Assembly: GCA_016125215.1 (NCBI GenBank)
Contig: WGMF01000035.1
Coordinates: 1 to 64,000 of the forward strand
DNA from: Phycisphaera sp.
Lineage (GTDB): Bacteria; Planctomycetota; Phycisphaerae; Phycisphaerales; Phycisphaeraceae
DNA length: 64,000 nt
Reading direction: 5' to 3'
Shown here: one piece after another, positions 1 to 64,000 of the stretch
Position numbering within the stretch: the first letter of the stretch is position 1
Layout of the letters: each line of letters starts with the position of its first letter
Notes under the pieces: model-generated
Databases searched by the model: none
Told to the model about the DNA's origin: nothing
What the model saw: only the letters and a program-made list of their open reading frames with translations
Program-made: the position numbers and the translations under genes

Positions 1-151
1 GTACATGAGCCTCTCCTGACATTGAGGAAAGGCTCCATGATGGGATCGAATTGAAGTCGATGCAGGTCATGATTCGTTGCAGATCGCGCGGTTGATTGAA
101 GTTAGAATGATTCTTGCATCAAACGTTGGGACAGTAGTGAGGAGATATTTT

Positions 152-607
152 ATGAATCGCTGTAAATTTTCTGTCTTAACCTGTCTGGGTGTGTTATCGC
201 TGATGCTGCTGTATCCCACAACCGCACGGAGCGCCCAAGCGGATCAGGACGCCCTGCAGGGAACATGGGTGGTCACGTCGTTGACAAACGACGGTGACGA
301 GGTCGCCGATTTGTCTAAATGCAAGATTGAGTTAAGTCACGATCACATGGTGATGACCAGCACAAAGGGAGTGATCCAAGGCAGGTTTAAGATCGATGTA
401 AACAAGAGCCCCAAGCACCTCGACTTCTTTGTCAAAGACGACGACGGATCGGTGATGCGATTTATGTCGATCTACCGGCTTGATGGAGACAAGCTCACGA
501 TCTGTGAATCAAATCGCCCCGACGACCCGCGGCCGACGGAGTTCAAGTCCGTGAAAGGATCAAAGAACACGCTTATGGTGTTGGTCAAACTCAAGGAAGC
601 TACATAA
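152..607 (+). CDS. Secreted lipocalin-like protein, TIGR03067 type
   Basis: The 151-aa product starts with a Sec-type signal peptide (hydrophobic VLTCLGVLSLMLLYP, then TTARSAQA). The mature start LQGTWVVTSLTNDGDEV is typical of the planctomycete TIGR03067 family, a lipocalin-like beta-barrel of unknown function found in many copies in planctomycetes. The rest alternates short beta strands (CKIELSHDHMVMT, GRFKIDVNKSPKHLDFFV), as expected for a small barrel. I chose the ATG at 152 because GGAG lies just upstream at 141-144 and the signal peptide begins there; an open frame extends back to 77. The gene stands alone, facing the neighbouring minus-strand gene. Ligand and role are unknown. Confidence 0.75.
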   Translation: MNRCKFSVLTCLGVLSLMLLYPTTARSAQADQDALQGTWVVTSLTNDGDEVADLSKCKIELSHDHMVMTSTKGVIQGRFKIDVNKSPKHLDFFVKDDDGSVMRFMSIYRLDGDKLTICESNRPDDPRPTEFKSVKGSKNTLMVLVKLKEAT

Positions 608-641
608 AACGGGATTTGTGCGGGGTTCGTGGTAGCGTGGG

Positions 642-1796
642 TTACGTGGTGACCGTGCCGTCGTGTTTAAGAAGTCGGGAGATGCCCGCTTTATCTGTCA
701 CCACATTGAGCGTCATCTGGTAACGCCTGGTCTGGCCGGGCTCGAGCCACTGCGCCGCCTTGGGGTGGCAGTCCGTCTCTTTGCCGATGAGTGAACCGTT
801 GTAGGGTTCGATGCCCGTGGTGTAGCTGCCGCGTTCGCCGAAGTGTTGCCAGTTCAAGAGCCGTGGCCACTGGCTCAGGGGGTAGGTGACTTCAAAACCC
901 AGAGTCCGCGACTTGTTAACAAGGCCGACGTGGACCATGCCCTTGGCGTCGGGCGTGGGGTCGAGCATCACGAGGTACTCGTGCCAGCCGTTGTGCTGGG
1001 GCAGGTTGCCGGGGACGTTCTTGAGCTTGTCGATCTCGGCGGATGACGCGAATTTCAACGTGTTCTTGTGGGGCGGGCAGGGCTTGTCCCACGAGTGCTT
1101 GTCGAGTTTGCCCTTGTAAATCAGCCGGGCACCTTTGTCGAGCAAGGGGTAGCCGAGGTTGATGTGATAAAGAAAATTATGGGCCACGGTGAGGTTGCCG
1201 CGGTTGGTGACCTGGTCGTAGATGTGGATCGAGGGTTCGCCGAGCCTGCACTGGATCTGTCGCCTCACCTCGAGGATCGGTCCGAACACACGCGCGTCAC
1301 GGATGGACATGGACAGGAGCATCTCGGTTCGGCCTGCGTGGGGGTCGGGGTTTAGGATCATCTCGACCGATGCGGGCGTGTTGGAGTGGTGTCCGTGCAG
1401 GGGGTTGTCGGTGCCGTCTTCCTTGCGGGGTCCGCCGACGTAGTTGGGGCCGCAGGTGGTGAGCAGGCCGCCGGGCCAGTTGCGGACCCATCGGTCGCCG
1501 AAGTGGGCGTTCGTATCGGGCGGCGTGATGGGCAGCGGGCTGAGGTAGGCCAGCGAGGTGTTGTTGTAGAAGGCGTCGAAGATATCGCCGCCGCGGTCGA
1601 GTCCGACGGTGAAGCGCAGGCCCGAGCCGGTGTCGACGAAGGCGACGCGCGTGTGCCGACCGGAAGCGATGGGGGCTTCGAGCAGCGCGGTCTGGATGCC
1701 GCCGACCTGCCGAACGTTTTCAAACTTGGTGATGTCAAACCCGCCGGCTGCCTTTGCGGGGGCCTTGGATTTTTTTGACTGGGTTTTCGAGGGCAT
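642..1796 (-). CDS. DUF4432 family, aldose 1-epimerase-like protein
   Basis: The 384-aa protein has a Lys/Ala/Ser-rich N-terminal tail (about residues 1-17) and then a galactose-mutarotase-like beta-sandwich. Typical blocks are DTGSGLRFTVGLDRGGDI, NPLHGHHSNTPA and TGIEPYNG. The family is known as DUF4432 (aldose 1-epimerase superfamily) and binds sugars; the true substrate is not established. The HGHH block and the TGIEP glutamate match positions used for sugar binding and catalysis in mutarotases. No signal peptide is visible, so it probably acts in the cytosol on a monosaccharide. It is transcribed away from the FmdB gene at 1889. Confidence 0.78.
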   Translation of the reverse strand: MPSKTQSKKSKAPAKAAGGFDITKFENVRQVGGIQTALLEAPIASGRHTRVAFVDTGSGLRFTVGLDRGGDIFDAFYNNTSLAYLSPLPITPPDTNAHFGDRWVRNWPGGLLTTCGPNYVGGPRKEDGTDNPLHGHHSNTPASVEMILNPDPHAGRTEMLLSMSIRDARVFGPILEVRRQIQCRLGEPSIHIYDQVTNRGNLTVAHNFLYHINLGYPLLDKGARLIYKGKLDKHSWDKPCPPHKNTLKFASSAEIDKLKNVPGNLPQHNGWHEYLVMLDPTPDAKGMVHVGLVNKSRTLGFEVTYPLSQWPRLLNWQHFGERGSYTTGIEPYNGSLIGKETDCHPKAAQWLEPGQTRRYQMTLNVVTDKAGISRLLKHDGTVTT

Positions 1797-1888
1797 GGCT
1801 GCGCTCCGTAGGTCCTGTGGTGTGTCAGAGGTGATCGGTTATGATACTGCGTTTGCATCGCGGGATGTACCCGTGCAAGGAGCTGGCC

Positions 1889-2125
1889 ATGCCGGTCTAC
1901 GAATACGAATGCGGGAAGTGCGAGAAAGTCACCGAGACGCTGAGAAAGAGTTCGGACGCCGACGCGCCGATCGTGTGCGAACACTGCGGCAGTGACAAGA
2001 CCCGTCGGATGCACAGTGTCTTCACGGCGGCGGCGGCCGCGCCCAAGCGTGGCCACTGTGCGCCGCAATCCTCGGGCGGGCCGTGCGGCGGGTGCTGCAA
2101 CCCGCACGGGTCGTGCTCGACGTGA
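1889..2125 (+). CDS. FmdB-type zinc ribbon protein with Cys-rich tail
   Basis: A 78-aa protein starting MPVYEYECGKC, the hallmark of the FmdB/CxxC zinc ribbon family. The two metal knuckles are CGKC (residues 8-11) and CEHC (about 33-36). The family is small and regulatory-like, without a settled function. The start at 1889 follows AAGGAG (around 1877-1882) and gives the canonical MPVYEY N-terminus; an open frame begins further upstream at 1841. The C-terminus is unusual: after an Ala-rich linker it ends with CGGCCNPHGSC, a second cluster of four cysteines and a histidine that could bind another metal. It precedes folA on the same strand with a gap of 63 nt. Confidence 0.82.
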   Translation: MPVYEYECGKCEKVTETLRKSSDADAPIVCEHCGSDKTRRMHSVFTAAAAAPKRGHCAPQSSGGPCGGCCNPHGSCST

Positions 2126-2188
2126 CTCATGACCACTTGATACGCTCGGGCAAACGGGGCACTGCGCCTTGACCGCTACACTGGTGTG

Positions 2189-2680
2189 ATGCGTATATCC
2201 ATGATCGTGGCCATGTCGGAGAACCGCTGCATCGGTCGAGCCGGTGCGCTGCCGTGGCGTTTGCCCGACGACCTCAAGCGCTTCCGCCAATTGACGACGG
2301 GCCACACGATCATCATGGGCCGAAAGAGCCACGAGTCGATCGGCCGGGCGCTGCCGGAGCGGAAGAACATCGTCGTCACACGCTCGCAAGACTGGCAACC
2401 CGCGGCCGGGGGGATCGTCGTAGCGCGTTCGATTGACGAGGCGCTGCGGTTCGCTTCGGGTGACAGCGAGGCGTTCATCATCGGCGGAGCTGAAATCTAC
2501 GCTCAAACCCTCGACCGTGTGGAGCGTCTCTATCTCACGCTCGTCCACGCGCAGGTCAAGGGCGACACCTACCTGCCGGAGATGGACCTTGCGCACCGGC
2601 GCAAGATCGATGAGCAACACCACCCCGCCGACGGGCGACACGAGTTTGCGTTCACGTTCACTGTCTATGACCGCGCGTGA
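2189..2680 (+). CDS. folA: Dihydrofolate reductase
   Basis: A 163-aa protein, the normal length for DHFR, which reduces dihydrofolate to tetrahydrofolate with NADPH in the cytosol. Diagnostic features are the N-terminal strand ISMIVAMSENRCIG, the substrate loop GALPWRLPDDLKRFR (conserved W and catalytic Asp), the NADPH motif GHTIIMGRKSHESIGRALP, and the second nucleotide loop AFIIGGAEIY. I used ATG 2189; a GTG codon immediately before it at 2186 is also in frame. It ends 27 nt from the convergent GH2 gene, leaving no room for a terminator. Identity is secure. Confidence 0.95.
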   Translation: MRISMIVAMSENRCIGRAGALPWRLPDDLKRFRQLTTGHTIIMGRKSHESIGRALPERKNIVVTRSQDWQPAAGGIVVARSIDEALRFASGDSEAFIIGGAEIYAQTLDRVERLYLTLVHAQVKGDTYLPEMDLAHRRKIDEQHHPADGRHEFAFTFTVYDRA

Positions 2681-2707
2681 TGCGCAGCGTGCCTAACCAC
2701 CATCAAT

Positions 2708-5179
2708 TCATTGCCAGGTGTCTGCCAGGCTTCGGATACGCAGTTTCTTGCGGAGTTGTGCAAGCGTGAGTTTGCGTGCCGGTGTGAGGGTGACGACGGA
2801 TTTCTGACCCGGGCGCAGGTGGATGAAATTGTCGGAGCACCGGGTGTCGTCGCCGTCGAGTTCGACCCACGCCCACAGGGCCGCTTTTTTAGCGGTGATC
2901 GTGAGGCGGTATTCTCCGTTGGCCATAGCCGAGGTTTTGCAGGAAATACCGGGGTTTTCAGCCAGTTGCAGGTGCTTGGGCCTGCCGAAGAGCACCAGGT
3001 TGGTCATCGTCGGTCGGCCCTTGACCTTCATCTCCAGCCAGACCATCAGGTCGCGCTCGGTGTGTTTTTCGAGCAGGTCGGCGAGCTTGAGCGTGACGAC
3101 TTTTCGACTGGCGTTGATGGGCGTCTTGACGTTGATCGTGCCGTCACGCAGCTTGCGGCCCAATGCATCGGACGCGGTCCACCGCACCTGCCCCCTGACC
3201 GATTCGAGCAGGTCGCTGGTGAGGTGGACTTCCACCGTGCCTTTTTGCGCGTCTTCGAGGCCGCTGACGAGCAGCGGGCAAAAGAAGTGCCTGGCCATGT
3301 AGTGCAGCGCCTTCCACCGCCCGTGGTAGTCGACCGAGGCCCAGCTTGCGACGGGCCAGACGTCGTTGAGCTGCCAGTAGAGCGTGCCCATCCCGCGAGG
3401 CATGGAGCGTCGCCAGTGTTCGCAGGCGTACTTGATCGCCATGCCCTGGAGAATCTGCGAGGCCCAGAGCGTCATCTCGAACGAAGCCGGCAGCCGGAAC
3501 CAACTGAGCATGTACTGCATGATCGTGGTGTTGCCGATGCCCGATCGCTGGTGGTGCTCCATCACGGGCGTGGTGATGTTGCGGTCTTCCCTGCGGGTGT
3601 AGCCCCGGACAGTCCTGGGCTCTGGGAAAGACTGGAAGCCGAATTCGCTGTTGAAGCGGTGGTCGCACGTGCGGTACCACTCGAAGGGCTTCTTGCCGTG
3701 CCAGACTTCCCAGAGGTGGGCGTCGCCGCTGTTGGGGTTGTTGAAGTCGGCCCTGTCGCCGACGGGCGTGTGCGGGCTGCTTGGCCAGTAGTCGGTCTGG
3801 GGGTCGAGTTCCTTGACGACACCGGGCAATAGTCCGTCGAAGATGGCTTTGTAATCCTCCCAACTGATGCCGCTCTTGCCGCCGACGCCCTGCTGCTCAA
3901 GCTCGTTGTTGCCGCACCACAGCGCCAGTGATGCGTGGTGACGCAGCCTGCAGACGTTGTCCTGAGCCTCGGCCCTGACGTTCTTCATGAAAGCCTTGTC
4001 CCACGAGGGGTAGCCCATGCACGCGAACATAAAATCCTGCCAGACGCAGATGCCCATCTCGTCGCAGGCATCGTAGAAGCAGTCGTCTTCGTAGACCCCC
4101 CCGCCCCAGACGCGCAGCATGTTCATGTTGGCCGCGACCGCGTCGGCGACGAGCCTGCGGTAGTCCCCGACCGTGCGCCTGCCCAGCAGCGCATCGACGG
4201 GGATCCAGTTCGCGCCTTTTGCAAAAAACGGTACGCCGTTGACGACGAACTGGAACGACTGGCCCCACTTGTCCTTGTGCCTGTCGAGCCGGAGCGTGCG
4301 CAGGCCGATGCGCCGGGTTGTGGCGTCGAGCGCCTCGCCGTCTTCGGTGCAGAGTTCGACACGCAGGTCGTAGAGCGGCTGTTTGCCCATGCCGCTGGGC
4401 CACCACAGTCGCGGGCTGTCCACCACGAGGTCCGTATCAAAAACTCGGCCCTTGAACGACACCGTCTTTTCAGCCACGATTTGGCCCATGTAACTCAGTG
4501 TTACACGGGTTCTCAAAGCACCCCGGCCGAGCTTCGTGACACCACAGGAGACCGCCAACTTGACGCGACCCTTGGCGTGGTGCTGCTGGATGGCGACCTC
4601 TTCGATCCGCGCGGTGGAGTACCCCACGAGCGAGATGTCGCGCCAGATGCCCGCCGTGACGAGGATCGGCCCCCAGTCCCAGCCGAAGTTGCAAGGCTCC
4701 TTGCGGACGTAGGCCGGGTAAGCGTCGGGGTGGGATTCGGTCACACGCGCCTTGAATACGCGCCCGGTTCGGCACTTGCGTGTGTATCTGTTGACGGACG
4801 CAAACGTGACACGGACGGTGTTCTCCCCCGCCTTGAGCAGTGGCTTGACATCCCACTCGTACGTGCGGTGCATGTTGTCGGTTTGAGCGACACGCCGACC
4901 GTTGATCTCAACAGTCGCCAGCGTGTCCAACCCCTCACAGCGTAAGACCACACGGTCGTGCTTGAGCAGGGAAGCGGGCACACGGAAGCGGCGCTGATAA
5001 ACCCAATCAGTCTCGCCGATCCACTGCAGGTTTCGCTCGTTCTCACGGTAGAACGGGTCGTCGATGGCCCCGGCACGGTAGAGGTCGGTCACCACGTCGC
5101 CGGGCACGGTTGCGGGGTGGGTTTGTTCACTTTTTGACCGGCTCAGTTGCCAGCGTCCGTTGAGGTCGAGTTGATTCAT
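2708..5179 (-). CDS. Glycoside hydrolase family 2, beta-mannosidase-like
   Basis: An 823-aa enzyme with GH2 architecture: an N-terminal jelly-roll sugar-binding domain (about 1-190), an Ig-like sandwich (190-300), a TIM barrel (300-620), then C-terminal beta domains. The acid/base glutamate is in WCGNNELEQ (about E426) and the nucleophile is in SEFGFQSFPEP (about E512). The stretch GDAHLWEVWHG is typical of beta-mannosidases, which release mannose from the non-reducing end of manno-oligosaccharides. I see no signal peptide, so it probably acts on imported oligosaccharides. The start at 5179 has AGGA seven bases upstream; in-frame starts exist at 5185, 5203 and 5248. Mannosidase rather than galactosidase or glucuronidase is well supported. 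Confidence 0.9.
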   Translation of the reverse strand: MNQLDLNGRWQLSRSKSEQTHPATVPGDVVTDLYRAGAIDDPFYRENERNLQWIGETDWVYQRRFRVPASLLKHDRVVLRCEGLDTLATVEINGRRVAQTDNMHRTYEWDVKPLLKAGENTVRVTFASVNRYTRKCRTGRVFKARVTESHPDAYPAYVRKEPCNFGWDWGPILVTAGIWRDISLVGYSTARIEEVAIQQHHAKGRVKLAVSCGVTKLGRGALRTRVTLSYMGQIVAEKTVSFKGRVFDTDLVVDSPRLWWPSGMGKQPLYDLRVELCTEDGEALDATTRRIGLRTLRLDRHKDKWGQSFQFVVNGVPFFAKGANWIPVDALLGRRTVGDYRRLVADAVAANMNMLRVWGGGVYEDDCFYDACDEMGICVWQDFMFACMGYPSWDKAFMKNVRAEAQDNVCRLRHHASLALWCGNNELEQQGVGGKSGISWEDYKAIFDGLLPGVVKELDPQTDYWPSSPHTPVGDRADFNNPNSGDAHLWEVWHGKKPFEWYRTCDHRFNSEFGFQSFPEPRTVRGYTRREDRNITTPVMEHHQRSGIGNTTIMQYMLSWFRLPASFEMTLWASQILQGMAIKYACEHWRRSMPRGMGTLYWQLNDVWPVASWASVDYHGRWKALHYMARHFFCPLLVSGLEDAQKGTVEVHLTSDLLESVRGQVRWTASDALGRKLRDGTINVKTPINASRKVVTLKLADLLEKHTERDLMVWLEMKVKGRPTMTNLVLFGRPKHLQLAENPGISCKTSAMANGEYRLTITAKKAALWAWVELDGDDTRCSDNFIHLRPGQKSVVTLTPARKLTLAQLRKKLRIRSLADTWQ

Positions 5180-5288
5180 ATCCATGTCCTGGTGCCGATA
5201 CATGTTGACAAGGCGGCCAGCACACGAGCGTGCCGACGATGAACGCACCAGTCTACTTACTTGTGTCTCACTTGACGCCGGGCCGGCG

Positions 5289-7937
5289 TCACTCGCTCGA
5301 ACCGGCCGGCGCAGCCTGACCCAGTTTGCTGCGAAGCTCGTCCCTGAGGTTTTCGATCTCGATCAGTTCATCCGACCGCATGCTCAGGTAGCCGTCGCGG
5401 CCGTTCACAATCGGGAAGATTGTTTCGATGTCCGCCAGGGCCGCGGCCCACTGTTTCATGGCCATGTAAAACTTGGCGCGGGCGCGGAGGTGGTGGACCG
5501 AGACGGCAGCCCGGGCACTCTTCTTTTTGCCTGCGTCGGCTGTGTCGGGTGCTTCGATCGGCGCGTAAGTGAAAGCCAATCTTTTGGCTGTTTCCAGGTC
5601 GCCACGCGCCAGCGCGTCATCGACATCCAGTTCATCCTGCCATTCGATGACGTTCATAATCGCGCCGCGATGGTCCGCTGGCAAGATGCCCGAGAGCGTC
5701 AGGGCGATCGTCCCGTCCGGTCGAACGATCAGGATGTTGGGCCTCTGGTCTTCCGAGACGATGCCGAGCTGGTTGACGATGGGGTTGTCGATACCGCCGG
5801 GCACGAGCAGCACGGGAACACTCAGGGGTTGCTTCATCTCTTTGATCGCGGCTTGAATGGCCTGCGTGTCGTCACCCAGCACAGCGACATACACATTGAC
5901 GTCCTTGGTCGGTCGGATGTTGAGGTCGTCTTCCAAACCGCGCGGGACGCTGCTGTCACCGGGTCGGGTGACAAACGAGACCACCGCCCACTTGCCCTTT
6001 GTATCCTGCGGGAAACGCCTGGTCGTGCCGTCGAGCGTGTTGAAGCTGTGTTCGAACTTTCGACGCCCGTCGTCCGGCTCACCCCATGAAAAGAAATACC
6101 GCTCCCGTCGGCCGTAGGTCCAACCGGGAGTGAAGGGCATCTGGTAGAGCCAGTAGCGCTGGTAGCGGTCGAGCATGAAGGTGGTCGGCGTCCAGAGCAT
6201 CGGGTTGTCCGTGTGATCGTCAAGCAACATTTTTCGGTAGCGCTCGTGCATCGGTCGGCTGCCGACTTCGAGCGACATCAACGCGGCAAGTGTCAGGGCG
6301 GGGCCGGCGTCGTGTTTCCCGCTGCACTCTTTGACAAAGCCCTCGATCACTGTTTGAGGGTCCGCGTCGGGAGCGTGCAGCGCTTCACGTGCCAGACAGA
6401 ACCGCGCGAGGACATCCGTGCCGGTCGGGTAGTTGCCGTCGAGCAGGGCTTGGGCTTCGACCGCGGCGCGATCGAGATACGCACGGTCGGTCGAGAGCTT
6501 CCACAAGGCCATCATGGCCACGATGCGCCTGTTGCGCACGAGCCAGAGGTCGGGCGCATCGGGGTGCTGCGCAATGGCCTGCCCACAAAGCGCGTCGGCT
6601 TTTTCGTAAGCCGCGATCACCTGCTCGAAAGGCGTACGGAAACGCACGGGGGGCTTGATGAAGCAGGCCTGGATGGCGCCGAGCGTTTCCACCGGGACCG
6701 CGCTCGCGGCGCGGGGCAAGGGCGTGGCCTTGCTTTGACCATTGAAGGTCACCGCTTTCCATTCCGGCGGCATCGCCGGGTCGAACGGGCCTTGCGTATC
6801 GAGGACCAGAAACTCACCGGCTTCAAGCGACTGGAGCTGGCTGACGTAGCGCAACTGCGCCCACTCCCTACTCGGCCACGACCCCATCATGCGTTCGTAG
6901 CCCCTGCTGTGACTGTTCCCACCCACGAGATAAAGCGCCGCGTAACCGGTGGGGCTGACGGGGACGCACGTCGGGTCGCGGCCGGCGTAAGCCTTGTAGA
7001 AAAGGCTCTGGCGTCCTTCGGGCAGGCTCAACGCAGGCCAGTCGGCCCCCGAATCCCGCAGGACCATTTCACCCGCGTCGGGCAGGTTGTCGAGATTGAT
7101 GCTGACGATCGCAAAACGGTTCGCCACCGAATCCTTGACCGCCAACCACGCATCGGCCAGTGCCTTGACGTGCTCTTGGCCACCGTCTTCACTCGACCAG
7201 AAAAACAGAACCAGCGTCTGCCCGATGAAGTCCATCGGCAGGCGGACATCCTTGCCGTGGGAGTCCTTGAAAACGCCGACGACGGGCGCACCGAAGACCT
7301 GCCCCGCCAGCTTCTCCCGCATGAAGATGACCATCTCGGAATCATCCGCGAAGCGCTGCGCGATCACGTCGCACAGGTGATTCTGAAGGTCGACGTCGCC
7401 GAACTCAAGGGCCATGAGCATGGCGATACGGATCACACGCTTCTCGACCGGGGTGTCCCGGTAACGCTCGATCAGCGCCCGCAGGGCCACGGCACGGGCC
7501 TTGAGGTCTGCGCCCTGTCTGGCCAGTTGGGTCTGCGAGAGCAACAGGTCGGCGTCGAGGCGCAACTCGGCGTATTCGTTCGGGGCTTCGGCGAGGAGTC
7601 GGCAGGTGTTGAGGACCGCCTCCCGGTTGGCCGGCGTGTTGTCGAGCGTGACGATCCCCTGACCGCCGCGCAAGACCAGACCGAGCACCACGAAACGGTT
7701 CGGGGCTGTCGGGTACTGTTCGATCAATCCCTCCCCCTCACGGATCACGCGCCGCAGCGCGAGCTTCTTCCGTGCGGCGGAGTCGCCCTGCTCGGACTCG
7801 CTGAGCCTGGTTTTGAGGTCCGCGATCTTGTCTTCGGGGATTACCGCCGACGGACCCTGGGCACAAAGCGATGACGCCAGCACGCACACCCACGCGCACG
7901 CCACGAGACGGGTGATGTTGAGCAGACGTGTTTGCAT
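5289..7937 (-). CDS. Secreted protein with two thioredoxin-like folds lacking CxxC
   Basis: An 882-aa protein with a clear signal peptide (LVACAWVCVLASSLCAQ). About residues 30-220 form helical, TPR-like repeats. A TlpA/thioredoxin-like domain follows (GAPVVGVFKDSHGKDVRLP, then LVLFFWSSEDGG), where the usual WCxxC site reads WSSED. A second such fold (about 630-800: LDGTTRRFPQD, VVSFVTRPGDSSVP, ILIVRPDGTIALTLSG) also lacks the cysteine pair. Redox catalysis is therefore unlikely; a binding or scaffold role outside the cytoplasm is inferred. Start at 7937 has AAGGAAA upstream. It is the last gene of the long minus-strand run and follows the transglutaminase-like gene by 31 nt. Full function unknown. 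Confidence 0.6.
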   Translation of the reverse strand: MQTRLLNITRLVACAWVCVLASSLCAQGPSAVIPEDKIADLKTRLSESEQGDSAARKKLALRRVIREGEGLIEQYPTAPNRFVVLGLVLRGGQGIVTLDNTPANREAVLNTCRLLAEAPNEYAELRLDADLLLSQTQLARQGADLKARAVALRALIERYRDTPVEKRVIRIAMLMALEFGDVDLQNHLCDVIAQRFADDSEMVIFMREKLAGQVFGAPVVGVFKDSHGKDVRLPMDFIGQTLVLFFWSSEDGGQEHVKALADAWLAVKDSVANRFAIVSINLDNLPDAGEMVLRDSGADWPALSLPEGRQSLFYKAYAGRDPTCVPVSPTGYAALYLVGGNSHSRGYERMMGSWPSREWAQLRYVSQLQSLEAGEFLVLDTQGPFDPAMPPEWKAVTFNGQSKATPLPRAASAVPVETLGAIQACFIKPPVRFRTPFEQVIAAYEKADALCGQAIAQHPDAPDLWLVRNRRIVAMMALWKLSTDRAYLDRAAVEAQALLDGNYPTGTDVLARFCLAREALHAPDADPQTVIEGFVKECSGKHDAGPALTLAALMSLEVGSRPMHERYRKMLLDDHTDNPMLWTPTTFMLDRYQRYWLYQMPFTPGWTYGRRERYFFSWGEPDDGRRKFEHSFNTLDGTTRRFPQDTKGKWAVVSFVTRPGDSSVPRGLEDDLNIRPTKDVNVYVAVLGDDTQAIQAAIKEMKQPLSVPVLLVPGGIDNPIVNQLGIVSEDQRPNILIVRPDGTIALTLSGILPADHRGAIMNVIEWQDELDVDDALARGDLETAKRLAFTYAPIEAPDTADAGKKKSARAAVSVHHLRARAKFYMAMKQWAAALADIETIFPIVNGRDGYLSMRSDELIEIENLRDELRSKLGQAAPAGSSE

Positions 7938-7968
7938 GACATGTTTCCTTGATTCACGCGCGCGTGTG

Positions 7969-9867
7969 TCAGGGTACGGGCTTGAGTTGGAATTGCTTGA
8001 TGCTTACGCCCCGGTTGGGGGCGCGGAAGGTCAGCATGATCGTGTTGCGTCCCTCGCGCAGCTCGATGACGGTCGGCTTGGAGGTCTGCCACAAGCCCTT
8101 GGTGTAGGGCAGGGCCACGTCGACCATGTCGCGCCTGTTGAGCCTGAGGGTGGCTGTGATGTCGGTGCTGACCGTGGCCACAGTCGCGGTCAGTTCGTAT
8201 TTCCCCGCGGTGGGAAGCTCCACGGTGTAACTGAGCAACTCGGGGTTGTTGCCCAGGCGCTGGTAGTGGACCTGGGTGCCGCCGCCGAAGCTGGGCATGA
8301 ACGCGACCTTGTCGGTGCTGTTCTCCGGGCGCGTGCAGGCCGCGGCGGGGATGGTGAACACGCCGTTCTGATCGGTGACGATCTTCCGGTCTTCCTCGGG
8401 GATGGTGATCGTCACGCCCTGCTCATCGCCGATCAGGTCGTCCGATTCGCCGAGCTTCATGCCGCCTGTGAGTTCGAGTGCCTTCATCTTGGCGTCCTCG
8501 ACGATCCAGCGTTTCTTGTAAAACGCCAGCCCGTCCCAGAACCCCCCGCCCTTGCCGTAGTGTCGCAGGCTCACGTCCTCCTGCCCCAGCGCATCGCCGA
8601 TCCACTGCGCACGCAGGACCTGGAGATACCCCGCCTCGTTTTCGCGTGCCTGGGATTCGAGCAAAAAGTCCAGCCCGCCCTGCGGACCGCACCACGCCAC
8701 CGACCACCACGCGCCAAAGCAGATCGTCCAGCCGTCCGGCGTCCAGTGGTTCATCGCCGCGTGACCGGATTGGGTCGAACGCCTGGCCGGGATGCCAAAA
8801 GCGCGCGAGAGTGTTCGCCCGTAAAACGCTCGCGGCCCGCACTTGCCGCCGCCCGCCACGATCTGTTGACACTTCGTGCCTATCGAATCGTCCCAGGTCG
8901 GCGTGGCATAGGGCACGTCGCTCTTGACAAAGCGCACGTACCGCCACTTGTAATCGGGGTTGGTGATGTGCTCGGGGTAATACGTCCTGAGCATCTGGCG
9001 CGTCCAGGCCAGCTCATCGTTGGTGTAGGGGTCGTTGGTGATGAATCGGCACTCCCAGGTGTTCATGTCCTTGAACGCGGGGTCGAGTTCGCCGTCGAGG
9101 TAGGCCTTTTCATAAGCCAGATATCGGGCGACCTGCCCGTCGGGGTTATCGTTGTCGGCGCGGACGATCCCATACACCCCCCCGCGCGACTTGCCGTTGA
9201 GCCACGGCTGCTGTAGCGCGGTGCCCAGCGCCAGCCTTTGAAAGATGCCCGGCTCACGCGCCCTCTCGCTGGCCGCAAGGATGGCTGTGTAGACCTGCAT
9301 CGCCTCGCCGTATTCCGCGCCGTTGGCGCCGCCGGCGATGAGCATCTGTTTCATCAGGGCATCGTCACTGAACAACCTGTCGAGCAGCGATTTCTCCTCC
9401 GGGCCTTGTTGAGCGAACTCCGCAAGGCCGCGCGGCGTGGCGGTGCGGATGATCGACGCCCGCATCAGGTCGGCATCAAGAGCGTCACCGGCCAGGAAAT
9501 CATTCAACGCATCGAGCAGCGGCCGGGCGGTCTCCATGGCGTGCGCCTCGGCTTGGGCCTTGGCCGTCTCGTAAGCCTTGACCGCGTCCGCGTTGGCGTC
9601 TTCACCGGGGGCGGCGATCTTGTCCAGCGCCACGCGGGCTCCGAGAAAATCGGCTTTCTTCTCTTCGTCGACAGCGGGCAGTTTGGCGGCAATCCCGGCA
9701 CTGAGTTTCTCTAACATCCGCGTGTACTGTTCGAGAAGCTGCTGACCCTGCGCGTTCAGTTCGACCTGCGATTCCTCTTTTGCACGGGCATCGTTTGGCA
9801 GACATATCGCCGTGAAGGCGACGATCAGGCCCGCCAGAAGAAATGGCCAGCCGCGTTGAGTTTTCAT
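7969..9867 (-). CDS. Secreted transglutaminase-like protein with C-terminal beta-sandwich
   Basis: A 632-aa protein with a signal peptide (FLLAGLIVAFTAICLPNDARA). Residues 40-300 are mainly helical. The core near 338-380 resembles a transglutaminase-like fold: GGKCGPRAFYGRTLSRAFGIPAR carries the candidate nucleophile C343, and NHWTPDGW the candidate H374. I do not see the usual following Asp, since GW is followed by TICFGAWWSVAW. About residues 530-632 resemble a CBM6/35-like carbohydrate-binding sandwich (LLSYTVELPTAGKYEL, VIELREGRNTIMLTF). It probably acts on, or binds, envelope polymers. It lies between the squalene-cyclase-like gene, across a palindromic repeat, and the thioredoxin-like gene, and may be cotranscribed with the latter. 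Confidence 0.65.
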   Translation of the reverse strand: MKTQRGWPFLLAGLIVAFTAICLPNDARAKEESQVELNAQGQQLLEQYTRMLEKLSAGIAAKLPAVDEEKKADFLGARVALDKIAAPGEDANADAVKAYETAKAQAEAHAMETARPLLDALNDFLAGDALDADLMRASIIRTATPRGLAEFAQQGPEEKSLLDRLFSDDALMKQMLIAGGANGAEYGEAMQVYTAILAASERAREPGIFQRLALGTALQQPWLNGKSRGGVYGIVRADNDNPDGQVARYLAYEKAYLDGELDPAFKDMNTWECRFITNDPYTNDELAWTRQMLRTYYPEHITNPDYKWRYVRFVKSDVPYATPTWDDSIGTKCQQIVAGGGKCGPRAFYGRTLSRAFGIPARRSTQSGHAAMNHWTPDGWTICFGAWWSVAWCGPQGGLDFLLESQARENEAGYLQVLRAQWIGDALGQEDVSLRHYGKGGGFWDGLAFYKKRWIVEDAKMKALELTGGMKLGESDDLIGDEQGVTITIPEEDRKIVTDQNGVFTIPAAACTRPENSTDKVAFMPSFGGGTQVHYQRLGNNPELLSYTVELPTAGKYELTATVATVSTDITATLRLNRRDMVDVALPYTKGLWQTSKPTVIELREGRNTIMLTFRAPNRGVSIKQFQLKPVP

Positions 9868-9944
9868 CGTGCTCTCCTTGTCAGACGCAACGGTGTTGGG
9901 GTCGGGTGGGTCCGGGGCTCAGAAGGCGTGTGAGAAGCTTGGGT

Positions 9945-10018
9945 GTGCCACTGGCGGCTTGCCCGCCAGTGCTTAAAACGTACGGCTTTTTCACTGGCGG
10001 GCAAGCCGCCAGTGGCAC
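9945..10018. repeat. REP-like palindromic repeat, two inverted 27-nt units
   Basis: Two 27-nt arms, 9945-9971 and 9992-10018, are exact reverse complements separated by a 20-nt spacer. Each arm is itself nearly palindromic: the core CACTGGCGG, GCAAG, CCGCCAGTG folds as a 9-bp hairpin. The same 27-nt unit occurs without mismatch at 29189-29215. The pair lies between the transglutaminase-like and squalene-cyclase-like genes. As RNA it would form a strong hairpin, so it could end or attenuate the upstream operon, but the exact second copy elsewhere points to a dispersed REP-type element. No RAYT transposase gene is in the window. Confidence 0.85.
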
Positions 10019-10065
10019 CCCAATACACACCCTCGTGATTTCAGTCTGGCTTCTCACACACTTTC

Positions 10066-11136
10066 TCAGCGTTGATAAACGGGGATGTATCGGTGCGGGG
10101 TGCCGAGGATGATGATCGCCATCGGGGTCTTGTGGGGGTAGTCTTCTTCCTGTTCCTGCCACGAGCCATCGGGCTTCTGCAGGGCGATGAGCGCGTCGCG
10201 GACCTTGGGGTACCACTTGGCGTAGCGTTCGTCGCCCGATTGAACCATAGCCTGCATCGCATAGTAGTGCGAGTAGTAGAAGTGGCCGTTGTCCTTGCGG
10301 GAAAAAACCTTGGGGTTGTTTTCGAGGTAATTCAGGGCGGCGGTGACCCACTCGGCGTCGCGGTTGCCGGCGAGCTGCGCCGCGTAGACGCCGCCGGCGG
10401 TGCAGGCGATGGTCGCGGTGTTGTTGCCCTGGTAGCCAAAGCCGCCGGTCGCCTCGTTCCAGACCTGGTCGCGCAGGTAGCCGGTCACCCGGTCGATGGT
10501 CTCGGTGGGGACGAGGATGCCCGCTTCACGCGCCGACGCCAGCGAGACGAAAACCATCGCGGTCACGGAAGTATCCTGGCCCGCATCGGGTCGCGGTGCG
10601 TAACGCCAACCGCCCTGCGAACTCTGCGCCCGGAGGATGATCTGCACCGCGCGTTCCAGCGCCGCTTGGATGACCTGGTTGTCCTTGGGCTCACCGGTCA
10701 TGCCCCACATCTCGGACATGGCAATGGTGAACAGGCCATGCTCGTACATGCCGCCCATGACGCCGGTGGGTGAGTCTTTGGCTTTTTGCAGCAGGTAATT
10801 CTTGGCGCGGTCCAGCGCATCACCGTAGCGCCCGAAGCCGGGGAAGTGGCCCCTGACCATGAACGCCATCAGCCCGAGGCTCGTTCCCCCGATCGCGATC
10901 TTGCCCTCTTTGGACGACCACGAACCGTCGGGGTTCTGGCTCTTGAGCAGGTACGCCAGCCCACGGTCGATGGCCTGTTCGGCTTCACGGGTCAGCTCGG
11001 GTGCCTGGGGCTCGTCGTCGGTTGGGCTTTTCGTTTCAGTTGTCTGCGCCCACAGGGACGCCGTGACAAGCCCGACGACAAGCGGGCACACGACGCAGGC
11101 ACACCGCAGACTCCATCGTCCAGAGCGTGGTCTCAT
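10066..11136 (-). CDS. Secreted squalene-cyclase-fold (prenyltransferase repeat) protein
   Basis: A 356-aa protein with a signal peptide (VVCPLVVGLVTASLWAQ). It carries repeats of the alpha/alpha toroid fold shared by squalene cyclases and prenyltransferases: AIDRGLAYLLKSQNPDGSW, IILRAQSSQGGWRYAP and ALIALQKPDGSW. The DxDD motif of true cyclases is not apparent, and the protein is half the length of a hopene cyclase, so enzymatic cyclisation is unlikely. Such genes commonly sit at the end of planctomycete MoxR-DUF58-BatA operons. Its start overlaps the end of the 1476-aa gene by 4 nt (ATGA), so translation is probably coupled. Likely a periplasmic binding or scaffold protein. Confidence 0.78.
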   Translation of the reverse strand: MRPRSGRWSLRCACVVCPLVVGLVTASLWAQTTETKSPTDDEPQAPELTREAEQAIDRGLAYLLKSQNPDGSWSSKEGKIAIGGTSLGLMAFMVRGHFPGFGRYGDALDRAKNYLLQKAKDSPTGVMGGMYEHGLFTIAMSEMWGMTGEPKDNQVIQAALERAVQIILRAQSSQGGWRYAPRPDAGQDTSVTAMVFVSLASAREAGILVPTETIDRVTGYLRDQVWNEATGGFGYQGNNTATIACTAGGVYAAQLAGNRDAEWVTAALNYLENNPKVFSRKDNGHFYYSHYYAMQAMVQSGDERYAKWYPKVRDALIALQKPDGSWQEQEEDYPHKTPMAIIILGTPHRYIPVYQR

Positions 11137-14100
11137 TTCGCAACCCTCTCGTAGTAATCCTTGAGCAGGCCCCGGTATTCCAACGGCAGTTCACGCGCGA
11201 AGTTCTGGTTCAGGGCGGCTCGGTTGCGCTGGCCCAGCACGTTCCACTCCGACCGTTTGTCCTGTGGGGCTTCACCGCTCACGAAGTCGGCGACAAATCC
11301 CGCGGTGACTTCGTGCTCCGCGTCGCTGCTCTCCGTGAACATTGTCGGCACGTCGTCATCGCCTGAAGATGTGGCTTTGGCGGTCTGCAGGATCAGCGCC
11401 TGCTCGATGATAAAGTGACGCAGCGCCTCATCCGCGCCCCGCTGTTCGCGGAGGACCGTTTCACGGTCCGAGGCGGTCAGCGCAGCCACGGCGGCGGCGA
11501 GGTGTTCTTGCGCAGCCCGCAGCATCGGGTGTTCCTCGCCCTTGTGCGAGATTTCGAGGCAGCGCGAGTCGATTTCTGCCTGACGGTCCGCCAGGGCCTT
11601 GAGGGCTTGCGGGTCACAGCCGTGCGCCTCGCGGAGCAGTTGCTTGTGGTCGCTGGCCAGCGCCAGGACATCGATCAGTCGCAACACACCGGGGTCGGTC
11701 TTGGGCGTGACCTCGATGCTCGGCAGGCCGTTGAGCATCGTGATGATCGCGGTGATCGCTTCGATGTTTTCATTGAGCACCGACACGACGCCCTTCATCT
11801 GTTCGACCGCGGCGTCACGGTCGCCCGACTGTAACGTGTTGTGAGCCTCACCGGCCTGCGCGCCGGCCCGGTCGAACGCGGTCATCCCCGTGGCCAGCAG
11901 GAGTGATTGAGAATATTCCGAAGCACGCTCGGCGAGGTCGGCTTCCTGCATCGCAAGGGCCGAGTATTGATCCTCACCCGCCGGCTCGGTCCTGCGTCGC
12001 AATTCGTCCTGCTGGTATTCGAGCATCGAGGCCTCGGTCGCGGCGTGGTGCAGGTACTCGACGATCTCGGCCACATAGCCGGTCTGCGTCTGAACCGCTG
12101 CGACAAGTTGCTGCACCTTGCCCAACGATTCGGCGGCGACATCCTGCGCGTCGAGTGCGTCGGCCTTGTCACCGGCCTTGAGTGAATCGGCGGCGTCTTC
12201 GAGGTCCGTGTTGGCAAACGCCAGAGGTGTGCCGGCGTCAAGCCTCCCCGCGACGAGCTGTAACAGCGGCGCGACTTCGACAAGACAATTCCGGAGGTTG
12301 GTGAAGATCGGCTGAAGATCGGCGGCCGTCTTGGGCGTAGAGGTCTGCGTCGCTTGAATCAAATCCCGCTGCTCGGCCACGATGTCCGACATGTATCGGT
12401 TGGCAAAACCCACGGACCGCTTGAACATCAGAAGGTCCTGCAACATCGCCAGGCGACCGCCCTGTGCCACGACAAGCTCACGCGCCTCGGCAACGGTGTC
12501 CGCAGCGGTTTCCTGAAGACCGATGGCTTCGTCGGCCTTGTTGTTCCTGAGCGACTCGAGCGCCGCGGTCAACGATCGCTCGGCCCGCTCGAGCCGACTG
12601 ACCAACGGCGGGATATCCGGGTCGGCCAGGTCACGGTATTGTTTCAACAAATCCTTCTTGAACTGGACCAGCTCATCCGTCAAAAGCTGTTGCACGTCCA
12701 CGAGGCTGTCAACTTTTTTCTCCTCCGCGGCGGTGGCGTCGGTCTTCTCCAGAAAGTTGACGGCCTGGGTCTCGTATTTTTCAAGCCAGGAGAGCCTCTC
12801 ACTCGAAGCCGCGACCAGCGTGCCCATGCCCTGCGACTCGAGGCCCAGCTCCGTCGACCAGCGCTCGAGAATCTCCACCACCCGGGCAAGGGCTTGCTCG
12901 GCTTGCGCCTGCTGCGCCGCGGCGGGTTCGATCTGATCTTCACCGAGGTGTTGCGTGGCCTTGACCATGGCGCTCTGGGCCTGCGACACCAGGGCCGGCA
13001 CGGGCGGTGCTTCGGGGAACGCGTCGTCAAACATGCGCGTACGTGGCGCGGGGACCGTCGGCAACATCAATTCAAAGAGTTGCTTCCGCAGCGCGGCCTG
13101 CCCCTGAACAACGGCGGGCTTGAGCTTTTCCAATTCCACGGCCGGTGCGCTCTGGCAACTCATGCGCAACTGCCGCTGCGCTTCGATCATGGCTTTGAGC
13201 TTCGACGTGGTGTCGAGCAGCGTGGTGTACGCGCCGCTCAAGCGCACGCTGAATTCGCAGTTGAGCAGGAACCTGGTCTGTTCATCCTGCAGGGCCGACG
13301 CTTGATCCGTTTGGCCCGAACGGATCAGCGCCGCGGCCTCGCGCATCTTCCCTACGGTCCCGGCGGCGCGCAGATCCTTGACCCCGCGCGTCAAACGCAG
13401 GACCGCCAGCGGCCGTTTGTCGTATCGCATCCCACGCAGCAGGTCGTTGGCCAAGCCCTCGGTCCATTGGGCAAGGTCGTCCTGGAGTGTGGCCACCGCC
13501 TGGGCTTCCTCGTTCGACCCCCTATCGATCGTGCGAAGACGCAGCGTGGCCTGCTCGAGCGCGAGCATGTGGCACTCACGCGCGTAAACCTCCTGGGCCG
13601 AGTCGATCGACCTGAGCATGACCAGACCGCCCAGCTCACGCGCAGCGGCGTTCACCGCGTACGCCGCGGGATGCGGGTCACGCTTGTCGGAAGACCGGCC
13701 CTCGACGAACCCGGACTGCGCACGCAGCAGCGACGCCGCCTGCGCGATCGGCTTGTCCGCGATGTCGTTGAGCTTAGCCCTCATGCGGTCGATCGGCTCA
13801 AACTCCACAGCGTCCTTGATGTTGTTGGCGGCAAGGTCGTCGAGCAGGGCCTTGAACTCGACCGCGGTTTCCTGGAGTTGCTCGCGCACCAGTTCCTGTC
13901 GGATCGCCTCGAGCTGACAGGCCTGGGTGTAGTCGCTCTGGTGCGGGTCGAACGCGCGGACCGCCTCGTGGGCTGATCGCTGTTGACGGTAGATCGACTG
14001 CACACGCAGCAGCAGGCGGTCTTGCCTCTTGGCAACCTGTTCGAGGTACTTATCTTTAGAGAGGAAGGTGATCCGCCGGGTCTCGGATCGGGCGACGTGC

Positions 14101-15563
14101 GGGCCTCCCTCTCCGGGGTAACGGTCGCTCACCTCGACGTTGAACGACACCGTATCGCCGACTTCAAGGTCGGGCAGCGCCTTACGGTAGTCCCAATCGA
14201 TCGGCTGGTCGCCCTCACCGCTGGCCACGGGGGACTGGGTTTGCGTGGTCTGCTCGTCGTGCTGGTTCACCCGGTAGGTCACACGGGTGGCGCCGATGCC
14301 GTGGTCGTCCTGGGCGCGCACGGTGAGGATAAGTGGCCGATTGAGCATGGCCACGAGGTTGCCCTGGGGCGAGGTGAGTTCGACCTTAGGGGGCTGGTCG
14401 GAGGCGACCTGCAGGTAGTAACGCGGGCTTGCAAAATCAAAGCCGTGCTCTTTCTCGACCCACTCGAAACTGTACCCACGCGAAGCGGCGACTTTTTCGT
14501 TCAGAGTCACGACGCGGCCGTCGCCAGTGACGGGCAGGTCCATCGGTTCTTCGCCGTCGCGGATGAACCGGGCAGAACGGACCGGTCGATCCAGTGAAAG
14601 TTGCCAGTGAACATCCGTGCCCTCGGGCAGCGTGAGGGTCAGGGCCTCGACGGACTCCGGGGGAGTGTCGAGGTACGGCGGATAGGTCAGGTCCACCTTC
14701 ACACGTTCGATGCGCGGCGCGGGGACGACCCGTACCGTGTGCCAAGGCGTGCGTGCGTCGCCCGCTTTGATCCGGTAAGTAAAGTCACGCGAGGCCGAGG
14801 CGATGGTGTAGGTGCATCGGTCGTGGTCGACATCGAGCGTGATCTCCCGTGCGCTGCCGGTCCCTGTGCGTACGGCGATCCGGGCCTTGTCGGGGATGAC
14901 GCCCGTGATTTGCGCGTTGATCTGGGCGCTGTCGCCCTCCTTGATCGTGAGACCCTGCTGGTCGAGGGCGATGTGCGTGTTGGTCGGGTAAGCGACCGCC
15001 GACCAGGGCACAAAGAGGCGCATCACCCCCGCCGCGAGGAACGAGCCATTGACCATGGCCAGGAGCACAACCGCCAGCACAAACGCCGACGAAACGGTCG
15101 CGGGGCGGCGCAAGGAATCGAAAGGCACCGTGTGCTCGGGGCGCAGCGAGTCGGCGGCTTGCTCGGCCAGGCGGCAGGTGTTCAGGCGCAGGTGGTCGGG
15201 TTGCGTGCCTTGCGCAGCCTGCTCACGGAACTGCACCGCGGAGACGAGCAGGCTCGTGAGGTTGCCGTGGTGACGTTCGATCTTCAATGCGGTGCGCAGC
15301 GCACTGAACGTACGGAGTTGTCGCCAACCGCTGCGCAGGGCAAAGAAGCAAGGCACGGCCAGCACCGCAAGCAGCAGGGCCGCGCGTCCCGGTGTGGCCA
15401 GGTCGGCCAGCCAGTCGACCGCCACGCACAACACAAACAGCCCGATCCCCCAGCGGACCGCCGTGAGCAAGCCCGTTGAAAAGTGCAACGCCTGCTCGCG
15501 TTTCCACACGGATCGTAGCCGCGAATCGAGCCGATCCAGCCTGGGCGTCTGGGAGGGGTTCAT
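11133..15563 (-). CDS. Giant DUF4175-like membrane protein with coiled coils
   Basis: A 1476-aa protein. The N-terminus has two or three membrane helices (WGIGLFVLCVAVDWLADL, AALLLAVLAVPCFFAL and VSSAFVLAVVLLAMV). Next come beta-rich, Ig-like extracytoplasmic segments (about 190-480; PPKVELTSPQGNLVAMLN, RPLILTVRAQDDHGI), like DUF4175 proteins. Residues from about 510 to the end are long Gln/Glu/Ala-rich helices, probably coiled coils, with many DxxA and QxxL heptads. It overlaps both neighbours by 4 nt (15560-15563 and 11133-11136), which strongly suggests translational coupling in the MoxR operon. A large periplasmic scaffold is the simplest reading; no catalytic motif is visible. Confidence 0.72.
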   Translation of the reverse strand: MNPSQTPRLDRLDSRLRSVWKREQALHFSTGLLTAVRWGIGLFVLCVAVDWLADLATPGRAALLLAVLAVPCFFALRSGWRQLRTFSALRTALKIERHHGNLTSLLVSAVQFREQAAQGTQPDHLRLNTCRLAEQAADSLRPEHTVPFDSLRRPATVSSAFVLAVVLLAMVNGSFLAAGVMRLFVPWSAVAYPTNTHIALDQQGLTIKEGDSAQINAQITGVIPDKARIAVRTGTGSAREITLDVDHDRCTYTIASASRDFTYRIKAGDARTPWHTVRVVPAPRIERVKVDLTYPPYLDTPPESVEALTLTLPEGTDVHWQLSLDRPVRSARFIRDGEEPMDLPVTGDGRVVTLNEKVAASRGYSFEWVEKEHGFDFASPRYYLQVASDQPPKVELTSPQGNLVAMLNRPLILTVRAQDDHGIGATRVTYRVNQHDEQTTQTQSPVASGEGDQPIDWDYRKALPDLEVGDTVSFNVEVSDRYPGEGGPHVARSETRRITFLSKDKYLEQVAKRQDRLLLRVQSIYRQQRSAHEAVRAFDPHQSDYTQACQLEAIRQELVREQLQETAVEFKALLDDLAANNIKDAVEFEPIDRMRAKLNDIADKPIAQAASLLRAQSGFVEGRSSDKRDPHPAAYAVNAAARELGGLVMLRSIDSAQEVYARECHMLALEQATLRLRTIDRGSNEEAQAVATLQDDLAQWTEGLANDLLRGMRYDKRPLAVLRLTRGVKDLRAAGTVGKMREAAALIRSGQTDQASALQDEQTRFLLNCEFSVRLSGAYTTLLDTTSKLKAMIEAQRQLRMSCQSAPAVELEKLKPAVVQGQAALRKQLFELMLPTVPAPRTRMFDDAFPEAPPVPALVSQAQSAMVKATQHLGEDQIEPAAAQQAQAEQALARVVEILERWSTELGLESQGMGTLVAASSERLSWLEKYETQAVNFLEKTDATAAEEKKVDSLVDVQQLLTDELVQFKKDLLKQYRDLADPDIPPLVSRLERAERSLTAALESLRNNKADEAIGLQETAADTVAEARELVVAQGGRLAMLQDLLMFKRSVGFANRYMSDIVAEQRDLIQATQTSTPKTAADLQPIFTNLRNCLVEVAPLLQLVAGRLDAGTPLAFANTDLEDAADSLKAGDKADALDAQDVAAESLGKVQQLVAAVQTQTGYVAEIVEYLHHAATEASMLEYQQDELRRRTEPAGEDQYSALAMQEADLAERASEYSQSLLLATGMTAFDRAGAQAGEAHNTLQSGDRDAAVEQMKGVVSVLNENIEAITAIITMLNGLPSIEVTPKTDPGVLRLIDVLALASDHKQLLREAHGCDPQALKALADRQAEIDSRCLEISHKGEEHPMLRAAQEHLAAAVAALTASDRETVLREQRGADEALRHFIIEQALILQTAKATSSGDDDVPTMFTESSDAEHEVTAGFVADFVSGEAPQDKRSEWNVLGQRNRAALNQNFARELPLEYRGLLKDYYERVAK

Positions 15564-17941
15564 GGCAGGTCGTGCCTCCTTCGCTCAAGCCATTCGATGC
15601 CCATCAGGCCGATCAGAAGCAGCGCGACATAACCGTTGTCCCAGAGGGTGACCTCGGAGCGATAAACACTCTTCACAGGTTCCGTATCGATGAGCGATTG
15701 AAGCTCCGGGAGCTCGCGCACGCCCAGGCACCGACCGCCGGTGAGTTGCGCGATGCGTTGCAGGTTCTCGGTGTCGGCGTGGGTGTCGTTGAGTTCGCTG
15801 TTCTGGTCCGCGACCTGGAACTCGGTTGAGTTGGAGATGGGCCGGTCGTTTTCGTTGGATTCTAGGCGATACCGTCCGGGTTTGGCCGGCGAGTAGAAGC
15901 CCTCGTACATCCCCGGCTGGGCACGGTCTGGCCGGAGTCGGACGCGCTCTTTAACGGGCGTGTCTCCCAAGAGCGTGACATAGACATCGAAGCTCGGCTG
16001 GATGACCGGGTCGTAGTTGTCGTCGAGCACGTGGGCGTAGAGTCGGCTCTGTTGCCCGATGGGGTAGACCACGCGGTCGGTTTCGAGTCGGATGCGTTTG
16101 TGTTCACCCATGAGTCGAGAGAGCGTCATGAACTGGATGCACTGCGACCAGATGCGCCAGTGGTACTTGTCGCCGGCCATGTAACGCAGTCGCCAGAGGC
16201 GGTCGGTGGCGATCGACATGCACTTGCCCGTGCCGTAGCGTTGCCACGCGACCAGCGGGTAGGCCTGGTCTTTTGCCGAGGTGTCGGAGAGCACCGCCAG
16301 GACATGGGCGCCGGCCTTGGCGGAGGTCAACGGAGGCAGGTGGTCCATGGGTGCCACCCGGCTCCAGACACGGTCGTTGAGTTCGTTGTCGTTTTCGAGC
16401 GTCATCACGAGGCTGCTCCTGCCGTCCGCGGTCAGGACGGGATAAGCCGACTCGTTCACGTCTTCCCACGGCGCGTCGGGATCGAATCGCACGGGTAGCA
16501 TGTCCGCCACGACCGTGCCCGAATACGAACCGGGCGTGTGCATCGCCCCGCACAGCACGATGAGCGAGGCGCCGCGGTCGCGGATGAGTTCATCGAGCAG
16601 CGCGAGCTCTTCGGCGCTGAAAAACGCTGAATCCACGTCGCCCAGGATGACCAGGTCGTATTGAAACGCCTGCTCGCGGTTGCCGGGGAAGCGCTCGATG
16701 TGATCGGGCGAGTTGCGTGCGACCTCGGGGCCCGCGTTCGAGGAGATGAACGTGGCGTGGATGCGCGGGTCACGCTTGAGGATCGCGCGGAGGTAGCGGT
16801 ACTCCCAGCGCGGGTTGCCCTCGATGTAGAGCACGTTGACTTTCTCGTTGACGACCCGGACGCTGCGCACGACACGGTTGTTGATGGCGGTGGCCTCGTC
16901 CTCGAACGGGTCGATCTGGATGTCCACCTGAACCGCGCCCTTCTCGTAGACATCGACGCCGAAGTCGATCTCCTCGAACTGCAGCCCGCCCTCGAGCCGA
17001 ATGGTGCGTGAAGCGACACGGCGGCCGTTGAGCATGACCGATAGCCGGGCGGTCCGTTTCTCGTAGCCCTTGGACTGAATCTGCACGCGAACGGGCACGC
17101 TGTCGCCCGAGTAAGCGACCTCCTGCATCACGACGTTTCGTATGGAGACATCGTCCGGGTCCGCCAGGCCGATCGGCACGGTGTAGACCGGGATGCCACG
17201 CGCACCGAGGTCGCGCAGCACCGCTTCGGCGCGCGGCGACGTGTCGCTCTCTGCGCCGTCGGAAAGCAGCACAATCCCCGTGGGCATGGCGTTGCCCGAC
17301 TTGGCGACGGTTTCGAGTGATTGGGCGATCGATGTTGAATTTTCATCGGCGGCCAGCCCGTTTGCCACAGCCGTGGGCAAGACCCTGGCGCTACTGACCA
17401 GACGCACCGAGTCGCCGAAGGTGTGGTAGCTCACGTCGACATGTTGACCGAGCTTCTCGAACACCGAACGCGAAGTCTCGGACAATAACCGCGTGGCCAG
17501 GTCCAGGCGCGAAGCCGACGCGACGGCCCGCCTCTGGTTCGCATCGAGGTTCAGAGGTACGTTGCCGGCCTTTTCTACATCGCTCAGAGGGACGAGGTTG
17601 AGCGCTACCGCGGCGTCGGCGATGTCCCCGGGAAGCTTGCGCGGGTCCTGCGCAGCCATACTCCGCGAGACATCGATGAGCACGGGCAGACGCCTGGGCT
17701 TTGTGTCGCTCTCACGCACGACCGCCATCGGCTCAAAAAGCACCGCGACCACGAGCGCCATCACGATCAACCTGGCCAACCCCAGCGCGATGCGCAGCCA
17801 GGGCTTAAGCCCCCACGACCGTCGGTAGAGATAGACGCTCAACACCGCCACGCCGACGAACGCCGCGACCATCCCCGCTGTGGAAATGGGCCGTGCCCAG
17901 AAGAGGCGTTCGACCTGCGTGTTGGCAAGCGTGTTCAACAT
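15560..17941 (-). CDS. Membrane protein with vWA and glutamine-amidotransferase-like domains
   Basis: A 793-aa protein. Two N-terminal membrane segments (MVAAFVGVAVLSVYLY, LIVMALVVAVLFEPMAVV) precede a von Willebrand A domain with the MIDAS start VLIDVSRSM and a later IVLLSDGAES. About residues 430-560 match the amidotransferase-like class I fold (YDLVILGDVDSAFFSAEE, LIVLCGAMHTPG) without an obvious catalytic Cys. A C-terminal helix (VALLLIGLMGIEWL) may anchor the other end. The ATG at 17941 begins one base after the stop of the BatA-like gene, with GGAGG about 8 bases upstream, so I preferred it to the longer frame reaching 18064. Known relatives occur with MoxR/DUF58; inferred role is a metal-dependent protein-binding factor in envelope stress or assembly. 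Confidence 0.8.
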   Translation of the reverse strand: MLNTLANTQVERLFWARPISTAGMVAAFVGVAVLSVYLYRRSWGLKPWLRIALGLARLIVMALVVAVLFEPMAVVRESDTKPRRLPVLIDVSRSMAAQDPRKLPGDIADAAVALNLVPLSDVEKAGNVPLNLDANQRRAVASASRLDLATRLLSETSRSVFEKLGQHVDVSYHTFGDSVRLVSSARVLPTAVANGLAADENSTSIAQSLETVAKSGNAMPTGIVLLSDGAESDTSPRAEAVLRDLGARGIPVYTVPIGLADPDDVSIRNVVMQEVAYSGDSVPVRVQIQSKGYEKRTARLSVMLNGRRVASRTIRLEGGLQFEEIDFGVDVYEKGAVQVDIQIDPFEDEATAINNRVVRSVRVVNEKVNVLYIEGNPRWEYRYLRAILKRDPRIHATFISSNAGPEVARNSPDHIERFPGNREQAFQYDLVILGDVDSAFFSAEELALLDELIRDRGASLIVLCGAMHTPGSYSGTVVADMLPVRFDPDAPWEDVNESAYPVLTADGRSSLVMTLENDNELNDRVWSRVAPMDHLPPLTSAKAGAHVLAVLSDTSAKDQAYPLVAWQRYGTGKCMSIATDRLWRLRYMAGDKYHWRIWSQCIQFMTLSRLMGEHKRIRLETDRVVYPIGQQSRLYAHVLDDNYDPVIQPSFDVYVTLLGDTPVKERVRLRPDRAQPGMYEGFYSPAKPGRYRLESNENDRPISNSTEFQVADQNSELNDTHADTENLQRIAQLTGGRCLGVRELPELQSLIDTEPVKSVYRSEVTLWDNGYVALLLIGLMGIEWLERRRHDLP

Positions 17942-17942
17942 C

Positions 17943-20114
17943 TCAAGCCACCTCCGCCTGGAACACCGGTTGGGCGTCCGGAGAGCGTCTGCTATGCGTG
18001 CGTCCGAGGATGCGGTCTGCAAAAAGGCTCTCCAGCACGAGCAGCGCCAGCGCCGCCATCGCAAAGAATCGCCAGTAGGACCGCCCGGTTCTTGTTATCT
18101 CGATTTCCGCGGTCAGTTGCGATTCACTGGTGCAGAGGGTGACGCCCGTGTCTTTGATCTGCTCCTGGAGCCGGGCTGGGATCAGACAGGCCACGTCGGA
18201 TTCCCGGGTGTCGACATTGACCGCCACAGGCAAACCGGGTGACTGGATGCTCACCCGTGCCACATAGAAGCCGGCCTCGCGCGACCGCTCGAGCAGTGCG
18301 ATGAATTGGCCGCGGTGCTCACGGACCGGCACGGTGATGGTCTGGCCCAGGGGCGTGTCGAACACCGCGTCACTGGCGTCGGGCTGCTCGACATAGGACA
18401 GCGCCAGCGAGTCGCCCACGGTGCGCGGCTGCTCGAACTCCCGACCGGCAAGATAGGTCACGACCTGCTGCATGAGCATCGGGAAGACGGGCGTGAGGGC
18501 CATGTTGTTCCACGTGGCCTGCGCGGAGGTCGTGAACATGAACACCTGCCCACGCCCGAGCGATTGCTCCAGTAACACAGGCGCGTGGGAACCCGCCAGG
18601 CTCAAGACCGGGAAACACGTGTCGCGCGGTTCAACCCGCAGTCGCCTGGTAAACCGTGTCTCGTTGAGCAGGTCCTCGGGCAGCGACCGCAGCGGACGGC
18701 AGACGGCGTGGTCCGGCAGGTCGGGTGCCAGCGGTTTGCCGATGCCCAGGCTGTCGCGGGTGTCGATCGCCTCACCGATCTTCGCGGGGAGCAGCGCGTC
18801 CTCCGTGTCGCCCGAGAGTCTGTTCCACACGTCGGCCTTGATGCGGTCGCCGGCAAACCAGACCAGGCCGTGGCCCCGGCGGACAAAGCGTGAAATCTGG
18901 TGGGCCTGCTCCGGCGTCACCTCGGGCACGTCCGCCAGGATGATGACGTCAAACGCATCGAGGTCCTGCGTCGGGAACGCGGGCCACTGCGTGGTCTGGA
19001 CGGTGTAATTTTCGTCGTCGCTCCCGTCCGCACGGGCCAGGAGCGCCGACGTGACCAGCCCGCCCGTCTCACCGCTCGATCCGTCCACACACAACACCGA
19101 CACACGCTCACGCACCTCCGCGACGACCCGGCGGACATCGTCCGTGGGCAGCGCGTCACCCGAAATCTCGGCGGTGATCCGGGCGGGGCCGGCGTTGTGG
19201 AACGGGACAAAGAGCGAGACCGTTTCCGACGACCCCGCGGCTATCAGGGGGATGCGCTTGTCGTCGATCTGGATGTCATCCACCCGGCAACGCACCTCGA
19301 CATCCCGTGCCGGTGATGAGCCGAAGTTGTGTACCGTGGCACGGTATCGCGCGGTGGTGCCTTTACGCAGCGTCCCGGAGACCAGGTCCAGCCCCGTGAC
19401 CGCGAGGTTTTCATCGCCCCCACCGACCGGGACCACAAACACACTCGCCTCTTCCCCCAGCGCCCTGAACGCATCTCGCAGCGTCGGCGACAGTCGGCCC
19501 CAGTCACGTGATTGGGTGTCGCTGAGGATGTAGACCTCTTTCTGCGGCGCGTCCATGTCGCCGGTTAAATCCTTGAGAAACTTCGGCACGCCCTCCAGGT
19601 CCAGAGGCTCGGGCAGGATTGTCTGCTCCGAGAGCAGCGTATCGAAACCCTTGGGGTCGTAAGCCACGTTACGCAGCAATACTCGGTGTTCGCCGCCCAG
19701 CAGCACGAGCGAGACCGGGTCGCCGGGCTGGGACTGCGCCACGACGGCCTTGGCCAACTCGATCGCGCGGGCAAAGCGTGTCACGCCGGCTTCGGTGTGA
19801 GCCATGCTGTACGATGCATCGATCGCAATCACCACGCCGGCCCGCTTCTCACCGGGGAGCCACGGTGTGGCGGCGCTCTTCATCGCCGGCCTTGCAAAGG
19901 CCATCACAAGGCACAACAACGCCAGGCACCGCATGACCAGCAGCAACACGTCACGCAATCGCAACTGCCTCGAACGCACACGGACGCTCCGGTTGAGGAA
20001 CCGCATCGCCGCCCAGTCCGTGCGCTTGACCTGGTAGCGGTTGAGCAGGTGCGCGAGGATCGGCAGACCGACGCCCAGCGCCCCGAGCAATAGCCAGGGG
20101 TTGAGAAACGCCAT
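17943..20114 (-). CDS. BatA-like vWA membrane protein
   Basis: A 723-aa protein starting with the aerotolerance (BatA) N-terminal domain: MAFLNPWLLLGALGVGLPIL, HLLNRYQVKRTDWAAMRFL, then a second helix LLLVMRCLALLCLVMAFARP. A vWA domain follows (VIAIDASYSMAHTEAG, MIDAS DxSxS), then Ig-like segments and an amidotransferase-like segment (FDVIILADVPEVTPEQ). A C-terminal helix (FFAMAALALLVLESLFADRI) ends the protein. Its ATG at 20114 shares one base with the DUF58 stop (TGATG), and its own stop is one base before the next start. In related operons these proteins work with MoxR as chaperone or envelope-stress partners; the substrate here is unknown. Confidence 0.85.
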   Translation of the reverse strand: MAFLNPWLLLGALGVGLPILAHLLNRYQVKRTDWAAMRFLNRSVRVRSRQLRLRDVLLLVMRCLALLCLVMAFARPAMKSAATPWLPGEKRAGVVIAIDASYSMAHTEAGVTRFARAIELAKAVVAQSQPGDPVSLVLLGGEHRVLLRNVAYDPKGFDTLLSEQTILPEPLDLEGVPKFLKDLTGDMDAPQKEVYILSDTQSRDWGRLSPTLRDAFRALGEEASVFVVPVGGGDENLAVTGLDLVSGTLRKGTTARYRATVHNFGSSPARDVEVRCRVDDIQIDDKRIPLIAAGSSETVSLFVPFHNAGPARITAEISGDALPTDDVRRVVAEVRERVSVLCVDGSSGETGGLVTSALLARADGSDDENYTVQTTQWPAFPTQDLDAFDVIILADVPEVTPEQAHQISRFVRRGHGLVWFAGDRIKADVWNRLSGDTEDALLPAKIGEAIDTRDSLGIGKPLAPDLPDHAVCRPLRSLPEDLLNETRFTRRLRVEPRDTCFPVLSLAGSHAPVLLEQSLGRGQVFMFTTSAQATWNNMALTPVFPMLMQQVVTYLAGREFEQPRTVGDSLALSYVEQPDASDAVFDTPLGQTITVPVREHRGQFIALLERSREAGFYVARVSIQSPGLPVAVNVDTRESDVACLIPARLQEQIKDTGVTLCTSESQLTAEIEITRTGRSYWRFFAMAALALLVLESLFADRILGRTHSRRSPDAQPVFQAEVA

Positions 20115-21040
20115 CAGCGTGCTCCGACCGACGGGCCAGCCAGGACCGACTGACGTTTGTAGAAGAACTCACTCAGGACCGCGTCGAGCGGCCGGGAGGT
20201 GTCCACGGTGGTGTAATCGATGTGGCTGGCGGAGCAGCCGGCCTGGAACGCTTCGAGGTAACGGTTGAAGTTGGCCAGGTAATCCTCACGCACGCGCTCG
20301 GCCTGAGTGGTCAACGGCTCTTCGAGCTCCAACCCCTCGAATCGCCACGTGCCCTTGAAGGGGAACTCCAGTTCGTAACGGTCGAGCGTGTGCAGCACGA
20401 TCACGTTGTGCCCGTCGAAACGCAGGTGGTCCAGCCCCGTCATGATGTCGCCGACCTCCGCAAAAAAATCGGAGATCACGACCACGAACGACCGCCGTTT
20501 GACCATCAGCGCGATGTCGTGGAGCTGTTTGGCAATCGTCGTGCGGGGCACGGGTTTGACCTCACGCAGCAGACGGTCGATCTGCGCGATGATGCTCATC
20601 GACGACCGCGGCGGGAGGTAGGCTCGCACCTGTGAATCGAAAATCGAAAGCCCGACGGAGTCGCGCTGCTTGAGCACGACGTACGCCAGCGCCGCCGCGA
20701 GGAACTTGGCGTATTCGAGTTTGCTGAGCTTGCCCGACGCGTAGTTCATCGAGGCGCTGGCGTCGATGAGCAGGTAACAGTCGTAGTTGGTTTCCGCCTC
20801 GTAGAGCTTGGTGTAGTACCGCTCGGTCCTGCCGTAGACGCGCCAGTCGATGCTGCGGATCGTGTCGCCGGGGGCGTACTGGCGGTGGTGGGAAAACTCG
20901 GTGCTGAACCCCCGCAACGGGCTGCGGTGGCTGCCGACGCGCAGGCCCTCGACCGCCTCGCGCGCGACCATCTCCAGGTCCTGCAACCGGTGCAGTATCT
21001 CGGGGTCGAGATAGTGGGTCTTCGTCAGGTGTTCCGACAT
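20114..21040 (-). CDS. DUF58 domain protein
   Basis: A 308-aa soluble protein. The DUF58 signature is GDTIRSIDWRVYGRTERYY followed by the vWA-like MIDAS segment LLIDASASMNY and VLKQRDSVGLSIFD. DUF58 proteins are constant partners of MoxR AAA+ ATPases and are thought to be remodelled by them or to present clients. The gene begins 18 nt after moxR ends and overlaps the BatA-like gene by one base. N-terminal residues DLEMVAREAVEGLRVGSH and RSPLRGFSTEFSHHRQYAPG are typical of the family. Identity is firm, biochemical role inferred. Confidence 0.92.
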   Translation of the reverse strand: MSEHLTKTHYLDPEILHRLQDLEMVAREAVEGLRVGSHRSPLRGFSTEFSHHRQYAPGDTIRSIDWRVYGRTERYYTKLYEAETNYDCYLLIDASASMNYASGKLSKLEYAKFLAAALAYVVLKQRDSVGLSIFDSQVRAYLPPRSSMSIIAQIDRLLREVKPVPRTTIAKQLHDIALMVKRRSFVVVISDFFAEVGDIMTGLDHLRFDGHNVIVLHTLDRYELEFPFKGTWRFEGLELEEPLTTQAERVREDYLANFNRYLEAFQAGCSASHIDYTTVDTSRPLDAVLSEFFYKRQSVLAGPSVGAR

Positions 21041-21058
21041 GGGTCCGCCTTGTTGTGC

Positions 21059-22087
<1,029 letters not shown>

Positions 22088-22354
22088 TCGGTCGTCCTCG
22101 TGGGGCTGTCGTTCAAATCCCTCGACCCTGTCCACCGCAAGTCATCAAGGGCGTTGGTACGTCCAACGGACAGCGATACGAACTATTGCACAAATAAAAA
22201 GTCAGCCGGCATCTGATCTCCTGCGTAGCGCCACGGACCCTCTGGGCACGCACAGGCGTTCGGGCATTGCCGTGGTGGGTGAATACGGTTATATTTCCCG
22301 TGTAAACAAGGCCTTGCCGCCCCCGTCCAAAACACGCGACCCGCGGCGAAGCAC

Positions 22355-22428
22355 GGGCGATTAGCTCAGTTGGCCAGAGCGCATCCCTTACAAGGATGAT
22401 GTCACAGGTTCGAGCCCTGTATCGCCCA
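22355..22428 (+). tRNA. tRNA-Val (anticodon TAC)
   Basis: A complete 74-nt cloverleaf. The acceptor stem pairs GGGCGAT (22355-22361) with ATCGCCC (22421-22427), with discriminator A at 22428. The D arm reads TAGCTCAGTTGG. The anticodon stem CATCC/GGATG encloses loop CTTACAA, giving anticodon TAC at 22389-22391, which reads GUA valine codons. The T arm is ACAGG TTCGAGC CCTGT. CCA is not encoded. It stands between moxR (divergent) and uxaC. Confidence 0.97.
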
Positions 22429-22537
22429 TTTGGACCCACCCCGCCGTCGCCCCCACATCGGCCCGGGGTGTATGAGTCGGCCTGATTAACGGGCAAAACC
22501 CCCGTGCCCATCCGCAACGTTAAGCACCAGGATTGAC

Positions 22538-23968
22538 ATGACCACGCCCTTCATCCACGACGATTTTCTCCTCTCCACGCCGACGGCTAAATGCCTCTTC
22601 CACGACCACGCCCAATCGCAGCCGATCTTTGATTACCACTGCCATCTCCCGCCCAAAGACCTGCACGCGAACCGGAAGTTTGCCAACCTCACCGAGGTCT
22701 GGCTCGAGGGCGATCACTACAAGTGGCGCGCGATGCGCGCCGCCGGCGTGCCCGAAGAACTCATCACCGGCAAGGCCGACCCGTATGACAAGTTCAAGGC
22801 CTGGGCCAAAACCGTCCCCTCGACGCTGCGCAACCCGCTCTACCACTGGACCCACCTCGAACTCAAACGCTACTTCGGCATCGATACGCTGCTGGACGAA
22901 ACGACCACCGACCGGGTCTGGCAAACCGCCAACGAGCAGCTCAAGAGCCTCGACATCGCGGCGATCTTTGCTCGCTTCAACGTCGCGCTGGTCTGCACCA
23001 CCGACGACCCGACGGACGAACTGACGCTGCACAGCGAGATCGCGTCGCGCGGTACCTACCCCGACACCGTGGTCTACCCCGCGTTCCGCCCGGACAAGAC
23101 TTACAACATGTCAGACCCGGCGGCGTTCAACGCCTACGTGGACCAGATCGCCGGCCGCGCCAAGTCTCCCTGCCGGGACTTCGAGGGCTACCTCAAAGCC
23201 CTGCGGTCGCGCCACGAGACGTTCCACGACGGCGGTTGCCGACTGGCGGACCACGGCGTGGACTGTCTTTATGCCGCCCCTTGCTCTAAAGATCAGGCGT
23301 CGGCGATATTCAACAAGGCACGCAACGGCGAGGCGGTGTCGCTCGAAGATCGGCAGCGGTTCATGATGTTCATGATGCTCCGGTTCGGGCTGTGGGACGC
23401 GGAAAAAGGCTGGGTCAAGCAGCTCCACGCCGGGGCGCTGCGGAGCGTGAACAGCCGGGCGCTGCGCGAGATTGGACCGGACACGGGCTTCGATTCGATC
23501 GGGGATTGGAACCAGGCCACGGGCCTGGCCTACTACCTCGACACGCTCGAGAACGCCAGCCCGACGGGGTTGCCCAGGATGGTCCTCTACAACCTCAACC
23601 CGTCGTCTAACTACGTGTTTGGTTCGATGATTGGCAACTTCCAGGGCCGGGGCGTCGCGGGCAAGATGCAGTTCGGTTCGGGGTGGTGGTTCCTCGACAC
23701 CGAGGCGGGCATGCGCTGGCAGATCGACGCGCTGTCCAACCTCGGGTTGCTCGCGCGGTTCGTGGGGATGCTCACCGACTCGCGGTCGTTCATGAGCTAC
23801 CCGCGTCACGAGTATTTCCGCAGGGTGCTCTGCGACATGCTCGGGCACGACGTGGAGAGCGGCCGGCTTCCACGCGACGAGAAGATGATCGGGAAGATGG
23901 TCCGCGACATCTGCTTTGACAACGCCAAGAACTACTTCGGCATGACGCTCAAGGGCAGGCACGCCTGA
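22538..23968 (+). CDS. uxaC: Glucuronate isomerase
   Basis: A 476-aa protein, the usual length for UxaC, which isomerises D-glucuronate to D-fructuronate (and galacturonate to tagaturonate) at the start of hexuronate breakdown. The amidohydrolase-like barrel is shown by FDYHCHLPPKDL near residue 30, the family block TEVWLEGDHYKWRAMRAAG, LRNPLYHWTHLELKRYFGI, and the late segments DTEAGMRWQIDALSNLGLL and SRSFMSYPRHEYFRR. ATG 22538 follows AGGA about six bases upstream. Cytosolic. It would process uronic acids released by polysaccharide lyases or glucuronidases, consistent with candidate lyases at 40.5-44.3 kb, but it is not adjacent to other hexuronate genes. Confidence 0.95.
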   Translation: MTTPFIHDDFLLSTPTAKCLFHDHAQSQPIFDYHCHLPPKDLHANRKFANLTEVWLEGDHYKWRAMRAAGVPEELITGKADPYDKFKAWAKTVPSTLRNPLYHWTHLELKRYFGIDTLLDETTTDRVWQTANEQLKSLDIAAIFARFNVALVCTTDDPTDELTLHSEIASRGTYPDTVVYPAFRPDKTYNMSDPAAFNAYVDQIAGRAKSPCRDFEGYLKALRSRHETFHDGGCRLADHGVDCLYAAPCSKDQASAIFNKARNGEAVSLEDRQRFMMFMMLRFGLWDAEKGWVKQLHAGALRSVNSRALREIGPDTGFDSIGDWNQATGLAYYLDTLENASPTGLPRMVLYNLNPSSNYVFGSMIGNFQGRGVAGKMQFGSGWWFLDTEAGMRWQIDALSNLGLLARFVGMLTDSRSFMSYPRHEYFRRVLCDMLGHDVESGRLPRDEKMIGKMVRDICFDNAKNYFGMTLKGRHA

Positions 23969-24003
23969 GCACGCCGTTGCACGGGTCTTGATGGGGTGAG
24001 GTC

Positions 24004-24336
24004 ATGTCGATCGAGAAATGGTCCGAAACGATCTGGATCGCCCGGCTGGGCAACGAGCCGGCGCTGTCGGAGGACCTGGCCGGCCTGTATGAGGATGTCC
24101 GCATCTTCGAATCGCCCGTCCACGTGGTGCTGGATTTTTCACTTGTCAGTCACGTCAACAGCAGCAACCTCTCGCAGGTGCTTCGCCTGCGCAAGATCGC
24201 GGTGGACCGGGAGACACGGCTGATCCTCGCCTCGCCCCGCGACGGGGTGTGGGGTGTGCTTTTGACGACGGGGCTGGACAAGGTCTTTGAACACGCAAGC
24301 GACGTGACGACCGCGCTGGCGCTGATCCAGGTCTGA
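24004..24336 (+). CDS. STAS-domain protein (anti-sigma factor antagonist-like)
   Basis: A 110-aa single STAS domain. Segments HVVLDFSLVSHVNSSNLSQV and RLILASPRDGVWGVLLTTGL match the beta-alpha core of SpoIIAA-type anti-anti-sigma factors. The conserved phosphorylatable serine would be in VNSSN. STAS proteins bind anti-sigma kinases and are regulated by serine phosphorylation. No partner kinase or phosphatase is nearby. It starts 35 nt after uxaC on the same strand with a GGGGTGAGG-like ribosome site, so it may be cotranscribed with uxaC. It ends 26 nt before the convergent lipoprotein gene. Confidence 0.8.
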   Translation: MSIEKWSETIWIARLGNEPALSEDLAGLYEDVRIFESPVHVVLDFSLVSHVNSSNLSQVLRLRKIAVDRETRLILASPRDGVWGVLLTTGLDKVFEHASDVTTALALIQV

Positions 24337-24362
24337 CAAACCCGACCCGGTTTCGCTGTGGT

Positions 24363-25997
24363 TTACTTGGTGTCTTGCGGTTCTTCGTTCTGGTCGGCAG
24401 AACCGCTCTGGCCATCCGTGGATGAACCGGTGACGGCCCCGGCCGCGCGGGAAGCCCAGTTGGAAAGGAAACTGGAGCCGGCCTGACCGGGGGTGTTGCC
24501 CTGGGTGGCGTTGCCCGTCGAGTCGGACTCGTCTTGCGTCGCGGGTGATTCAACCGGGGCTGGGGTCACGGGTGTCACGGGTGTGACAGGCGCGGGGGTG
24601 AGGATGATTGAGGCGGCACCGGACGAGTTGATGCGGGCCGCTTCGATCTGTTGTTTAGCCACGGCGAGCACGGGCTGGATGGTGGCGGCGGTCCTGGCGG
24701 CGTCATTGTCACCGGAGGCCAGTCCCGACGCGAGGGTCGCGGCGTCGTTGATCGCGGCGCGGGCGGATTCGATCATCTCGTTCTGACGGGCGACGGCGGA
24801 CTGCATAACCTGGGCAAAGAGCGGGGCCCGCTGCGGGATCACGCGGTTGGCCCGAGCCGCCATCCGCGCGAAGGTGTCGCCGTAGGAGCCGAGCACCTGC
24901 GTGTAGAGGTTGGTCATGTAGACCTTGTCGCCAAGCCTGCTGAGCTGGAGCATCTGCTGCGTCTGACGGTCGTCGGACGACTTGGCAGAGGCGGCGGCGG
25001 CCTGCGTGAGTTGTTGCGAACGTTCCCAAGCCTGCGCAGCCTGGGTGATGTTGCCCTCGACGTTGTCCGCAAAGCCCTGGATGATCTGCTGCACTTCGTT
25101 GACCAGTTCGTCCGCGGTCTTGTCACGGTCGGCCAGGGCGGCCTTGGCCAAGGCGTGCATCTGGGCTTCGCGGTCGGAGATGGAGCGGGTCTGGTCGTTG
25201 AGGGCGCTGATCGATTCGCCCAGCGCCTGCGTCTGGGTTCTGAGGATGGAAGCCTCGGCGTTGAACAGTTCGAGCTTGACGCCAAGCTGTTCGATCTGTG
25301 CCTGCACGGTGTCGGCCTTGGCGGTCAGTTCGGTGGAGAGGTCTTCGAGCTTGAGCTTCTCGGCCCCGGTGGTGAGGAAGGCCCGGTCCTGGGCGCTCTG
25401 TGAATCCTTGAGCAGCGCGGTGGCCTCGCTCTTGAGCGCTGCCTGCTGGTTTTCCATCGCGGCGATGGCCTGCTCGTGGCTCTTGAGCTTGTCCTGAAGG
25501 GGCTGGAGCTGGCGGTTGGCGTCGTTCTCATAGCCGTTGAGCTGCGAGAGCAGCGGGGACTGATTGACATCGAAGAGTTCGGCTCGGTCGGAGTAAGACT
25601 CGATGGCCAGGAGCAGCGCGGTGGACTTGGCCAAGGGCAGCGAGAGCGAAGCCCATCCGGCCTTGGCCTGGTCGACGTGGTGGCGAGCGGTGGCGGCGTA
25701 GAGGTCGGCCGCGAGGCTCTGGGCCGGCCCGACGAGGTCGGGGGCGGCGGTGGAGATCACTTTTTCGAGCAGGGGCAGGGCCTGCTCGTATTTGCTGTAG
25801 CGGAAAGATTCGAGGTCGATGGGTTTGTCGGCCACGATGTCGGGGACAAAGCCCTGATTGGCTTCGTGGATCAGCGCCAGGGCCCGGTCGAGTTCCGCGC
25901 GGGCCTGAGCGTGCTGCTGGGCGGTGGGGTCGTTGCAGGCGGCCAGCGGGAGCAGGCTCATCAGTGCGAGCGTGAAGAGTTTTGCTTGTCGTGCCAC
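24363..25997 (-). CDS. Coiled-coil lipoprotein of unknown function
   Basis: A 544-aa protein with a lipoprotein signal: LALMSLLPLAAC with the lipidated Cys at about residue 21. From about 30 to 430 it is almost entirely helical and rich in Ala, Gln and Glu, with heptads such as DLSTELTAKADTVQAQIEQL and SAQDRAFLTTGAEKLKLEDL, so long coiled coils are expected. A Pro/Thr/Val-rich linker (TPAPVTPVTPVTPAPVE) and a Ser/Gly-rich charged tail end the protein. I see no enzymatic motif. The start is GTG at 25997 with AGGA seven bases upstream. It probably lies in an operon behind the gene at 26066, 68 nt away. Confidence 0.65.
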   Translation of the reverse strand: MARQAKLFTLALMSLLPLAACNDPTAQQHAQARAELDRALALIHEANQGFVPDIVADKPIDLESFRYSKYEQALPLLEKVISTAAPDLVGPAQSLAADLYAATARHHVDQAKAGWASLSLPLAKSTALLLAIESYSDRAELFDVNQSPLLSQLNGYENDANRQLQPLQDKLKSHEQAIAAMENQQAALKSEATALLKDSQSAQDRAFLTTGAEKLKLEDLSTELTAKADTVQAQIEQLGVKLELFNAEASILRTQTQALGESISALNDQTRSISDREAQMHALAKAALADRDKTADELVNEVQQIIQGFADNVEGNITQAAQAWERSQQLTQAAAASAKSSDDRQTQQMLQLSRLGDKVYMTNLYTQVLGSYGDTFARMAARANRVIPQRAPLFAQVMQSAVARQNEMIESARAAINDAATLASGLASGDNDAARTAATIQPVLAVAKQQIEAARINSSGAASIILTPAPVTPVTPVTPAPVESPATQDESDSTGNATQGNTPGQAGSSFLSNWASRAAGAVTGSSTDGQSGSADQNEEPQDTK

Positions 25998-26065
25998 GGT
26001 GTGTTCCTGTGGGGGTCGTGTTGGTCAGGGATGACGCGGGTCAGCGATGACTTTTTTTGGGGGGG

Positions 26066-27355
26066 TCACATGTCGGGGGATGGAGGGGTTGTCGCCGGGG
26101 CAGGCTCGGCGGGCTTCTCGGGTTCGGGGGTCTTTAGGGTGGGCAATGGGTATTCGATGCCGTAGTCGGGCGTGGGTCGCCAGAGGTCGCCGATCCAGTT
26201 GCCGATGGCCTGGTATTCGGGGTCCTGCTTGTTGCGGAAGCGGGGCAACCAGCCGGGCACGCGGTCCTTGCCGGGGTGCGGCGTGGTGGCGTCGGCGGCG
26301 GGCAGGCCGTATTGAAGCAGCAGCGACCGGTCCTTGTCGTTGCGGTCGATCATGCTGCCGTCTTTGTTGGCAAATTCGTTGAGGATGTAGAAATTGGTGT
26401 AGACGGTCTGCTCGGCGTTGGGTGGGTTGCGGAAGAGGAAAAACGAACCGGCGCTGGCCCCGCCGTGGCAATCGGACGTCGCACAGTAGCTCAACACGTA
26501 ACGCTGGTGGATGTTGACACGGAACTGCCGCAGCGCGGGCGGGTCGTCGTGGATGGTGGCCTTGGCGTAAAGGTCACGGGCCTTGACATCGAACATCAAC
26601 CCGAGCACCTGCCAGCCGGGCATCGCCAGGACTTTGGTCTGGTTCTGCTGGCCGCGCAGCTGTTCGCTCTGGTCGGCGTACTGTGTGATGAGTTGCTGGC
26701 GGGTCTCGCGTGTGACGGTGACCGCGGGTTTGCTCCGAGAGCTCAGGTCGGCTTCGTAGACCTTGATGAGGTTCCACTGCTCGGGTTCGAGCATCTTCGT
26801 GGGCAGGTCGCCCTCGTAGGGTTGGGCGGGGTTTTCGCCCGTGGTTTGCTGCGTGTTGGTGGGCGGGGTGTTTGGCTGGGTCGGCGTTTTGCTGGCGTTG
26901 TCAGCCCTGAGTTTGAGCCGAGCCAGCACGACGTCCCGCAGTCGAGAGACGCGCGTGTCATCGGGGAATTGTTTGGCAAGGTCAGCCAGTTCCCGGTCCG
27001 CAAGGTCCAGGGCCTTGTCGTCTCGTGTGCTGCCCCACTGGTCGTAGAGCCACTGAGCGAGTTTGTACCGGCCGTCGAGGTCGTCCGCCTTGAGCTGCGC
27101 CTTCTTATCGTTGTAGATGTCGGTCAGGGTCTTGACCTTGTCCACACTCTTGACTTGCTCCGCGGCGAAGGTCGTGGCAATGCCGGCGATGCGGAGCGTG
27201 ACGCCCGAAGCGTCCTGGCTGATGAGTTCACCCGTGATCGACCTGCCGTCCTGGGTCTGGACGACGACCTGCTCCTGTGCGCTGGCGTGGCTTGCCAGAA
27301 GGAACATGACCGCAAGCATGGCAACAACAGGGGAGCATGTGCAGGCGTATCGCAT
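26066..27355 (-). CDS. Secreted protein with CX4CH haem-like site
   Basis: A 429-aa protein with a signal peptide (VVAMLAVMFLLASHASAQ). Residues 27-72 form a small SH3-like strand-rich domain (VVVQTQDGRSITGELISQDA). A helical segment (about 75-150) and a Thr/Pro/Asn-rich linker (155-180) follow. The C-terminal half contains YCATSDCHGGASAG, with cysteines at about 291 and 296 followed by H297: a CX4CH site rather than the usual CXXCH. Planctomycete c-type cytochromes often have similar surroundings, so haem attachment is plausible but unproven. ATG 27355 has GGAGG about five bases upstream. It precedes the coiled-coil lipoprotein gene and may be a periplasmic electron carrier or structural protein. 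Confidence 0.6.
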   Translation of the reverse strand: MRYACTCSPVVAMLAVMFLLASHASAQEQVVVQTQDGRSITGELISQDASGVTLRIAGIATTFAAEQVKSVDKVKTLTDIYNDKKAQLKADDLDGRYKLAQWLYDQWGSTRDDKALDLADRELADLAKQFPDDTRVSRLRDVVLARLKLRADNASKTPTQPNTPPTNTQQTTGENPAQPYEGDLPTKMLEPEQWNLIKVYEADLSSRSKPAVTVTRETRQQLITQYADQSEQLRGQQNQTKVLAMPGWQVLGLMFDVKARDLYAKATIHDDPPALRQFRVNIHQRYVLSYCATSDCHGGASAGSFFLFRNPPNAEQTVYTNFYILNEFANKDGSMIDRNDKDRSLLLQYGLPAADATTPHPGKDRVPGWLPRFRNKQDPEYQAIGNWIGDLWRPTPDYGIEYPLPTLKTPEPEKPAEPAPATTPPSPDM

Positions 27356-27517
27356 AGCGGGCCTCCGTAACGATGGGCCGATCCCTCCGGGACTGTACTA
27401 GTATAAGCCCAGACATCGGTTTGCAGCAATGCGCGGGGGGCACAGGCCCGTGCGGACAATCCATTAGACGCACGAGGACCGGCCGGGTGCGGGGGCTGCA
27501 CACAATCGGTGAATGTC

Positions 27518-27928
27518 TCAGCCGGCTTTCTTGTCCCGGCCTTCGAGCAGTTCCATGGCCAGCGTGATGAGCCGTTCCAGACGCACGGGCTTGAGCAGGT
27601 AGCCATCGACGCCCAGCGTCTCGGCGTATTGCTGGTGACGCTTGCCCTCGTTGGCGGTGACCATCACGACCAGCGGGGCCTTGATGAGCTTCTTGACCTT
27701 CTCCAGCACCAGAAACCCGCTCCGCCGGGGGAGCATCATGTCCAGCACGACCAGCTCAGGCTCGTTCTGTTCACAGATGCGCACCGCTGTGTTCCCGTCG
27801 GTACAGGTCATCGTGCGGGCGCCCTCCGCCTGAAGGGCCTGGTTGATGCTCTGGAGCACCTCGTTGTCATCGTCCACGACAAGGATCCGTCGGTCCTGGA
27901 GCCTGTTATCTGTTGACGGGTCGGGCAT
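27518..27928 (-). CDS. Single-domain response regulator
   Basis: A CheY-like receiver of 136 aa with no output domain. The acidic pocket is VVDDDNE (about residues 17-23), the phosphoacceptor is D63 in VLDMMLP, the switch Thr is in VMVTAN, and the invariant Lys is in LLKPV. Receivers of this kind relay phosphate from a histidine kinase by protein-protein contact. No kinase is nearby. I chose ATG 27928 because GGAG lies eight bases upstream; a GTG at 27937 is also in frame. Confidence 0.9.
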   Translation of the reverse strand: MPDPSTDNRLQDRRILVVDDDNEVLQSINQALQAEGARTMTCTDGNTAVRICEQNEPELVVLDMMLPRRSGFLVLEKVKKLIKAPLVVMVTANEGKRHQQYAETLGVDGYLLKPVRLERLITLAMELLEGRDKKAG

Positions 27929-28049
27929 GACGGGCACTCCGGTGAGGAACGGATGAGTCTAGCGTTATTTTTGAATCACGGCTGTGACGGGTCAAGGGGA
28001 ATGTCTGATGTCTTTGATTTCACTCGCGTTTATTTGCGTTCATTCGCGG

Positions 28050-29117
28050 CTACTCCATCGGCTCCTGCAGTCGAACGAGCGTGGCGTCGTCCATCCACGG
28101 CAAGGACTCGAGGTTTTGACGCACGCGCACGGGCATCGGTTTGCCGTGACGCTCCCACGTAGGTCGGCTGCGCCATCGGCGGTGCATCCACACGTACTGC
28201 TCAGGGTGCTTCCGCACCATGCGCTCGATCGATCGCATGTACCTCGCGGTCACGTAAAACAACGGGTCGGCCAGGCCCTGCCAATCCGCAGGCTCGATCA
28301 CGTCGTCCACGTCCACCCGGTATTCATACCCCTCACTCATCCGAACCGCACAACCACACACCACCGGCACGTTCATCCGAATGGCAAGCAACCCTATCGA
28401 CTTGTAAGCACTGGCCATCCTCCCGAAAAACGGCACAAACAACCCCCGGTCCCCCGCACTCTGATCCCCAATAAACCCCAACGCCCCCCCGGAACCCCCG
28501 GAAGTTGCCCCGGTGTTCAAGACACTGTCGTTCGTATCACTCTGAGGTGCCCCCCCCAGCACCTCGACCATCCGGTCCGTAGCGTCCCACTTGGTCACGA
28601 TCCGCAGGCCCTTGCGTTCACGGATGCCCATGATCCAGTTGTTGAGCAGCGGGTTGTCGATCGGCCGAGCCACCGCGTCGATGCGGTAGCCCAGCACCGC
28701 CAGCAGGTAGCCCAGCACCTCCCAGTTGCCCAGGTGCCCCGTCACCATCACCACGCCCCGGCCTGCGTTGAGGTACGAAAGCACCGGGCCGAGATTGCCC
28801 AGACGCAACCGGTGCGCCCAGCTCTCCTCGTGGATCAGCCGCGGCAGGTGTTGTAGCTCAAAGAGCAGGCGGACGTAGTGCTCGATCGCGCAGCGTGAGA
28901 GGTGGTCGATGCGCTGCTCGCTTGCGTCCGGGAAGGCGATGCGCAGGCTGTCTTTAGCGCGTTCGCGGTGCTTGCGGTCCAGCGCGTGGATGGCCTTAGC
29001 GACATAGGGTGCCATCGCCATGTTGGACCGCGGTCCCATCGCGCCGAGGACCGACATGAACGAACGCAGCGCCACATACTCGCTGACGATGCGGATCGGC
29101 GAACGTTTGCGCGGCAT
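28050..29117 (-). CDS. Lauroyl/myristoyl acyltransferase-like (LpxL/HtrB family)
   Basis: A 355-aa protein of the LpxL/HtrB lysophospholipid acyltransferase family, which adds a fatty acyl chain to lipid A precursors or similar lipids at the inner membrane. The catalytic block is VVMVTGHLGNWE (H-X4-E pattern), followed by the typical AVARPIDNPLLNNWIMGIRE and FVPFFGRMASAYKSIGLLAI. Between these, GGAPQSDTNDSVLNTGATSG is a hydrophilic Gly/Ser/Thr/Asn stretch that looks like a loop insertion; its coding DNA is strongly C-rich on the plus strand. Envelope glycosyltransferases 1.6-4.4 kb away support a lipid A or envelope lipid role. Confidence 0.82.
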   Translation of the reverse strand: MPRKRSPIRIVSEYVALRSFMSVLGAMGPRSNMAMAPYVAKAIHALDRKHRERAKDSLRIAFPDASEQRIDHLSRCAIEHYVRLLFELQHLPRLIHEESWAHRLRLGNLGPVLSYLNAGRGVVMVTGHLGNWEVLGYLLAVLGYRIDAVARPIDNPLLNNWIMGIRERKGLRIVTKWDATDRMVEVLGGAPQSDTNDSVLNTGATSGGSGGALGFIGDQSAGDRGLFVPFFGRMASAYKSIGLLAIRMNVPVVCGCAVRMSEGYEYRVDVDDVIEPADWQGLADPLFYVTARYMRSIERMVRKHPEQYVWMHRRWRSRPTWERHGKPMPVRVRQNLESLPWMDDATLVRLQEPME

Positions 29118-29144
29118 GGGGAAACGTGGGGTTGGCCAAGGGGG

Positions 29145-29235
29145 CCACGGGCGGATTGCCCGTCAGTGATCTAAGCGAACGTTTATTGCACTGGCGGGCA
29201 AGCCGCCAGTGGCACACGGCGGTCTAGCCACCAGT
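29145..29235. repeat. REP-like palindromic repeat, second locus
   Basis: The unit at 29189-29215 is identical over 27 nt to 9992-10018. A diverged inverted partner lies upstream (around 29145-29168, GGCGGATTGCCCGTCAGTG against the canonical GGCGGCTTGCCCGCCAGTG). A partial third unit follows (about 29219-29235, containing CCACCAGTGGCAT). The element fills the gap between the acyltransferase and the coiled-coil gene. As at the first locus, two units face each other across a spacer of about 20 nt. Confidence 0.8.
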
Positions 29236-29260
29236 GGCATACGGCGACTGACGGCAACGA

Positions 29261-30643
29261 TTAACGCTGGTAGTAACCCACCATCGACAGAAAGCGGTTC
29301 TGGTTGAGGATGGGGATCTTGAGCCGACGTGCCTCGTTGATGAGCTGCTGGTACTGGTCGAAGCGTCTCTGCGCCGCCTCGTGCTCGGCGATCTTGACCG
29401 GGTCGATCTCGTCCTTGCTCAAAGCGTCGGGCTGCGTCGGCTCCTTGCCCAGCACGAGGAAGTCGGTGTCGTAGGAGAGTTTGTCCATAACCTGTCCGCC
29501 CCAGTCGGTCACCATGGCCACGACGCGGTCACGGTCGCGCAGCGTCGGGGCACCGGTGTTGTCCAGGTCGAAGTCGCCGAAGATGTGGAACTTGAGCGTG
29601 GCGTTGCGGTCGTAGACCACGTTGCCGATCACGTCGCCCTCGACGATCACCGCGTTTCGGCTCTTGCGGACGACCCGGCAGAGCGAGGAGTTCTCTTCGA
29701 TGCGGGTGATCTCGATCGTGGCCTTGCCGCGCAGGTCGCCGAATTCGTCACGCACGATGCCCGTGGCACGGTCGTAGACTTCAAAGGTCATGCCCAGGAG
29801 GACGTGGTCCTTGGCACCGAGGTCGATGAAGACCATCTGCGTGTTGCCCGAGACGTTGAGGATTTTGCCGTCGGGGATCAGGGAGGTATCGATGATCGTG
29901 GCGCTGCTGTCCCCGCCGGGGTTGGTCAGGTCGTCGATCTTTCGTTGGAGTTCAGCTTTTTCGGAGACGAGCTGGTCGATGCGGGTCTGGAGGTCCGCGA
30001 TGTCGGTGCCGGCCTTGGCCTGGACTTCCTGGAGGCGTTGTTCGAGCGACTTGGCGCTGGAGTCGGCCTTGCCCTGGTAAGCCTGGAACTCGGTGGAGAG
30101 CTGGTCGATCTTGGTGAGGTTCTGGGTCTGTGAGTTCTGGTAGGTCTGCTGGATGCCGGACACCTCGGAGCGGGCCGCGTCGAGTTGGCTGTTGACCTGG
30201 GTCAGTTCGCCCTTGAGCCTGGCAATCTCGTCGGTCTGTTCGGTGATGGTCTGGCGCTGGACGTTGAGGACCGAGAGGATCGGCGCGGGGTTGGCCTGCG
30301 TCTGGAAGCCGGCCGAGATCAGCCGCTGCTGGAGCGACTCGGCGTTGAGCGGGTCGGGCGAGACGAGCCTGGCGTAGCTCTGCATCTCGTTGATGATCGC
30401 GCGTACGACGGAGATGTTTTCCTTCTGGGCCTGCTCGGTGAAAGCCGAGACCTGCGGGTCGGTGCGGTCGCTGTCGCGGATGAAGACCGCCAGCTTCTTC
30501 TGCGCCTCCTCGACGTTGGCCTGCGCATCTTTGGACTGGTTGTAGAAGATGATCGCAAAGAGCAGTGACAGAACAAAGCCGAAGCTCACGATGACCAAAG
30601 CCACCGCCAGACCGGCGCCGCTGGAGATGCGTCCCTTTGCCAT
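29261..30643 (-). CDS. Membrane-anchored coiled-coil protein with BRCT-like C-terminus
   Basis: A 460-aa protein. One membrane helix (LAVALVIVSFGFVLSLLFAI, about 12-32) is followed by a coiled coil up to about residue 240 (heptads such as EIARLKGELTQVNSQLDAA and ISELV-like repeats with many Gln, Lys and Glu). A small beta domain (about 250-340; GKILNVSGNTQMVFIDLG, VLLGMTFEVYD) follows. The last 100 residues resemble BRCT: RDRDRVVAMVTDWGGQVMD, YDTDFLVLGKEP, then ARRLKIPILNQNRFLSMVG, the order seen in NAD-dependent ligase BRCT domains. ATG 30643 has AGGAG upstream. Topology suggests the coiled coil and C-terminus are extracytoplasmic, which is odd for BRCT. Function unknown. Confidence 0.62.
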   Translation of the reverse strand: MAKGRISSGAGLAVALVIVSFGFVLSLLFAIIFYNQSKDAQANVEEAQKKLAVFIRDSDRTDPQVSAFTEQAQKENISVVRAIINEMQSYARLVSPDPLNAESLQQRLISAGFQTQANPAPILSVLNVQRQTITEQTDEIARLKGELTQVNSQLDAARSEVSGIQQTYQNSQTQNLTKIDQLSTEFQAYQGKADSSAKSLEQRLQEVQAKAGTDIADLQTRIDQLVSEKAELQRKIDDLTNPGGDSSATIIDTSLIPDGKILNVSGNTQMVFIDLGAKDHVLLGMTFEVYDRATGIVRDEFGDLRGKATIEITRIEENSSLCRVVRKSRNAVIVEGDVIGNVVYDRNATLKFHIFGDFDLDNTGAPTLRDRDRVVAMVTDWGGQVMDKLSYDTDFLVLGKEPTQPDALSKDEIDPVKIAEHEAAQRRFDQYQQLINEARRLKIPILNQNRFLSMVGYYQR

Positions 30644-30703
30644 TGCGACTGTACTCCTAGGGGGATGACAAACCCGATCCCGATCACTGTTAGTGTCTTC
30701 GCT

Positions 30704-31954
30704 TCAAAGGCTTTCGTCAACTGGGGATTGAAGATTATTGTGGCCCCGCCGGGGAGTGGACCCTTTGGCCTCTCGCCCCGTCGCCGCCTCCAGCAGCACC
30801 GCTTGGACTTCATCCACGTGCCGACGCATGGAGAGGTCCAGATCCAGCCCCTTGCCCACCTCGACGCATTGGTTGCGAAACGTGCTGTCGCACAGTCGGG
30901 CCACCGCCCCGGACAACGCCTTGGTGTCGTGCGGGTCGTCGATCAACACGCCTGCCACCTCACCTTGCCCATCGACCGCAAAGTCCTTCGAGCCGTCGTA
31001 TTGCGACACGATCACCGGCAGACCCATCCGGACCGCCTCGATGACCACACGGCTGGCCGGGTCGAAAAACGTCGGCAGCGCCGCTACGTCCGCAGCCGGG
31101 TAAAGCCCTACCACGTCACTGACCTTGCCCAGAAAACGCACACGGTCACCAACCCCGCACCGGCGGGCCAGTGTGTGATAAGACCGGCCCGCACGTCCTG
31201 CCACCCAGAGTTCCACGTCACACCCCGACCTCACCGCGCCCGACACCGCTTCGATCAACGGGCCAAGCCCTTTGCGTCTCGGGTCCATCGAAACAAACAC
31301 CACCACGGTTCGGCCAACGGGTGTGCCCAGTCTCGACCGCCACCGCGTCCGGGCCTGAGCTTTTTGCTCGACCGTGGGCAAGGCCACCTCGACCGCGTTG
31401 GGGGTCATCACGATCTTCCCCGCCGCCGACGGGTAGTGCCGCCGAACCTGCTGTGCGATGTAGGAACTGATCGCCGCGATGCGGTAGACGCGCGGGTCGT
31501 GGAGGGTCATCGTCTCCAGCTCGCGCAGCGCCCTGTGCTTGGAGTTGACACGATAGAGCCACCGCCGCCACGCACGGGACCAACGAGAACCCCGCATGGC
31601 CACCATGCGCTCGTGCAACTCCGCCATCACCCCTGCCAGAGGCTGCACCACCGTCGCCGGAACAGCGGTTGTCAGCGACAGCCCCACGTCAAAATCCCCA
31701 CTCTCCAGCCGCGACACCGCCCACTTCGAGAACCCACGCACCCGCGACCCGCTCTTGAGCTTGCCCGACGCAAAACAGGCCTCGACATCCACCCCCTCGA
31801 CCCGGCCCTCCCCCGTCACCGAGCCGGCCAGGATCGTCACTTTGTGGCCCTTTTGCCCAAGAAGCCGACCCACCTCCTCGGCGTTGCGCTCCGCCCCGCC
31901 GCCGCGGACCTGGAAGTGTTCGAGGATGACCGCGACACGCAATCGCTCCGACAT
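30704..31954 (-). CDS. Glycosyltransferase family 4 (GT-B), WaaG-like
   Basis: A 416-aa GT-B enzyme. The N-terminal domain begins VAVILEHFQVRGGGAERNAE, the acceptor-side motif of GT4 enzymes. The donor domain has AAISSYIAQQVRRHYPSA, VVVFVSMDPRRKGLGPLIEA and the nucleotide-sugar block ALPTFFDPASRVVIEAVRMG, including the E-X7-E-like glutamates. WaaG-type enzymes add a hexose to the inner LPS core. It is divergent from the WaaP-like kinase gene, 58 nt away, which in enteric core clusters also phosphorylates core sugars. The exact donor and acceptor are unknown. Confidence 0.85.
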   Translation of the reverse strand: MSERLRVAVILEHFQVRGGGAERNAEEVGRLLGQKGHKVTILAGSVTGEGRVEGVDVEACFASGKLKSGSRVRGFSKWAVSRLESGDFDVGLSLTTAVPATVVQPLAGVMAELHERMVAMRGSRWSRAWRRWLYRVNSKHRALRELETMTLHDPRVYRIAAISSYIAQQVRRHYPSAAGKIVMTPNAVEVALPTVEQKAQARTRWRSRLGTPVGRTVVVFVSMDPRRKGLGPLIEAVSGAVRSGCDVELWVAGRAGRSYHTLARRCGVGDRVRFLGKVSDVVGLYPAADVAALPTFFDPASRVVIEAVRMGLPVIVSQYDGSKDFAVDGQGEVAGVLIDDPHDTKALSGAVARLCDSTFRNQCVEVGKGLDLDLSMRRHVDEVQAVLLEAATGREAKGSTPRRGHNNLQSPVDESL

Positions 31955-32012
31955 GCGACCCGACCTTTCGTTGGGCTTTATGATAACCCCTCATCCCCCA
32001 CAGGGTCCGACC

Positions 32013-32732
32013 ATGCCCCCCAGCCCAGACCCCATCGCGCCGCCCCACGCCGTGAGCCTCTTCAAAAGCGATCGCGGCCGCGAAACCTGGCTCATCCATA
32101 AACCCGACTCGCCCCCCACCGTCCTCAAAACCCAAACCGCCACACCCCTCTACATCCTCAAACACCTTCTGCGTGTCTCGCAACTCCACCGACAGGCGCG
32201 GGGCATCACGATTCTTAAAAAATACAACCTCCCCACCGCGGCGCACCTCGGCCCGCCTCGACTCAAACGCATCCACAACCGCTACGCCATCACGCTCGAA
32301 CTCGAACTGGCACCCGGCAACACACTCTACAACCTCTTGAACCGCGAGCACCCCACCCTCGAAGACCAACGACAAACCGCAATACAAGTCGGCAGCCTCA
32401 TCGCGCAGACCACCGCGGCCGGGCTCTTCAACGACGACTTCAAGGGCGACAACCTGATCGTGGACCTGGCAACCCACCCCCCGCGCGTCACGCTCATCGA
32501 CACCGTGGCGATCACCTCGCTCCGGACCGATCCCCACCTCGCCGTCGTGGCCATGTCGCACAAGCTCTGGCTCTCGCTGGTCGAGTTCGGGCAGGCCCCC
32601 GCAGCCACACTTTGGCGCACAACCCTGCGTCAAGCGCTGCGACCGTTTAACCGTGCCCAGCGCGCCCGGGCGATCCAGGCACTACGCCAGATGCCCCCGC
32701 CCAGGACCCAGCCCCGGTTGCCCGTGTCGTGA
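32013..32732 (+). CDS. WaaP/Kdo-kinase-like protein kinase fold
   Basis: A 239-aa protein of the lipopolysaccharide kinase type. The catalytic loop reads AGLFNDDFKGDNLIVD (Asp, Lys and Asn in protein-kinase-like order) and the metal site reads VTLIDTVAI. In the N-lobe, PPTVLKTQTATPL may supply the ATP-binding Lys, and LELELAPGNTLYNLL is a hinge-like segment. WaaP-type enzymes phosphorylate LPS core heptose in the cytosol. I chose ATG 32013; an alternative in-frame ATG lies at 31980. It precedes the WaaE-like GT2 gene by 21 nt on the same strand, supporting a joint core-assembly role. Confidence 0.75.
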   Translation: MPPSPDPIAPPHAVSLFKSDRGRETWLIHKPDSPPTVLKTQTATPLYILKHLLRVSQLHRQARGITILKKYNLPTAAHLGPPRLKRIHNRYAITLELELAPGNTLYNLLNREHPTLEDQRQTAIQVGSLIAQTTAAGLFNDDFKGDNLIVDLATHPPRVTLIDTVAITSLRTDPHLAVVAMSHKLWLSLVEFGQAPAATLWRTTLRQALRPFNRAQRARAIQALRQMPPPRTQPRLPVS

Positions 32733-32753
32733 ACCACCGTTAGATTTGAGCCG

Positions 32754-33539
32754 ATGGTCCCTTTCACCGTCGCGGTTTGCTGCAAGAATTCCCAGGACAC
32801 AATCGGCCATGCGCTAGACAGCGCCCAATGGGCTGATGAAATCATCGTCGTGGACTCCGGCTCGACCGATTCCACGCCCGACATCGCCCGCGCCAAGGCC
32901 ACGCGCTTCGTCACCGAGCCGTGGCGTGGCTTCACCGAACAGAAAAAGTTTGCCGTCTCCCTCGCCCGCAACGAGTGGGTCATCGTGCTCGACAGCGACG
33001 AAGAAATCTCCCCCCAACTCCGCGACACGCTGACCCAAATCCCCCCCGAAGAACTCAGGAATTACGACGTGCTGCACGTCCGCAGGCGGAACTATGTCTT
33101 CGGTCGGCACGCCCGCGCATGGGGGCCGGACTGGCAGTCGCGCGTCATCCACCGCGACCGCGCCAAATGGACCGACGCCGTGCTCCACGACGACCGCAAA
33201 CCCACCCACCCCTCACGCCAGAAATATATCGTCGGCCACATCGACCACCGCCGACACAGCCAAGCCGGCTTCCGCGATTACTTCGACGGCTCACTCGAAG
33301 ACAGCCGACTGCTCATGGTCGCACAAGACCTGCACAAGCGCGGCAAGCGTTGCACATCGTGGGACCTGGCTGTCAGGCCGCTCACGACCTTCCTCAAGCT
33401 CTACATCTTCAAGCTCGGCTTCCTCGACGGGGCGTTCGGCCTGCTCATTGCTCAGAAGACCGCGCGCGGCACCGCCCTCAAATACGCGGCACTCTGGGCG
33501 GTGCAAAACGGCGTGGACAAGCCGACACAGCCCGGCTGA
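32754..33539 (+). CDS. Glycosyltransferase family 2, WaaE/KdtX-like
   Basis: A 261-aa GT-A enzyme. Characteristic segments are VAVCCKNSQDTIGHALDSAQ, ADEIIVVDSGSTDSTPDIA, the metal/nucleotide motif VIVLDSDEEIS and ARAWGPDWQSRVIHRD. This is the pattern of LPS inner-core glucosyltransferases (WaaE/KdtX) and related lipooligosaccharide enzymes. The C-terminal LKLYIFKLGFLDGAFGLLIA may lie at the membrane surface. It follows the WaaP-like gene and ends at a GC-rich palindromic region facing the sulfatase gene. Confidence 0.87.
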   Translation: MVPFTVAVCCKNSQDTIGHALDSAQWADEIIVVDSGSTDSTPDIARAKATRFVTEPWRGFTEQKKFAVSLARNEWVIVLDSDEEISPQLRDTLTQIPPEELRNYDVLHVRRRNYVFGRHARAWGPDWQSRVIHRDRAKWTDAVLHDDRKPTHPSRQKYIVGHIDHRRHSQAGFRDYFDGSLEDSRLLMVAQDLHKRGKRCTSWDLAVRPLTTFLKLYIFKLGFLDGAFGLLIAQKTARGTALKYAALWAVQNGVDKPTQPG

Positions 33540-33601
33540 TACGGTCTCCATAAAGGATTGACGCGGGGAATAAAAGTCTAGATCGACGGACGTCTTGATC
33601 T

Positions 33602-33700
33602 CCCCTCCCTCTTCAGAGGGAGGGGTAGGGGGAGGGTGTTTTCCCTTGTGATTGCAGAGGACATCCCCTCCCCCAGCCCCTCCCCTTGAAAGGAGAGGGG
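33602..33700. repeat. GC-rich compound inverted repeat between convergent genes
   Basis: Hairpin A has a perfect 10-bp stem: 33602-33611 (CCCCTCCCTC) pairs with 33616-33625 around TTCA. Hairpin B pairs 33677-33687 with 33690-33700 at 10 of 11 positions. The sequence between (GGGGTAGGGGGAGGG then CCCTCCCCCAGCCCC) also pairs, so the whole region can fold as one large cruciform. It fills the gap between the convergent GT2 and sulfatase genes. A bidirectional terminator and a dispersed palindromic repeat are both possible. Confidence 0.75.
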
Positions 33701-33705
33701 GGTGT

Positions 33706-35187
33706 TCACATGTCCGCCTCGGTCAGCCAGCGGACCTCGGGCCAATATTTCGGGCCGGTGTTGGGCTGCGGCTTGCCCGGAGTGCTGCGGCCCTCTTTGA
33801 CATACTTCGTGAGCAGCGCGGTCAGTTCGGCCACGACATCGGGGTGCTGGTCCTGGACGTTGACCTTTTCACCGATGTCGGTGGACAAGTCATACAATTG
33901 AATAGACGGCAGGTGCCTGGCTTCCTCGGACCTGGGCTTGGGGTCGCTCCAACCGCCCGAGTCCGGGCACATCTCCAGCTTCCATTTCCCCTTGCGTATG
34001 GAGAACGAGCCATTGATCGAGCTGTGAACAACCGCCTCGCGCACGGGGGCGGTCGCGCTGCCGTCCCAGATCGGCGCGTTGCTCACGCTGTCCTCCGCGG
34101 CGTTGTCGGGGAGCTTGTAGCCCGTGACCTGCGCCATCGTGGCCGTCAGGTCGGACAGACAGAACGTCTGGTCGCTCCGGCTGCCGGGGGCGATGGTCCG
34201 GGGCCAGCGGACGATAAACGGGATGCGGTGGCCGCCCTCGAAGATGTCGGACTTCATCCCGCGGAAAACATAACTGGGGTGGTGGCCGACCTTGGCCAGC
34301 TCATCGAAATCCGCCATCGGTGAGCAGCCGTTGTCCGCGGTGAAGACCACGATGGTGTTGTCAGCAATTTTGTTTCGGTCGAGGGCTGTCATCACGCGAC
34401 CGACCATGTGGTCGACCATCAGGCAGAAGTCGCCGTACTCGTTCGTGCCCGACTTGCCCTTGAACTCATCGGAGGGGTAGATCGGCGTGTGCGGCGCGGG
34501 CATGGGGAAGTAGATGAAAAACGGGTCGTTGGTCCCTGCGTAATCGTCGATGAGTTTTTCGACCTTGGCGGTGAGCGTGGGCAGTACTTCCTCGGGGACG
34601 AAGTCATCGCCGATCATCCCCTTACGCATGAACTGCTTGCCGTGGCGGGCCTCCATGATTTGGGTGGGGACACACGTCACACGGTTGTTTTCGATGTAGA
34701 CATAGGGCGGCATGTCGAGCGAGGCGCTGATGCCAAAGTAATAATCAAAGCCGTGGTCGGTCGGGCAGTCGGTGATGGGCGCGGTGAAGTCGACGTGCTC
34801 CTCGTGCTGATAAGTCGAAGCGAGCGAGCCGTCCTTGAGGTGCCAGTTAAGCCCGAGGTGCCACTTGCCGACGCACGCGGTGCGGTAGCCTTGCTCCTTG
34901 AGCATGGAGGCGACGGTCAGACGGTCGGGTTCGAGCACGGGCTGCGAGTAGCCGCCGGTGACGCCGTGCTTGAGGTGCGACCGCCAGTTGTATCGCCCGG
35001 TGAGCACGCTGTAGCGCGAGGGCGTGCAGACCGCTGAACTCGAGTGGGCGTCCGTGCATCGCATCCCCCCCGCGGCGAGCTTGTCGAGGTTGGGCGTGGT
35101 GAACCTGGCGTTTTCATTGAGACACGACAGGTCGCCGTAGCCCATGTCGTCCGCAAACATGTAGATCAGGTTGGGGCGTGTGTTCAT
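33706..35187 (-). CDS. Type I sulfatase, Cys-type, apparently cytosolic
   Basis: A 493-aa arylsulfatase-like enzyme. The formylglycine signature is CTPSRYSVLTGRY, with the modified Cys at about residue 54. Metal ligands start at FADDMGYGD (D13, D14) and continue with VVFTADNGCSP and the HTP block APHTPIYPS. Such enzymes release sulfate from sulfated glycans after conversion of the Cys by a maturase, none of which lies in this window. The protein begins MNTRPNLIYMFADD without a signal peptide, unusual because most planctomycete sulfatases are exported. It probably acts on imported sulfated oligosaccharides, or its export signal is missing. The start at 35187 is the only good one before the first metal motif. 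Confidence 0.92.
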   Translation of the reverse strand: MNTRPNLIYMFADDMGYGDLSCLNENARFTTPNLDKLAAGGMRCTDAHSSSAVCTPSRYSVLTGRYNWRSHLKHGVTGGYSQPVLEPDRLTVASMLKEQGYRTACVGKWHLGLNWHLKDGSLASTYQHEEHVDFTAPITDCPTDHGFDYYFGISASLDMPPYVYIENNRVTCVPTQIMEARHGKQFMRKGMIGDDFVPEEVLPTLTAKVEKLIDDYAGTNDPFFIYFPMPAPHTPIYPSDEFKGKSGTNEYGDFCLMVDHMVGRVMTALDRNKIADNTIVVFTADNGCSPMADFDELAKVGHHPSYVFRGMKSDIFEGGHRIPFIVRWPRTIAPGSRSDQTFCLSDLTATMAQVTGYKLPDNAAEDSVSNAPIWDGSATAPVREAVVHSSINGSFSIRKGKWKLEMCPDSGGWSDPKPRSEEARHLPSIQLYDLSTDIGEKVNVQDQHPDVVAELTALLTKYVKEGRSTPGKPQPNTGPKYWPEVRWLTEADM

Positions 35188-35332
35188 GGTGTGGTCTCGT
35201 GTGGGATGCCCACGGTGATCGGCATCAAGAGGGTATCGTCTCCTGAATCATACAAGACAACGCCCACCGGCTACCATGTCTTGCACACACGGCGCTGGCG
35301 TTGGATTTTCATCCCCTACCCAAAGGTCTTCG

Positions 35333-36250
35333 ATGTTCGGCTCACACCTCTCCGTTGCCGGTGGCCTGCACCTGGCGCTCGAAGAAGCACGCAGGCTCGA
35401 CATGCAATGCGTGCAGGTCTTCACCAAGAACCAGCGCCAGTGGACCGCCCCGCCGCTGACGGATGAACAGGTTGCCCGGTGGAAATCCACGCTCACGACG
35501 ACCGGCCTGGCCACCACCGTGAGCCACGATTCATACCTCATCAACCTCGCAAGCCCCTCTCCGGAGAACCTGAAAAAATCCCTCACGCTCTTCCGCGACG
35601 AGCTCGAGCGCTGCGAGACGCTGGGCATCCCCCACCTCGTCACCCACCCCGGTGCCCACATGAAAGAGGGCGAAGAAGCGGGCCTGGCACGTATCGTCCA
35701 ATCGCTCGACACGGTCCACAAAGAACTGCCGGGCTATAAAACCGTCACCTGCCTCGAAGTCACCGCCGGCCAAGGCACAACACTGGGCTACCGCTTCGAG
35801 CACCTGCGCACGATTATCGACTCGGTCAGAGATCCCCAGCGCCTGGCGGTCTGCCTCGACACCGCGCACATGCTTGCCGCCGGCTACGACCTGACCGGCG
35901 CATCGGCGTGCAGCGCGGTGTTAGACGAACTCGACCGCGTGCTGGGGGTCGGGCTTGTCCACGTCCTGCACGTCAACGATTCCAAGACGCCCTTGGGCAG
36001 CCGGGTCGACCGTCACGAGCACATCGGCCAAGGCCACATCTCACTCGACGCCTTCGCGGTGCTCATGAATCACCCCCACTTCCGGGCGATCCCGAAGATC
36101 CTCGAAACCCCCAAGGAAGACGCCCCCGACGGCCGCCCGTGGGACACGGTGAATATCCAAACGCTCCGTTCGCTCATGACGGAAGCTCGATCGCCGGGCG
36201 GGAGTCCACCGCGTGTAGCGCGCAAACGAAAAGTCTCGAAAAAAAAGTGA
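35333..36250 (+). CDS. nfo: Endonuclease IV (AP endonuclease)
   Basis: A 305-aa protein with the TIM-barrel AP-endonuclease 2 fold. It cleaves DNA 5' of abasic sites and uses a trinuclear zinc cluster. Visible family blocks are MFGSHLSVAGGL, QVFTKNQRQW, VSHDSYLINLASP, VTHPGAH, CLEVTAGQG (Glu ligand), VCLDTAHMLAAGYD (Asp/His) and RVDRHEHIGQG (Asp, His, His). I chose ATG 35333, giving the classical N-terminus, over an open frame starting at 35276. The C-terminal 20 residues are Arg/Lys-rich. It is a standalone base-excision repair gene; alkyladenine glycosylase at 60.7 kb belongs to the same pathway. Confidence 0.95.
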   Translation: MFGSHLSVAGGLHLALEEARRLDMQCVQVFTKNQRQWTAPPLTDEQVARWKSTLTTTGLATTVSHDSYLINLASPSPENLKKSLTLFRDELERCETLGIPHLVTHPGAHMKEGEEAGLARIVQSLDTVHKELPGYKTVTCLEVTAGQGTTLGYRFEHLRTIIDSVRDPQRLAVCLDTAHMLAAGYDLTGASACSAVLDELDRVLGVGLVHVLHVNDSKTPLGSRVDRHEHIGQGHISLDAFAVLMNHPHFRAIPKILETPKEDAPDGRPWDTVNIQTLRSLMTEARSPGGSPPRVARKRKVSKKK

Positions 36251-36452
36251 CCCCGCCCCGCGATATCCTGAGCTTTGCGGCGTGCAACCCGGTCCGTTAT
36301 GTCGACGCGGTCCTTGCGCGGAGGGCCTGAACAAACCTAATCCAACCCCGCCTGACTCGGCGGAATACCGCGTGATTTATTTTGGCCATTTGACTGCCCG
36401 CTTGGACTTTGTCATCATCGCCGACCGCGCAAACCCTGTGTTTGACCACCTT

Positions 36453-36540
36453 GGAGAGGTGTCCGAGCGGCTGAAGGAGCTGGTCTCGAAAACCAGTGTG
36501 GCGCTTGTCGTCACCGTGGGTTCGAATCCCACCCTCTCCG
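36453..36540 (+). tRNA. tRNA-Ser (anticodon CGA)
   Basis: An 88-nt class II tRNA with long variable arm. The acceptor pairs GGAGAGG (36453-36459) with CCTCTCC (36533-36539); the discriminator is G36540. The anticodon stem CTGGT/ACCAG encloses CTCGAAA, giving CGA at 36487-36489, which reads UCG serine codons. The T arm is GTGGG TTCGAAT CCCAC. CCA is not encoded. The A/T-richer carbohydrate island and an IS remnant begin just downstream, so the tRNA may mark an insertion hotspot. Confidence 0.97.
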
Positions 36541-36552
36541 TTGACCAGAAAC

Positions 36553-36580
36553 AGCCTGTTCACAACAGGCTTTATTTATT
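36553..36580 (+). terminator. Rho-independent terminator after tRNA-Ser
   Basis: A perfect 8-bp stem AGCCTGTT (36553-36560) and AACAGGCT (36564-36571) with loop CAC is followed by TTATTTATT. It begins 12 nt after the tRNA. Confidence 0.88.
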
Positions 36581-36630
36581 GATCTTCCGTTCGTTGATAT
36601 CGTTCCGTGGGTGGCCTTGTGGAAAGTTTT

Positions 36631-36705
36631 GTGAATACTCTGGCCGCCCGACTCCGCCTGCCTCAAGGCAAAAGCAATCTGCGCCTCCGTGTAACGCTTC
36701 CGCTT
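36631..36705 (-). pseudogene. IS3-type transposase OrfA N-terminal remnant
   Basis: Reading the minus strand from 36705, about 20 codons give an unbroken match to the start of IS3/IS911-group OrfA, including TEAQIAFALRQAESG preceded by KRKRY. This is the first helix-turn-helix of the HTH_Tnp_1 family. After that the frame continues as unrelated residues (GQSIHKTFHKATH). The usual start codon is missing: a TAA precedes the first Lys codon at 36706-36708. The remnant is too short to function. No OrfB segment or clear terminal repeats were found nearby. It marks an old insertion between tRNA-Ser and the carbohydrate island. Confidence 0.72.
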
Positions 36706-37031
36706 TTACGAATGTTCCTTTCGATAGACCAAACATGATCCCATAAGTCGCACTCGATGTGGATCAGGAATCGGGGAGGAGACCAAAGCGGGGATGTCAA
36801 CTTGTCCACTCCTGAAGAATGGGACGGTTGTGCAAGCAAGAGAGGAACGATCAAGAGGTGAAGCAGTGCTTCGATAAATCGGCGAGGGGGCTTTGGGTAA
36901 TCATCATGGGATTGCGTGAGTTTGATGCGTCCTCTTGAAATCCAAGGTGTGGGTCTGTCGGCCACGGCAGGTGCGGCCATGGTCAACCCACATCCGTTGT
37001 GATCGTCACAACACCGCTCATGTTGTCCTGG
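36706..37031. other. Intergenic stretch without recognisable gene, possible IS-derived DNA
   Basis: About 325 bases between the OrfA remnant and the sialate O-acetylesterase-like gene. A 107-codon open minus-strand frame (36663-36986) has no family-like features and overlaps the remnant in another frame. The segment just upstream of the remnant carries GGTCTATCGAAAGGAAC on the minus strand, a plausible former ribosome site for OrfA, so part may be the old IS left end. I find no promoter or terminator that I can support. Confidence 0.5.
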
Positions 37032-38696
37032 TCAGTCCTTGGTTGAGAATAAACTGGTCGGCAGACCGGACTGGTTGTAGAGGTTGGCCGTCGCGGGGTT
37101 GGAGGCCCATGCGTAACGCACCGCTACAGGGTGAGCGATGTCGGGGTGCCAGACGGTGACCTGGGCTTTTCCGGAGATCTTCGCCTTGGCCACTTTCCAT
37201 TGCCCGTCCTGGCCGCAGATCTCGAAGCCGCTCAGTTCTTCGTCGACGGGTTTGGCGGGTTCGAGGAGGTGCTTTCTGGCTACCATCAACCCCTCCCCGA
37301 CGCTGTCGAATTGGATCACAACCTCGTTGCCCGTGATGGTGGACGACTTGTAGATAGGTCCACTGCAGACGAGGTCAAAACCGTAGTCTTTGGCCAGGGC
37401 CCATAGGGCCAAACGCTTGCCGACATCCACCTTGTTGCGTGAGTGAACCTCTTCGGGCTCTCCGATATCGTTGAGCACAGCCATTCCAACGTTCTTTTGA
37501 TCCATGGCCTTTCGCATATCGTTGCAGACCACAATCCATCCATTCTTGTTTATAGGTTTTTCGAACTGGGCCAATTGGCAGTAGTAAAAAGGAAAGTCGC
37601 CCTGTCCCCAGCGATCCCGCCATCCGTCAACCAGGTTGCGGAGGTAGGTTTCATAGGAAAACTCCGCCTTCTCCGCACCCGGGGCGTTGGACTCGCCCTG
37701 ATACCACAGCGCTCCCCGGATGGCATAGGGAATCAGGGGATTGACCATGGCGTTGTAGAGCGTGCCGGGGAGGTCGGGATTTTTGTCGGGGGCGAAGGAT
37801 TTGCGTGGTTGGCGGGGGGGCTTCGTTCCTTCCTTCTTTGCCTGCTCGGCTCTCTGCTTCCAGATTTCGACACTCTTGTTGTACCTGGCCTCCATGGCAT
37901 CCGAGTCGTAGTTCTCCATGGCAGGACCCACCGTAGCCATTTCGCCGTCATAGTATTTGGCCAGAGCTGGATTCTTCTTGTACTGGGTGGTAGGGATGAA
38001 GGGCTGAATTTTCCTCCCCCCCCATGGGCATGCCAGAAGTCCGATGGGGACATTGAGCTTGGCTCGCAACTCCTTGGCGAAGAAGTAGCCCACGGCTGTG
38101 AAGGACATCTTGCTGTCCGCCGAATCCGCCTTGATCCAGGCCCCTTCGAAGTTACTCAGTTCCTTGTTATAGGAGGTGGCCGCGCGTACGGTGATCTGAC
38201 GGATAAGAGGGTCCAGTGAAGAACCAAGTTCCCCGGCGATGGCGTCAGCGACGGGCTGGTACGTTGGGTTTTCCCGCTTCTGGCTACACCCTTTGAGGTT
38301 CATCGCCATGTTCGACTGTCCCGAACACACCCAGACCTCGCCGACCACAACATCCTTGATCTCAAGTCGATCGGACCCAACCGCGATCGTCATCGACCTG
38401 TTCTCAGCCGATGCCTTGAGGGGTTCAAGCACGACCTTCCAGGACCCGTCTTTTGCGACGACTCCTTCAACCGTCTGACCGGCAAAGCTGACGCTGACCT
38501 TGTCCCCAGCCCGGCCCCATCCCCAAATCGGCACCTCTCGTTCGCGTTGCAGAACCATCCCGTCCGAGATGACCGAGGGCACGTTGACCGCAGCAAAGAC
38601 GGGTCCGAACCCCAGTAAGAGAGAGAATAGGATACTGAGGAGTACGCTCTTTGTGGTAAGCAGAGTCATTGCTAACCGTGATACGGATGTGTTCAT
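37032..38696 (-). CDS. Secreted sialate O-acetylesterase-like SGNH esterase
   Basis: A 554-aa exported protein (signal LLSILFSLLLGFGPVFAA). An N-terminal sandwich (NVPSVISDGMVLQREREVPI) precedes the SGNH hydrolase core with VCSGQSNMAM (catalytic Ser about 128) and GALWYQGESNA, both diagnostic of the sialate O-acetylesterase family. The family removes O-acetyl groups from sialic acids or, in polysaccharide degraders, from other acetylated glycans; the latter is more likely here. ATG 38696 has AAGGAC about eight bases upstream and starts the signal peptide; an in-frame start also exists at 38732. It is the last enzyme gene of a same-strand catabolic set reaching to 45427, with gaps of 130-290 nt. 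Confidence 0.88.
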   Translation of the reverse strand: MNTSVSRLAMTLLTTKSVLLSILFSLLLGFGPVFAAVNVPSVISDGMVLQREREVPIWGWGRAGDKVSVSFAGQTVEGVVAKDGSWKVVLEPLKASAENRSMTIAVGSDRLEIKDVVVGEVWVCSGQSNMAMNLKGCSQKRENPTYQPVADAIAGELGSSLDPLIRQITVRAATSYNKELSNFEGAWIKADSADSKMSFTAVGYFFAKELRAKLNVPIGLLACPWGGRKIQPFIPTTQYKKNPALAKYYDGEMATVGPAMENYDSDAMEARYNKSVEIWKQRAEQAKKEGTKPPRQPRKSFAPDKNPDLPGTLYNAMVNPLIPYAIRGALWYQGESNAPGAEKAEFSYETYLRNLVDGWRDRWGQGDFPFYYCQLAQFEKPINKNGWIVVCNDMRKAMDQKNVGMAVLNDIGEPEEVHSRNKVDVGKRLALWALAKDYGFDLVCSGPIYKSSTITGNEVVIQFDSVGEGLMVARKHLLEPAKPVDEELSGFEICGQDGQWKVAKAKISGKAQVTVWHPDIAHPVAVRYAWASNPATANLYNQSGLPTSLFSTKD

Positions 38697-38879
38697 TGAG
38701 AAGTCCTTTCTATAAGCCCTAACAGTCTGCAATCAACTGCACCGTTACTCTTAATCGAGCGTCCTTCCTTGTCCTGCTCGCTCCTGCGTATTCGCGTGCG
38801 AACCCATCTTCGATTCCAGTTTCTGTCTTTTGGTTATGACCTGCCCTTGTAGTGTGCTGAAGAAGAACATGGAACGCTG

Positions 38880-40217
38880 TCACGGCAGATCAATCTTGAA
38901 ACAATAGATCGACTCACCCTCGATCGTGTAACTGAATAAAGCTTTCGAAGCTGTGATTGTTGATGCCCTGCCCTTGTTTGTGGTGTTTGCATCCCAGTGC
39001 GTCACGCCGACTTTCTGGCTGATTAAAGCCGTTTCCGCCAGTGAAAAGCCGAGCTCTTCCATGGGTTTGTCCGACTTGTTGAATACCCAGATCGTCACCG
39101 TCTTGTCCTTGATGAATGCCGTCGTGTAGACATCGTCACGGGGCATTGGGGTATCGAGGTAGTAGCCACGGTTGGCATTGTTCACGAGCTGTTTGTAGAC
39201 CTCGTACTTGTACGAAGTGCGGACGCTCTTTCCGTTGGTCCAGATCATGCAATGGTCTTTGCCACCGAACGGCCCAAAGAAGAGCCAACTGTCGATGCCG
39301 GTGAAGCCTGCCCGGATATGCCTCCAGAGCGTTTCGGAGTTCATGACCTCGTCCCGCGGTTCGACGCCAACCCAGCCGTGCAGCTCCGAATTCCAGGCCT
39401 CCTTGCCCAACGTCCGGCCCAGCTCTGCAAACGCCTCTATCGACCCGCGCGGATCGGTATTGTGGCAGGCGATCACATCAAGACAGTCATCGCCCGCAGA
39501 CTTTATCCAGTCCACGCCCTCGGCCATGTTCCATGCCGACGGCGCTACAATCAGCGGCATCTTCACGCCCGGATCGAGCAGGGCCTTGAGGTGTTTAACC
39601 ATGTATGCGACTTTTTGTGGAGGAAGTCTAAGCTCGTTGGTTGTGTCCAGATACTCGATATCGAGCTTTTCTTTGTGCATGAAGTTGAGGTAGTCGGCAA
39701 TGTATTGAGTGTATTTTTTCTTGTCGAGTTTGCCGATCTTCCAGGTCGTCTTGCCGTCGTTATCCTTCCCGGTTTTCTCAAAGGGCAAGACCCATAGCGG
39801 GAAGGGGGACCACGGCACGTGGCCGCCAAAATCGTTGTCCCTTTCCTCGGGGCTGTAGGCTTCTTCCAGCGGTCGCGGGCTGGCAAAGAACTTGATATCC
39901 GGGTTCTCCTTCTTCATGGCCTTCATCATGTTGAGGATGCGCTCATAGGCCTCGGGCTTCTTATGGCCTTCATCTCGCTCGTAGGCGCAGTTGATCGCCA
40001 CGCGTACATAATCGACCTTCAAATCCCCGACGGCATAGCGGGCCAGCTCACTGTCAATACCCGGATACCACCACCAGAGGCGCTCCGCATCGATGCCAAA
40101 ACGCATCTTCTGCCGAGGTTCATGCCCAATGACGACCCGATTCGGTGACTGAGCTAACGCATGGTGCGCAACGAATATCCAGCCAAGGCAGGCAAGAAAT
40201 CGGACGCCGTACTTCAT
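38880..40217 (-). CDS. Secreted glycoside hydrolase, clan GH-A type
   Basis: A 445-aa protein with a signal peptide (LACLGWIFVAHHALAQ). The central part is a TIM barrel: KVDYVRVAINCAYE, IKFFASPRPLEEAYSPEE, then EYLDTTNELRLP with the candidate acid/base E195 in the strand-4 TNE motif, and EAWNSELHGW with candidate nucleophile E278 on strand 7. This spacing and the N-E pair are hallmarks of clan GH-A families such as GH30 and GH39. The C-terminal 90 residues form a beta domain (KTVTIWVFNKSDKPMEELGF) typical of GH30-like enzymes. I cannot assign the family or substrate. ATG 40217 has AGGAAGG upstream. It lies between the acetylesterase and the lyase-like pair, pointing to one glycan target. Confidence 0.7.
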   Translation of the reverse strand: MKYGVRFLACLGWIFVAHHALAQSPNRVVIGHEPRQKMRFGIDAERLWWWYPGIDSELARYAVGDLKVDYVRVAINCAYERDEGHKKPEAYERILNMMKAMKKENPDIKFFASPRPLEEAYSPEERDNDFGGHVPWSPFPLWVLPFEKTGKDNDGKTTWKIGKLDKKKYTQYIADYLNFMHKEKLDIEYLDTTNELRLPPQKVAYMVKHLKALLDPGVKMPLIVAPSAWNMAEGVDWIKSAGDDCLDVIACHNTDPRGSIEAFAELGRTLGKEAWNSELHGWVGVEPRDEVMNSETLWRHIRAGFTGIDSWLFFGPFGGKDHCMIWTNGKSVRTSYKYEVYKQLVNNANRGYYLDTPMPRDDVYTTAFIKDKTVTIWVFNKSDKPMEELGFSLAETALISQKVGVTHWDANTTNKGRASTITASKALFSYTIEGESIYCFKIDLP

Positions 40218-40503
40218 CTACAACCTTCCTGATATCTGATAAGAATCCGCTTCTTCATGTTTCACCGGCATCGCGCTTCAATGTAGTGATCTGGCAGCTC
40301 AACGGCCCTCAATGCAAGCTTGATAGCAGGTGGCGTGATCGGACACCGGCGACAATCATTACAAACACGGAAATGATCCACAATCCCGACCTTCTTTGTT
40401 GTTGGCCACGGCTTTTGCGGTCTTGCCACTCAGCATCCCGTAACGACAGAGGGCCCCACAACCGCTGTTATTCATTGGAAAATTTGTGCCGGATCAAAAT
40501 CAC

Positions 40504-42420
40504 TTACTTGGTATTGAGCGGTTGGTTGAAATCAAGCACCTTCTTGCGATCACCCTTTGAGATCGTCACGACGCCGCTGTTGTAGTCGGCGTTGAGGAAC
40601 GGGCTGTCGAAGACCTTCTTCGGCGCGTAATCGACCGGTTTGCCGTTGATGGTGGGTGTCTGCTTGTAGCTTGTATCGAGCGTCAGTTCATCGCCATAGA
40701 TGCTCGTGTAACGCAACACCGGGCCTTCGAAGGAAATCTTGCTGGATTTCACCTTTGACTTGAATGCCTCGAAGCTCTCGATGTCGGTCTTGGCCATGAC
40801 TTCGAGGATCAGCGGCGCGTATTCGTCATCGGGGGTCAGGACGTACCCGGGCGGCGTGGTGAAATCGGGGCCGGCTTCCAACTTGCCGGCGAACGTCTTC
40901 TCTTCCAGCTTGAATCCACCACGTGTGACGCGCACAGCCGCATAGGCACCCGGCGCCTCGACAAAAGCAGAGTCTCCCTCGACCACCGGCTGAGGCAAAC
41001 CCCGCTTGGAGAACCAGGCCATCATCTCCGCGGCGCCAATGTTCGTCTCTAGCTTCTGTGTGATGAGCGTGCCCTTGCTCTGCACGGACCACTGGCCGTT
41101 GGAGTCCACGAGATTGTTCGCAGGACGCACGATGGGCACGATACGTGGGTCGCCTTCGCCGGCGAAGACCACGCCCTGCCAGCGGCTCTGCATGCTGATC
41201 GCGGACCAGTCTGACCACGGCCGCGCCTCGGTCATGGGTGTGCCGATGATGAAAGCCGGGTCGCAGTAGCTATAGAGCAGAATACCCCCGCCGTCGGTGC
41301 GCAGGGCGGTCACTTTGTAGGGCTTCTTGATGACGGACAACTTCAATCCCTGCGGGCGCTGGCGGATCTCGTACCGGCCACGCCCCTTGGCGTCGAGCGC
41401 GATATCCGCCACCACGGCGGGTGGGCGGTAGTCGCTCAGCACCGCGTTCACTTCGTAGCCGGACATTGGCGGCTGCTTGCCGATGCCGAAGTAGAACCAC
41501 GCCATCGGCGCGTTGCCACTCGTGCGTTTCTGCGAGTAGATGTTCGGACCTTTAATGCGTGCGCCGCCGCCACCCATCAGGCCATCGATCTGCGTCTCTG
41601 CCCAATAGGCGAAGTAAAGATCGAGCAACATTCCCGCGGCTTGGTGCACGCGAGGCTCGCCGAAGTCGTAGAAGTTGTACATCACCCGCATCAGGATGGA
41701 GTTGTACGAGTCGCTATGCATTTCGGCGCACGGGCTCTTGCGCGCCCGTTCCAGGCAGTACATCACGAAGAAGTCGTTCCACGCGCGGTAATGCTCAGCC
41801 GCGGTCCCGCCCTTATCGTATTTCAGGTCCTTGTATTCCGGGCGGTCCTTAGCCAGTTTTGCGAAGTGCCAGTTGAGCGTGAAGTCCATCGCGTCGTGGT
41901 TCTCCGAACCGTAGATTCGCCAGGTCTTGGACTTCTCGTATTCCGCCTTATCGAGCCAGGAGTATTCCTTGGCGTAGAGCCAGATCGGCTTGAGCACGAA
42001 CGCTTCGGTTTCGGGGGTGAGCAGGCCGGCGTGCCTGGTCCCGTGGGGGCCGTACATCTCGATCAGGCGCATCACGATGTCAGCGTGCCAGTGGAAGTTG
42101 GCGCCGCCTCCGATGGCCTCGGGGTGGTCCAGGTAAAATTGTGCATTTTCAATCAGCGCGGCGTTGGCCTCGTCCACTTTCTCGTTCAGATAGAAACAGC
42201 GGGCGGCGAATGCGACGATCGAATACGAGTAACCTCGCACATAGAGGCCCTGTTTAGCTTGCCGCACTAACGGCTTGCCGGCCTCGGCCTTGAAGTAGGC
42301 ATCCACACGCTGCTCAAAGCCCGCGATCACCTGCTCCGGGGTCGGGCCCGTCTGTTCAATAGTCTGGGCAAGGATCACCCCGGGTGAAAAAACCAACACT
42401 AGGGCAATGATCAATCGCAT
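40504..42420 (-). CDS. Secreted lyase-like protein, paralogue B
   Basis: A 638-aa exported protein (signal LIIALVLVFSPGVILAQ). Residues 25-330 are helical, with repeated aromatic-rich segments (YVRGYSYSIVAFAARCFYL, FHWHADIVMRLIEMYG) suggesting an alpha/alpha toroid; the C-terminal part is beta-rich (GDELTLDTSYKQTPTING). The conserved GSENHDAMDF and NWHF blocks have the Asn/His and Tyr-rich look of toroid polysaccharide lyase catalytic sites. It is closely similar end to end to the next upstream gene. Its ATG at 42420 lies inside that gene's last codons (10-nt overlap), so the two are probably translated together. Lyase activity on a uronic-acid polymer is inferred; no characterised family was recognised. 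Confidence 0.55.
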   Translation of the reverse strand: MRLIIALVLVFSPGVILAQTIEQTGPTPEQVIAGFEQRVDAYFKAEAGKPLVRQAKQGLYVRGYSYSIVAFAARCFYLNEKVDEANAALIENAQFYLDHPEAIGGGANFHWHADIVMRLIEMYGPHGTRHAGLLTPETEAFVLKPIWLYAKEYSWLDKAEYEKSKTWRIYGSENHDAMDFTLNWHFAKLAKDRPEYKDLKYDKGGTAAEHYRAWNDFFVMYCLERARKSPCAEMHSDSYNSILMRVMYNFYDFGEPRVHQAAGMLLDLYFAYWAETQIDGLMGGGGARIKGPNIYSQKRTSGNAPMAWFYFGIGKQPPMSGYEVNAVLSDYRPPAVVADIALDAKGRGRYEIRQRPQGLKLSVIKKPYKVTALRTDGGGILLYSYCDPAFIIGTPMTEARPWSDWSAISMQSRWQGVVFAGEGDPRIVPIVRPANNLVDSNGQWSVQSKGTLITQKLETNIGAAEMMAWFSKRGLPQPVVEGDSAFVEAPGAYAAVRVTRGGFKLEEKTFAGKLEAGPDFTTPPGYVLTPDDEYAPLILEVMAKTDIESFEAFKSKVKSSKISFEGPVLRYTSIYGDELTLDTSYKQTPTINGKPVDYAPKKVFDSPFLNADYNSGVVTISKGDRKKVLDFNQPLNTK

Positions 42421-44318
42421 TTTTGTTCCTTGTCTGTCTGATTAAAATCGAGAATCACCTTGCGGTCGCCCTTGCTGATCGTCACCAAGCCGCTGTTGTA
42501 GTCCGCGTTGAGGAACGGGCTCTCGAAGGCCTTGTCGCCGTTGTATTGGACTTCATCGCCGTTGATAGTCGGCGTCTTCTCGTAGCTCGTATCAAGAGTC
42601 AGCCGGTCACCGTAGATCGTCTGATAGGTCACGACCGAGCCGTTCATCTCCAGGATGCATTGCTTGACCTTCTTCTTGAAAGCGTCGAAGCTCTCGACGT
42701 CCGTTTTTGCCATCACCTCGAGGATCACGGGTGTGTAGGTATCCTCGGGCACGAGGATTTTGTGGGCCGGGAGATGGCCACCCGCTTCCAACGGATCGCT
42801 CAATGTATAGCCACCCTCTGCCAGACGGATCGCGACGTTTGCACCGGGGGCCTCGACAAACACCACGCCGTCCTCTTCGATCGGCTGCCCCAAGCCCTCC
42901 TGCGAGAGGTAAACGATCATCTGCCCATCGTGTCGGGTGAATTTGATCCGTTGCGTAATCAGGCTGCCTTTGGACTGTACAGACCAGAACGCGTTGAAGG
43001 CCACGCGGTCGTCCTTCGGGCGTACGATGGGGATGATGCGTGCGTTCGGGTTCCCGGTGAAGATTACGCCTTGCCACCGGTTCTGCGAACTGATCGCGGC
43101 CCAATCCACGTTGGGCAGGGCCTTGGTCATGGGTGTGCCGATGATGAAGGCCGGATCACAGAACGAGTAACGGAGAATCCCGCCGCCGTCGGTGTTCATG
43201 CGGTAGGGGTTTCTGTTCGTGGTCAAGCCCAGGCCCTGCGGGCGCTGGCGGACCTCGTAGCGCCCACGCCCCTGCACGTCGAGGGCGATGTCAGCCACGA
43301 CCGCCGGCGGACGGTAGCCGCTCAATGCCGCGTTTATGTCGTGCCCGCTGACATGCGGCGGCTTGCCGATGCCAAAGTAGTACCAGTCCAGCGGACGTGT
43401 GCGACCTTGCAGACCACCCAGAAAATACACCCGTGATTGACCGCCACCCGAGACCCCGTCGATCTGTTCCTGCGCCCAATAAGCGAAATACAGGTCCAGC
43501 AGCATCTTCGCCGACCGCCGCACTTCGGGTTCACCAAAGTCATAAAAATTGTAGACGCCTTTGATGAGCGTGCTGTTGTATCCGGCGCTCATCATCTCGA
43601 TGAACATGCCCTTGCGTGCACGTTCGAGGCAGTAGACCACAAAGTATTCGTTCCAGGCTTTGTAGTGTTCAGCGGGCGTGGCGCCGTTGTACTTGACATC
43701 GCGGTATTCCGGGTGGTTACGGGCGATGCGTGCAAAGTGCCAGCTGACCGTGAAATCCATCGCGTGATGGTTTTCTGACTCGTATACGTGCCACGTCTGG
43801 CTATCCTTGTATTCCTCGCGGGCAGGTGTGGAGAAACTTTTAGCGTACTGGAAGATCGGCTTGAGAACGATCCTTTCCGTCTCCTCGGTGAGCAGCCCCG
43901 CGTGGGCGGTCCCGTTTGAGCCATACATCTCGATGAAGCGCATCACGATCTCGGCGTGCCAGTGGAAGCTGTCGCGGTCGTTGATGTCCTTGAGGTTGTC
44001 GAGGTAGTGCTGCGCGTTCTCGACAAGCGCCGCGTTGGCCTCGTCGATCATCTCGTTGAGGTAGAAGCAGCGACCCGCGAAAGCCATCATGGAATAGGAA
44101 TACCCCCGCACGTAGTTCCCACGCCCCGGAGAGAGTGGCGGGTTCTTCTTTGCCCGCACCAGGGGTTTGCCGGCCTCGGCGCGGAACATCGCGTCCACCC
44201 GATCATCGAAACCCGCGACCACGCCCTCCGGAGTTGGAATACGAGTTGCCGGTTCCGCTGCCGAAATTGTGCGTGTCACCATCAAAACTCCTAGTGCTAA
44301 AAAAACTGCTGCACGCAT
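42411..44318 (-). CDS. Secreted lyase-like protein, paralogue A
   Basis: A 635-aa exported protein (signal MRAAVFLALGVLMVTRTISA). It aligns along its whole length with the downstream gene: FHWHAEIVMRFIEMYG, YESENHHAMDFTVSWHF, YRPPAVVADIALDVQGRGRY and the tail SPFLNADYNSGLVTISKGDR are near-identical in order. The helical N-terminal half and beta C-terminal half suggest a toroid plus sandwich polysaccharide lyase, but this is an inference. I chose ATG 44318, which begins the signal peptide; the open frame extends to a TTG at 44345. As first gene of an overlapping pair, its expression should set that of its partner. Differences around the metal- or substrate-binding segments may alter specificity. 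Confidence 0.55.
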   Translation of the reverse strand: MRAAVFLALGVLMVTRTISAAEPATRIPTPEGVVAGFDDRVDAMFRAEAGKPLVRAKKNPPLSPGRGNYVRGYSYSMMAFAGRCFYLNEMIDEANAALVENAQHYLDNLKDINDRDSFHWHAEIVMRFIEMYGSNGTAHAGLLTEETERIVLKPIFQYAKSFSTPAREEYKDSQTWHVYESENHHAMDFTVSWHFARIARNHPEYRDVKYNGATPAEHYKAWNEYFVVYCLERARKGMFIEMMSAGYNSTLIKGVYNFYDFGEPEVRRSAKMLLDLYFAYWAQEQIDGVSGGGQSRVYFLGGLQGRTRPLDWYYFGIGKPPHVSGHDINAALSGYRPPAVVADIALDVQGRGRYEVRQRPQGLGLTTNRNPYRMNTDGGGILRYSFCDPAFIIGTPMTKALPNVDWAAISSQNRWQGVIFTGNPNARIIPIVRPKDDRVAFNAFWSVQSKGSLITQRIKFTRHDGQMIVYLSQEGLGQPIEEDGVVFVEAPGANVAIRLAEGGYTLSDPLEAGGHLPAHKILVPEDTYTPVILEVMAKTDVESFDAFKKKVKQCILEMNGSVVTYQTIYGDRLTLDTSYEKTPTINGDEVQYNGDKAFESPFLNADYNSGLVTISKGDRKVILDFNQTDKEQKCD

Positions 44319-44440
44319 ATCGATTCCCACAGCCAGTGCTAACAAGTGTAAACAGCGTTGGTAACAAGTAACGCATGCAATGAACGCCCGGTTGATGATC
44401 TGTATTGCAAATCATGATCGCGTATGGGCCGGTTCGCGGG

Positions 44441-45427
44441 CTATTTGTGATCACCCGGTTCGATGACACCGATCTCCCTGAGCCACGCCATGCACGCGTC
44501 CGGCCAGGCGGCGTTCTCGTCGGTTTGCTTACGGCCGATGCCGAAGCCGTGCCCGCCGGTTTCGTATGTGAGCGGTTTGCACTTGATGCCATTCTTCTTC
44601 AGGGCTTCAAGGAAAAGCTCGCTGTTCCTGATCGGGACAACATTGTCGTCTTTGGCATACACAAGCAGGGTCGGCGGCGTCTGCTTGTTGACATGTTTGT
44701 AGCTGCTCGCTTCATCGATCAGTTCTTCGCTGGGGTTAGGCCCAAGCAGGTTCTTCCTTGAGCCTGCGTGCGTGTCAGGATCCGCCATCGTGATCACGGG
44801 ATAGACCAGCACGGCAAAGTCGGGCCGACTGCTGAAGCGCGCGACCGGGTCCTTGGACTTGGGGTCGGCGTCGATGTGATACACCGTGGCAAGCGAAGCG
44901 TCGTGCCCACCGGCACTGAAGCCCATTAAACCAATCCGGTTTGGATCGATGTCCCATTGTTCTGCGTGGGCTCGGACGACCTGCACCGCCCGCTGCACGT
45001 CTGTCATCGGCACCGGGAATCGGTAGGGCTTGAATCGGTAGCGGAGGACCACCGCATTGACGCCCCGCTCCCTGAACCACTTGGCGGTCTGGATGCCTTC
45101 GCGTTGATAGACCAGCCCCGAGTACGACCCGCCGGGGCAGATGATGACCGCTGCGCGCGTCCGGCTCTTGCCTTTGGCCATGTACACATCGATGGCGGGC
45201 TCACGGACACAGCGATATACGCCGTATTTGTCGTATCTCGTCTCCGGGGCCGGCGCACCCTCCGGCAGCGTCGGCTCGCCCGGCGGATCACCTTCATACA
45301 GCTCCAGATGGATATCCTGATCCCTGGGCTTGGGGTCTTGTGCAAGCGCGGTGCGGGGCAGGCAGGATGCGACGACGCAGGCCACGATCAGGGCTGACAA
45401 TCCAATGAACTGACTTGCTCGTCTCAT
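44441..45427 (-). CDS. Secreted alpha/beta-hydrolase esterase (BD-FAE/acetylxylan type)
   Basis: A 328-aa exported protein (signal LIVACVVASCLPRTALAQ). The oxyanion loop is IICPGGSYSGLV, the nucleophile is S171 in MGFSAGGHDAS, the acid is in VYAKDDNVVP (about D260) and the base is H293 in TGGHGFG. This matches the feruloyl/acetyl-xylan esterase-like group that removes acyl groups from plant or algal glycans. It is the first enzyme gene of the minus-strand island set and would cooperate with the SGNH esterase at 37.0 kb in deacylating the same polymer. Confidence 0.85.
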   Translation of the reverse strand: MRRASQFIGLSALIVACVVASCLPRTALAQDPKPRDQDIHLELYEGDPPGEPTLPEGAPAPETRYDKYGVYRCVREPAIDVYMAKGKSRTRAAVIICPGGSYSGLVYQREGIQTAKWFRERGVNAVVLRYRFKPYRFPVPMTDVQRAVQVVRAHAEQWDIDPNRIGLMGFSAGGHDASLATVYHIDADPKSKDPVARFSSRPDFAVLVYPVITMADPDTHAGSRKNLLGPNPSEELIDEASSYKHVNKQTPPTLLVYAKDDNVVPIRNSELFLEALKKNGIKCKPLTYETGGHGFGIGRKQTDENAAWPDACMAWLREIGVIEPGDHK

Positions 45428-45562
45428 CTGAGTTTCATGCCTTGATCTTGTAAAAGCCTCATATCGAGGGGAGCCGGTGTGTATCGAGGATGCTCTGTAT
45501 TTCTTAACCCGAGCACGATCGCCCAGCTCCGTTTCCCATTGAGGCTGGCATTGTTGGCCAAC

Positions 45563-46375
45563 CTAGTAACGCACGTCGGGCAACACTCTCCATTCACCCG
45601 ACGACAGGATGTACGACGCGGGTTTATTCCTGCCGGGCACCTTCTTCAAACGTGGGTCATTGGGGTTGACGCCGTAGACCCGGAACCCCGAGCCGTCGGT
45701 CCGGGTGTAGTTCAGGTCCACGGAGCCGTCACCGGGAAGCGATCCCGGAAGCCGGTACCAATTCCTGATCCAGGTGGCATCGTCCGTGAGGATGACCGTC
45801 ATCGGCGCCCCGCTGTGATCGGGGTGCGCCATGTCCGTGTAGGGGTCCCGGCGTTGGAAATGGTCGGTCACGAGGATATCGAACTCATCGCCCTGGAATG
45901 TCATCCGGTCCGACAACCGCTCGAGTTTCTGCTCGCCCTTGCTGAATTGGTAGCCGAAAAAGAACGCCGTGGAGGTATGGATCTGAACGGAGTCAGCGTT
46001 CTTGAAGTCGAAGTTCTGATTGAACGGGCACTGCACGACCTCGTTGATGGGGATGTAGGGCGTGAGGTTCGGACGGTCGTCAAAACTGTAGGCCGGCTCA
46101 CTCGGGTCGGTGTATTTGAGAATGTTGGGCGCGGACCAACCTCTTTCAATAAACGGCATGGCACGTGTCGGCCACATGCCGTTGTGATCCGCGGCCCTCG
46201 TGGTCGCCGCGACAGCGACCATGCGTTGGTTACTCGAACACACCGTCAGCCTTGTACGGTATCGTGCCCCGTTGAGCGCGGGCAACAATACCGCCATCAG
46301 CAACGCGATGATGGCGATCACCACCAGGAGTTCGACCAGCGTAAAGGCCTCGTGCTTGGATTTGATCGGATTCAT
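45563..46375 (-). CDS. Prepilin-type N-terminal methylation protein
   Basis: A 270-aa protein with a type IV pilin-like leader: a short basic start, then FTLVELLVVIAIIALLMAVL directly followed by LPALNGARYRTR. The Phe after Ala is the processing site (prepilin peptidase cut before F). Planctomycetes carry many such proteins with a variable extracellular domain, often inside glycan-degradation loci. The C-terminal domain contains HNGMWPTRAMPF, VILTDDATWIRNWY and DLNYTRTDGSGFRVYG. The role is unknown; surface attachment or a pseudopilus subunit is possible. Confidence 0.85.
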   Translation of the reverse strand: MNPIKSKHEAFTLVELLVVIAIIALLMAVLLPALNGARYRTRLTVCSSNQRMVAVAATTRAADHNGMWPTRAMPFIERGWSAPNILKYTDPSEPAYSFDDRPNLTPYIPINEVVQCPFNQNFDFKNADSVQIHTSTAFFFGYQFSKGEQKLERLSDRMTFQGDEFDILVTDHFQRRDPYTDMAHPDHSGAPMTVILTDDATWIRNWYRLPGSLPGDGSVDLNYTRTDGSGFRVYGVNPNDPRLKKVPGRNKPASYILSSGEWRVLPDVRY

Positions 46376-46431
46376 GGTCGACGTATCCGATGAGATTGGG
46401 TCGATGAAATGGCGTGCCCTTAAATCGAAAC

Positions 46432-46461
46432 GGCGGCGCGGCTTTTATTTCCCGCGCCGCC
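46432..46461 (-). terminator. Hairpin downstream of PEP-CTERM gene A
   Basis: A 10-bp perfect stem (46432-46441 with 46452-46461, GGCGGCGCGG and its complement) encloses a 10-nt A/T-rich loop. On the minus strand it follows the PEP-CTERM gene ending at 46502 and is followed by GTTTCGATTT. The U-tract is weak, so function as terminator is likely but not certain. Confidence 0.6.
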
Positions 46462-46501
46462 GTGGAGGAGGAATCGATTTTCGTCGGCCGGGCCAACCGA
46501 T

Positions 46502-47350
46502 TCAGGCCTTGCGGCGCTTGATCATCAGCAGCCCGCCGAGGCCCAGCAGCGCCAGCGTGGCGGGTTCGGGGATGATACCGGTCACAACGACGCCCCCGAA
46601 ACGGGCCCTGTTGGGATTGGTGGCACTGGTGCTGGAAAAAACGTAGGACCATGTAATCGTGTCGTAATTCTGGGCGTCAGAAAAGTCATACCGGACAACC
46701 TTAGTTGCGTTAACAGGAGTGACACCTGCCAGTACGAGGGCAGCGGGATCGACGGTTGTTTGCCCGCTGCCACTCATCGACAGATCAATGGTCGTTGTCT
46801 CGGCTGACGAGTTGTTCAAGCCGAAGAAAAGATAGACAGAGCCCGAAGAAAGCGATGAGATATTGATGGTGCCTGTCACATTGTAAGGCCGCCCCATGTC
46901 CGTAAAATCGTAGTTGTCGAAGGCGCCGTTAGGCACGCTTGTGGACCAGATTCGCATCTGTGGAGTCGTGGAGGAATTGGTGCCGGTACCAGTTGCTGTA
47001 CCAATGATGCTGCTGCTGCCGCCCACAAGCTCGGTAATCGCCGTGGAACCACCCGTAGTGGTGTAGAAAGCGTAATCGATGATCGGGTTGTTGAAGCTTT
47101 GATCCAGCCCACCCGTATTCAAGCCCTCGTCGCCGTTGGCAACCCCATCACTCAAGCTATACCCTTCATGTCCGGGCGTCACGGAAACGCCGGCAATATT
47201 CGTCGCGCCCCCCGCTCCTTGTGATTCACCGATAGATTGAAGTGAGCCTTGAACTAGTGTCGCGGCCGGTGCCGAGCCGACCATCACGGCGAGTGCGAGA
47301 GCCGCGATCATGGTGGCGACGACGTGTGTACGTGTCGTGTTGATGGACAT
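46502..47350 (-). CDS. PEP-CTERM surface protein A
   Basis: A 282-aa protein with a signal peptide (VVATMIAALALAVMVGSAPA) and the C-terminal PEP-CTERM anchor (IPEPATLALLGLGGLLMIKR, then basic residues). The anchor is recognised and cut by an exosortase, leaving the protein on the outer surface or in an exopolysaccharide matrix. The interior is a Gly/Ser/Thr-rich beta fold (ITELVGGSSSIIGTATGTG) without a recognised domain. The ATG at 47350 has a near-perfect AGGAGG eight bases upstream; an upstream in-frame ATG at 47392 would add the 14-residue leader beginning MSEIIVNPQRR. It is copy A of a duplicated module. Confidence 0.87.
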   Translation of the reverse strand: MSINTTRTHVVATMIAALALAVMVGSAPAATLVQGSLQSIGESQGAGGATNIAGVSVTPGHEGYSLSDGVANGDEGLNTGGLDQSFNNPIIDYAFYTTTGGSTAITELVGGSSSIIGTATGTGTNSSTTPQMRIWSTSVPNGAFDNYDFTDMGRPYNVTGTINISSLSSGSVYLFFGLNNSSAETTTIDLSMSGSGQTTVDPAALVLAGVTPVNATKVVRYDFSDAQNYDTITWSYVFSSTSATNPNRARFGGVVVTGIIPEPATLALLGLGGLLMIKRRKA

Positions 47351-47682
47351 TCTTTTGATCCTCCTTTGGGGGTTGACAATGATTTCTGACATGTCTGGTC
47401 CTCCGCTGCTTTGGTCGCCAAGGGTGGGTGGGTAGCTCAGGATAGATAAGTAGTGAATGATGCGAGCCGTGTTTCGGACCTCCCTGTTGAGTGGGATTTA
47501 TACGCGTCTTTTCCTTTACCTACCGACGCACGAACTATGCACGAGACAGAATTGATGACATTTCCAAGGTTACCTAAGGATTTCGCACAGTCAATAGCGT
47601 TTTCCGCAAAGAACATGAAATTAGCGCAAAATAGTGGCAATCTAATCGATATGAACCGCTCAGAACGCATCTTCCTCGCCGC
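47351..47682. promoter_or_regulatory. Divergent promoter region, copy A (duplicate of 48672-49003)
   Basis: This stretch aligns with 48672-49003 almost from end to end. Shared runs include GGTAGCTCAGG, AATGATGCGAGCC, ACATGAAATTAGCGCAAAAT and GGCAATCTAATCGATATG against GGTAATCTAATCGATATG. In copy B the region sits between a PEP-CTERM gene and a XylR-type gene. In copy A the regulator side is only a remnant. Any operator kept in both copies should bind the regulator at 48974. Confidence 0.75.
47615..47682 (+). pseudogene. Truncated 5' end of XylR-type regulator gene
   Basis: ATG codons at 47615 and 47651 start MKLAQNSGNLIDM and MNRSERIFLA. These match MKLAQNGGNLIDM and MPRPKRIFRVA at the start of the regulator at 48974. 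Similarity stops at about 47682 and the sequence passes into the 3' flank of PEP-CTERM gene B (compare GGAGGAATCGATTTTCGTCGG, 20 of which reappear as GGAGGAATTGATTTTTGTCG). The fragment therefore marks the join of a tandem duplication rather than a gene. Confidence 0.75.
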
Positions 47683-47723
47683 TGCGGGGGAGGAATTGAT
47701 TTTTGTCGGCCGGGACAGGCGAT

Positions 47724-48671
47724 TCAGGCCTTGCGGCGCTTGATCATCATCAGGCCACCCAGGCCCAGCAGCGCCAGCGTGGCAGGCTCGGGGATGGGAA
47801 CGATGACAGCGTTCAGACTGCCCGAGGTGAAGTAGCCCTTCTTGCCGTTGCCGAAGTCATAGGCCGTGGCCGGACTGACGTATGCAGTGCTGCCGAAATT
47901 GATCGAGAAGGCACCGTCGATGAGCTTGTAGGTGCCCACGCTGGCGTTCGCCCAGTCCCAGCCGACAAGGTCTAGGAAGGTCAGATTGCCCAAGGTGAGC
48001 GAACCGCCTGTAATCCCGAGGATGCCCGTGCTGCTGACACCGAGGGTCGCGCCTGTGAGGTCGAGGTCGCCACCGGCGCTGATGGTCAGGCCGTTCCCGA
48101 GGCCGCCGTTGGTGGCGGTCTTGCGCCCGATCGTGCCACTGGTACCGACGGTTACCGCGCTGGAAAGCGAGCCGGTGACATAGAGCTTGCCGCCGGTGAC
48201 GGTCGTCGTGCCGGTGTAGGTGTTCGCGCCGGCGAGAACCAGCGTGCCAACGCCAGCTTTGTTCAACCCGTCGTTACCCGCGATCTTCGGGTTGATCGTC
48301 AGCGTCCGGTCGCCCTGTGTCACGTTAATAGTTGGTACTCCTGAGGTGACGTCGAGGGTCAAAACAGATCCCCCGCTGACGCCGACGGTCACGTCGTTGG
48401 ACGAGGTGGTTTTATCGGTAAAGGTGATGTTGCCGATCGTTCGACTGGTATCGAGCGTCACGGTCTTGTCGACAGTGATGTTCACGCCGATAAAGCCAGC
48501 GGTAGAGTCCACACCATCAGCTGGTGGATTCCAAACAGAGGTGCTTGACCAATTGGCCGTGGCCGCGGCAAAAGCGCCCCAATTAGCGCTGGCACCATAC
48601 GACGGCATCGCCGAGAGCGTAACGCCACACACAGCGGCGACGATGATAGTAGCTGTCTTGTTGCTGGACAT
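47724..48671 (-). CDS. PEP-CTERM surface protein B with autotransporter-type repeats
   Basis: A 315-aa protein with signal peptide (IIVAAVCGVTLSAMPSYGAS) and C-terminal PEP-CTERM (IPEPATLALLGLGGLMMIKR). The interior has a passenger-associated repeat, GVGTLVLAGANTYTGTTTV followed by TGGKLYVTGSL, and NWSSTSVWNPPADG near the start, as in beta-helix surface proteins. The ATG at 48671 has GGAGG about eight bases upstream; an upstream in-frame ATG would add a leader beginning MSAIIVNPQRRSK. Its ends match those of protein A closely while its interior does not, making it copy B of the duplicated module. It is divergent from the XylR-type gene. Confidence 0.88.
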   Translation of the reverse strand: MSSNKTATIIVAAVCGVTLSAMPSYGASANWGAFAAATANWSSTSVWNPPADGVDSTAGFIGVNITVDKTVTLDTSRTIGNITFTDKTTSSNDVTVGVSGGSVLTLDVTSGVPTINVTQGDRTLTINPKIAGNDGLNKAGVGTLVLAGANTYTGTTTVTGGKLYVTGSLSSAVTVGTSGTIGRKTATNGGLGNGLTISAGGDLDLTGATLGVSSTGILGITGGSLTLGNLTFLDLVGWDWANASVGTYKLIDGAFSINFGSTAYVSPATAYDFGNGKKGYFTSGSLNAVIVPIPEPATLALLGLGGLMMIKRRKA

Positions 48672-48973
48672 GACTTTTGACCTCCGTTGCGGGTTGACAA
48701 TGATTGCTGACATTTTCTGTCCTCCGTTGCTTTGGTCGCCTCGGGTGGACGGGTAGCTCAGGTTAGATAAGTATTGAATGATGCGAGCCATGTTTCTAAC
48801 CACCCAATTGAGCGGGATTTAAGCGCGTCGTTTTCCATCTTCAACCGACGCGAGATTTTTCAGTGGAACAGAATTTATGACACTTCGCAAAGATATCTAA
48901 GGATTCCGCCCAGTCAACAGCGTTTTACGCAAAGTACATGAAATTAGCGCAAAATGGTGGTAATCTAATCGAT
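48672..48973. promoter_or_regulatory. Divergent promoter region, copy B, between PEP-CTERM B and XylR-type gene
   Basis: About 300 bases serve both genes. It is A/T-richer than the surrounding coding DNA and conserved with 47351-47650. XylR-type regulators usually bind near their own divergent promoter, so an operator here is expected; the conserved TTAGCGCAAAAT and CTAATCGATATG segments next to the regulator start are candidates. No clear consensus promoter hexamers stand out. Confidence 0.6.
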
Positions 48974-50119
48974 ATGCCCCGCCCAAAACGCATCTTCCGC
49001 GTCGCCATGACATCCGACAATGCAGCGGCAAACATGCACAGCACCTTTCTCGGCGTGCTCAGATACAGCGAGCAGGCTGAAAACTGGGTTATGGTGGGGC
49101 AGCTTCAACAACCCATCCAGGCGTTCAAAGAAGTGGACCCGGGGTCTGTTGACGGTGTGGTCGGGTTCTTCCGTGGGCTGCATACGTTCGAGCATTTCAG
49201 GGAGGCGGGTGTCGCTACGGTGAATTTCTCGAACAGCATTGAGAACCTGGACATGCCACGCGTGGGCAACGATGACGAGGAGATCGGTCGTCTCGCGGCC
49301 CGGCACCTTCTGGAGCGTGGCTTTACGCAGTTCGGTTTTCTCGGTGACGACTTCCACTGGTACTCACGCCGGCGACTGGCGGGGTTCAGAGAAGTGATCG
49401 AAGAAGATTCTCGCCTGGGGCGTCAGGTCCATGTCATCAGCGTGAGCGGTCAGGGCGATATCGAACAACTGAGCCGGTGGCTCGGGCCGTTGCCCAAGCC
49501 CGTCGGCGTCATGGCGATCAACGACTGGCGGGCGATTACTCTCATTCAGTCTGCGCAACAACTGGGGCTGCGTGTGCCCGAGGACTTGGCGGTCGTGGGG
49601 GTCGACAACAACCCGTGGTTGACGCAACTGTCCTCTCCGAAACTCACCAGCATCGAGCCCGATTGGGAACGGGTCGGGTTCGAAGCTGCACGTATGCTCG
49701 ACGAACTCCTGCGGGGCGAAACCCCCGCCCCCAGTCCGTGGATCAAACCACTGGGCATGACGCAACGTGGGAGCACGGACATCCTGATCGCCGAAGACCC
49801 GGTGGTGGGTCGATCGATGGCGTACATCCAAAAAAACTACGCCAGGCCGATCACGGTAGAGCACTTGCTGGACGAGGTCGGGGTCTCTCGGCGAAAATTG
49901 GAATCACGATTGAAGGATGCGTTGGGAGTCACGCCGCACCAAGCGATCTGCCGGGCGCGGGTCGAGCGTGCCAAAGAAATGCTCGTGCAGACCGACTCGC
50001 CGATGGAACCTATCGCACGGAAGTGCGGGTTCGGCTCTTCCAACCAACTGCAGATCGTGTTCAAACGTCTGACCGGCATGACCCCGGGCCAGTACCGCCA
50101 GCGTTTCGGCAGTCGTTGA
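48974..50119 (+). CDS. XylR-type sugar-responsive regulator (LacI-like sensor, AraC output)
   Basis: A 381-aa protein with a periplasmic-binding-protein-like sensor (about 1-265) in the LacI/GalR style: RIFRVAMTSDNAAANMHSTF, GNDDEEIGRLAARHLLERGF, VGVMAINDWRAI and PEDLAVVGVDNNPW. The AraC helix-turn-helix pair (about 280-380) follows: ITVEHLLDEVGVSRRKLESR and PIARKCGFGSSNQLQIVFKR. XylR-family proteins bind a sugar and switch catabolic promoters. I used ATG 48974; an in-frame ATG at 48938 would add 12 residues. The gene faces the PEP-CTERM pair and probably controls it and perhaps the whole island. Confidence 0.9.
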   Translation: MPRPKRIFRVAMTSDNAAANMHSTFLGVLRYSEQAENWVMVGQLQQPIQAFKEVDPGSVDGVVGFFRGLHTFEHFREAGVATVNFSNSIENLDMPRVGNDDEEIGRLAARHLLERGFTQFGFLGDDFHWYSRRRLAGFREVIEEDSRLGRQVHVISVSGQGDIEQLSRWLGPLPKPVGVMAINDWRAITLIQSAQQLGLRVPEDLAVVGVDNNPWLTQLSSPKLTSIEPDWERVGFEAARMLDELLRGETPAPSPWIKPLGMTQRGSTDILIAEDPVVGRSMAYIQKNYARPITVEHLLDEVGVSRRKLESRLKDALGVTPHQAICRARVERAKEMLVQTDSPMEPIARKCGFGSSNQLQIVFKRLTGMTPGQYRQRFGSR

Positions 50120-50261
50120 ACCTTGCGCCGCGTCCAGATATCTGTGTCGCGACGGTCTGCGGGTACCGGATGTGTTTGCCCGAGTTGGCGTAGTCGAGGC
50201 CGGCGTATGGTTACGGTCATCGGCACACGCCGCCGGTGTGCGGTCCGGGGACCGCACCAAA

Positions 50262-50287
50262 ATAAAAACCCCGCGTGTTGTGCGGGG
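50262..50287 (-). terminator. Rho-independent terminator of the PhyH gene
   Basis: On the minus strand CCCCGC (50287-50282), a 7-nt loop and GCGGGG (50074-equivalent at 50274-50269) are followed by TTTTTATTTT. A second 9-bp hairpin (50238-50246 with 50249-50257) lies just beyond and may serve the regulator gene from the other side. Confidence 0.82.
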
Positions 50288-50320
50288 CTGGACGGGGTTT
50301 GAATTCAACGGGCCGGGGTT

Positions 50321-51136
50321 TCATGCGTAGGCCAGCGATGGGGCATCGACCTGATAGACCATCGGGTAGACCTTGTCGTCGTGGAGACGGTCGCCCTCTT
50401 TGACGGGGACCGAGGGCAGGACGATGTGGTTGCCTTTCTCGAAGAATCGCGTGCGGTCGCTCATGAAGTGCAGCGCGATGGCGCGGCGGGGTCGGCCGCT
50501 CTTGTTGGCGTGCGAACCGTGCCATGTGAGGGAGTGGTGGAAGTGGACGTGGCCCATCTTGACCGGGCAGAGCCTGCGCTGGACCGGGTGCTTGTTGAAC
50601 TCGGTGGGCAGCTCGTCGTAGTTCTTGAGGGTGTTGAGGAACGCCTGCTGTTCACCCCACATGTGGCTCATGGGGACCATGCTCATGCAGCCGTTGGACT
50701 CGTCGACGTCGTCGAGGGCGATCCACGCGCTGACCTGCTCGTGCTTGGGCATGAGGTTGCCCCAGAGCGGCGAGTCCTGGTGCCACATGTTCACACCGCC
50801 CTTGGCTGCGGGTTTGTATTGGATCTGGTCGTGCCAGATACGCAGGTGGCGGGCACGCAGGAGCTGGGCAATCTCCTCGACGATGACGGGGTGACGGATG
50901 AGCTTCTCGAATGCGGCGCTGGCCTGCCAGATGTTGACGATCTGCCAGACGGGGGCGTCGTTGTTGCCGCTGAGGTTGGCAATCCGGATGGGCTGAGGGA
51001 TATCGGTGCGTTCGCGCTCGTCGATGACACGCATCACCTCGCCCTGAAGCTCTTTGACTTCGTCATCTTCAAGCACCTTCGAGCCGAGCAGGAAGCCGTC
51101 GTGCTCGAACTGTTCAACCTGTTCCTGGGTCAGCAT
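50321..51136 (-). CDS. Phytanoyl-CoA dioxygenase (PhyH) family oxygenase
   Basis: A 271-aa Fe(II)/2-oxoglutarate dioxygenase. Iron ligands are H119 and D121 in MWHQDSPLW and the distal H206 in LTWHGSHANKSG; RPRRAIALHF carries the Arg that binds 2-oxoglutarate. Typical PhyH N-terminus: VEQFEHDGFLLGSKVLEDDE. Such enzymes hydroxylate diverse small molecules, including compatible solutes and lipids; the substrate is not evident. The gene is next to an AraC-type regulator on the same strand (gap 126 nt) and ends at a good terminator. ATG 51136 has GGAG upstream. Confidence 0.88.
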   Translation of the reverse strand: MLTQEQVEQFEHDGFLLGSKVLEDDEVKELQGEVMRVIDERERTDIPQPIRIANLSGNNDAPVWQIVNIWQASAAFEKLIRHPVIVEEIAQLLRARHLRIWHDQIQYKPAAKGGVNMWHQDSPLWGNLMPKHEQVSAWIALDDVDESNGCMSMVPMSHMWGEQQAFLNTLKNYDELPTEFNKHPVQRRLCPVKMGHVHFHHSLTWHGSHANKSGRPRRAIALHFMSDRTRFFEKGNHIVLPSVPVKEGDRLHDDKVYPMVYQVDAPSLAYA

Positions 51137-51262
51137 GAATAATCTCCATTGGGGTTGTCAAAAGCCTACCCCCGTTTTGATCCAAGACAATGGCTAAAGC
51201 AATCAAACGATGTCTAAAACACTCACCCCCCCGGAGGTTGTGACAGCAATATCCCCCCACCG

Positions 51263-52192
51263 CTATTTGAGACGACCGGCAAGAAGCGCTTCACGGTAGG
51301 CCGAGGGCGGCAGGCCGTCGTGTCGGGAGAAGACCTTCGAGAAGTGGTAAGGGTCTTTGAACCCGCACGCCAGGGCGACCTGCTTGATCGAGAGATTTTC
51401 ATCCGCCAGGAGTCTGCGCGAGGCTTCGAGGCGCAGGCGTTGGAAGTAACGCATCGGTGAGCAGCCGGCCCAGGATGTGAAGAGGCGGTTGAAGTGGCTG
51501 ACACTCAAACCGGCGTGGTCGGCCAATTCCTCGACCGTCACGCTGTGCATCAGCCGGGTCCGCATGAAGGCGACCACCCGTTCGAGGTCGATCGCGTGCC
51601 TGTCCGTTTGCGTGCGTGAGGACTGCACCGAGCTGTTCATACGGACCAGTTCCAACAGCACCCCAGAGAGGGACAATGAAGCCTCCATCGACGACCAGGG
51701 GTGCTTTCCGTTGTGCGCCTCGACCACGCGCATCAAGCCATGCACCGCGGGGTGGTGGGCGTTCAAAGTAATGCGTTCCGAGATGGCCAAACCCTGTGTG
51801 AAGCGCACCTGGTATGGCCTTCGACGGTACGGGTCTTGCGTGTACGCGGGCAGGCCGGGCGCAAAATCGAAATGGACCGCGACGTGGTCGCAGGGCAAGT
51901 CGGCCACCAGGCTCAAGGCGTGGGGTTCGTAGGGCTGGAGGAATAAAAGGTCCGAGGCTTTAAGCTCGACGGTGTGGTCCACGAACTCGACAACAACCCG
52001 GCCCGAGAGGACCAGGACCAGCTCGTGGTCGAAGATGATCCGCTGGGGCATGTCGCGTTTGATCGTGCTCCGGTGCGCGATGCGGATAACGGGCTTGATC
52101 GCGTCGAGGTCGACGGTGAACGCCCTGAACGAGGCGGGCCTCTTGTGTGGGCCGGGCTGTTGGACTTTCTCAATCAGCGTCTTGCCGGGCAT
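51263..52192 (-). CDS. AraC-family transcriptional regulator
   Basis: A 309-aa protein with a cupin-like sensor (about 25-130: IIFDHELVLVLSGRVVVEFV, SDLLFLQPYEPHALSLVADL) and two C-terminal helix-turn-helix motifs (VTVEELADHAGLSVSHFNRL, IKQVALACGFKDPYHFSKVF). These are typical sugar- or metabolite-responsive activators. The ATG at 52192 gives the N-terminus MPGKTLIEKV, and GGAGG lies 13 nt upstream; the frame stays open to 52312. It is divergent from the D-2-hydroxyacid dehydrogenase (98 nt) and upstream of the PhyH gene, so it may control either or both. Confidence 0.88.
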   Translation of the reverse strand: MPGKTLIEKVQQPGPHKRPASFRAFTVDLDAIKPVIRIAHRSTIKRDMPQRIIFDHELVLVLSGRVVVEFVDHTVELKASDLLFLQPYEPHALSLVADLPCDHVAVHFDFAPGLPAYTQDPYRRRPYQVRFTQGLAISERITLNAHHPAVHGLMRVVEAHNGKHPWSSMEASLSLSGVLLELVRMNSSVQSSRTQTDRHAIDLERVVAFMRTRLMHSVTVEELADHAGLSVSHFNRLFTSWAGCSPMRYFQRLRLEASRRLLADENLSIKQVALACGFKDPYHFSKVFSRHDGLPPSAYREALLAGRLK

Positions 52193-52290
52193 GCGGGCAT
52201 GATACCTCCACCGGCTGGACCGGCCCATCAAATGGGCTAAGATCAGGGCCTTCTTTCCACCGGACGCACACGATAACCCCCTCACGCGAA

Positions 52291-53274
52291 ATGCCCGACA
52301 AACCCCACGCAATCTACTGGCTTGGCGCCTCGCAGCTCCAGGCGATCTACGGCCCGGAGGAGCAGCGCGACATCGCTGAGCTCACGCACGTCCTCGCGGA
52401 CACGGGCACCCCGCCCGAACAACTCGACGGTGTCGAACTGGTCTTCAGCGGCTGGGGCGCGCCGAAATTCGACGAGGCCCTGCTCAAGCGGATGCCCAAA
52501 CTCAAGGCGGTCTTCTACGGCGCGGGTTCGGTCAAGAAGCTCGTCTCCGACGCGATGTGGGACCGGGGCGTACGCATCACCAGCGCCTACAGCATGAACG
52601 CCGTGCCCGTTTCCGAATACACGCTGGGCACCATCCTGCTCTCGCTCAAACACTTCTGGAGGATGTCGAAGCAGGCCCACCTCAAAGATCGGTTCAAGGA
52701 CCGCAACCGCATTCAGGGCGGCTACCGGAGCGTGGTCGGGCTGATCTCGCTCGGGCAGATCGGTCGGCGGGTGTGCCGATTGCTCGCGGGCTTTGACATG
52801 AAGGTCATCGCATACGACCCGTTCATTCTGCCCGACGATGCCGGCGCGCTGGGCGTGGAACTGCGAACACTCGAAGAGGTCTTCGCCGAGTCCGATGTCG
52901 TGTCGCTGCACACGCCCTGGCTCAAGGAGACCGAGGGCATGGTGACAGGACAGCATTTTGCCTCGATGAAGCCCTATGCGACATTCATCAACACCTCTCG
53001 CGGCGCGGTCGTACGCGAAAACGAACTGATCGAAGTGGCCCGACAGCGTCCGGACCTCCAATTCATCCTCGACGTGACCTACCCAGAACCGCCGGTGCCG
53101 GGGTCGCCGCTCGTTGATCTGCCCAACGTGCTCCTCACCCCGCACATCGCCGGGGCGATCAACGGCGAGTGCCGACGCATGGGACGGTTCATGGTCGACG
53201 AACTCAAACGCTACCTCGCGGGCCAGACGATGCAGAGCGAGATCACGCGCGAACGCGCCGCGATCCTGGCGTGA
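52291..53274 (+). CDS. D-2-hydroxyacid dehydrogenase
   Basis: A 327-aa NAD(P)-dependent dehydrogenase. The Rossmann motif reads GLISLGQIGRRV, with Ser in place of the first Gly of GxGxxG. Catalytic residues are the Arg in INTSRGAVV, the Glu in VTYPEPP and the His in LLTPHIAGA. Family members reduce 2-keto acids or oxidise D-2-hydroxyacids; the substrate here is unknown, and the N-terminal half is divergent. I chose ATG 52291 (MPDKPHAIYWLG); the frame is open from 52147 through the regulator's 5' end. It ends at a strong bidirectional terminator. Confidence 0.85.
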   Translation: MPDKPHAIYWLGASQLQAIYGPEEQRDIAELTHVLADTGTPPEQLDGVELVFSGWGAPKFDEALLKRMPKLKAVFYGAGSVKKLVSDAMWDRGVRITSAYSMNAVPVSEYTLGTILLSLKHFWRMSKQAHLKDRFKDRNRIQGGYRSVVGLISLGQIGRRVCRLLAGFDMKVIAYDPFILPDDAGALGVELRTLEEVFAESDVVSLHTPWLKETEGMVTGQHFASMKPYATFINTSRGAVVRENELIEVARQRPDLQFILDVTYPEPPVPGSPLVDLPNVLLTPHIAGAINGECRRMGRFMVDELKRYLAGQTMQSEITRERAAILA

Positions 53275-53312
53275 ACGTGCATCGCATACATGCCATATCA
53301 CGCAATAAAAAA

Positions 53313-53331
53313 CCGGCGATGCCATCGCCGG
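53313..53331. terminator. Bidirectional rho-independent terminator
   Basis: An 8-bp stem CCGGCGAT/ATCGCCGG with loop GCC is preceded by AATAAAAAA and followed by CTTTATGAA. It lies between two convergent genes, the dehydrogenase and korB; the A-run makes a U-tract on the minus strand. Confidence 0.88.
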
Positions 53332-53374
53332 CTTTATGAAGAGTGCCAAACAAAACAACTTCCGGGGATCGGGG

Positions 53375-54418
53375 TCAGGCGACCTCGTAGACCTCGCCGG
53401 AGTTGAGCAGCGATTCGAGTGTGCCCTCGCCGCGCGATTCGATGGCGTCCGTGACCTGCTTGGTGAGCAAGTCCTCGTAGCAATCGTCCGCGATGCGGTA
53501 GAGCACGCCGACCGGCTCGGGGAACTCGGGGTAACTCATTCGGCTGAGCATGTAGGCCAGGCTCTCGTCGTGCATGTCGTGGACCAGCAGGTCGTCCTCG
53601 GTCAGGCCCTTGCCCAGTTCCACGACGCGCGGCTTTCGGCGGTGGTCGAGGAAGATGCCCTTGTCCTTGTTCTTGCCGAAGACCATCGGCTTACCGTGCT
53701 CGAGTCGGACGAGGTGCTCCTCCTTGGAGTCTTTGTTGGTGGCGTACTCGAAGGCGTGGTGGTTGAAGACGTTGCAGTCCTGGTAGATCTCGACGAAGGC
53801 CGACCCCTTGTGCTGGCCGGCCTGTTCGAGGATGTTGGGCAGGTCCTTGTCCACGTCGATGGCGCGGGCGACGAAACTGGCCTCCGACGCCAGGGCGACC
53901 GAGCAGGCGGACAGGGGCATGTCGATCGAACCCATCGGCGAACTGGGGGTCTTCTTGCCCTCTTCGCTGGTGGGCGAGTACTGGCCCTTGGTCAAACCGT
54001 AGATGCGGTTGTTGAAGAGCATGATCTTGAGGTTGACGTTGCGACGCAGGGTGTGGATGAGGTGGTTTCCGCCGATGGACAGGCCGTCGCCGTCGCCGGT
54101 GACGACCCAGACGTCGAGGTCGGGGTTGGCGATCTTGACGCCGGTCGCCAGGGCCGGGGCGCGTCCGTGGATCGAGTGGAAGCCGTAGGTCTCCATGTAG
54201 TAGGGGAATCGGCTGGAGCATCCGATGCCGGAGACGAAGACTGTGCTCTCCTTGCGGTTGCCGAGCTTGGCAACGACCTTGCGGACCTGGTTGAGGATCG
54301 CGTAGTCGCCGCAGCCGGGGCACCAACGCACGTCCTGATCGGAGGCGAAGTCCTTGGCGGTGAGGACGGGGAGGTGGGATGCGGGGCTTGTGGGGGCGTT
54401 GGGTGTGGCGGTGGTCAT
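53375..54418 (-). CDS. korB: 2-oxoacid:ferredoxin oxidoreductase, beta subunit
   Basis: A 347-aa TPP-binding subunit. The signature CPGCGDYAILNQVRKV holds cysteines for the cofactor site, and VVTGDGDGLSIGGNH, then MLFNNRIYGLTKGQYSPTSE, form the TPP/Mg2+ site (GDG...NN). Together with the alpha subunit it decarboxylates 2-oxoglutarate or a similar 2-oxoacid to the acyl-CoA while reducing ferredoxin. ATG 54418 is the first start that gives a normal N-terminus after MTTATPNAP. It follows the alpha gene by 90 nt on the same strand. The 2-oxoglutarate form fits the TCA cycle; I cannot exclude other 2-oxoacids. Confidence 0.92.
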   Translation of the reverse strand: MTTATPNAPTSPASHLPVLTAKDFASDQDVRWCPGCGDYAILNQVRKVVAKLGNRKESTVFVSGIGCSSRFPYYMETYGFHSIHGRAPALATGVKIANPDLDVWVVTGDGDGLSIGGNHLIHTLRRNVNLKIMLFNNRIYGLTKGQYSPTSEEGKKTPSSPMGSIDMPLSACSVALASEASFVARAIDVDKDLPNILEQAGQHKGSAFVEIYQDCNVFNHHAFEYATNKDSKEEHLVRLEHGKPMVFGKNKDKGIFLDHRRKPRVVELGKGLTEDDLLVHDMHDESLAYMLSRMSYPEFPEPVGVLYRIADDCYEDLLTKQVTDAIESRGEGTLESLLNSGEVYEVA

Positions 54419-54508
54419 GGCGTTTCTTTCAGGGATTCTTTGCTGACTTCTGGCTTCCGGGGGCAACACACGGAGTGTGTGGGCAATCGGGGACTTACAA
54501 ACTGTTAA

Positions 54509-56503
54509 TCAGCCTTCGCTTTCACCGTGTGACGCGGCTTGGCTGATGGCGGCGAGGCGGGCATTGAGGTCCTGGTCGTCCAATGACAGTGCCTGGTGGT
54601 GGGGCATGAGGAACTCGCGGTCGCCCCACTTGTTTTCGAGCATGAGGTCGATGGCCTGGGTGATCTCTTCGACGAGGAAGGGTTTGCCCTGGACCTTGTT
54701 AAGGCCGCGCGCATCGACGAGGAACTTGCCACGGACGATGATGCGCAGTTGGCCGGTGTTGAGTTCGGGGATGAGCACTTTCTTGAATCGCTTGATGACC
54801 TCGCCGAGGTTTTTGGGCAACGGGTTGAGGTAACGCAGGTGCGCCGCGGAGACCTTTTTGCCCTCGGCCCTTGCGCGGTCGACAGCCGTGGTGATCGTGC
54901 CGTAGGTCCCGCCCCATCCGAGGACGAGCAGATCGCCGGAGCGGTCGCCGTGGGGTTCGAGTGCGGGTACGTCGTCCGCGACACGGGCCACCTTTGCGGC
55001 GCGCAGTTCGGTCATAAGCTGGTGGTTCTCGTCGTCGTAACTGACGTTGCCCGTGATGTGGGCTTTTTCGAGGCCGCCGATGCGGTGTTGGAGTTCGGGC
55101 GTGCCGGGGATGGCCCAGGGACGGGCGAGTTTGTCGTCGCGGGTGTAGGTGTGGAAACCCTCGCTCTTGGTCGGGTGCTTGACCTCGAATTTATCCAACG
55201 AGTCCGCCGACGGAACGCGCCACGGTTCGGACCCGTTGGCAAGATAACCGTCGGAGAGGATGAGCACGGGGAGCATGTGCTGCGTGGCAATGCGGACGGC
55301 TTCGATGGCAATGTCGAAACAATCCGCCGGTGATTGCGGGGCAAGCACCACGAGCGGGCTGTCGCCGTTGCGTCCCCACAGGGCTTGCAAAAGGTCGGAC
55401 TGCTCGGTCTTGGTGGGCAGGCCGGTCGAAGGTCCGCCGCGCTGGACGTTGACGACGATCAGCGGCAGCTCGGTCATGATGGCGAGGTTGAGGGCCTCGC
55501 TCTTGAGGCACAGGCCCGGGCCGGACGTGCCGGTGACGCCGATCTGACCCGCGTAGGCCACGCCAATGGTTGCCGCCATGGCGGCGATCTCGTCCTCAGC
55601 CTGGAAGGTTTTGACGCCGTAGTTTCTCATACCCGCGAGGGAGTGGAGGATGGTGCTCGCCGGCGTGATGGGGTAGCCACAGAAGATGATCTGTTTGTCG
55701 CAGAGCTTGCCCGCGGCGACGAGGCCGATCGCGATGGCTTCGTTGCCGGTGATCTTTCGGTACTTGCCGGAAGAGACCGCGGCCTTGCCGATGTGGTAGC
55801 GCGAGGCAAACATCTCGGTGGTTTCGCCGAAGTAGAAGCCGGCTCGCAGGGCCTTGATGTTGGCCTCGGCCACCTGCGGGAGTTTCTTCTTCTTGGCAAA
55901 GTAATCGGTGAGGTACTTCTCGGTCGTGTCGAGCGGCCGTTCGTAGAGCCAGTAGATCAGGCCCAGGGCGTACATGTTTTTGCAGCGTCCGATGTCCTTC
56001 GACCCCATGCCCGTGTCCTTGAGCGACTCGGCGTTGAGGCGGGTGATGGGGACCTTGTAGACCTGGAAGCGCTGCGTGTATTTTTCATCATCGAGCGGGT
56101 TGTAGCCCTCGGCGTAGCCGGCCTTGCGGAGGTTGACCTTCTCGAACTCGTCTTCGTTAACGACGACGATGCCGCCCTGCTCGACGTCTTCGATGTGGGC
56201 CTTGAAGGCGGCGGGGTTCATGGCAATCAGGGCGTTGACGCGGTCGCCGGGCGTGTGGATGTCGGTCGAGGCAAAGTTGATCTGGAAGCCCGAGACGCCG
56301 GCGACGGTGCCCGCGGGGGCGCGGATCTCAGCGGGGTAGTCGGGCAAGGTGGCCACGTCGTTGCCGACGATGGCGCTGGTGTCGGTGAACTGGGTGCCGG
56401 CCAATTGCATGCCGTCGCCCGAGTCGCCCGCAAAGCGGATGACCGCGGAGACGAGCGACTTCATGGGGCGCTGTTTGTTGACGGTGGAACCTTCGGGGGC
56501 CAT
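54509..56503 (-). CDS. korA: 2-oxoacid:ferredoxin oxidoreductase, alpha subunit (gamma-alpha fusion)
   Basis: A 664-aa protein. The N-terminal gamma domain (about 15-190: AVIRFAGDSGDGMQLAGTQF, LPDYPAEIRAPAGTVAGVSG) is fused to the pyrimidine-binding alpha domain (GNEAIAIGLVAAGKLCDKQI, FCGYPITPASTILHSLAGMR, GVTGTSGPGLCLKSEALNLA). It then carries the transketolase C-terminal-like domain (LVLGWGGTYGTITTAVDRAR). This fusion is typical of KorA. The enzyme makes acyl-CoA and reduced ferredoxin. ATG 56503 has AGGA about nine bases upstream. It starts the korAB operon, with about 450 nt of non-coding DNA upstream. Confidence 0.93.
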   Translation of the reverse strand: MAPEGSTVNKQRPMKSLVSAVIRFAGDSGDGMQLAGTQFTDTSAIVGNDVATLPDYPAEIRAPAGTVAGVSGFQINFASTDIHTPGDRVNALIAMNPAAFKAHIEDVEQGGIVVVNEDEFEKVNLRKAGYAEGYNPLDDEKYTQRFQVYKVPITRLNAESLKDTGMGSKDIGRCKNMYALGLIYWLYERPLDTTEKYLTDYFAKKKKLPQVAEANIKALRAGFYFGETTEMFASRYHIGKAAVSSGKYRKITGNEAIAIGLVAAGKLCDKQIIFCGYPITPASTILHSLAGMRNYGVKTFQAEDEIAAMAATIGVAYAGQIGVTGTSGPGLCLKSEALNLAIMTELPLIVVNVQRGGPSTGLPTKTEQSDLLQALWGRNGDSPLVVLAPQSPADCFDIAIEAVRIATQHMLPVLILSDGYLANGSEPWRVPSADSLDKFEVKHPTKSEGFHTYTRDDKLARPWAIPGTPELQHRIGGLEKAHITGNVSYDDENHQLMTELRAAKVARVADDVPALEPHGDRSGDLLVLGWGGTYGTITTAVDRARAEGKKVSAAHLRYLNPLPKNLGEVIKRFKKVLIPELNTGQLRIIVRGKFLVDARGLNKVQGKPFLVEEITQAIDLMLENKWGDREFLMPHHQALSLDDQDLNARLAAISQAASHGESEG

Positions 56504-56951
56504 GTGCGGGGTCCTGTGATCGTGTGGGGGTGGTCGATTCAACTCAAAGGGGATCGCTCTAATTATTCGAGGCTGCGGGCGTGTCGGCCCGGTTGTCTGT
56601 CCTATTCTATTTCGGTCATCATCGCCTATCCATGTGAAGACCCACTCACCGCGACGAAGGTCACGGTTCAATACATTGACTTATCCACATCGGTCTTCTC
56701 CGCCGGGGCTGGGGGGTGGGTGGAACATTTTATCGGTTTCCAGCGTAGTGGCAACGTAACACACCCAACGCACACCGGAACGGTCAAGACGGCGAGCTAT
56801 AATCGGTCCTGACCCCCAGTCCCCCGGACCCCCGGAAACTGGAAGCCCAAAGCCCGGTCCACCGCATCCCCCCGACGGATTATTTGGTGACTTGACCTTC
56901 CAACCCACGATAAATTCAGCACGCACGTTCAAAAAGCAAACAGAGTCCTTT
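56504..56951. promoter_or_regulatory. Divergent intergenic region upstream of korA and lipoprotein gene
   Basis: About 450 bases separate two divergent genes, so promoters for both must lie here. A TATAAT hexamer at 56798-56803 on the plus strand could be the lipoprotein-side -10, but no good -35 sits at normal spacing. A single perfect DnaA box-like TTATCCACA occurs at 56681-56689, and a C-rich run (around 56814-56835) follows the -10-like site. No gene was recognised inside. Confidence 0.5.
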
Positions 56952-57569
56952 ATGCCTGCCAAACACACATCCACACTCCTGATGGCTGCTTTTCTGGGCT
57001 TGGCGTCCTGTGGAGACGACAGCGTCAAGACCTACCGGGCACCCTCCGAACTTGCCCAATCCCCGGCTGTCACCCAATCCACGCCAAACACCGCCCCCGT
57101 CGATTCGCCCGTAACCCGGGCTGAGCCCTCCTCATCACCCATCACGTGGACCCTGCCCGGCGGCTGGGTCGAGGAATCCAACCCCGCCCCGCCGCGACTG
57201 GCGACCATCACCATCACCGAAGATGAACGCAAGGCGGAGTTGGCGGTCACTCGATTCCCCTCGGGTATGGACCTCGTCCAGAACCTCAACCGCTGGCGTG
57301 GCCAATTCTCCCTGCCCGCCATCCAGAGCACGAGCGAGCAGCCCGGCACGCAAGTCCACATCGCCGACGGCAGCCCCGCGACGATCTATAAGTTCGAGTC
57401 CGACACCTCCGCGTCCTTTGCCCCCGACGACGATCCGACGGGACTCGTGGCCATCATCCCCCACGACGGCCTGGAGTATTACCTCAAGCTCACCGGCCCC
57501 CGGAAGCTCGTGAACACGCAAGAAGAAAACTTCCGGGGGTTCGTGGGGTCGGTGAAGTTTTCCCAGTAA
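56952..57569 (+). CDS. Lipoprotein of unknown function, upstream of ResB
   Basis: A 205-aa lipoprotein: LMAAFLGLASC with the lipidated Cys at about 20. The N-terminal linker is Thr/Ser/Pro-rich (about 30-60). The folded part starts ITWTLPGGWVEESNPAPPRL and ends LEYYLKLTGPRKLVNTQEEN with FRGFVGSVKF, resembling small surface-exposed modules of unknown function. It lies 6 nt before resB on the same strand and is probably part of the cytochrome c assembly operon. I recognise no catalytic motif. Confidence 0.65.
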   Translation: MPAKHTSTLLMAAFLGLASCGDDSVKTYRAPSELAQSPAVTQSTPNTAPVDSPVTRAEPSSSPITWTLPGGWVEESNPAPPRLATITITEDERKAELAVTRFPSGMDLVQNLNRWRGQFSLPAIQSTSEQPGTQVHIADGSPATIYKFESDTSASFAPDDDPTGLVAIIPHDGLEYYLKLTGPRKLVNTQEENFRGFVGSVKFSQ

Positions 57570-57575
57570 CACGCG

Positions 57576-58784
57576 ATGCAGGCGATACGCACACTCCTCA
57601 AACCCGTGGCCTCGCTCCGCCTGACCGTCGCGCTGTTCGTCGCGGCGATGGCGCTGGTCTTTGCCGGCACGCTCGCACAGATGCACCGCGATATCCACTC
57701 GGTGCTCAACGACTACTTCCACACCTTCTTCATCCGCATCCACGGCTCGTGGACACCGATCCCCGGCGGGTACACCATCGGCGGACTGCTCCTGGTCAAC
57801 CTCATCGCCGCCCACACCGTACGATTCAAAATCACCCGAAAACGCGCGGGCATCATCATGGTCCACCTCGGGCTGATCGTGCTGCTGCTCTCCGAACTCG
57901 TCACCAGTCTCTTTGCCGTCGAATCGCAGATGGCCATCCGGGAAGGGTCGTGGGTCAACTACAGCGAAGACTTCCGCGAACTCGAATTGGCCTTCACCAC
58001 GCCCGACGACGAGCCGGGCCTGGACCTGGTCAACGTCATCCCGCACACACTGCTCCGCCGGGGCAAGCCGATCCGCGTGCCCGATTCGCCTTTGGAAGTC
58101 TCGCTCGTCCGTTGGCTGCCCAATGCCCGCATCCTCGGCCCGATGCAGATGGGCAACCGGCCCAAGCCCGCGACCCAAGGCTTCGGCAAGCAGATCGGCG
58201 TCGACCTGATCCCCCCCGTCACCGAAGCGGGCAAGATCAACTCCCCCGCCGCTGTCGTTGAACTGCGTCACACCCAAACCGGCGAAGAGCTCGGCTCGTG
58301 GCTCGTCACCATGGAACTGTTGCCCCAGGAAATTACCGTCGGCAACAGGACGTGGCACGTCGCGCTGCGCCCACGCCGGGACTACAAGCCCTACGCGATC
58401 CAGCTCATCGACTTCAAGCACGACCGTTACCAGGGCATCGACACGCCGCGGTCGTTCTCAAGCAAGGTCCGCATCATCGACGACCGCGACGGGACCAACC
58501 GTGAAGCGGTCATCTGGATGAACCACCCGCTGCGCTACGAGGGCGAGACCTTCTACCAGGCCAGCTACGACGCGGCCACCGAACAGACGAGCATCCTCCA
58601 GGTCGTGCGCAACCCCAACACGCTGACCACCTACATCCCCGACGCGATGTTGGCTCTTATTCCCGGGGTGCTCGTGCCGTTCGTCACGACCGTGCCGGGC
58701 ATGGCGCTGTGCCTCGTGACGGTCGGGCTGTGTATCCACTTCGGGGTCATGCTCGGGACGTTCGTCAGCAAGGAGGGGGTGTGA
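57576..58784 (+). CDS. resB: ResB-like cytochrome c biogenesis protein
   Basis: A 402-aa membrane protein with helices near the N-terminus (LTVALFVAAMALVFAGTLAQ; GYTIGGLLLVNLIAAHTVRF; GIIMVHLGLIVLLLSELVTS) and one near the C-terminus (MLALIPGVLVPFVTTVPGMA). A large extracytoplasmic beta region separates them (IDDRDGTNREAVIWMNHPLR, YEGETFYQASYDAATEQTSI). This is the ResB/Ccs1 layout of the system II haem lyase, which delivers haem to apocytochromes with CcsA. It ends overlapping ccsA by one base. Length and the late EGETFYQASYD block fit ResB well. Confidence 0.87.
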   Translation: MQAIRTLLKPVASLRLTVALFVAAMALVFAGTLAQMHRDIHSVLNDYFHTFFIRIHGSWTPIPGGYTIGGLLLVNLIAAHTVRFKITRKRAGIIMVHLGLIVLLLSELVTSLFAVESQMAIREGSWVNYSEDFRELELAFTTPDDEPGLDLVNVIPHTLLRRGKPIRVPDSPLEVSLVRWLPNARILGPMQMGNRPKPATQGFGKQIGVDLIPPVTEAGKINSPAAVVELRHTQTGEELGSWLVTMELLPQEITVGNRTWHVALRPRRDYKPYAIQLIDFKHDRYQGIDTPRSFSSKVRIIDDRDGTNREAVIWMNHPLRYEGETFYQASYDAATEQTSILQVVRNPNTLTTYIPDAMLALIPGVLVPFVTTVPGMALCLVTVGLCIHFGVMLGTFVSKEGV

Positions 58785-60484
58785 TGAATTGGCTCGAGCG
58801 CATGTTCCCGGTTGTCGTGTGCGTGGCGATGCTGCTTGGCTTGGCCGGCGCGATGAGGCCGCGACAAGACCCCGGCCCGATGGACCTCGAAGCCTTGTCT
58901 CAAATCCCCGTCATGCACGAGGGGCGGGTCAAGCCCATCGAAGCGGTCGCACGCGGCACGCTCTCGGTCCTCCGCGCCAGGCAGAGCATCCGCACCGACC
59001 GGGGAGAGATTTCCGCGGTTCACTGGATGCTCGACGTGCTCACGCAACAACCCGTGGCTGACGACTACCCCGTCTTCCGCATCGACGACCCCAACATCAA
59101 ATACCTGCTCGACCCCGGGGACCTCGACCAGAAATATTTTTCCTACAACGAAATCACCGCCCACCGCGAGAACCTGCTCAAGCAATTCGACCAGGCCAAC
59201 GCCACCCCGGCTGAAAACCGATCGACCCTGCAACGCAAACTCATGACCCTGAGCCAGAACGTCTCACGCTACATGGCGCTGGCGCAGTACGAGAGCATCC
59301 TCCCCATCCCGCCCGTCGGCAACAAACCCAGCGACACCTGGCGCACGCTCGACCAGACTATCCAATCCGTCCGCTTAGGCGAAAAAACACCCGAAGCGCT
59401 GGGCTATCTGAGCACCATCCTCAGTGCCTACCGCGAGCACAACGCCGAGCAGTTCAACCACGCGGTGCATGGCTACCTCACTTATCTCCGCGGCGTCCTG
59501 CCCGAATCGCAGTTGCACAAGTCTCGCTTCGAGGCGCTCTACCTCCAGGCCTCGCCCTTCTACTGGAGCTCGATCGCCTACGTCTTCTCGGCCCTGCTCG
59601 TGCTCGTGGGATACCTCGTCTGGCGAAAGCCCCTGCTCGAAACCGCCTGGCTCGTCGCTCTGGTCACACTCGGCCTGCACGCGGCCGCCATCGGCGCTCG
59701 CATGTATATCCACGGCAGGCCGCCCGTCACCAACCTCTACGCCTCGGCGGTCTTCGTCGGCTTCATCACCGTCGCCCTCGGTCTGTTCATCGAGTTCTTC
59801 CACCGCAACGGCATCGGCTCGCTCGTGGCAGGCATCACGGGGTTCCTCTCGCTCGTCATTGCCCACAACCTCTCGACCGGCGAAACCATGGAAGCCATGC
59901 GCGCGGTGCTCAACAACAACTTCTGGCTGGCCACGCACGTCGTCGTCATCACCATGGGCTACGGCGCCACCTTCCTCGCCGGGTTCATCTCCATCCTCTA
60001 CATCATTGGCGTCTGGGTCACGTTCGGCCAACTCTCGCCGGAGGTCCGCAAGGCCGTGACACGCATGGTCTACGGCACCGTCTGTTTTGCGCTCTTGCTC
60101 TCGTTCGTCGGCACGGTGCTCGGGGGCATCTGGGCTGACCAGTCCTGGGGACGCTTCTGGGGATGGGACCCCAAGGAAAACGGCGCCCTGCTCATCGTCC
60201 TGTGGAACGCCCTGATCCTCCACGCACGATGGGGCGGCATGGTCAAAGAACGCGGTGTCCACGTCCTGGCTGTCGGCGGGAACATCGTCACCGCCTGGTC
60301 GTGGTTCGGCGTCAACATGCTCGGCGTCGGCCTGCACTCATACGGCTTCATGGACAAGGCGCTGAGCTACCTCGTGCTCTTTGCCCTCAGCCAGGTCGTG
60401 CTCATGGTGATGGGCCTCTTCGCACCGGCGTGGAACGTGTCATCAAAAGCCGGCGCCTCGGCGACGGTGACGACGAGCACTTGA
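58784..60484 (+). CDS. ccsA: CcsA-type cytochrome c assembly protein
   Basis: A 566-aa membrane protein. An N-terminal extracytoplasmic half (about 40-260) is attached by a single helix (FPVVVCVAMLLGLAGAM). The C-terminal half has about eight helices, beginning SSIAYVFSALLVLVGYLVW, and carries the haem-binding WWD-type block SWGRFWGWDPKENGALLI. With ResB it forms the system II cytochrome c synthetase. The ATG at 58784 shares one base with the resB stop (TGATG) and follows AGGAGGGGG. The N-terminal extension is unusually long compared with classic CcsA, which is near 300 aa. The region after the stop holds a large palindrome. Confidence 0.9.
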   Translation: MNWLERMFPVVVCVAMLLGLAGAMRPRQDPGPMDLEALSQIPVMHEGRVKPIEAVARGTLSVLRARQSIRTDRGEISAVHWMLDVLTQQPVADDYPVFRIDDPNIKYLLDPGDLDQKYFSYNEITAHRENLLKQFDQANATPAENRSTLQRKLMTLSQNVSRYMALAQYESILPIPPVGNKPSDTWRTLDQTIQSVRLGEKTPEALGYLSTILSAYREHNAEQFNHAVHGYLTYLRGVLPESQLHKSRFEALYLQASPFYWSSIAYVFSALLVLVGYLVWRKPLLETAWLVALVTLGLHAAAIGARMYIHGRPPVTNLYASAVFVGFITVALGLFIEFFHRNGIGSLVAGITGFLSLVIAHNLSTGETMEAMRAVLNNNFWLATHVVVITMGYGATFLAGFISILYIIGVWVTFGQLSPEVRKAVTRMVYGTVCFALLLSFVGTVLGGIWADQSWGRFWGWDPKENGALLIVLWNALILHARWGGMVKERGVHVLAVGGNIVTAWSWFGVNMLGVGLHSYGFMDKALSYLVLFALSQVVLMVMGLFAPAWNVSSKAGASATVTTST

Positions 60485-60502
60485 AGACAGCGAAGGGGAA
60501 TG

Positions 60503-60688
60503 ACCCGCAGACTACGCAGATGCCGCAGATTTCAAGGCAGATTGGAAGAGAAATAATTTAACCACCGAGACACCGAGGACACCGAGAGGAACTCAGTAGC
60601 GACTCCATGACTGACTCGGTGATCTCGGTGTCTCGGTGGCCCAATTTTCTCTGTCTTGAAATCTGCGTCATCTGCGAAATCTGCGGAT
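60503..60688. repeat. 186-bp nested palindromic repeat element
   Basis: Outer arms 60503-60541 and 60650-60688 (39 nt each) are near-perfect reverse complements, and inner arms 60562-60586 and 60615-60639 (25 nt each) pair at 23 positions. The outer arms are built from iterated GCAGAT-like hexamers (CTGCG, TCTGCG) and the inner arms from iterated ACCGAG units. The element fills the gap between ccsA and the alkyladenine glycosylase gene. It has no coding potential and could act as a terminator or a recombinogenic mobile repeat. Confidence 0.85.
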
Positions 60689-60727
60689 ACTCTTCTCAAC
60701 GTGAATGCTGTTGCAAACAGACCCACC

Positions 60728-61348
60728 ATGAACCTCCGCCTGCCGCGCGGGTTCTATCGGCGTGACCCCGTCACCGTGGCCAGGGGGCTGCTGGGGCAAC
60801 AACTCGTGCGGGTGTTCAAGGGACAACGACTTGCGGGCATCATCGTCGAGACGGAGGCCTACCTCGGCGTGATCGACCGCGCAGCCCACACGTTCAACGG
60901 CAGACGCACACCGCGCAATGAAGCGATGTACGCCGACGGGGGCACGGCCTATGTCTATTTCACCTACGGCTTGCACCACTGCTTCAACGTCGTGTGCGGC
61001 AAGATCAACAATCCCCTCGCGGTGCTCGTGCGGGCGCTCGAACCGGTCGAGGGGATCGACGTGATGAAACGCCACCGCCGCGCGGCAAAACGACGGACCG
61101 ACCTGTGCTCCGGGCCGGCTAAACTCTGTGAGGCGCTGGCCATCGACAGGTCGTTCAATACCACGGACATGGTTGAAAGCAAGACGCTCTTCATCGAGCA
61201 AACCCGCGCCCGGTCGCTGCCCGCAAAATCCATCACCGTGACGCCCCGTATCGGGATCGGTTACGCTCGGGAGTGGGCGGACAAGCCGTTGCGCTTTGTG
61301 ATTATCAACCACCCCCACGCAAGCAGGCCCCCTGTTAAACACCCATGA
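60728..61348 (+). CDS. mpg: DNA-3-methyladenine glycosylase (AAG/MPG family)
   Basis: A 206-aa protein of the AAG family, which removes 3-methyladenine and other alkylated purines. Diagnostic segments are GLLGQQLVRVFKGQRLAG, IVETEAYLGVIDRAAHTFNG, ARNEAMYADGG-like RTPRNEAMYADGGTAYVYFT, YGLHHCFNVVCG and LCSGPAKLCEALAIDR. I started at ATG 60728 because the longer frame from 60656 crosses the palindrome. The resulting abasic sites are substrates for Nfo at 35.3 kb. Its stop overlaps the next start by 4 nt. Confidence 0.92.
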   Translation: MNLRLPRGFYRRDPVTVARGLLGQQLVRVFKGQRLAGIIVETEAYLGVIDRAAHTFNGRRTPRNEAMYADGGTAYVYFTYGLHHCFNVVCGKINNPLAVLVRALEPVEGIDVMKRHRRAAKRRTDLCSGPAKLCEALAIDRSFNTTDMVESKTLFIEQTRARSLPAKSITVTPRIGIGYAREWADKPLRFVIINHPHASRPPVKHP

Positions 61349-62091
61349 GCTTCCCCGAAGACTGGCCAGAACACGAACTGGGCAACACCGGCTTGACCGT
61401 CGGTCCCTTCGCGTTGCGCCTGCCTTTTTTCGCTCAATCGCACTCGCCGCCAAAGAGCAACACGCTTGTGGTCGTCACGCCCGGCGACAGCGAAGACCTG
61501 CTCATGCAAACCGCTCCGCGGATCACCCGGATGCCTGTGATGCTCTGCGTCGGCGAACCCGCGTTTGCCCGGCGGCTGCGCGGCGATATCGAACAAAGGC
61601 TCTCGAGCCTCGGGCGTTCACACGTCGATATCCTCACCCTCCAGGTCACCGACCCCGCGGAGCTTAAATCCGGCGGCGCGCTGCAGACGCTCTTCGACCT
61701 GCGTTCGGCCGGTATCGCGGAACATCTGGGGCTTTATTGCGGTGACGTGCGCGGCGCGGAGTGGTTAGCCCTCAACACCGCCGTGCGCGTGATCGCCACG
61801 CCTTACAACCTGTTAGATCAATCGGCTGACTACCGCATGATCGACGCCGCCCACGAGCACGGCCACGCAGTGATTGCGCTGTCCCTCGAAGGTAAACAGC
61901 CCCACGACACCTCTGAAGCGGTCGCGTTCGCCCTGGCCACACGCCACCGCGCCCTGCCTGTGCTTGATGCAACGCCCGACCATAACTCACAGCCGATGGA
62001 CGATGACACGCTGCGTCAAGCCCGAGAAACCTATCGCCGAGCCCACCCCGCGCCCGACCCCCTTCCACGCAGTAAACCCCCGGAAGAATAG
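61345..62091 (+). CDS. Degenerate aldo/keto reductase-like protein
   Basis: A 248-aa protein with an AKR-type start (HELGNTGLTVGPFALRLP) and middle segments QRLSSLGRSHVDILTLQVTD and SAGIAEHLGLYCGDV in the order seen in aldo/keto reductases. The conserved Asp/Tyr/Lys/His catalytic set of the family is not evident, so it is probably non-catalytic or altered. The product is short for a full barrel, and the C-terminus is Pro-rich. It overlaps mpg by 4 nt (ATGA), so the two are likely cotranslated. A small hairpin follows. Confidence 0.6.
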   Translation: MSFPEDWPEHELGNTGLTVGPFALRLPFFAQSHSPPKSNTLVVVTPGDSEDLLMQTAPRITRMPVMLCVGEPAFARRLRGDIEQRLSSLGRSHVDILTLQVTDPAELKSGGALQTLFDLRSAGIAEHLGLYCGDVRGAEWLALNTAVRVIATPYNLLDQSADYRMIDAAHEHGHAVIALSLEGKQPHDTSEAVAFALATRHRALPVLDATPDHNSQPMDDDTLRQARETYRRAHPAPDPLPRSKPPEE

Positions 62092-62110
62092 AGCAACCGG
62101 CTTCAATAAA

Positions 62111-62138
62111 CTCCCCTCCCTCTGAAGAAGGAGGGGAG
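62111..62138. terminator. GC-rich hairpin between convergent genes
   Basis: CTCCCCTCC (62111-62119) pairs perfectly with GGAGGGGAG (62130-62138) around a 10-nt loop, followed by TAAAAATG. The core CCCTCCCTCT resembles hairpin A at 33602. It sits between the convergent AKR-like and M60-like genes. Confidence 0.65.
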
Positions 62139-62182
62139 TAAAAATGATTCCAGACGCTCTAATTCAAAACCACTACCGACGA

Positions 62183-64000
62183 TCACATCGGCTGACCGTT
62201 GGGGAAGTAGCGATCAAGGATCGCCTGCACCCGTGCACGGACCTTGGCTGCGTAGGCTTCGTCGTAATCATTCCACCGCGCAGCGTGGTTGCGTTCGGTA
62301 GTGAAGCCTTTTTCGCTCGGCTCCTTGCCCCACCACTTGAGGGTAAACTCGCGGAAAGCGGCGTTGTCTTTAGGGATCAGGCTCTGGTACTTGACTAACA
62401 GGTTGTAAACCTTGTCCGAGGGTTTGAGGCCCGCGGCCTTGATGTCGGCGTCGGACTTTTCGTTGTCCTGCGTGGCGATACCCCAGAACGCGATGAGTGG
62501 TCGGAGGTCGGCACCCGCCGCCTGCGACAAGCGGAGCGTGTATTCATCGGTGTCCTTTGTGTCGCGCGGCCAGGGCTTGGAGTCCATGTCGTCCTGGTTG
62601 GCCATGTGCCAGAACTTGCCCAGCGCGTCCCAGCCGAACAGCCGGGCTATGTCGACGAACTTGGCGTGGCCCTTGGGCTGGTACTGCCTCTCATACCCGA
62701 GCATGCCCGTACCGTCGAGGAAGTGGTCGCACACCATCCATTCCACCGCGGTGGATTCGAGCGTGACGAAATCATTGTTGATCGTCAGGGACCGTCGGAA
62801 CGATTCGTTGAGTTCAACGCCCCAGCCCCTGCACAGCACGGGGACATACAGCAGGTTCACCGCGGACTCGCGGTCGCCTTCGTACTTGGGGAAGAGCATG
62901 CCGTGGCCCAACTCGTGGAACTCGTAACTGTGGGCGAACTGCGGGCCACGCACGAGGTGGTTGTCGTGGTACCCACCGTAGTCTTTTGTCGGGTCGTACC
63001 CACGGTTGACGCCGGGGTAGCCGGGGTGGAAGGCGCTGCCGCGCAACTGGAGGTCGACCTGGGCGTAGAGCGTTTCACGGCCGTACTGGTGCGGCCGGCC
63101 CATGAGGTCGTTGACGATGTCCATTGACTTGTCCCAGTCTTCCATGAGTTTGTCGGGGTCGTCGAGTTTGTAGACCCAGCTCGTGGGCACCTGCATCATG
63201 AACTTGTCGGACTGGAAGTCAGCCCACGGGGCCTTGCGGTTGCGTTCGACGTCACGCCATTGTTCGAGCGTGGTCTTGTCGAAGCTCTTCCACGAGAAAT
63301 AGGGCGACCGGGCGACGTTGCGGACAGTGACCTCCACGACACCCGCGTCGGCCTTGAGGGGGACTTCGATGTAGATGCCCCCGCCCAGCGGGTTGGCGAC
63401 TTTCGTTTCGATGCTCGTGATGTCATACACCGTTGAGACACGGTGCAGGCGCAACACACGGGGTTTATTGCTCAGGTCCCACGAGTGCGCCCCGACACGC
63501 ACCTGGTAGCCCTTGTTCACAAGCGACTCGGGCACGGTCACGGTCGCAATCGTTCCCGGCACGAGGTACGCCCCGGTCGGCTTGCGTGCGGGCAACTCCG
63601 CGCCGAGGATCGGCGCGCCCCAGGTCTCGGGGTAGCTGCCGTTGATCTTGACGGTGTAAGGCTCGGCTTCGATGGGGGCTTCGACCTTGCCGGGGAAGAG
63701 GTCGGCACACGCAAACCGCTGCCCGTCGAGCGCATGGCTGAACCTTTCGAGGCACGCGGGGTTGTAGGCTTCGTCCACGAGGTCCTGCATGACCCAGAAA
63801 ATCGCCCAGTGGATTTCGTCGCCCGCCTCCCGGCGTTTGGTGCTCAGGTTCTTGTAACCCACCCAGAGCGGGCTGAACCTGGTGTCATAAGTCTGCACGA
63901 GGTCGAAACAGGCCGTTATCAATTCTGCGCTGCGACCGATTTGATTCTTGTTGTCGTTGAGGGTCTTCGTGCAGGCGATGATCTGTTCGGGGGTCAACTC
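62183..64000 (-). CDS. M60-like (enhancin-type) zinc metallopeptidase, N-terminus missing
   Basis: At least 605 aa; the frame is open to the window edge, where GAG TTG precedes the first visible residues, so the true start lies outside. The C-terminal half carries the zinc motif HELGHGM with ELNESFRRSL some residues on, as in M60/enhancin peptidases that cleave mucin-like glycoproteins. Upstream are beta-rich, accessory-like segments (TVKINGSYPETWGAPILG, VYDITSIETKVANPLGGGIY). The downstream helical segment (WGIATQDNEKSDADIKAAGL) ends with LDRYFPNGQPM. A signal peptide could not be checked. It is the only complete-looking exported peptidase in the window. Confidence 0.82.
   Translation of the reverse strand, partial: ELTPEQIIACTKTLNDNKNQIGRSAELITACFDLVQTYDTRFSPLWVGYKNLSTKRREAGDEIHWAIFWVMQDLVDEAYNPACLERFSHALDGQRFACADLFPGKVEAPIEAEPYTVKINGSYPETWGAPILGAELPARKPTGAYLVPGTIATVTVPESLVNKGYQVRVGAHSWDLSNKPRVLRLHRVSTVYDITSIETKVANPLGGGIYIEVPLKADAGVVEVTVRNVARSPYFSWKSFDKTTLEQWRDVERNRKAPWADFQSDKFMMQVPTSWVYKLDDPDKLMEDWDKSMDIVNDLMGRPHQYGRETLYAQVDLQLRGSAFHPGYPGVNRGYDPTKDYGGYHDNHLVRGPQFAHSYEFHELGHGMLFPKYEGDRESAVNLLYVPVLCRGWGVELNESFRRSLTINNDFVTLESTAVEWMVCDHFLDGTGMLGYERQYQPKGHAKFVDIARLFGWDALGKFWHMANQDDMDSKPWPRDTKDTDEYTLRLSQAAGADLRPLIAFWGIATQDNEKSDADIKAAGLKPSDKVYNLLVKYQSLIPKDNAAFREFTLKWWGKEPSEKGFTTERNHAARWNDYDEAYAAKVRARVQAILDRYFPNGQPM

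Follow-up and report, generated by a model that had tools for sequence, protein, structure and literature searches.

Tandemly duplicated PEP-CTERM genes with conserved ends and unlike passengers beside a XylR-like regulator in Phycisphaera

In Phycisphaera sp. two neighbouring PEP-CTERM genes, A and B, resemble each other at their ends and have unlike interiors. Both lie on the minus strand of the window (the whole 64,000-nucleotide stretch analysed, positions 1-64000 of contig C23 of genome G000, which comprises 4.04 Mb in 58 contigs) and adjoin a divergent regulator gene at 48977-50119 on the plus strand. A genuine tandem duplication comprises positions 46447-47682 and 47669-49005. The best explanation, with a probability of about 0.7, is that a divergent unit was duplicated in tandem and that the passenger of one copy was then replaced by recombination between conserved ends.

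The tandem duplication

The repeat consists of the direct-repeat blocks D1 (47315-47512 and 48636-48833, 81% identity), D2 (46447-46589 and 47669-47811, 84%) and D3 (47565-47682 and 48888-49005, 86%), which together make up one tandem unit that has a single junction. It extends from the 3′ flank of the PEP-CTERM gene through the divergent promoter to the first 12 or so codons of the XylR-like regulator. The intact regulator carries a periplasmic-binding-protein domain (Pfam PF13377, 1e-34) and an AraC-type HTH (PF12833, 1e-21), with an additional in-frame ATG at 48938 (plus strand). Facing it is gene B (47724-48671, minus strand), which encodes 315 amino acids (TIGR02595, TIGR02601, PF12951). 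The divergent intergenic regulatory region between the two (48672-48976; repeats D1 and D3) holds a promoter-like TTGACT-16-TATCTT on the minus strand (48917-48890), found by consensus scan only. Upstream of gene A (46502-47350, minus strand, 282 amino acids; TIGR02595, PF07589) the second copy of this region (47351-47646) leads into a truncated regulator stub of about 12 codons (47647-47682, plus strand). The stub directly abuts the 3′ flank of gene B (47674-47723), and the junction itself (47669-47682), where copies of D2 and D3 overlap, is part of both blocks. The counterpart flank of gene A lies at 46452-46501. A 12-bp terminator-like hairpin after A (46430-46463, minus strand; fold -39 kcal/mol, z -3.0) is absent after B, having been lost at the junction, and the left end of the duplication falls within an arm of this hairpin. 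Read from the boundary sequences, the parental ends have short imperfect homology of the CCGCGYCGCC type in common.

The initial annotation had called the shared ends of the two copies nearly identical. They are real repeats, but their noncoding flanks are only about 82% identical and their tails 92%. The shared upstream region is indeed duplicated, with 82% identity in the intergenic DNA, but it is more than a promoter: at its far end the divergent regulator gene begins, and the stub matches that start at 24 of 29 aligned nucleotides (83%). The signal-peptide codons are 73% identical; the match covers about 12 codons, stops inside the signal peptide and does not continue beyond. The PEP-CTERM tails (46505-46576 in A and 47727-47798 in B, both minus strand, TIGR02595) share 66 of 72 nucleotides including the stop, and five of the six differences are synonymous. 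Dozens of PEP-CTERM tails in the genome are 75-88% identical in DNA, so the likeness of the tails proves nothing by itself. The informative parts of the repeat are the regulator stub and the 3′ flank. The 3′ flanks match as annotated (82%), and for each the partner copy is the sole match genome-wide. The upstream block occurs in two copies and otherwise gives one 45-nt match, at a paralogous regulator start. On the coding strand GGAGGAAT belongs to the 3′ flank and is no ribosome site.

An upstream in-frame start on the minus strand is conserved in both genes, at 47392 in A and 48713 in B. With these ATGs (spans 46502-47392 and 47724-48713) each protein gains a 14-residue N-terminal extension, MSxIIVNPQRR..., and in both genes each of the two candidate starts has a purine-rich stretch of its own upstream.

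Passengers from different families

The interiors of A (residues 29-258, 46577-47266) and B (residues 28-291, 47799-48590) had been described as showing no obvious similarity, and base-by-base alignment bears this out. Identical positions make up 63% of the aligned columns and 63% in shuffled sequence, and Smith-Waterman scores are at chance level (protein P=0.30, DNA P=0.73). In a two-sequence BLASTP comparison the tail is the only significant match.

By their matches the two interiors stem from different protein families. The B passenger is an autotransporter-type beta-strand repeat (PATR; TIGR02601 8e-9, PF12951 2e-8) and matches the sequence of the Ssp autotransporter structure (8e7f, E 1e-6). 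Unlike an autotransporter, protein B ends in a PEP-CTERM tail, and a C-terminal barrel translocator domain was not found: Pfam shows PATR and PEP-CTERM only. The A passenger is without a Pfam family and has a homologue of 43% identity in G147, from another family of the same class, which is likewise a PEP-CTERM protein. AlphaFold models of A and B, built from two-sequence alignments, have pLDDT values of 42 and 44 and are too poor for fold claims. Foldseek with these low-confidence models gave no match at E below 0.001; a carbohydrate-binding-module-like hit, among others, for A and an autotransporter helix for B are hints only. Both proteins contain the PEP motif, hydrophobic segment and basic end, with TIGR02595 and PF07589 above cut-off. 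Their N-termini are hydrophobic leaders with A-x-A-like end sites, seen in the translations only, and the genome has four exosortase matches above cut-off (PF09721).

The divergence of the stub and the 3′ flank, about 18%, was taken as a gauge of the age of the duplication; the stub clock is rough, with only 29 aligned nucleotides. If these parts date the duplication, interiors at chance level cannot be explained by substitution alone. Drift is not a credible cause, as the initial annotation had argued, and one interior was most likely replaced. Leaders and tails are under functional constraint, and the passengers of surface proteins can evolve fast, so plain duplication might in principle leave such a pattern if relaxed or positive selection then let the interiors diverge rapidly. 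It would not account for interiors of different families at the level of shuffled sequence beside a useless stub and a 3′ flank that are still about 82-83% identical. A reverse control is given by the pair C29_13695/14556, whose interiors are 41% identical and whose ends are at background, which indicates that ends are not inherently slow. Simple duplication with fast divergence is strongly disfavoured and appears very improbable.

Replacement of a passenger between conserved ends is supported: the stub and the 3′ flank, which should be under little constraint, are still alike around unrelated interiors. An ancestral divergent unit, a XylR-like regulator facing a PEP-CTERM surface-protein gene, would have been duplicated in tandem, and one copy would later have exchanged its passenger by recombination with another PEP-CTERM gene. 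One breakpoint would lie in the signal-peptide region and the other at the PEP motif, as the initial annotation had predicted; the one on the 5′ side is blurred, as the signal peptides match over about 12 codons only. The outcome would be two surface proteins with common regulatory DNA, export start and exosortase tail and with different exposed domains. Against replacement stands the distance of the nearest B-interior relative in the genome (C56:465-1007), which is just 49% identical, and no donor for either passenger was found in the genome.

Ends and interiors in the same genome

About 85 PEP-CTERM genes were located in the genome and all pairs compared. Background identity across pairs is 49 +/- 4% in the leader region and 62 +/- 7% in the tail. 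In tight arrays, including some of related genome G020, the 5′ scores are inflated by the tail of the preceding gene, and base-by-base alignments were used instead. C12_21263/22024 was not counted despite its high 5′ score, which comes largely from such a tail, and the score of 348 for C14_113510/114190 is an overlap artefact.

In two pairs, A/B and C12_20409/21263, identity is 78-82% in upstream DNA and leaders and 90-93% in the tails, with no match of the interiors; for C12_20409/21263 the values are 80% for upstream DNA, 81% for the leader and 93% for the tail. C15_17999/18856 is a weaker case of alike ends (62%, 75% and 76%). The converse arrangement occurs in C14_112753/C24_6208, where 447 bp of interior are 89% identical in DNA (C14:112342-112788 and C24:6690-6244). 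The shared stretch runs from the signal-peptide cleavage region into the tail, and leaders and upstream DNA are unrelated. As judged from these alignments, it is the clearest exchange in the genome. None of the seven gene pairs with homologous interiors (E<1e-10) has similar 5′ ends. Two incomplete forms were also seen: a 60-aa ORF in which a signal peptide is fused directly to a PEP-CTERM tail with no passenger (C15:19698-19880, minus strand), and an orphan PEP-CTERM tail without a start of its own right behind a complete PEP-CTERM gene (C14:113495-113578).

Related genomes

The initial annotation had proposed a search of related genomes for other interiors between the same ends, and similar mosaics are present in G020, of a related genus. 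The neighbours 2452711/2453707 have near-identical leaders and tails and interiors of 35% protein identity. The neighbours 1345962/1346855 have spacer and tail in common and no interior similarity detectable by BLASTP; by eye both may be LamG-like, and the interiors may be distantly homologous. Between G020 1345962 and its G019 homologue the leader is 51% and the interior 67% identical, which suggests leader exchange; fast drift of the leader could also explain it. Two genes of a single G020 array have passengers whose homologues occur in G019, of the same genus, at the separate loci G019:C14:670613-671429 (L191) and G019:C14:331896-332942 (L187, L195), one beside a prepilin gene and with different-looking leaders. 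In G016, G017 and G019 dozens of sites per genome carry the DNA of the PEP-CTERM tail and of the prepilin start, frequently near one another, and the PEP-CTERM/prepilin pair looks widespread in their genus.

The mosaics in the same genome and in the related genus suggest a shuffling of PEP-CTERM interiors between conserved ends, and the proposed replacement of a passenger, supported by this decoupling of ends and interiors, would be one case of a process that acts across the PEP-CTERM gene pool of the bacterial family. Conversion of the ends could account for part of the same mosaic. In that case gene conversion would have made the ends of two adjacent, already unlike PEP-CTERM genes similar, and the interiors would never have shared an ancestor at this locus. 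The G020 neighbours with 35% identical interiors and far more similar ends fit this too, and tails are alike throughout the genome. Conversion requires pre-existing homology, would not alone make a truncated regulator stub upstream of A, and sits poorly with a contiguous tandem repeat that has just one junction. It is an unlikely origin for the pair, though the least unlikely of the rivals to passenger replacement.

Several arrays combine conserved ends with variable interiors, as in the cassette-based surface variation of Mycoplasma Vsa or Campylobacter fetus Sap, in which conserved ends likewise flank exchangeable interiors. Programmed switching of passengers at high frequency within a population would produce such arrays. 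Unlike in those systems, neither silent cassettes nor invertible DNA nor switching is seen here, and exchange is visible on an evolutionary time scale only. Nearly all the genes have a leader and tail of their own; beyond the ORF without a passenger and the orphan tail, the roughly 85 PEP-CTERM genes hold no reserve of partial cassettes, and the inverted repeats around the A/B locus are short and unremarkable. With no donor copy of A or B either, the proposed way to vary surface proteins is, in the sense of active switching, unsupported and can hardly be entertained. The locus looks like a case of evolutionary passenger shuffling within the known PEP-CTERM/exosortase class, not a demonstrated variation system.

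A recurrent regulator-PEP-CTERM-prepilin unit

Downstream of gene A lies a prepilin-like gene (45563-46375, minus strand, PF07963), a recurrent partner of such units. Among the regulator's 19 nearest relatives in the genome, 14 face a divergent PEP-CTERM gene at a distance of about 400 bp or less, and in 11 of these 14 units a prepilin-like gene follows 130-185 bp after the last PEP-CTERM gene. The recurrent unit consists of a XylR-like regulator, a divergent run of one to five PEP-CTERM genes and then a prepilin-like gene; it is found on contigs C7, C27, C33, C4, C15, C12, C3, C45, C55, C6 and C49 and in the window at 45563-50119. XylR-type regulators of sugar utilisation have the same combination of periplasmic-binding-protein domain and AraC HTH and are also divergent from their presumed target. 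They differ in that the presumed target here is a PEP-CTERM gene. No description of the regulator/PEP-CTERM or regulator/prepilin association was found in the literature searched, which was covered in part.

A single intact XylR-like gene is present, and the divergent regulatory DNA next to it is retained in both copies, which makes it plausible that A and B are both under one regulator. A k-mer search of the 14 divergent regions gave no convincing shared operator motif.

Further downstream of the A/B locus are an acetyl-esterase-like gene, a SASA esterase and two paralogues that look secreted; the window also holds a sulfatase and a glucuronate isomerase at other positions. The paralogues, of about 640 amino acids and without a Pfam match, are in tandem (40504-42420 and 42411-44345; 67% DNA identity over 1.7 kb). 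A third copy of the family (C7:120050-121527) adjoins the unit of the closest paralogue of the regulator. From this gene context, the likely role of the duplication would be to widen the range of adhesive or glycan-binding surface proteins linked to a single sugar-sensing regulator, that is, a putative sugar-responsive surface display of such domains. It is also conceivable, as a tentative extension, that in this bacterial family the end repeats (promoter/spacer with leader, and tail) are recombination handles that shuffle passengers among the sugar-responsive regulator-PEP-CTERM-prepilin units, as a genome-wide system of modular exchange.

Known systems and significance

Haft et al. 2006 (PMC1569441) report that PEP-CTERM proteins usually have no homology beyond the tail, describe the tail as a modular, lineage-expanded domain and note that tails of one genome resemble each other more closely than those of different genomes. 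Proteins A and B resemble those described for PEP-CTERM/exosortase (EpsH) sorting in having a putative signal peptide, a variable interior without recognised homology and a PEP tail. That account describes the tail as a module (PMC1569441), whereas here exchange of the interior between the leader with its upstream DNA and the tail can be followed base by base, and a duplicated regulatory region is present. No published DNA-level account of the exchange of PEP-CTERM interiors was found in the part of the literature covered by the search.

Many environmental bacteria have large numbers of PEP-CTERM proteins, few of which show recognisable homologues. If interiors exchange between conserved leaders and tails, the diversity of PEP-CTERM proteins becomes explicable, and the regulator-PEP-CTERM-prepilin units would offer a means to guess the sugar that each passenger serves.
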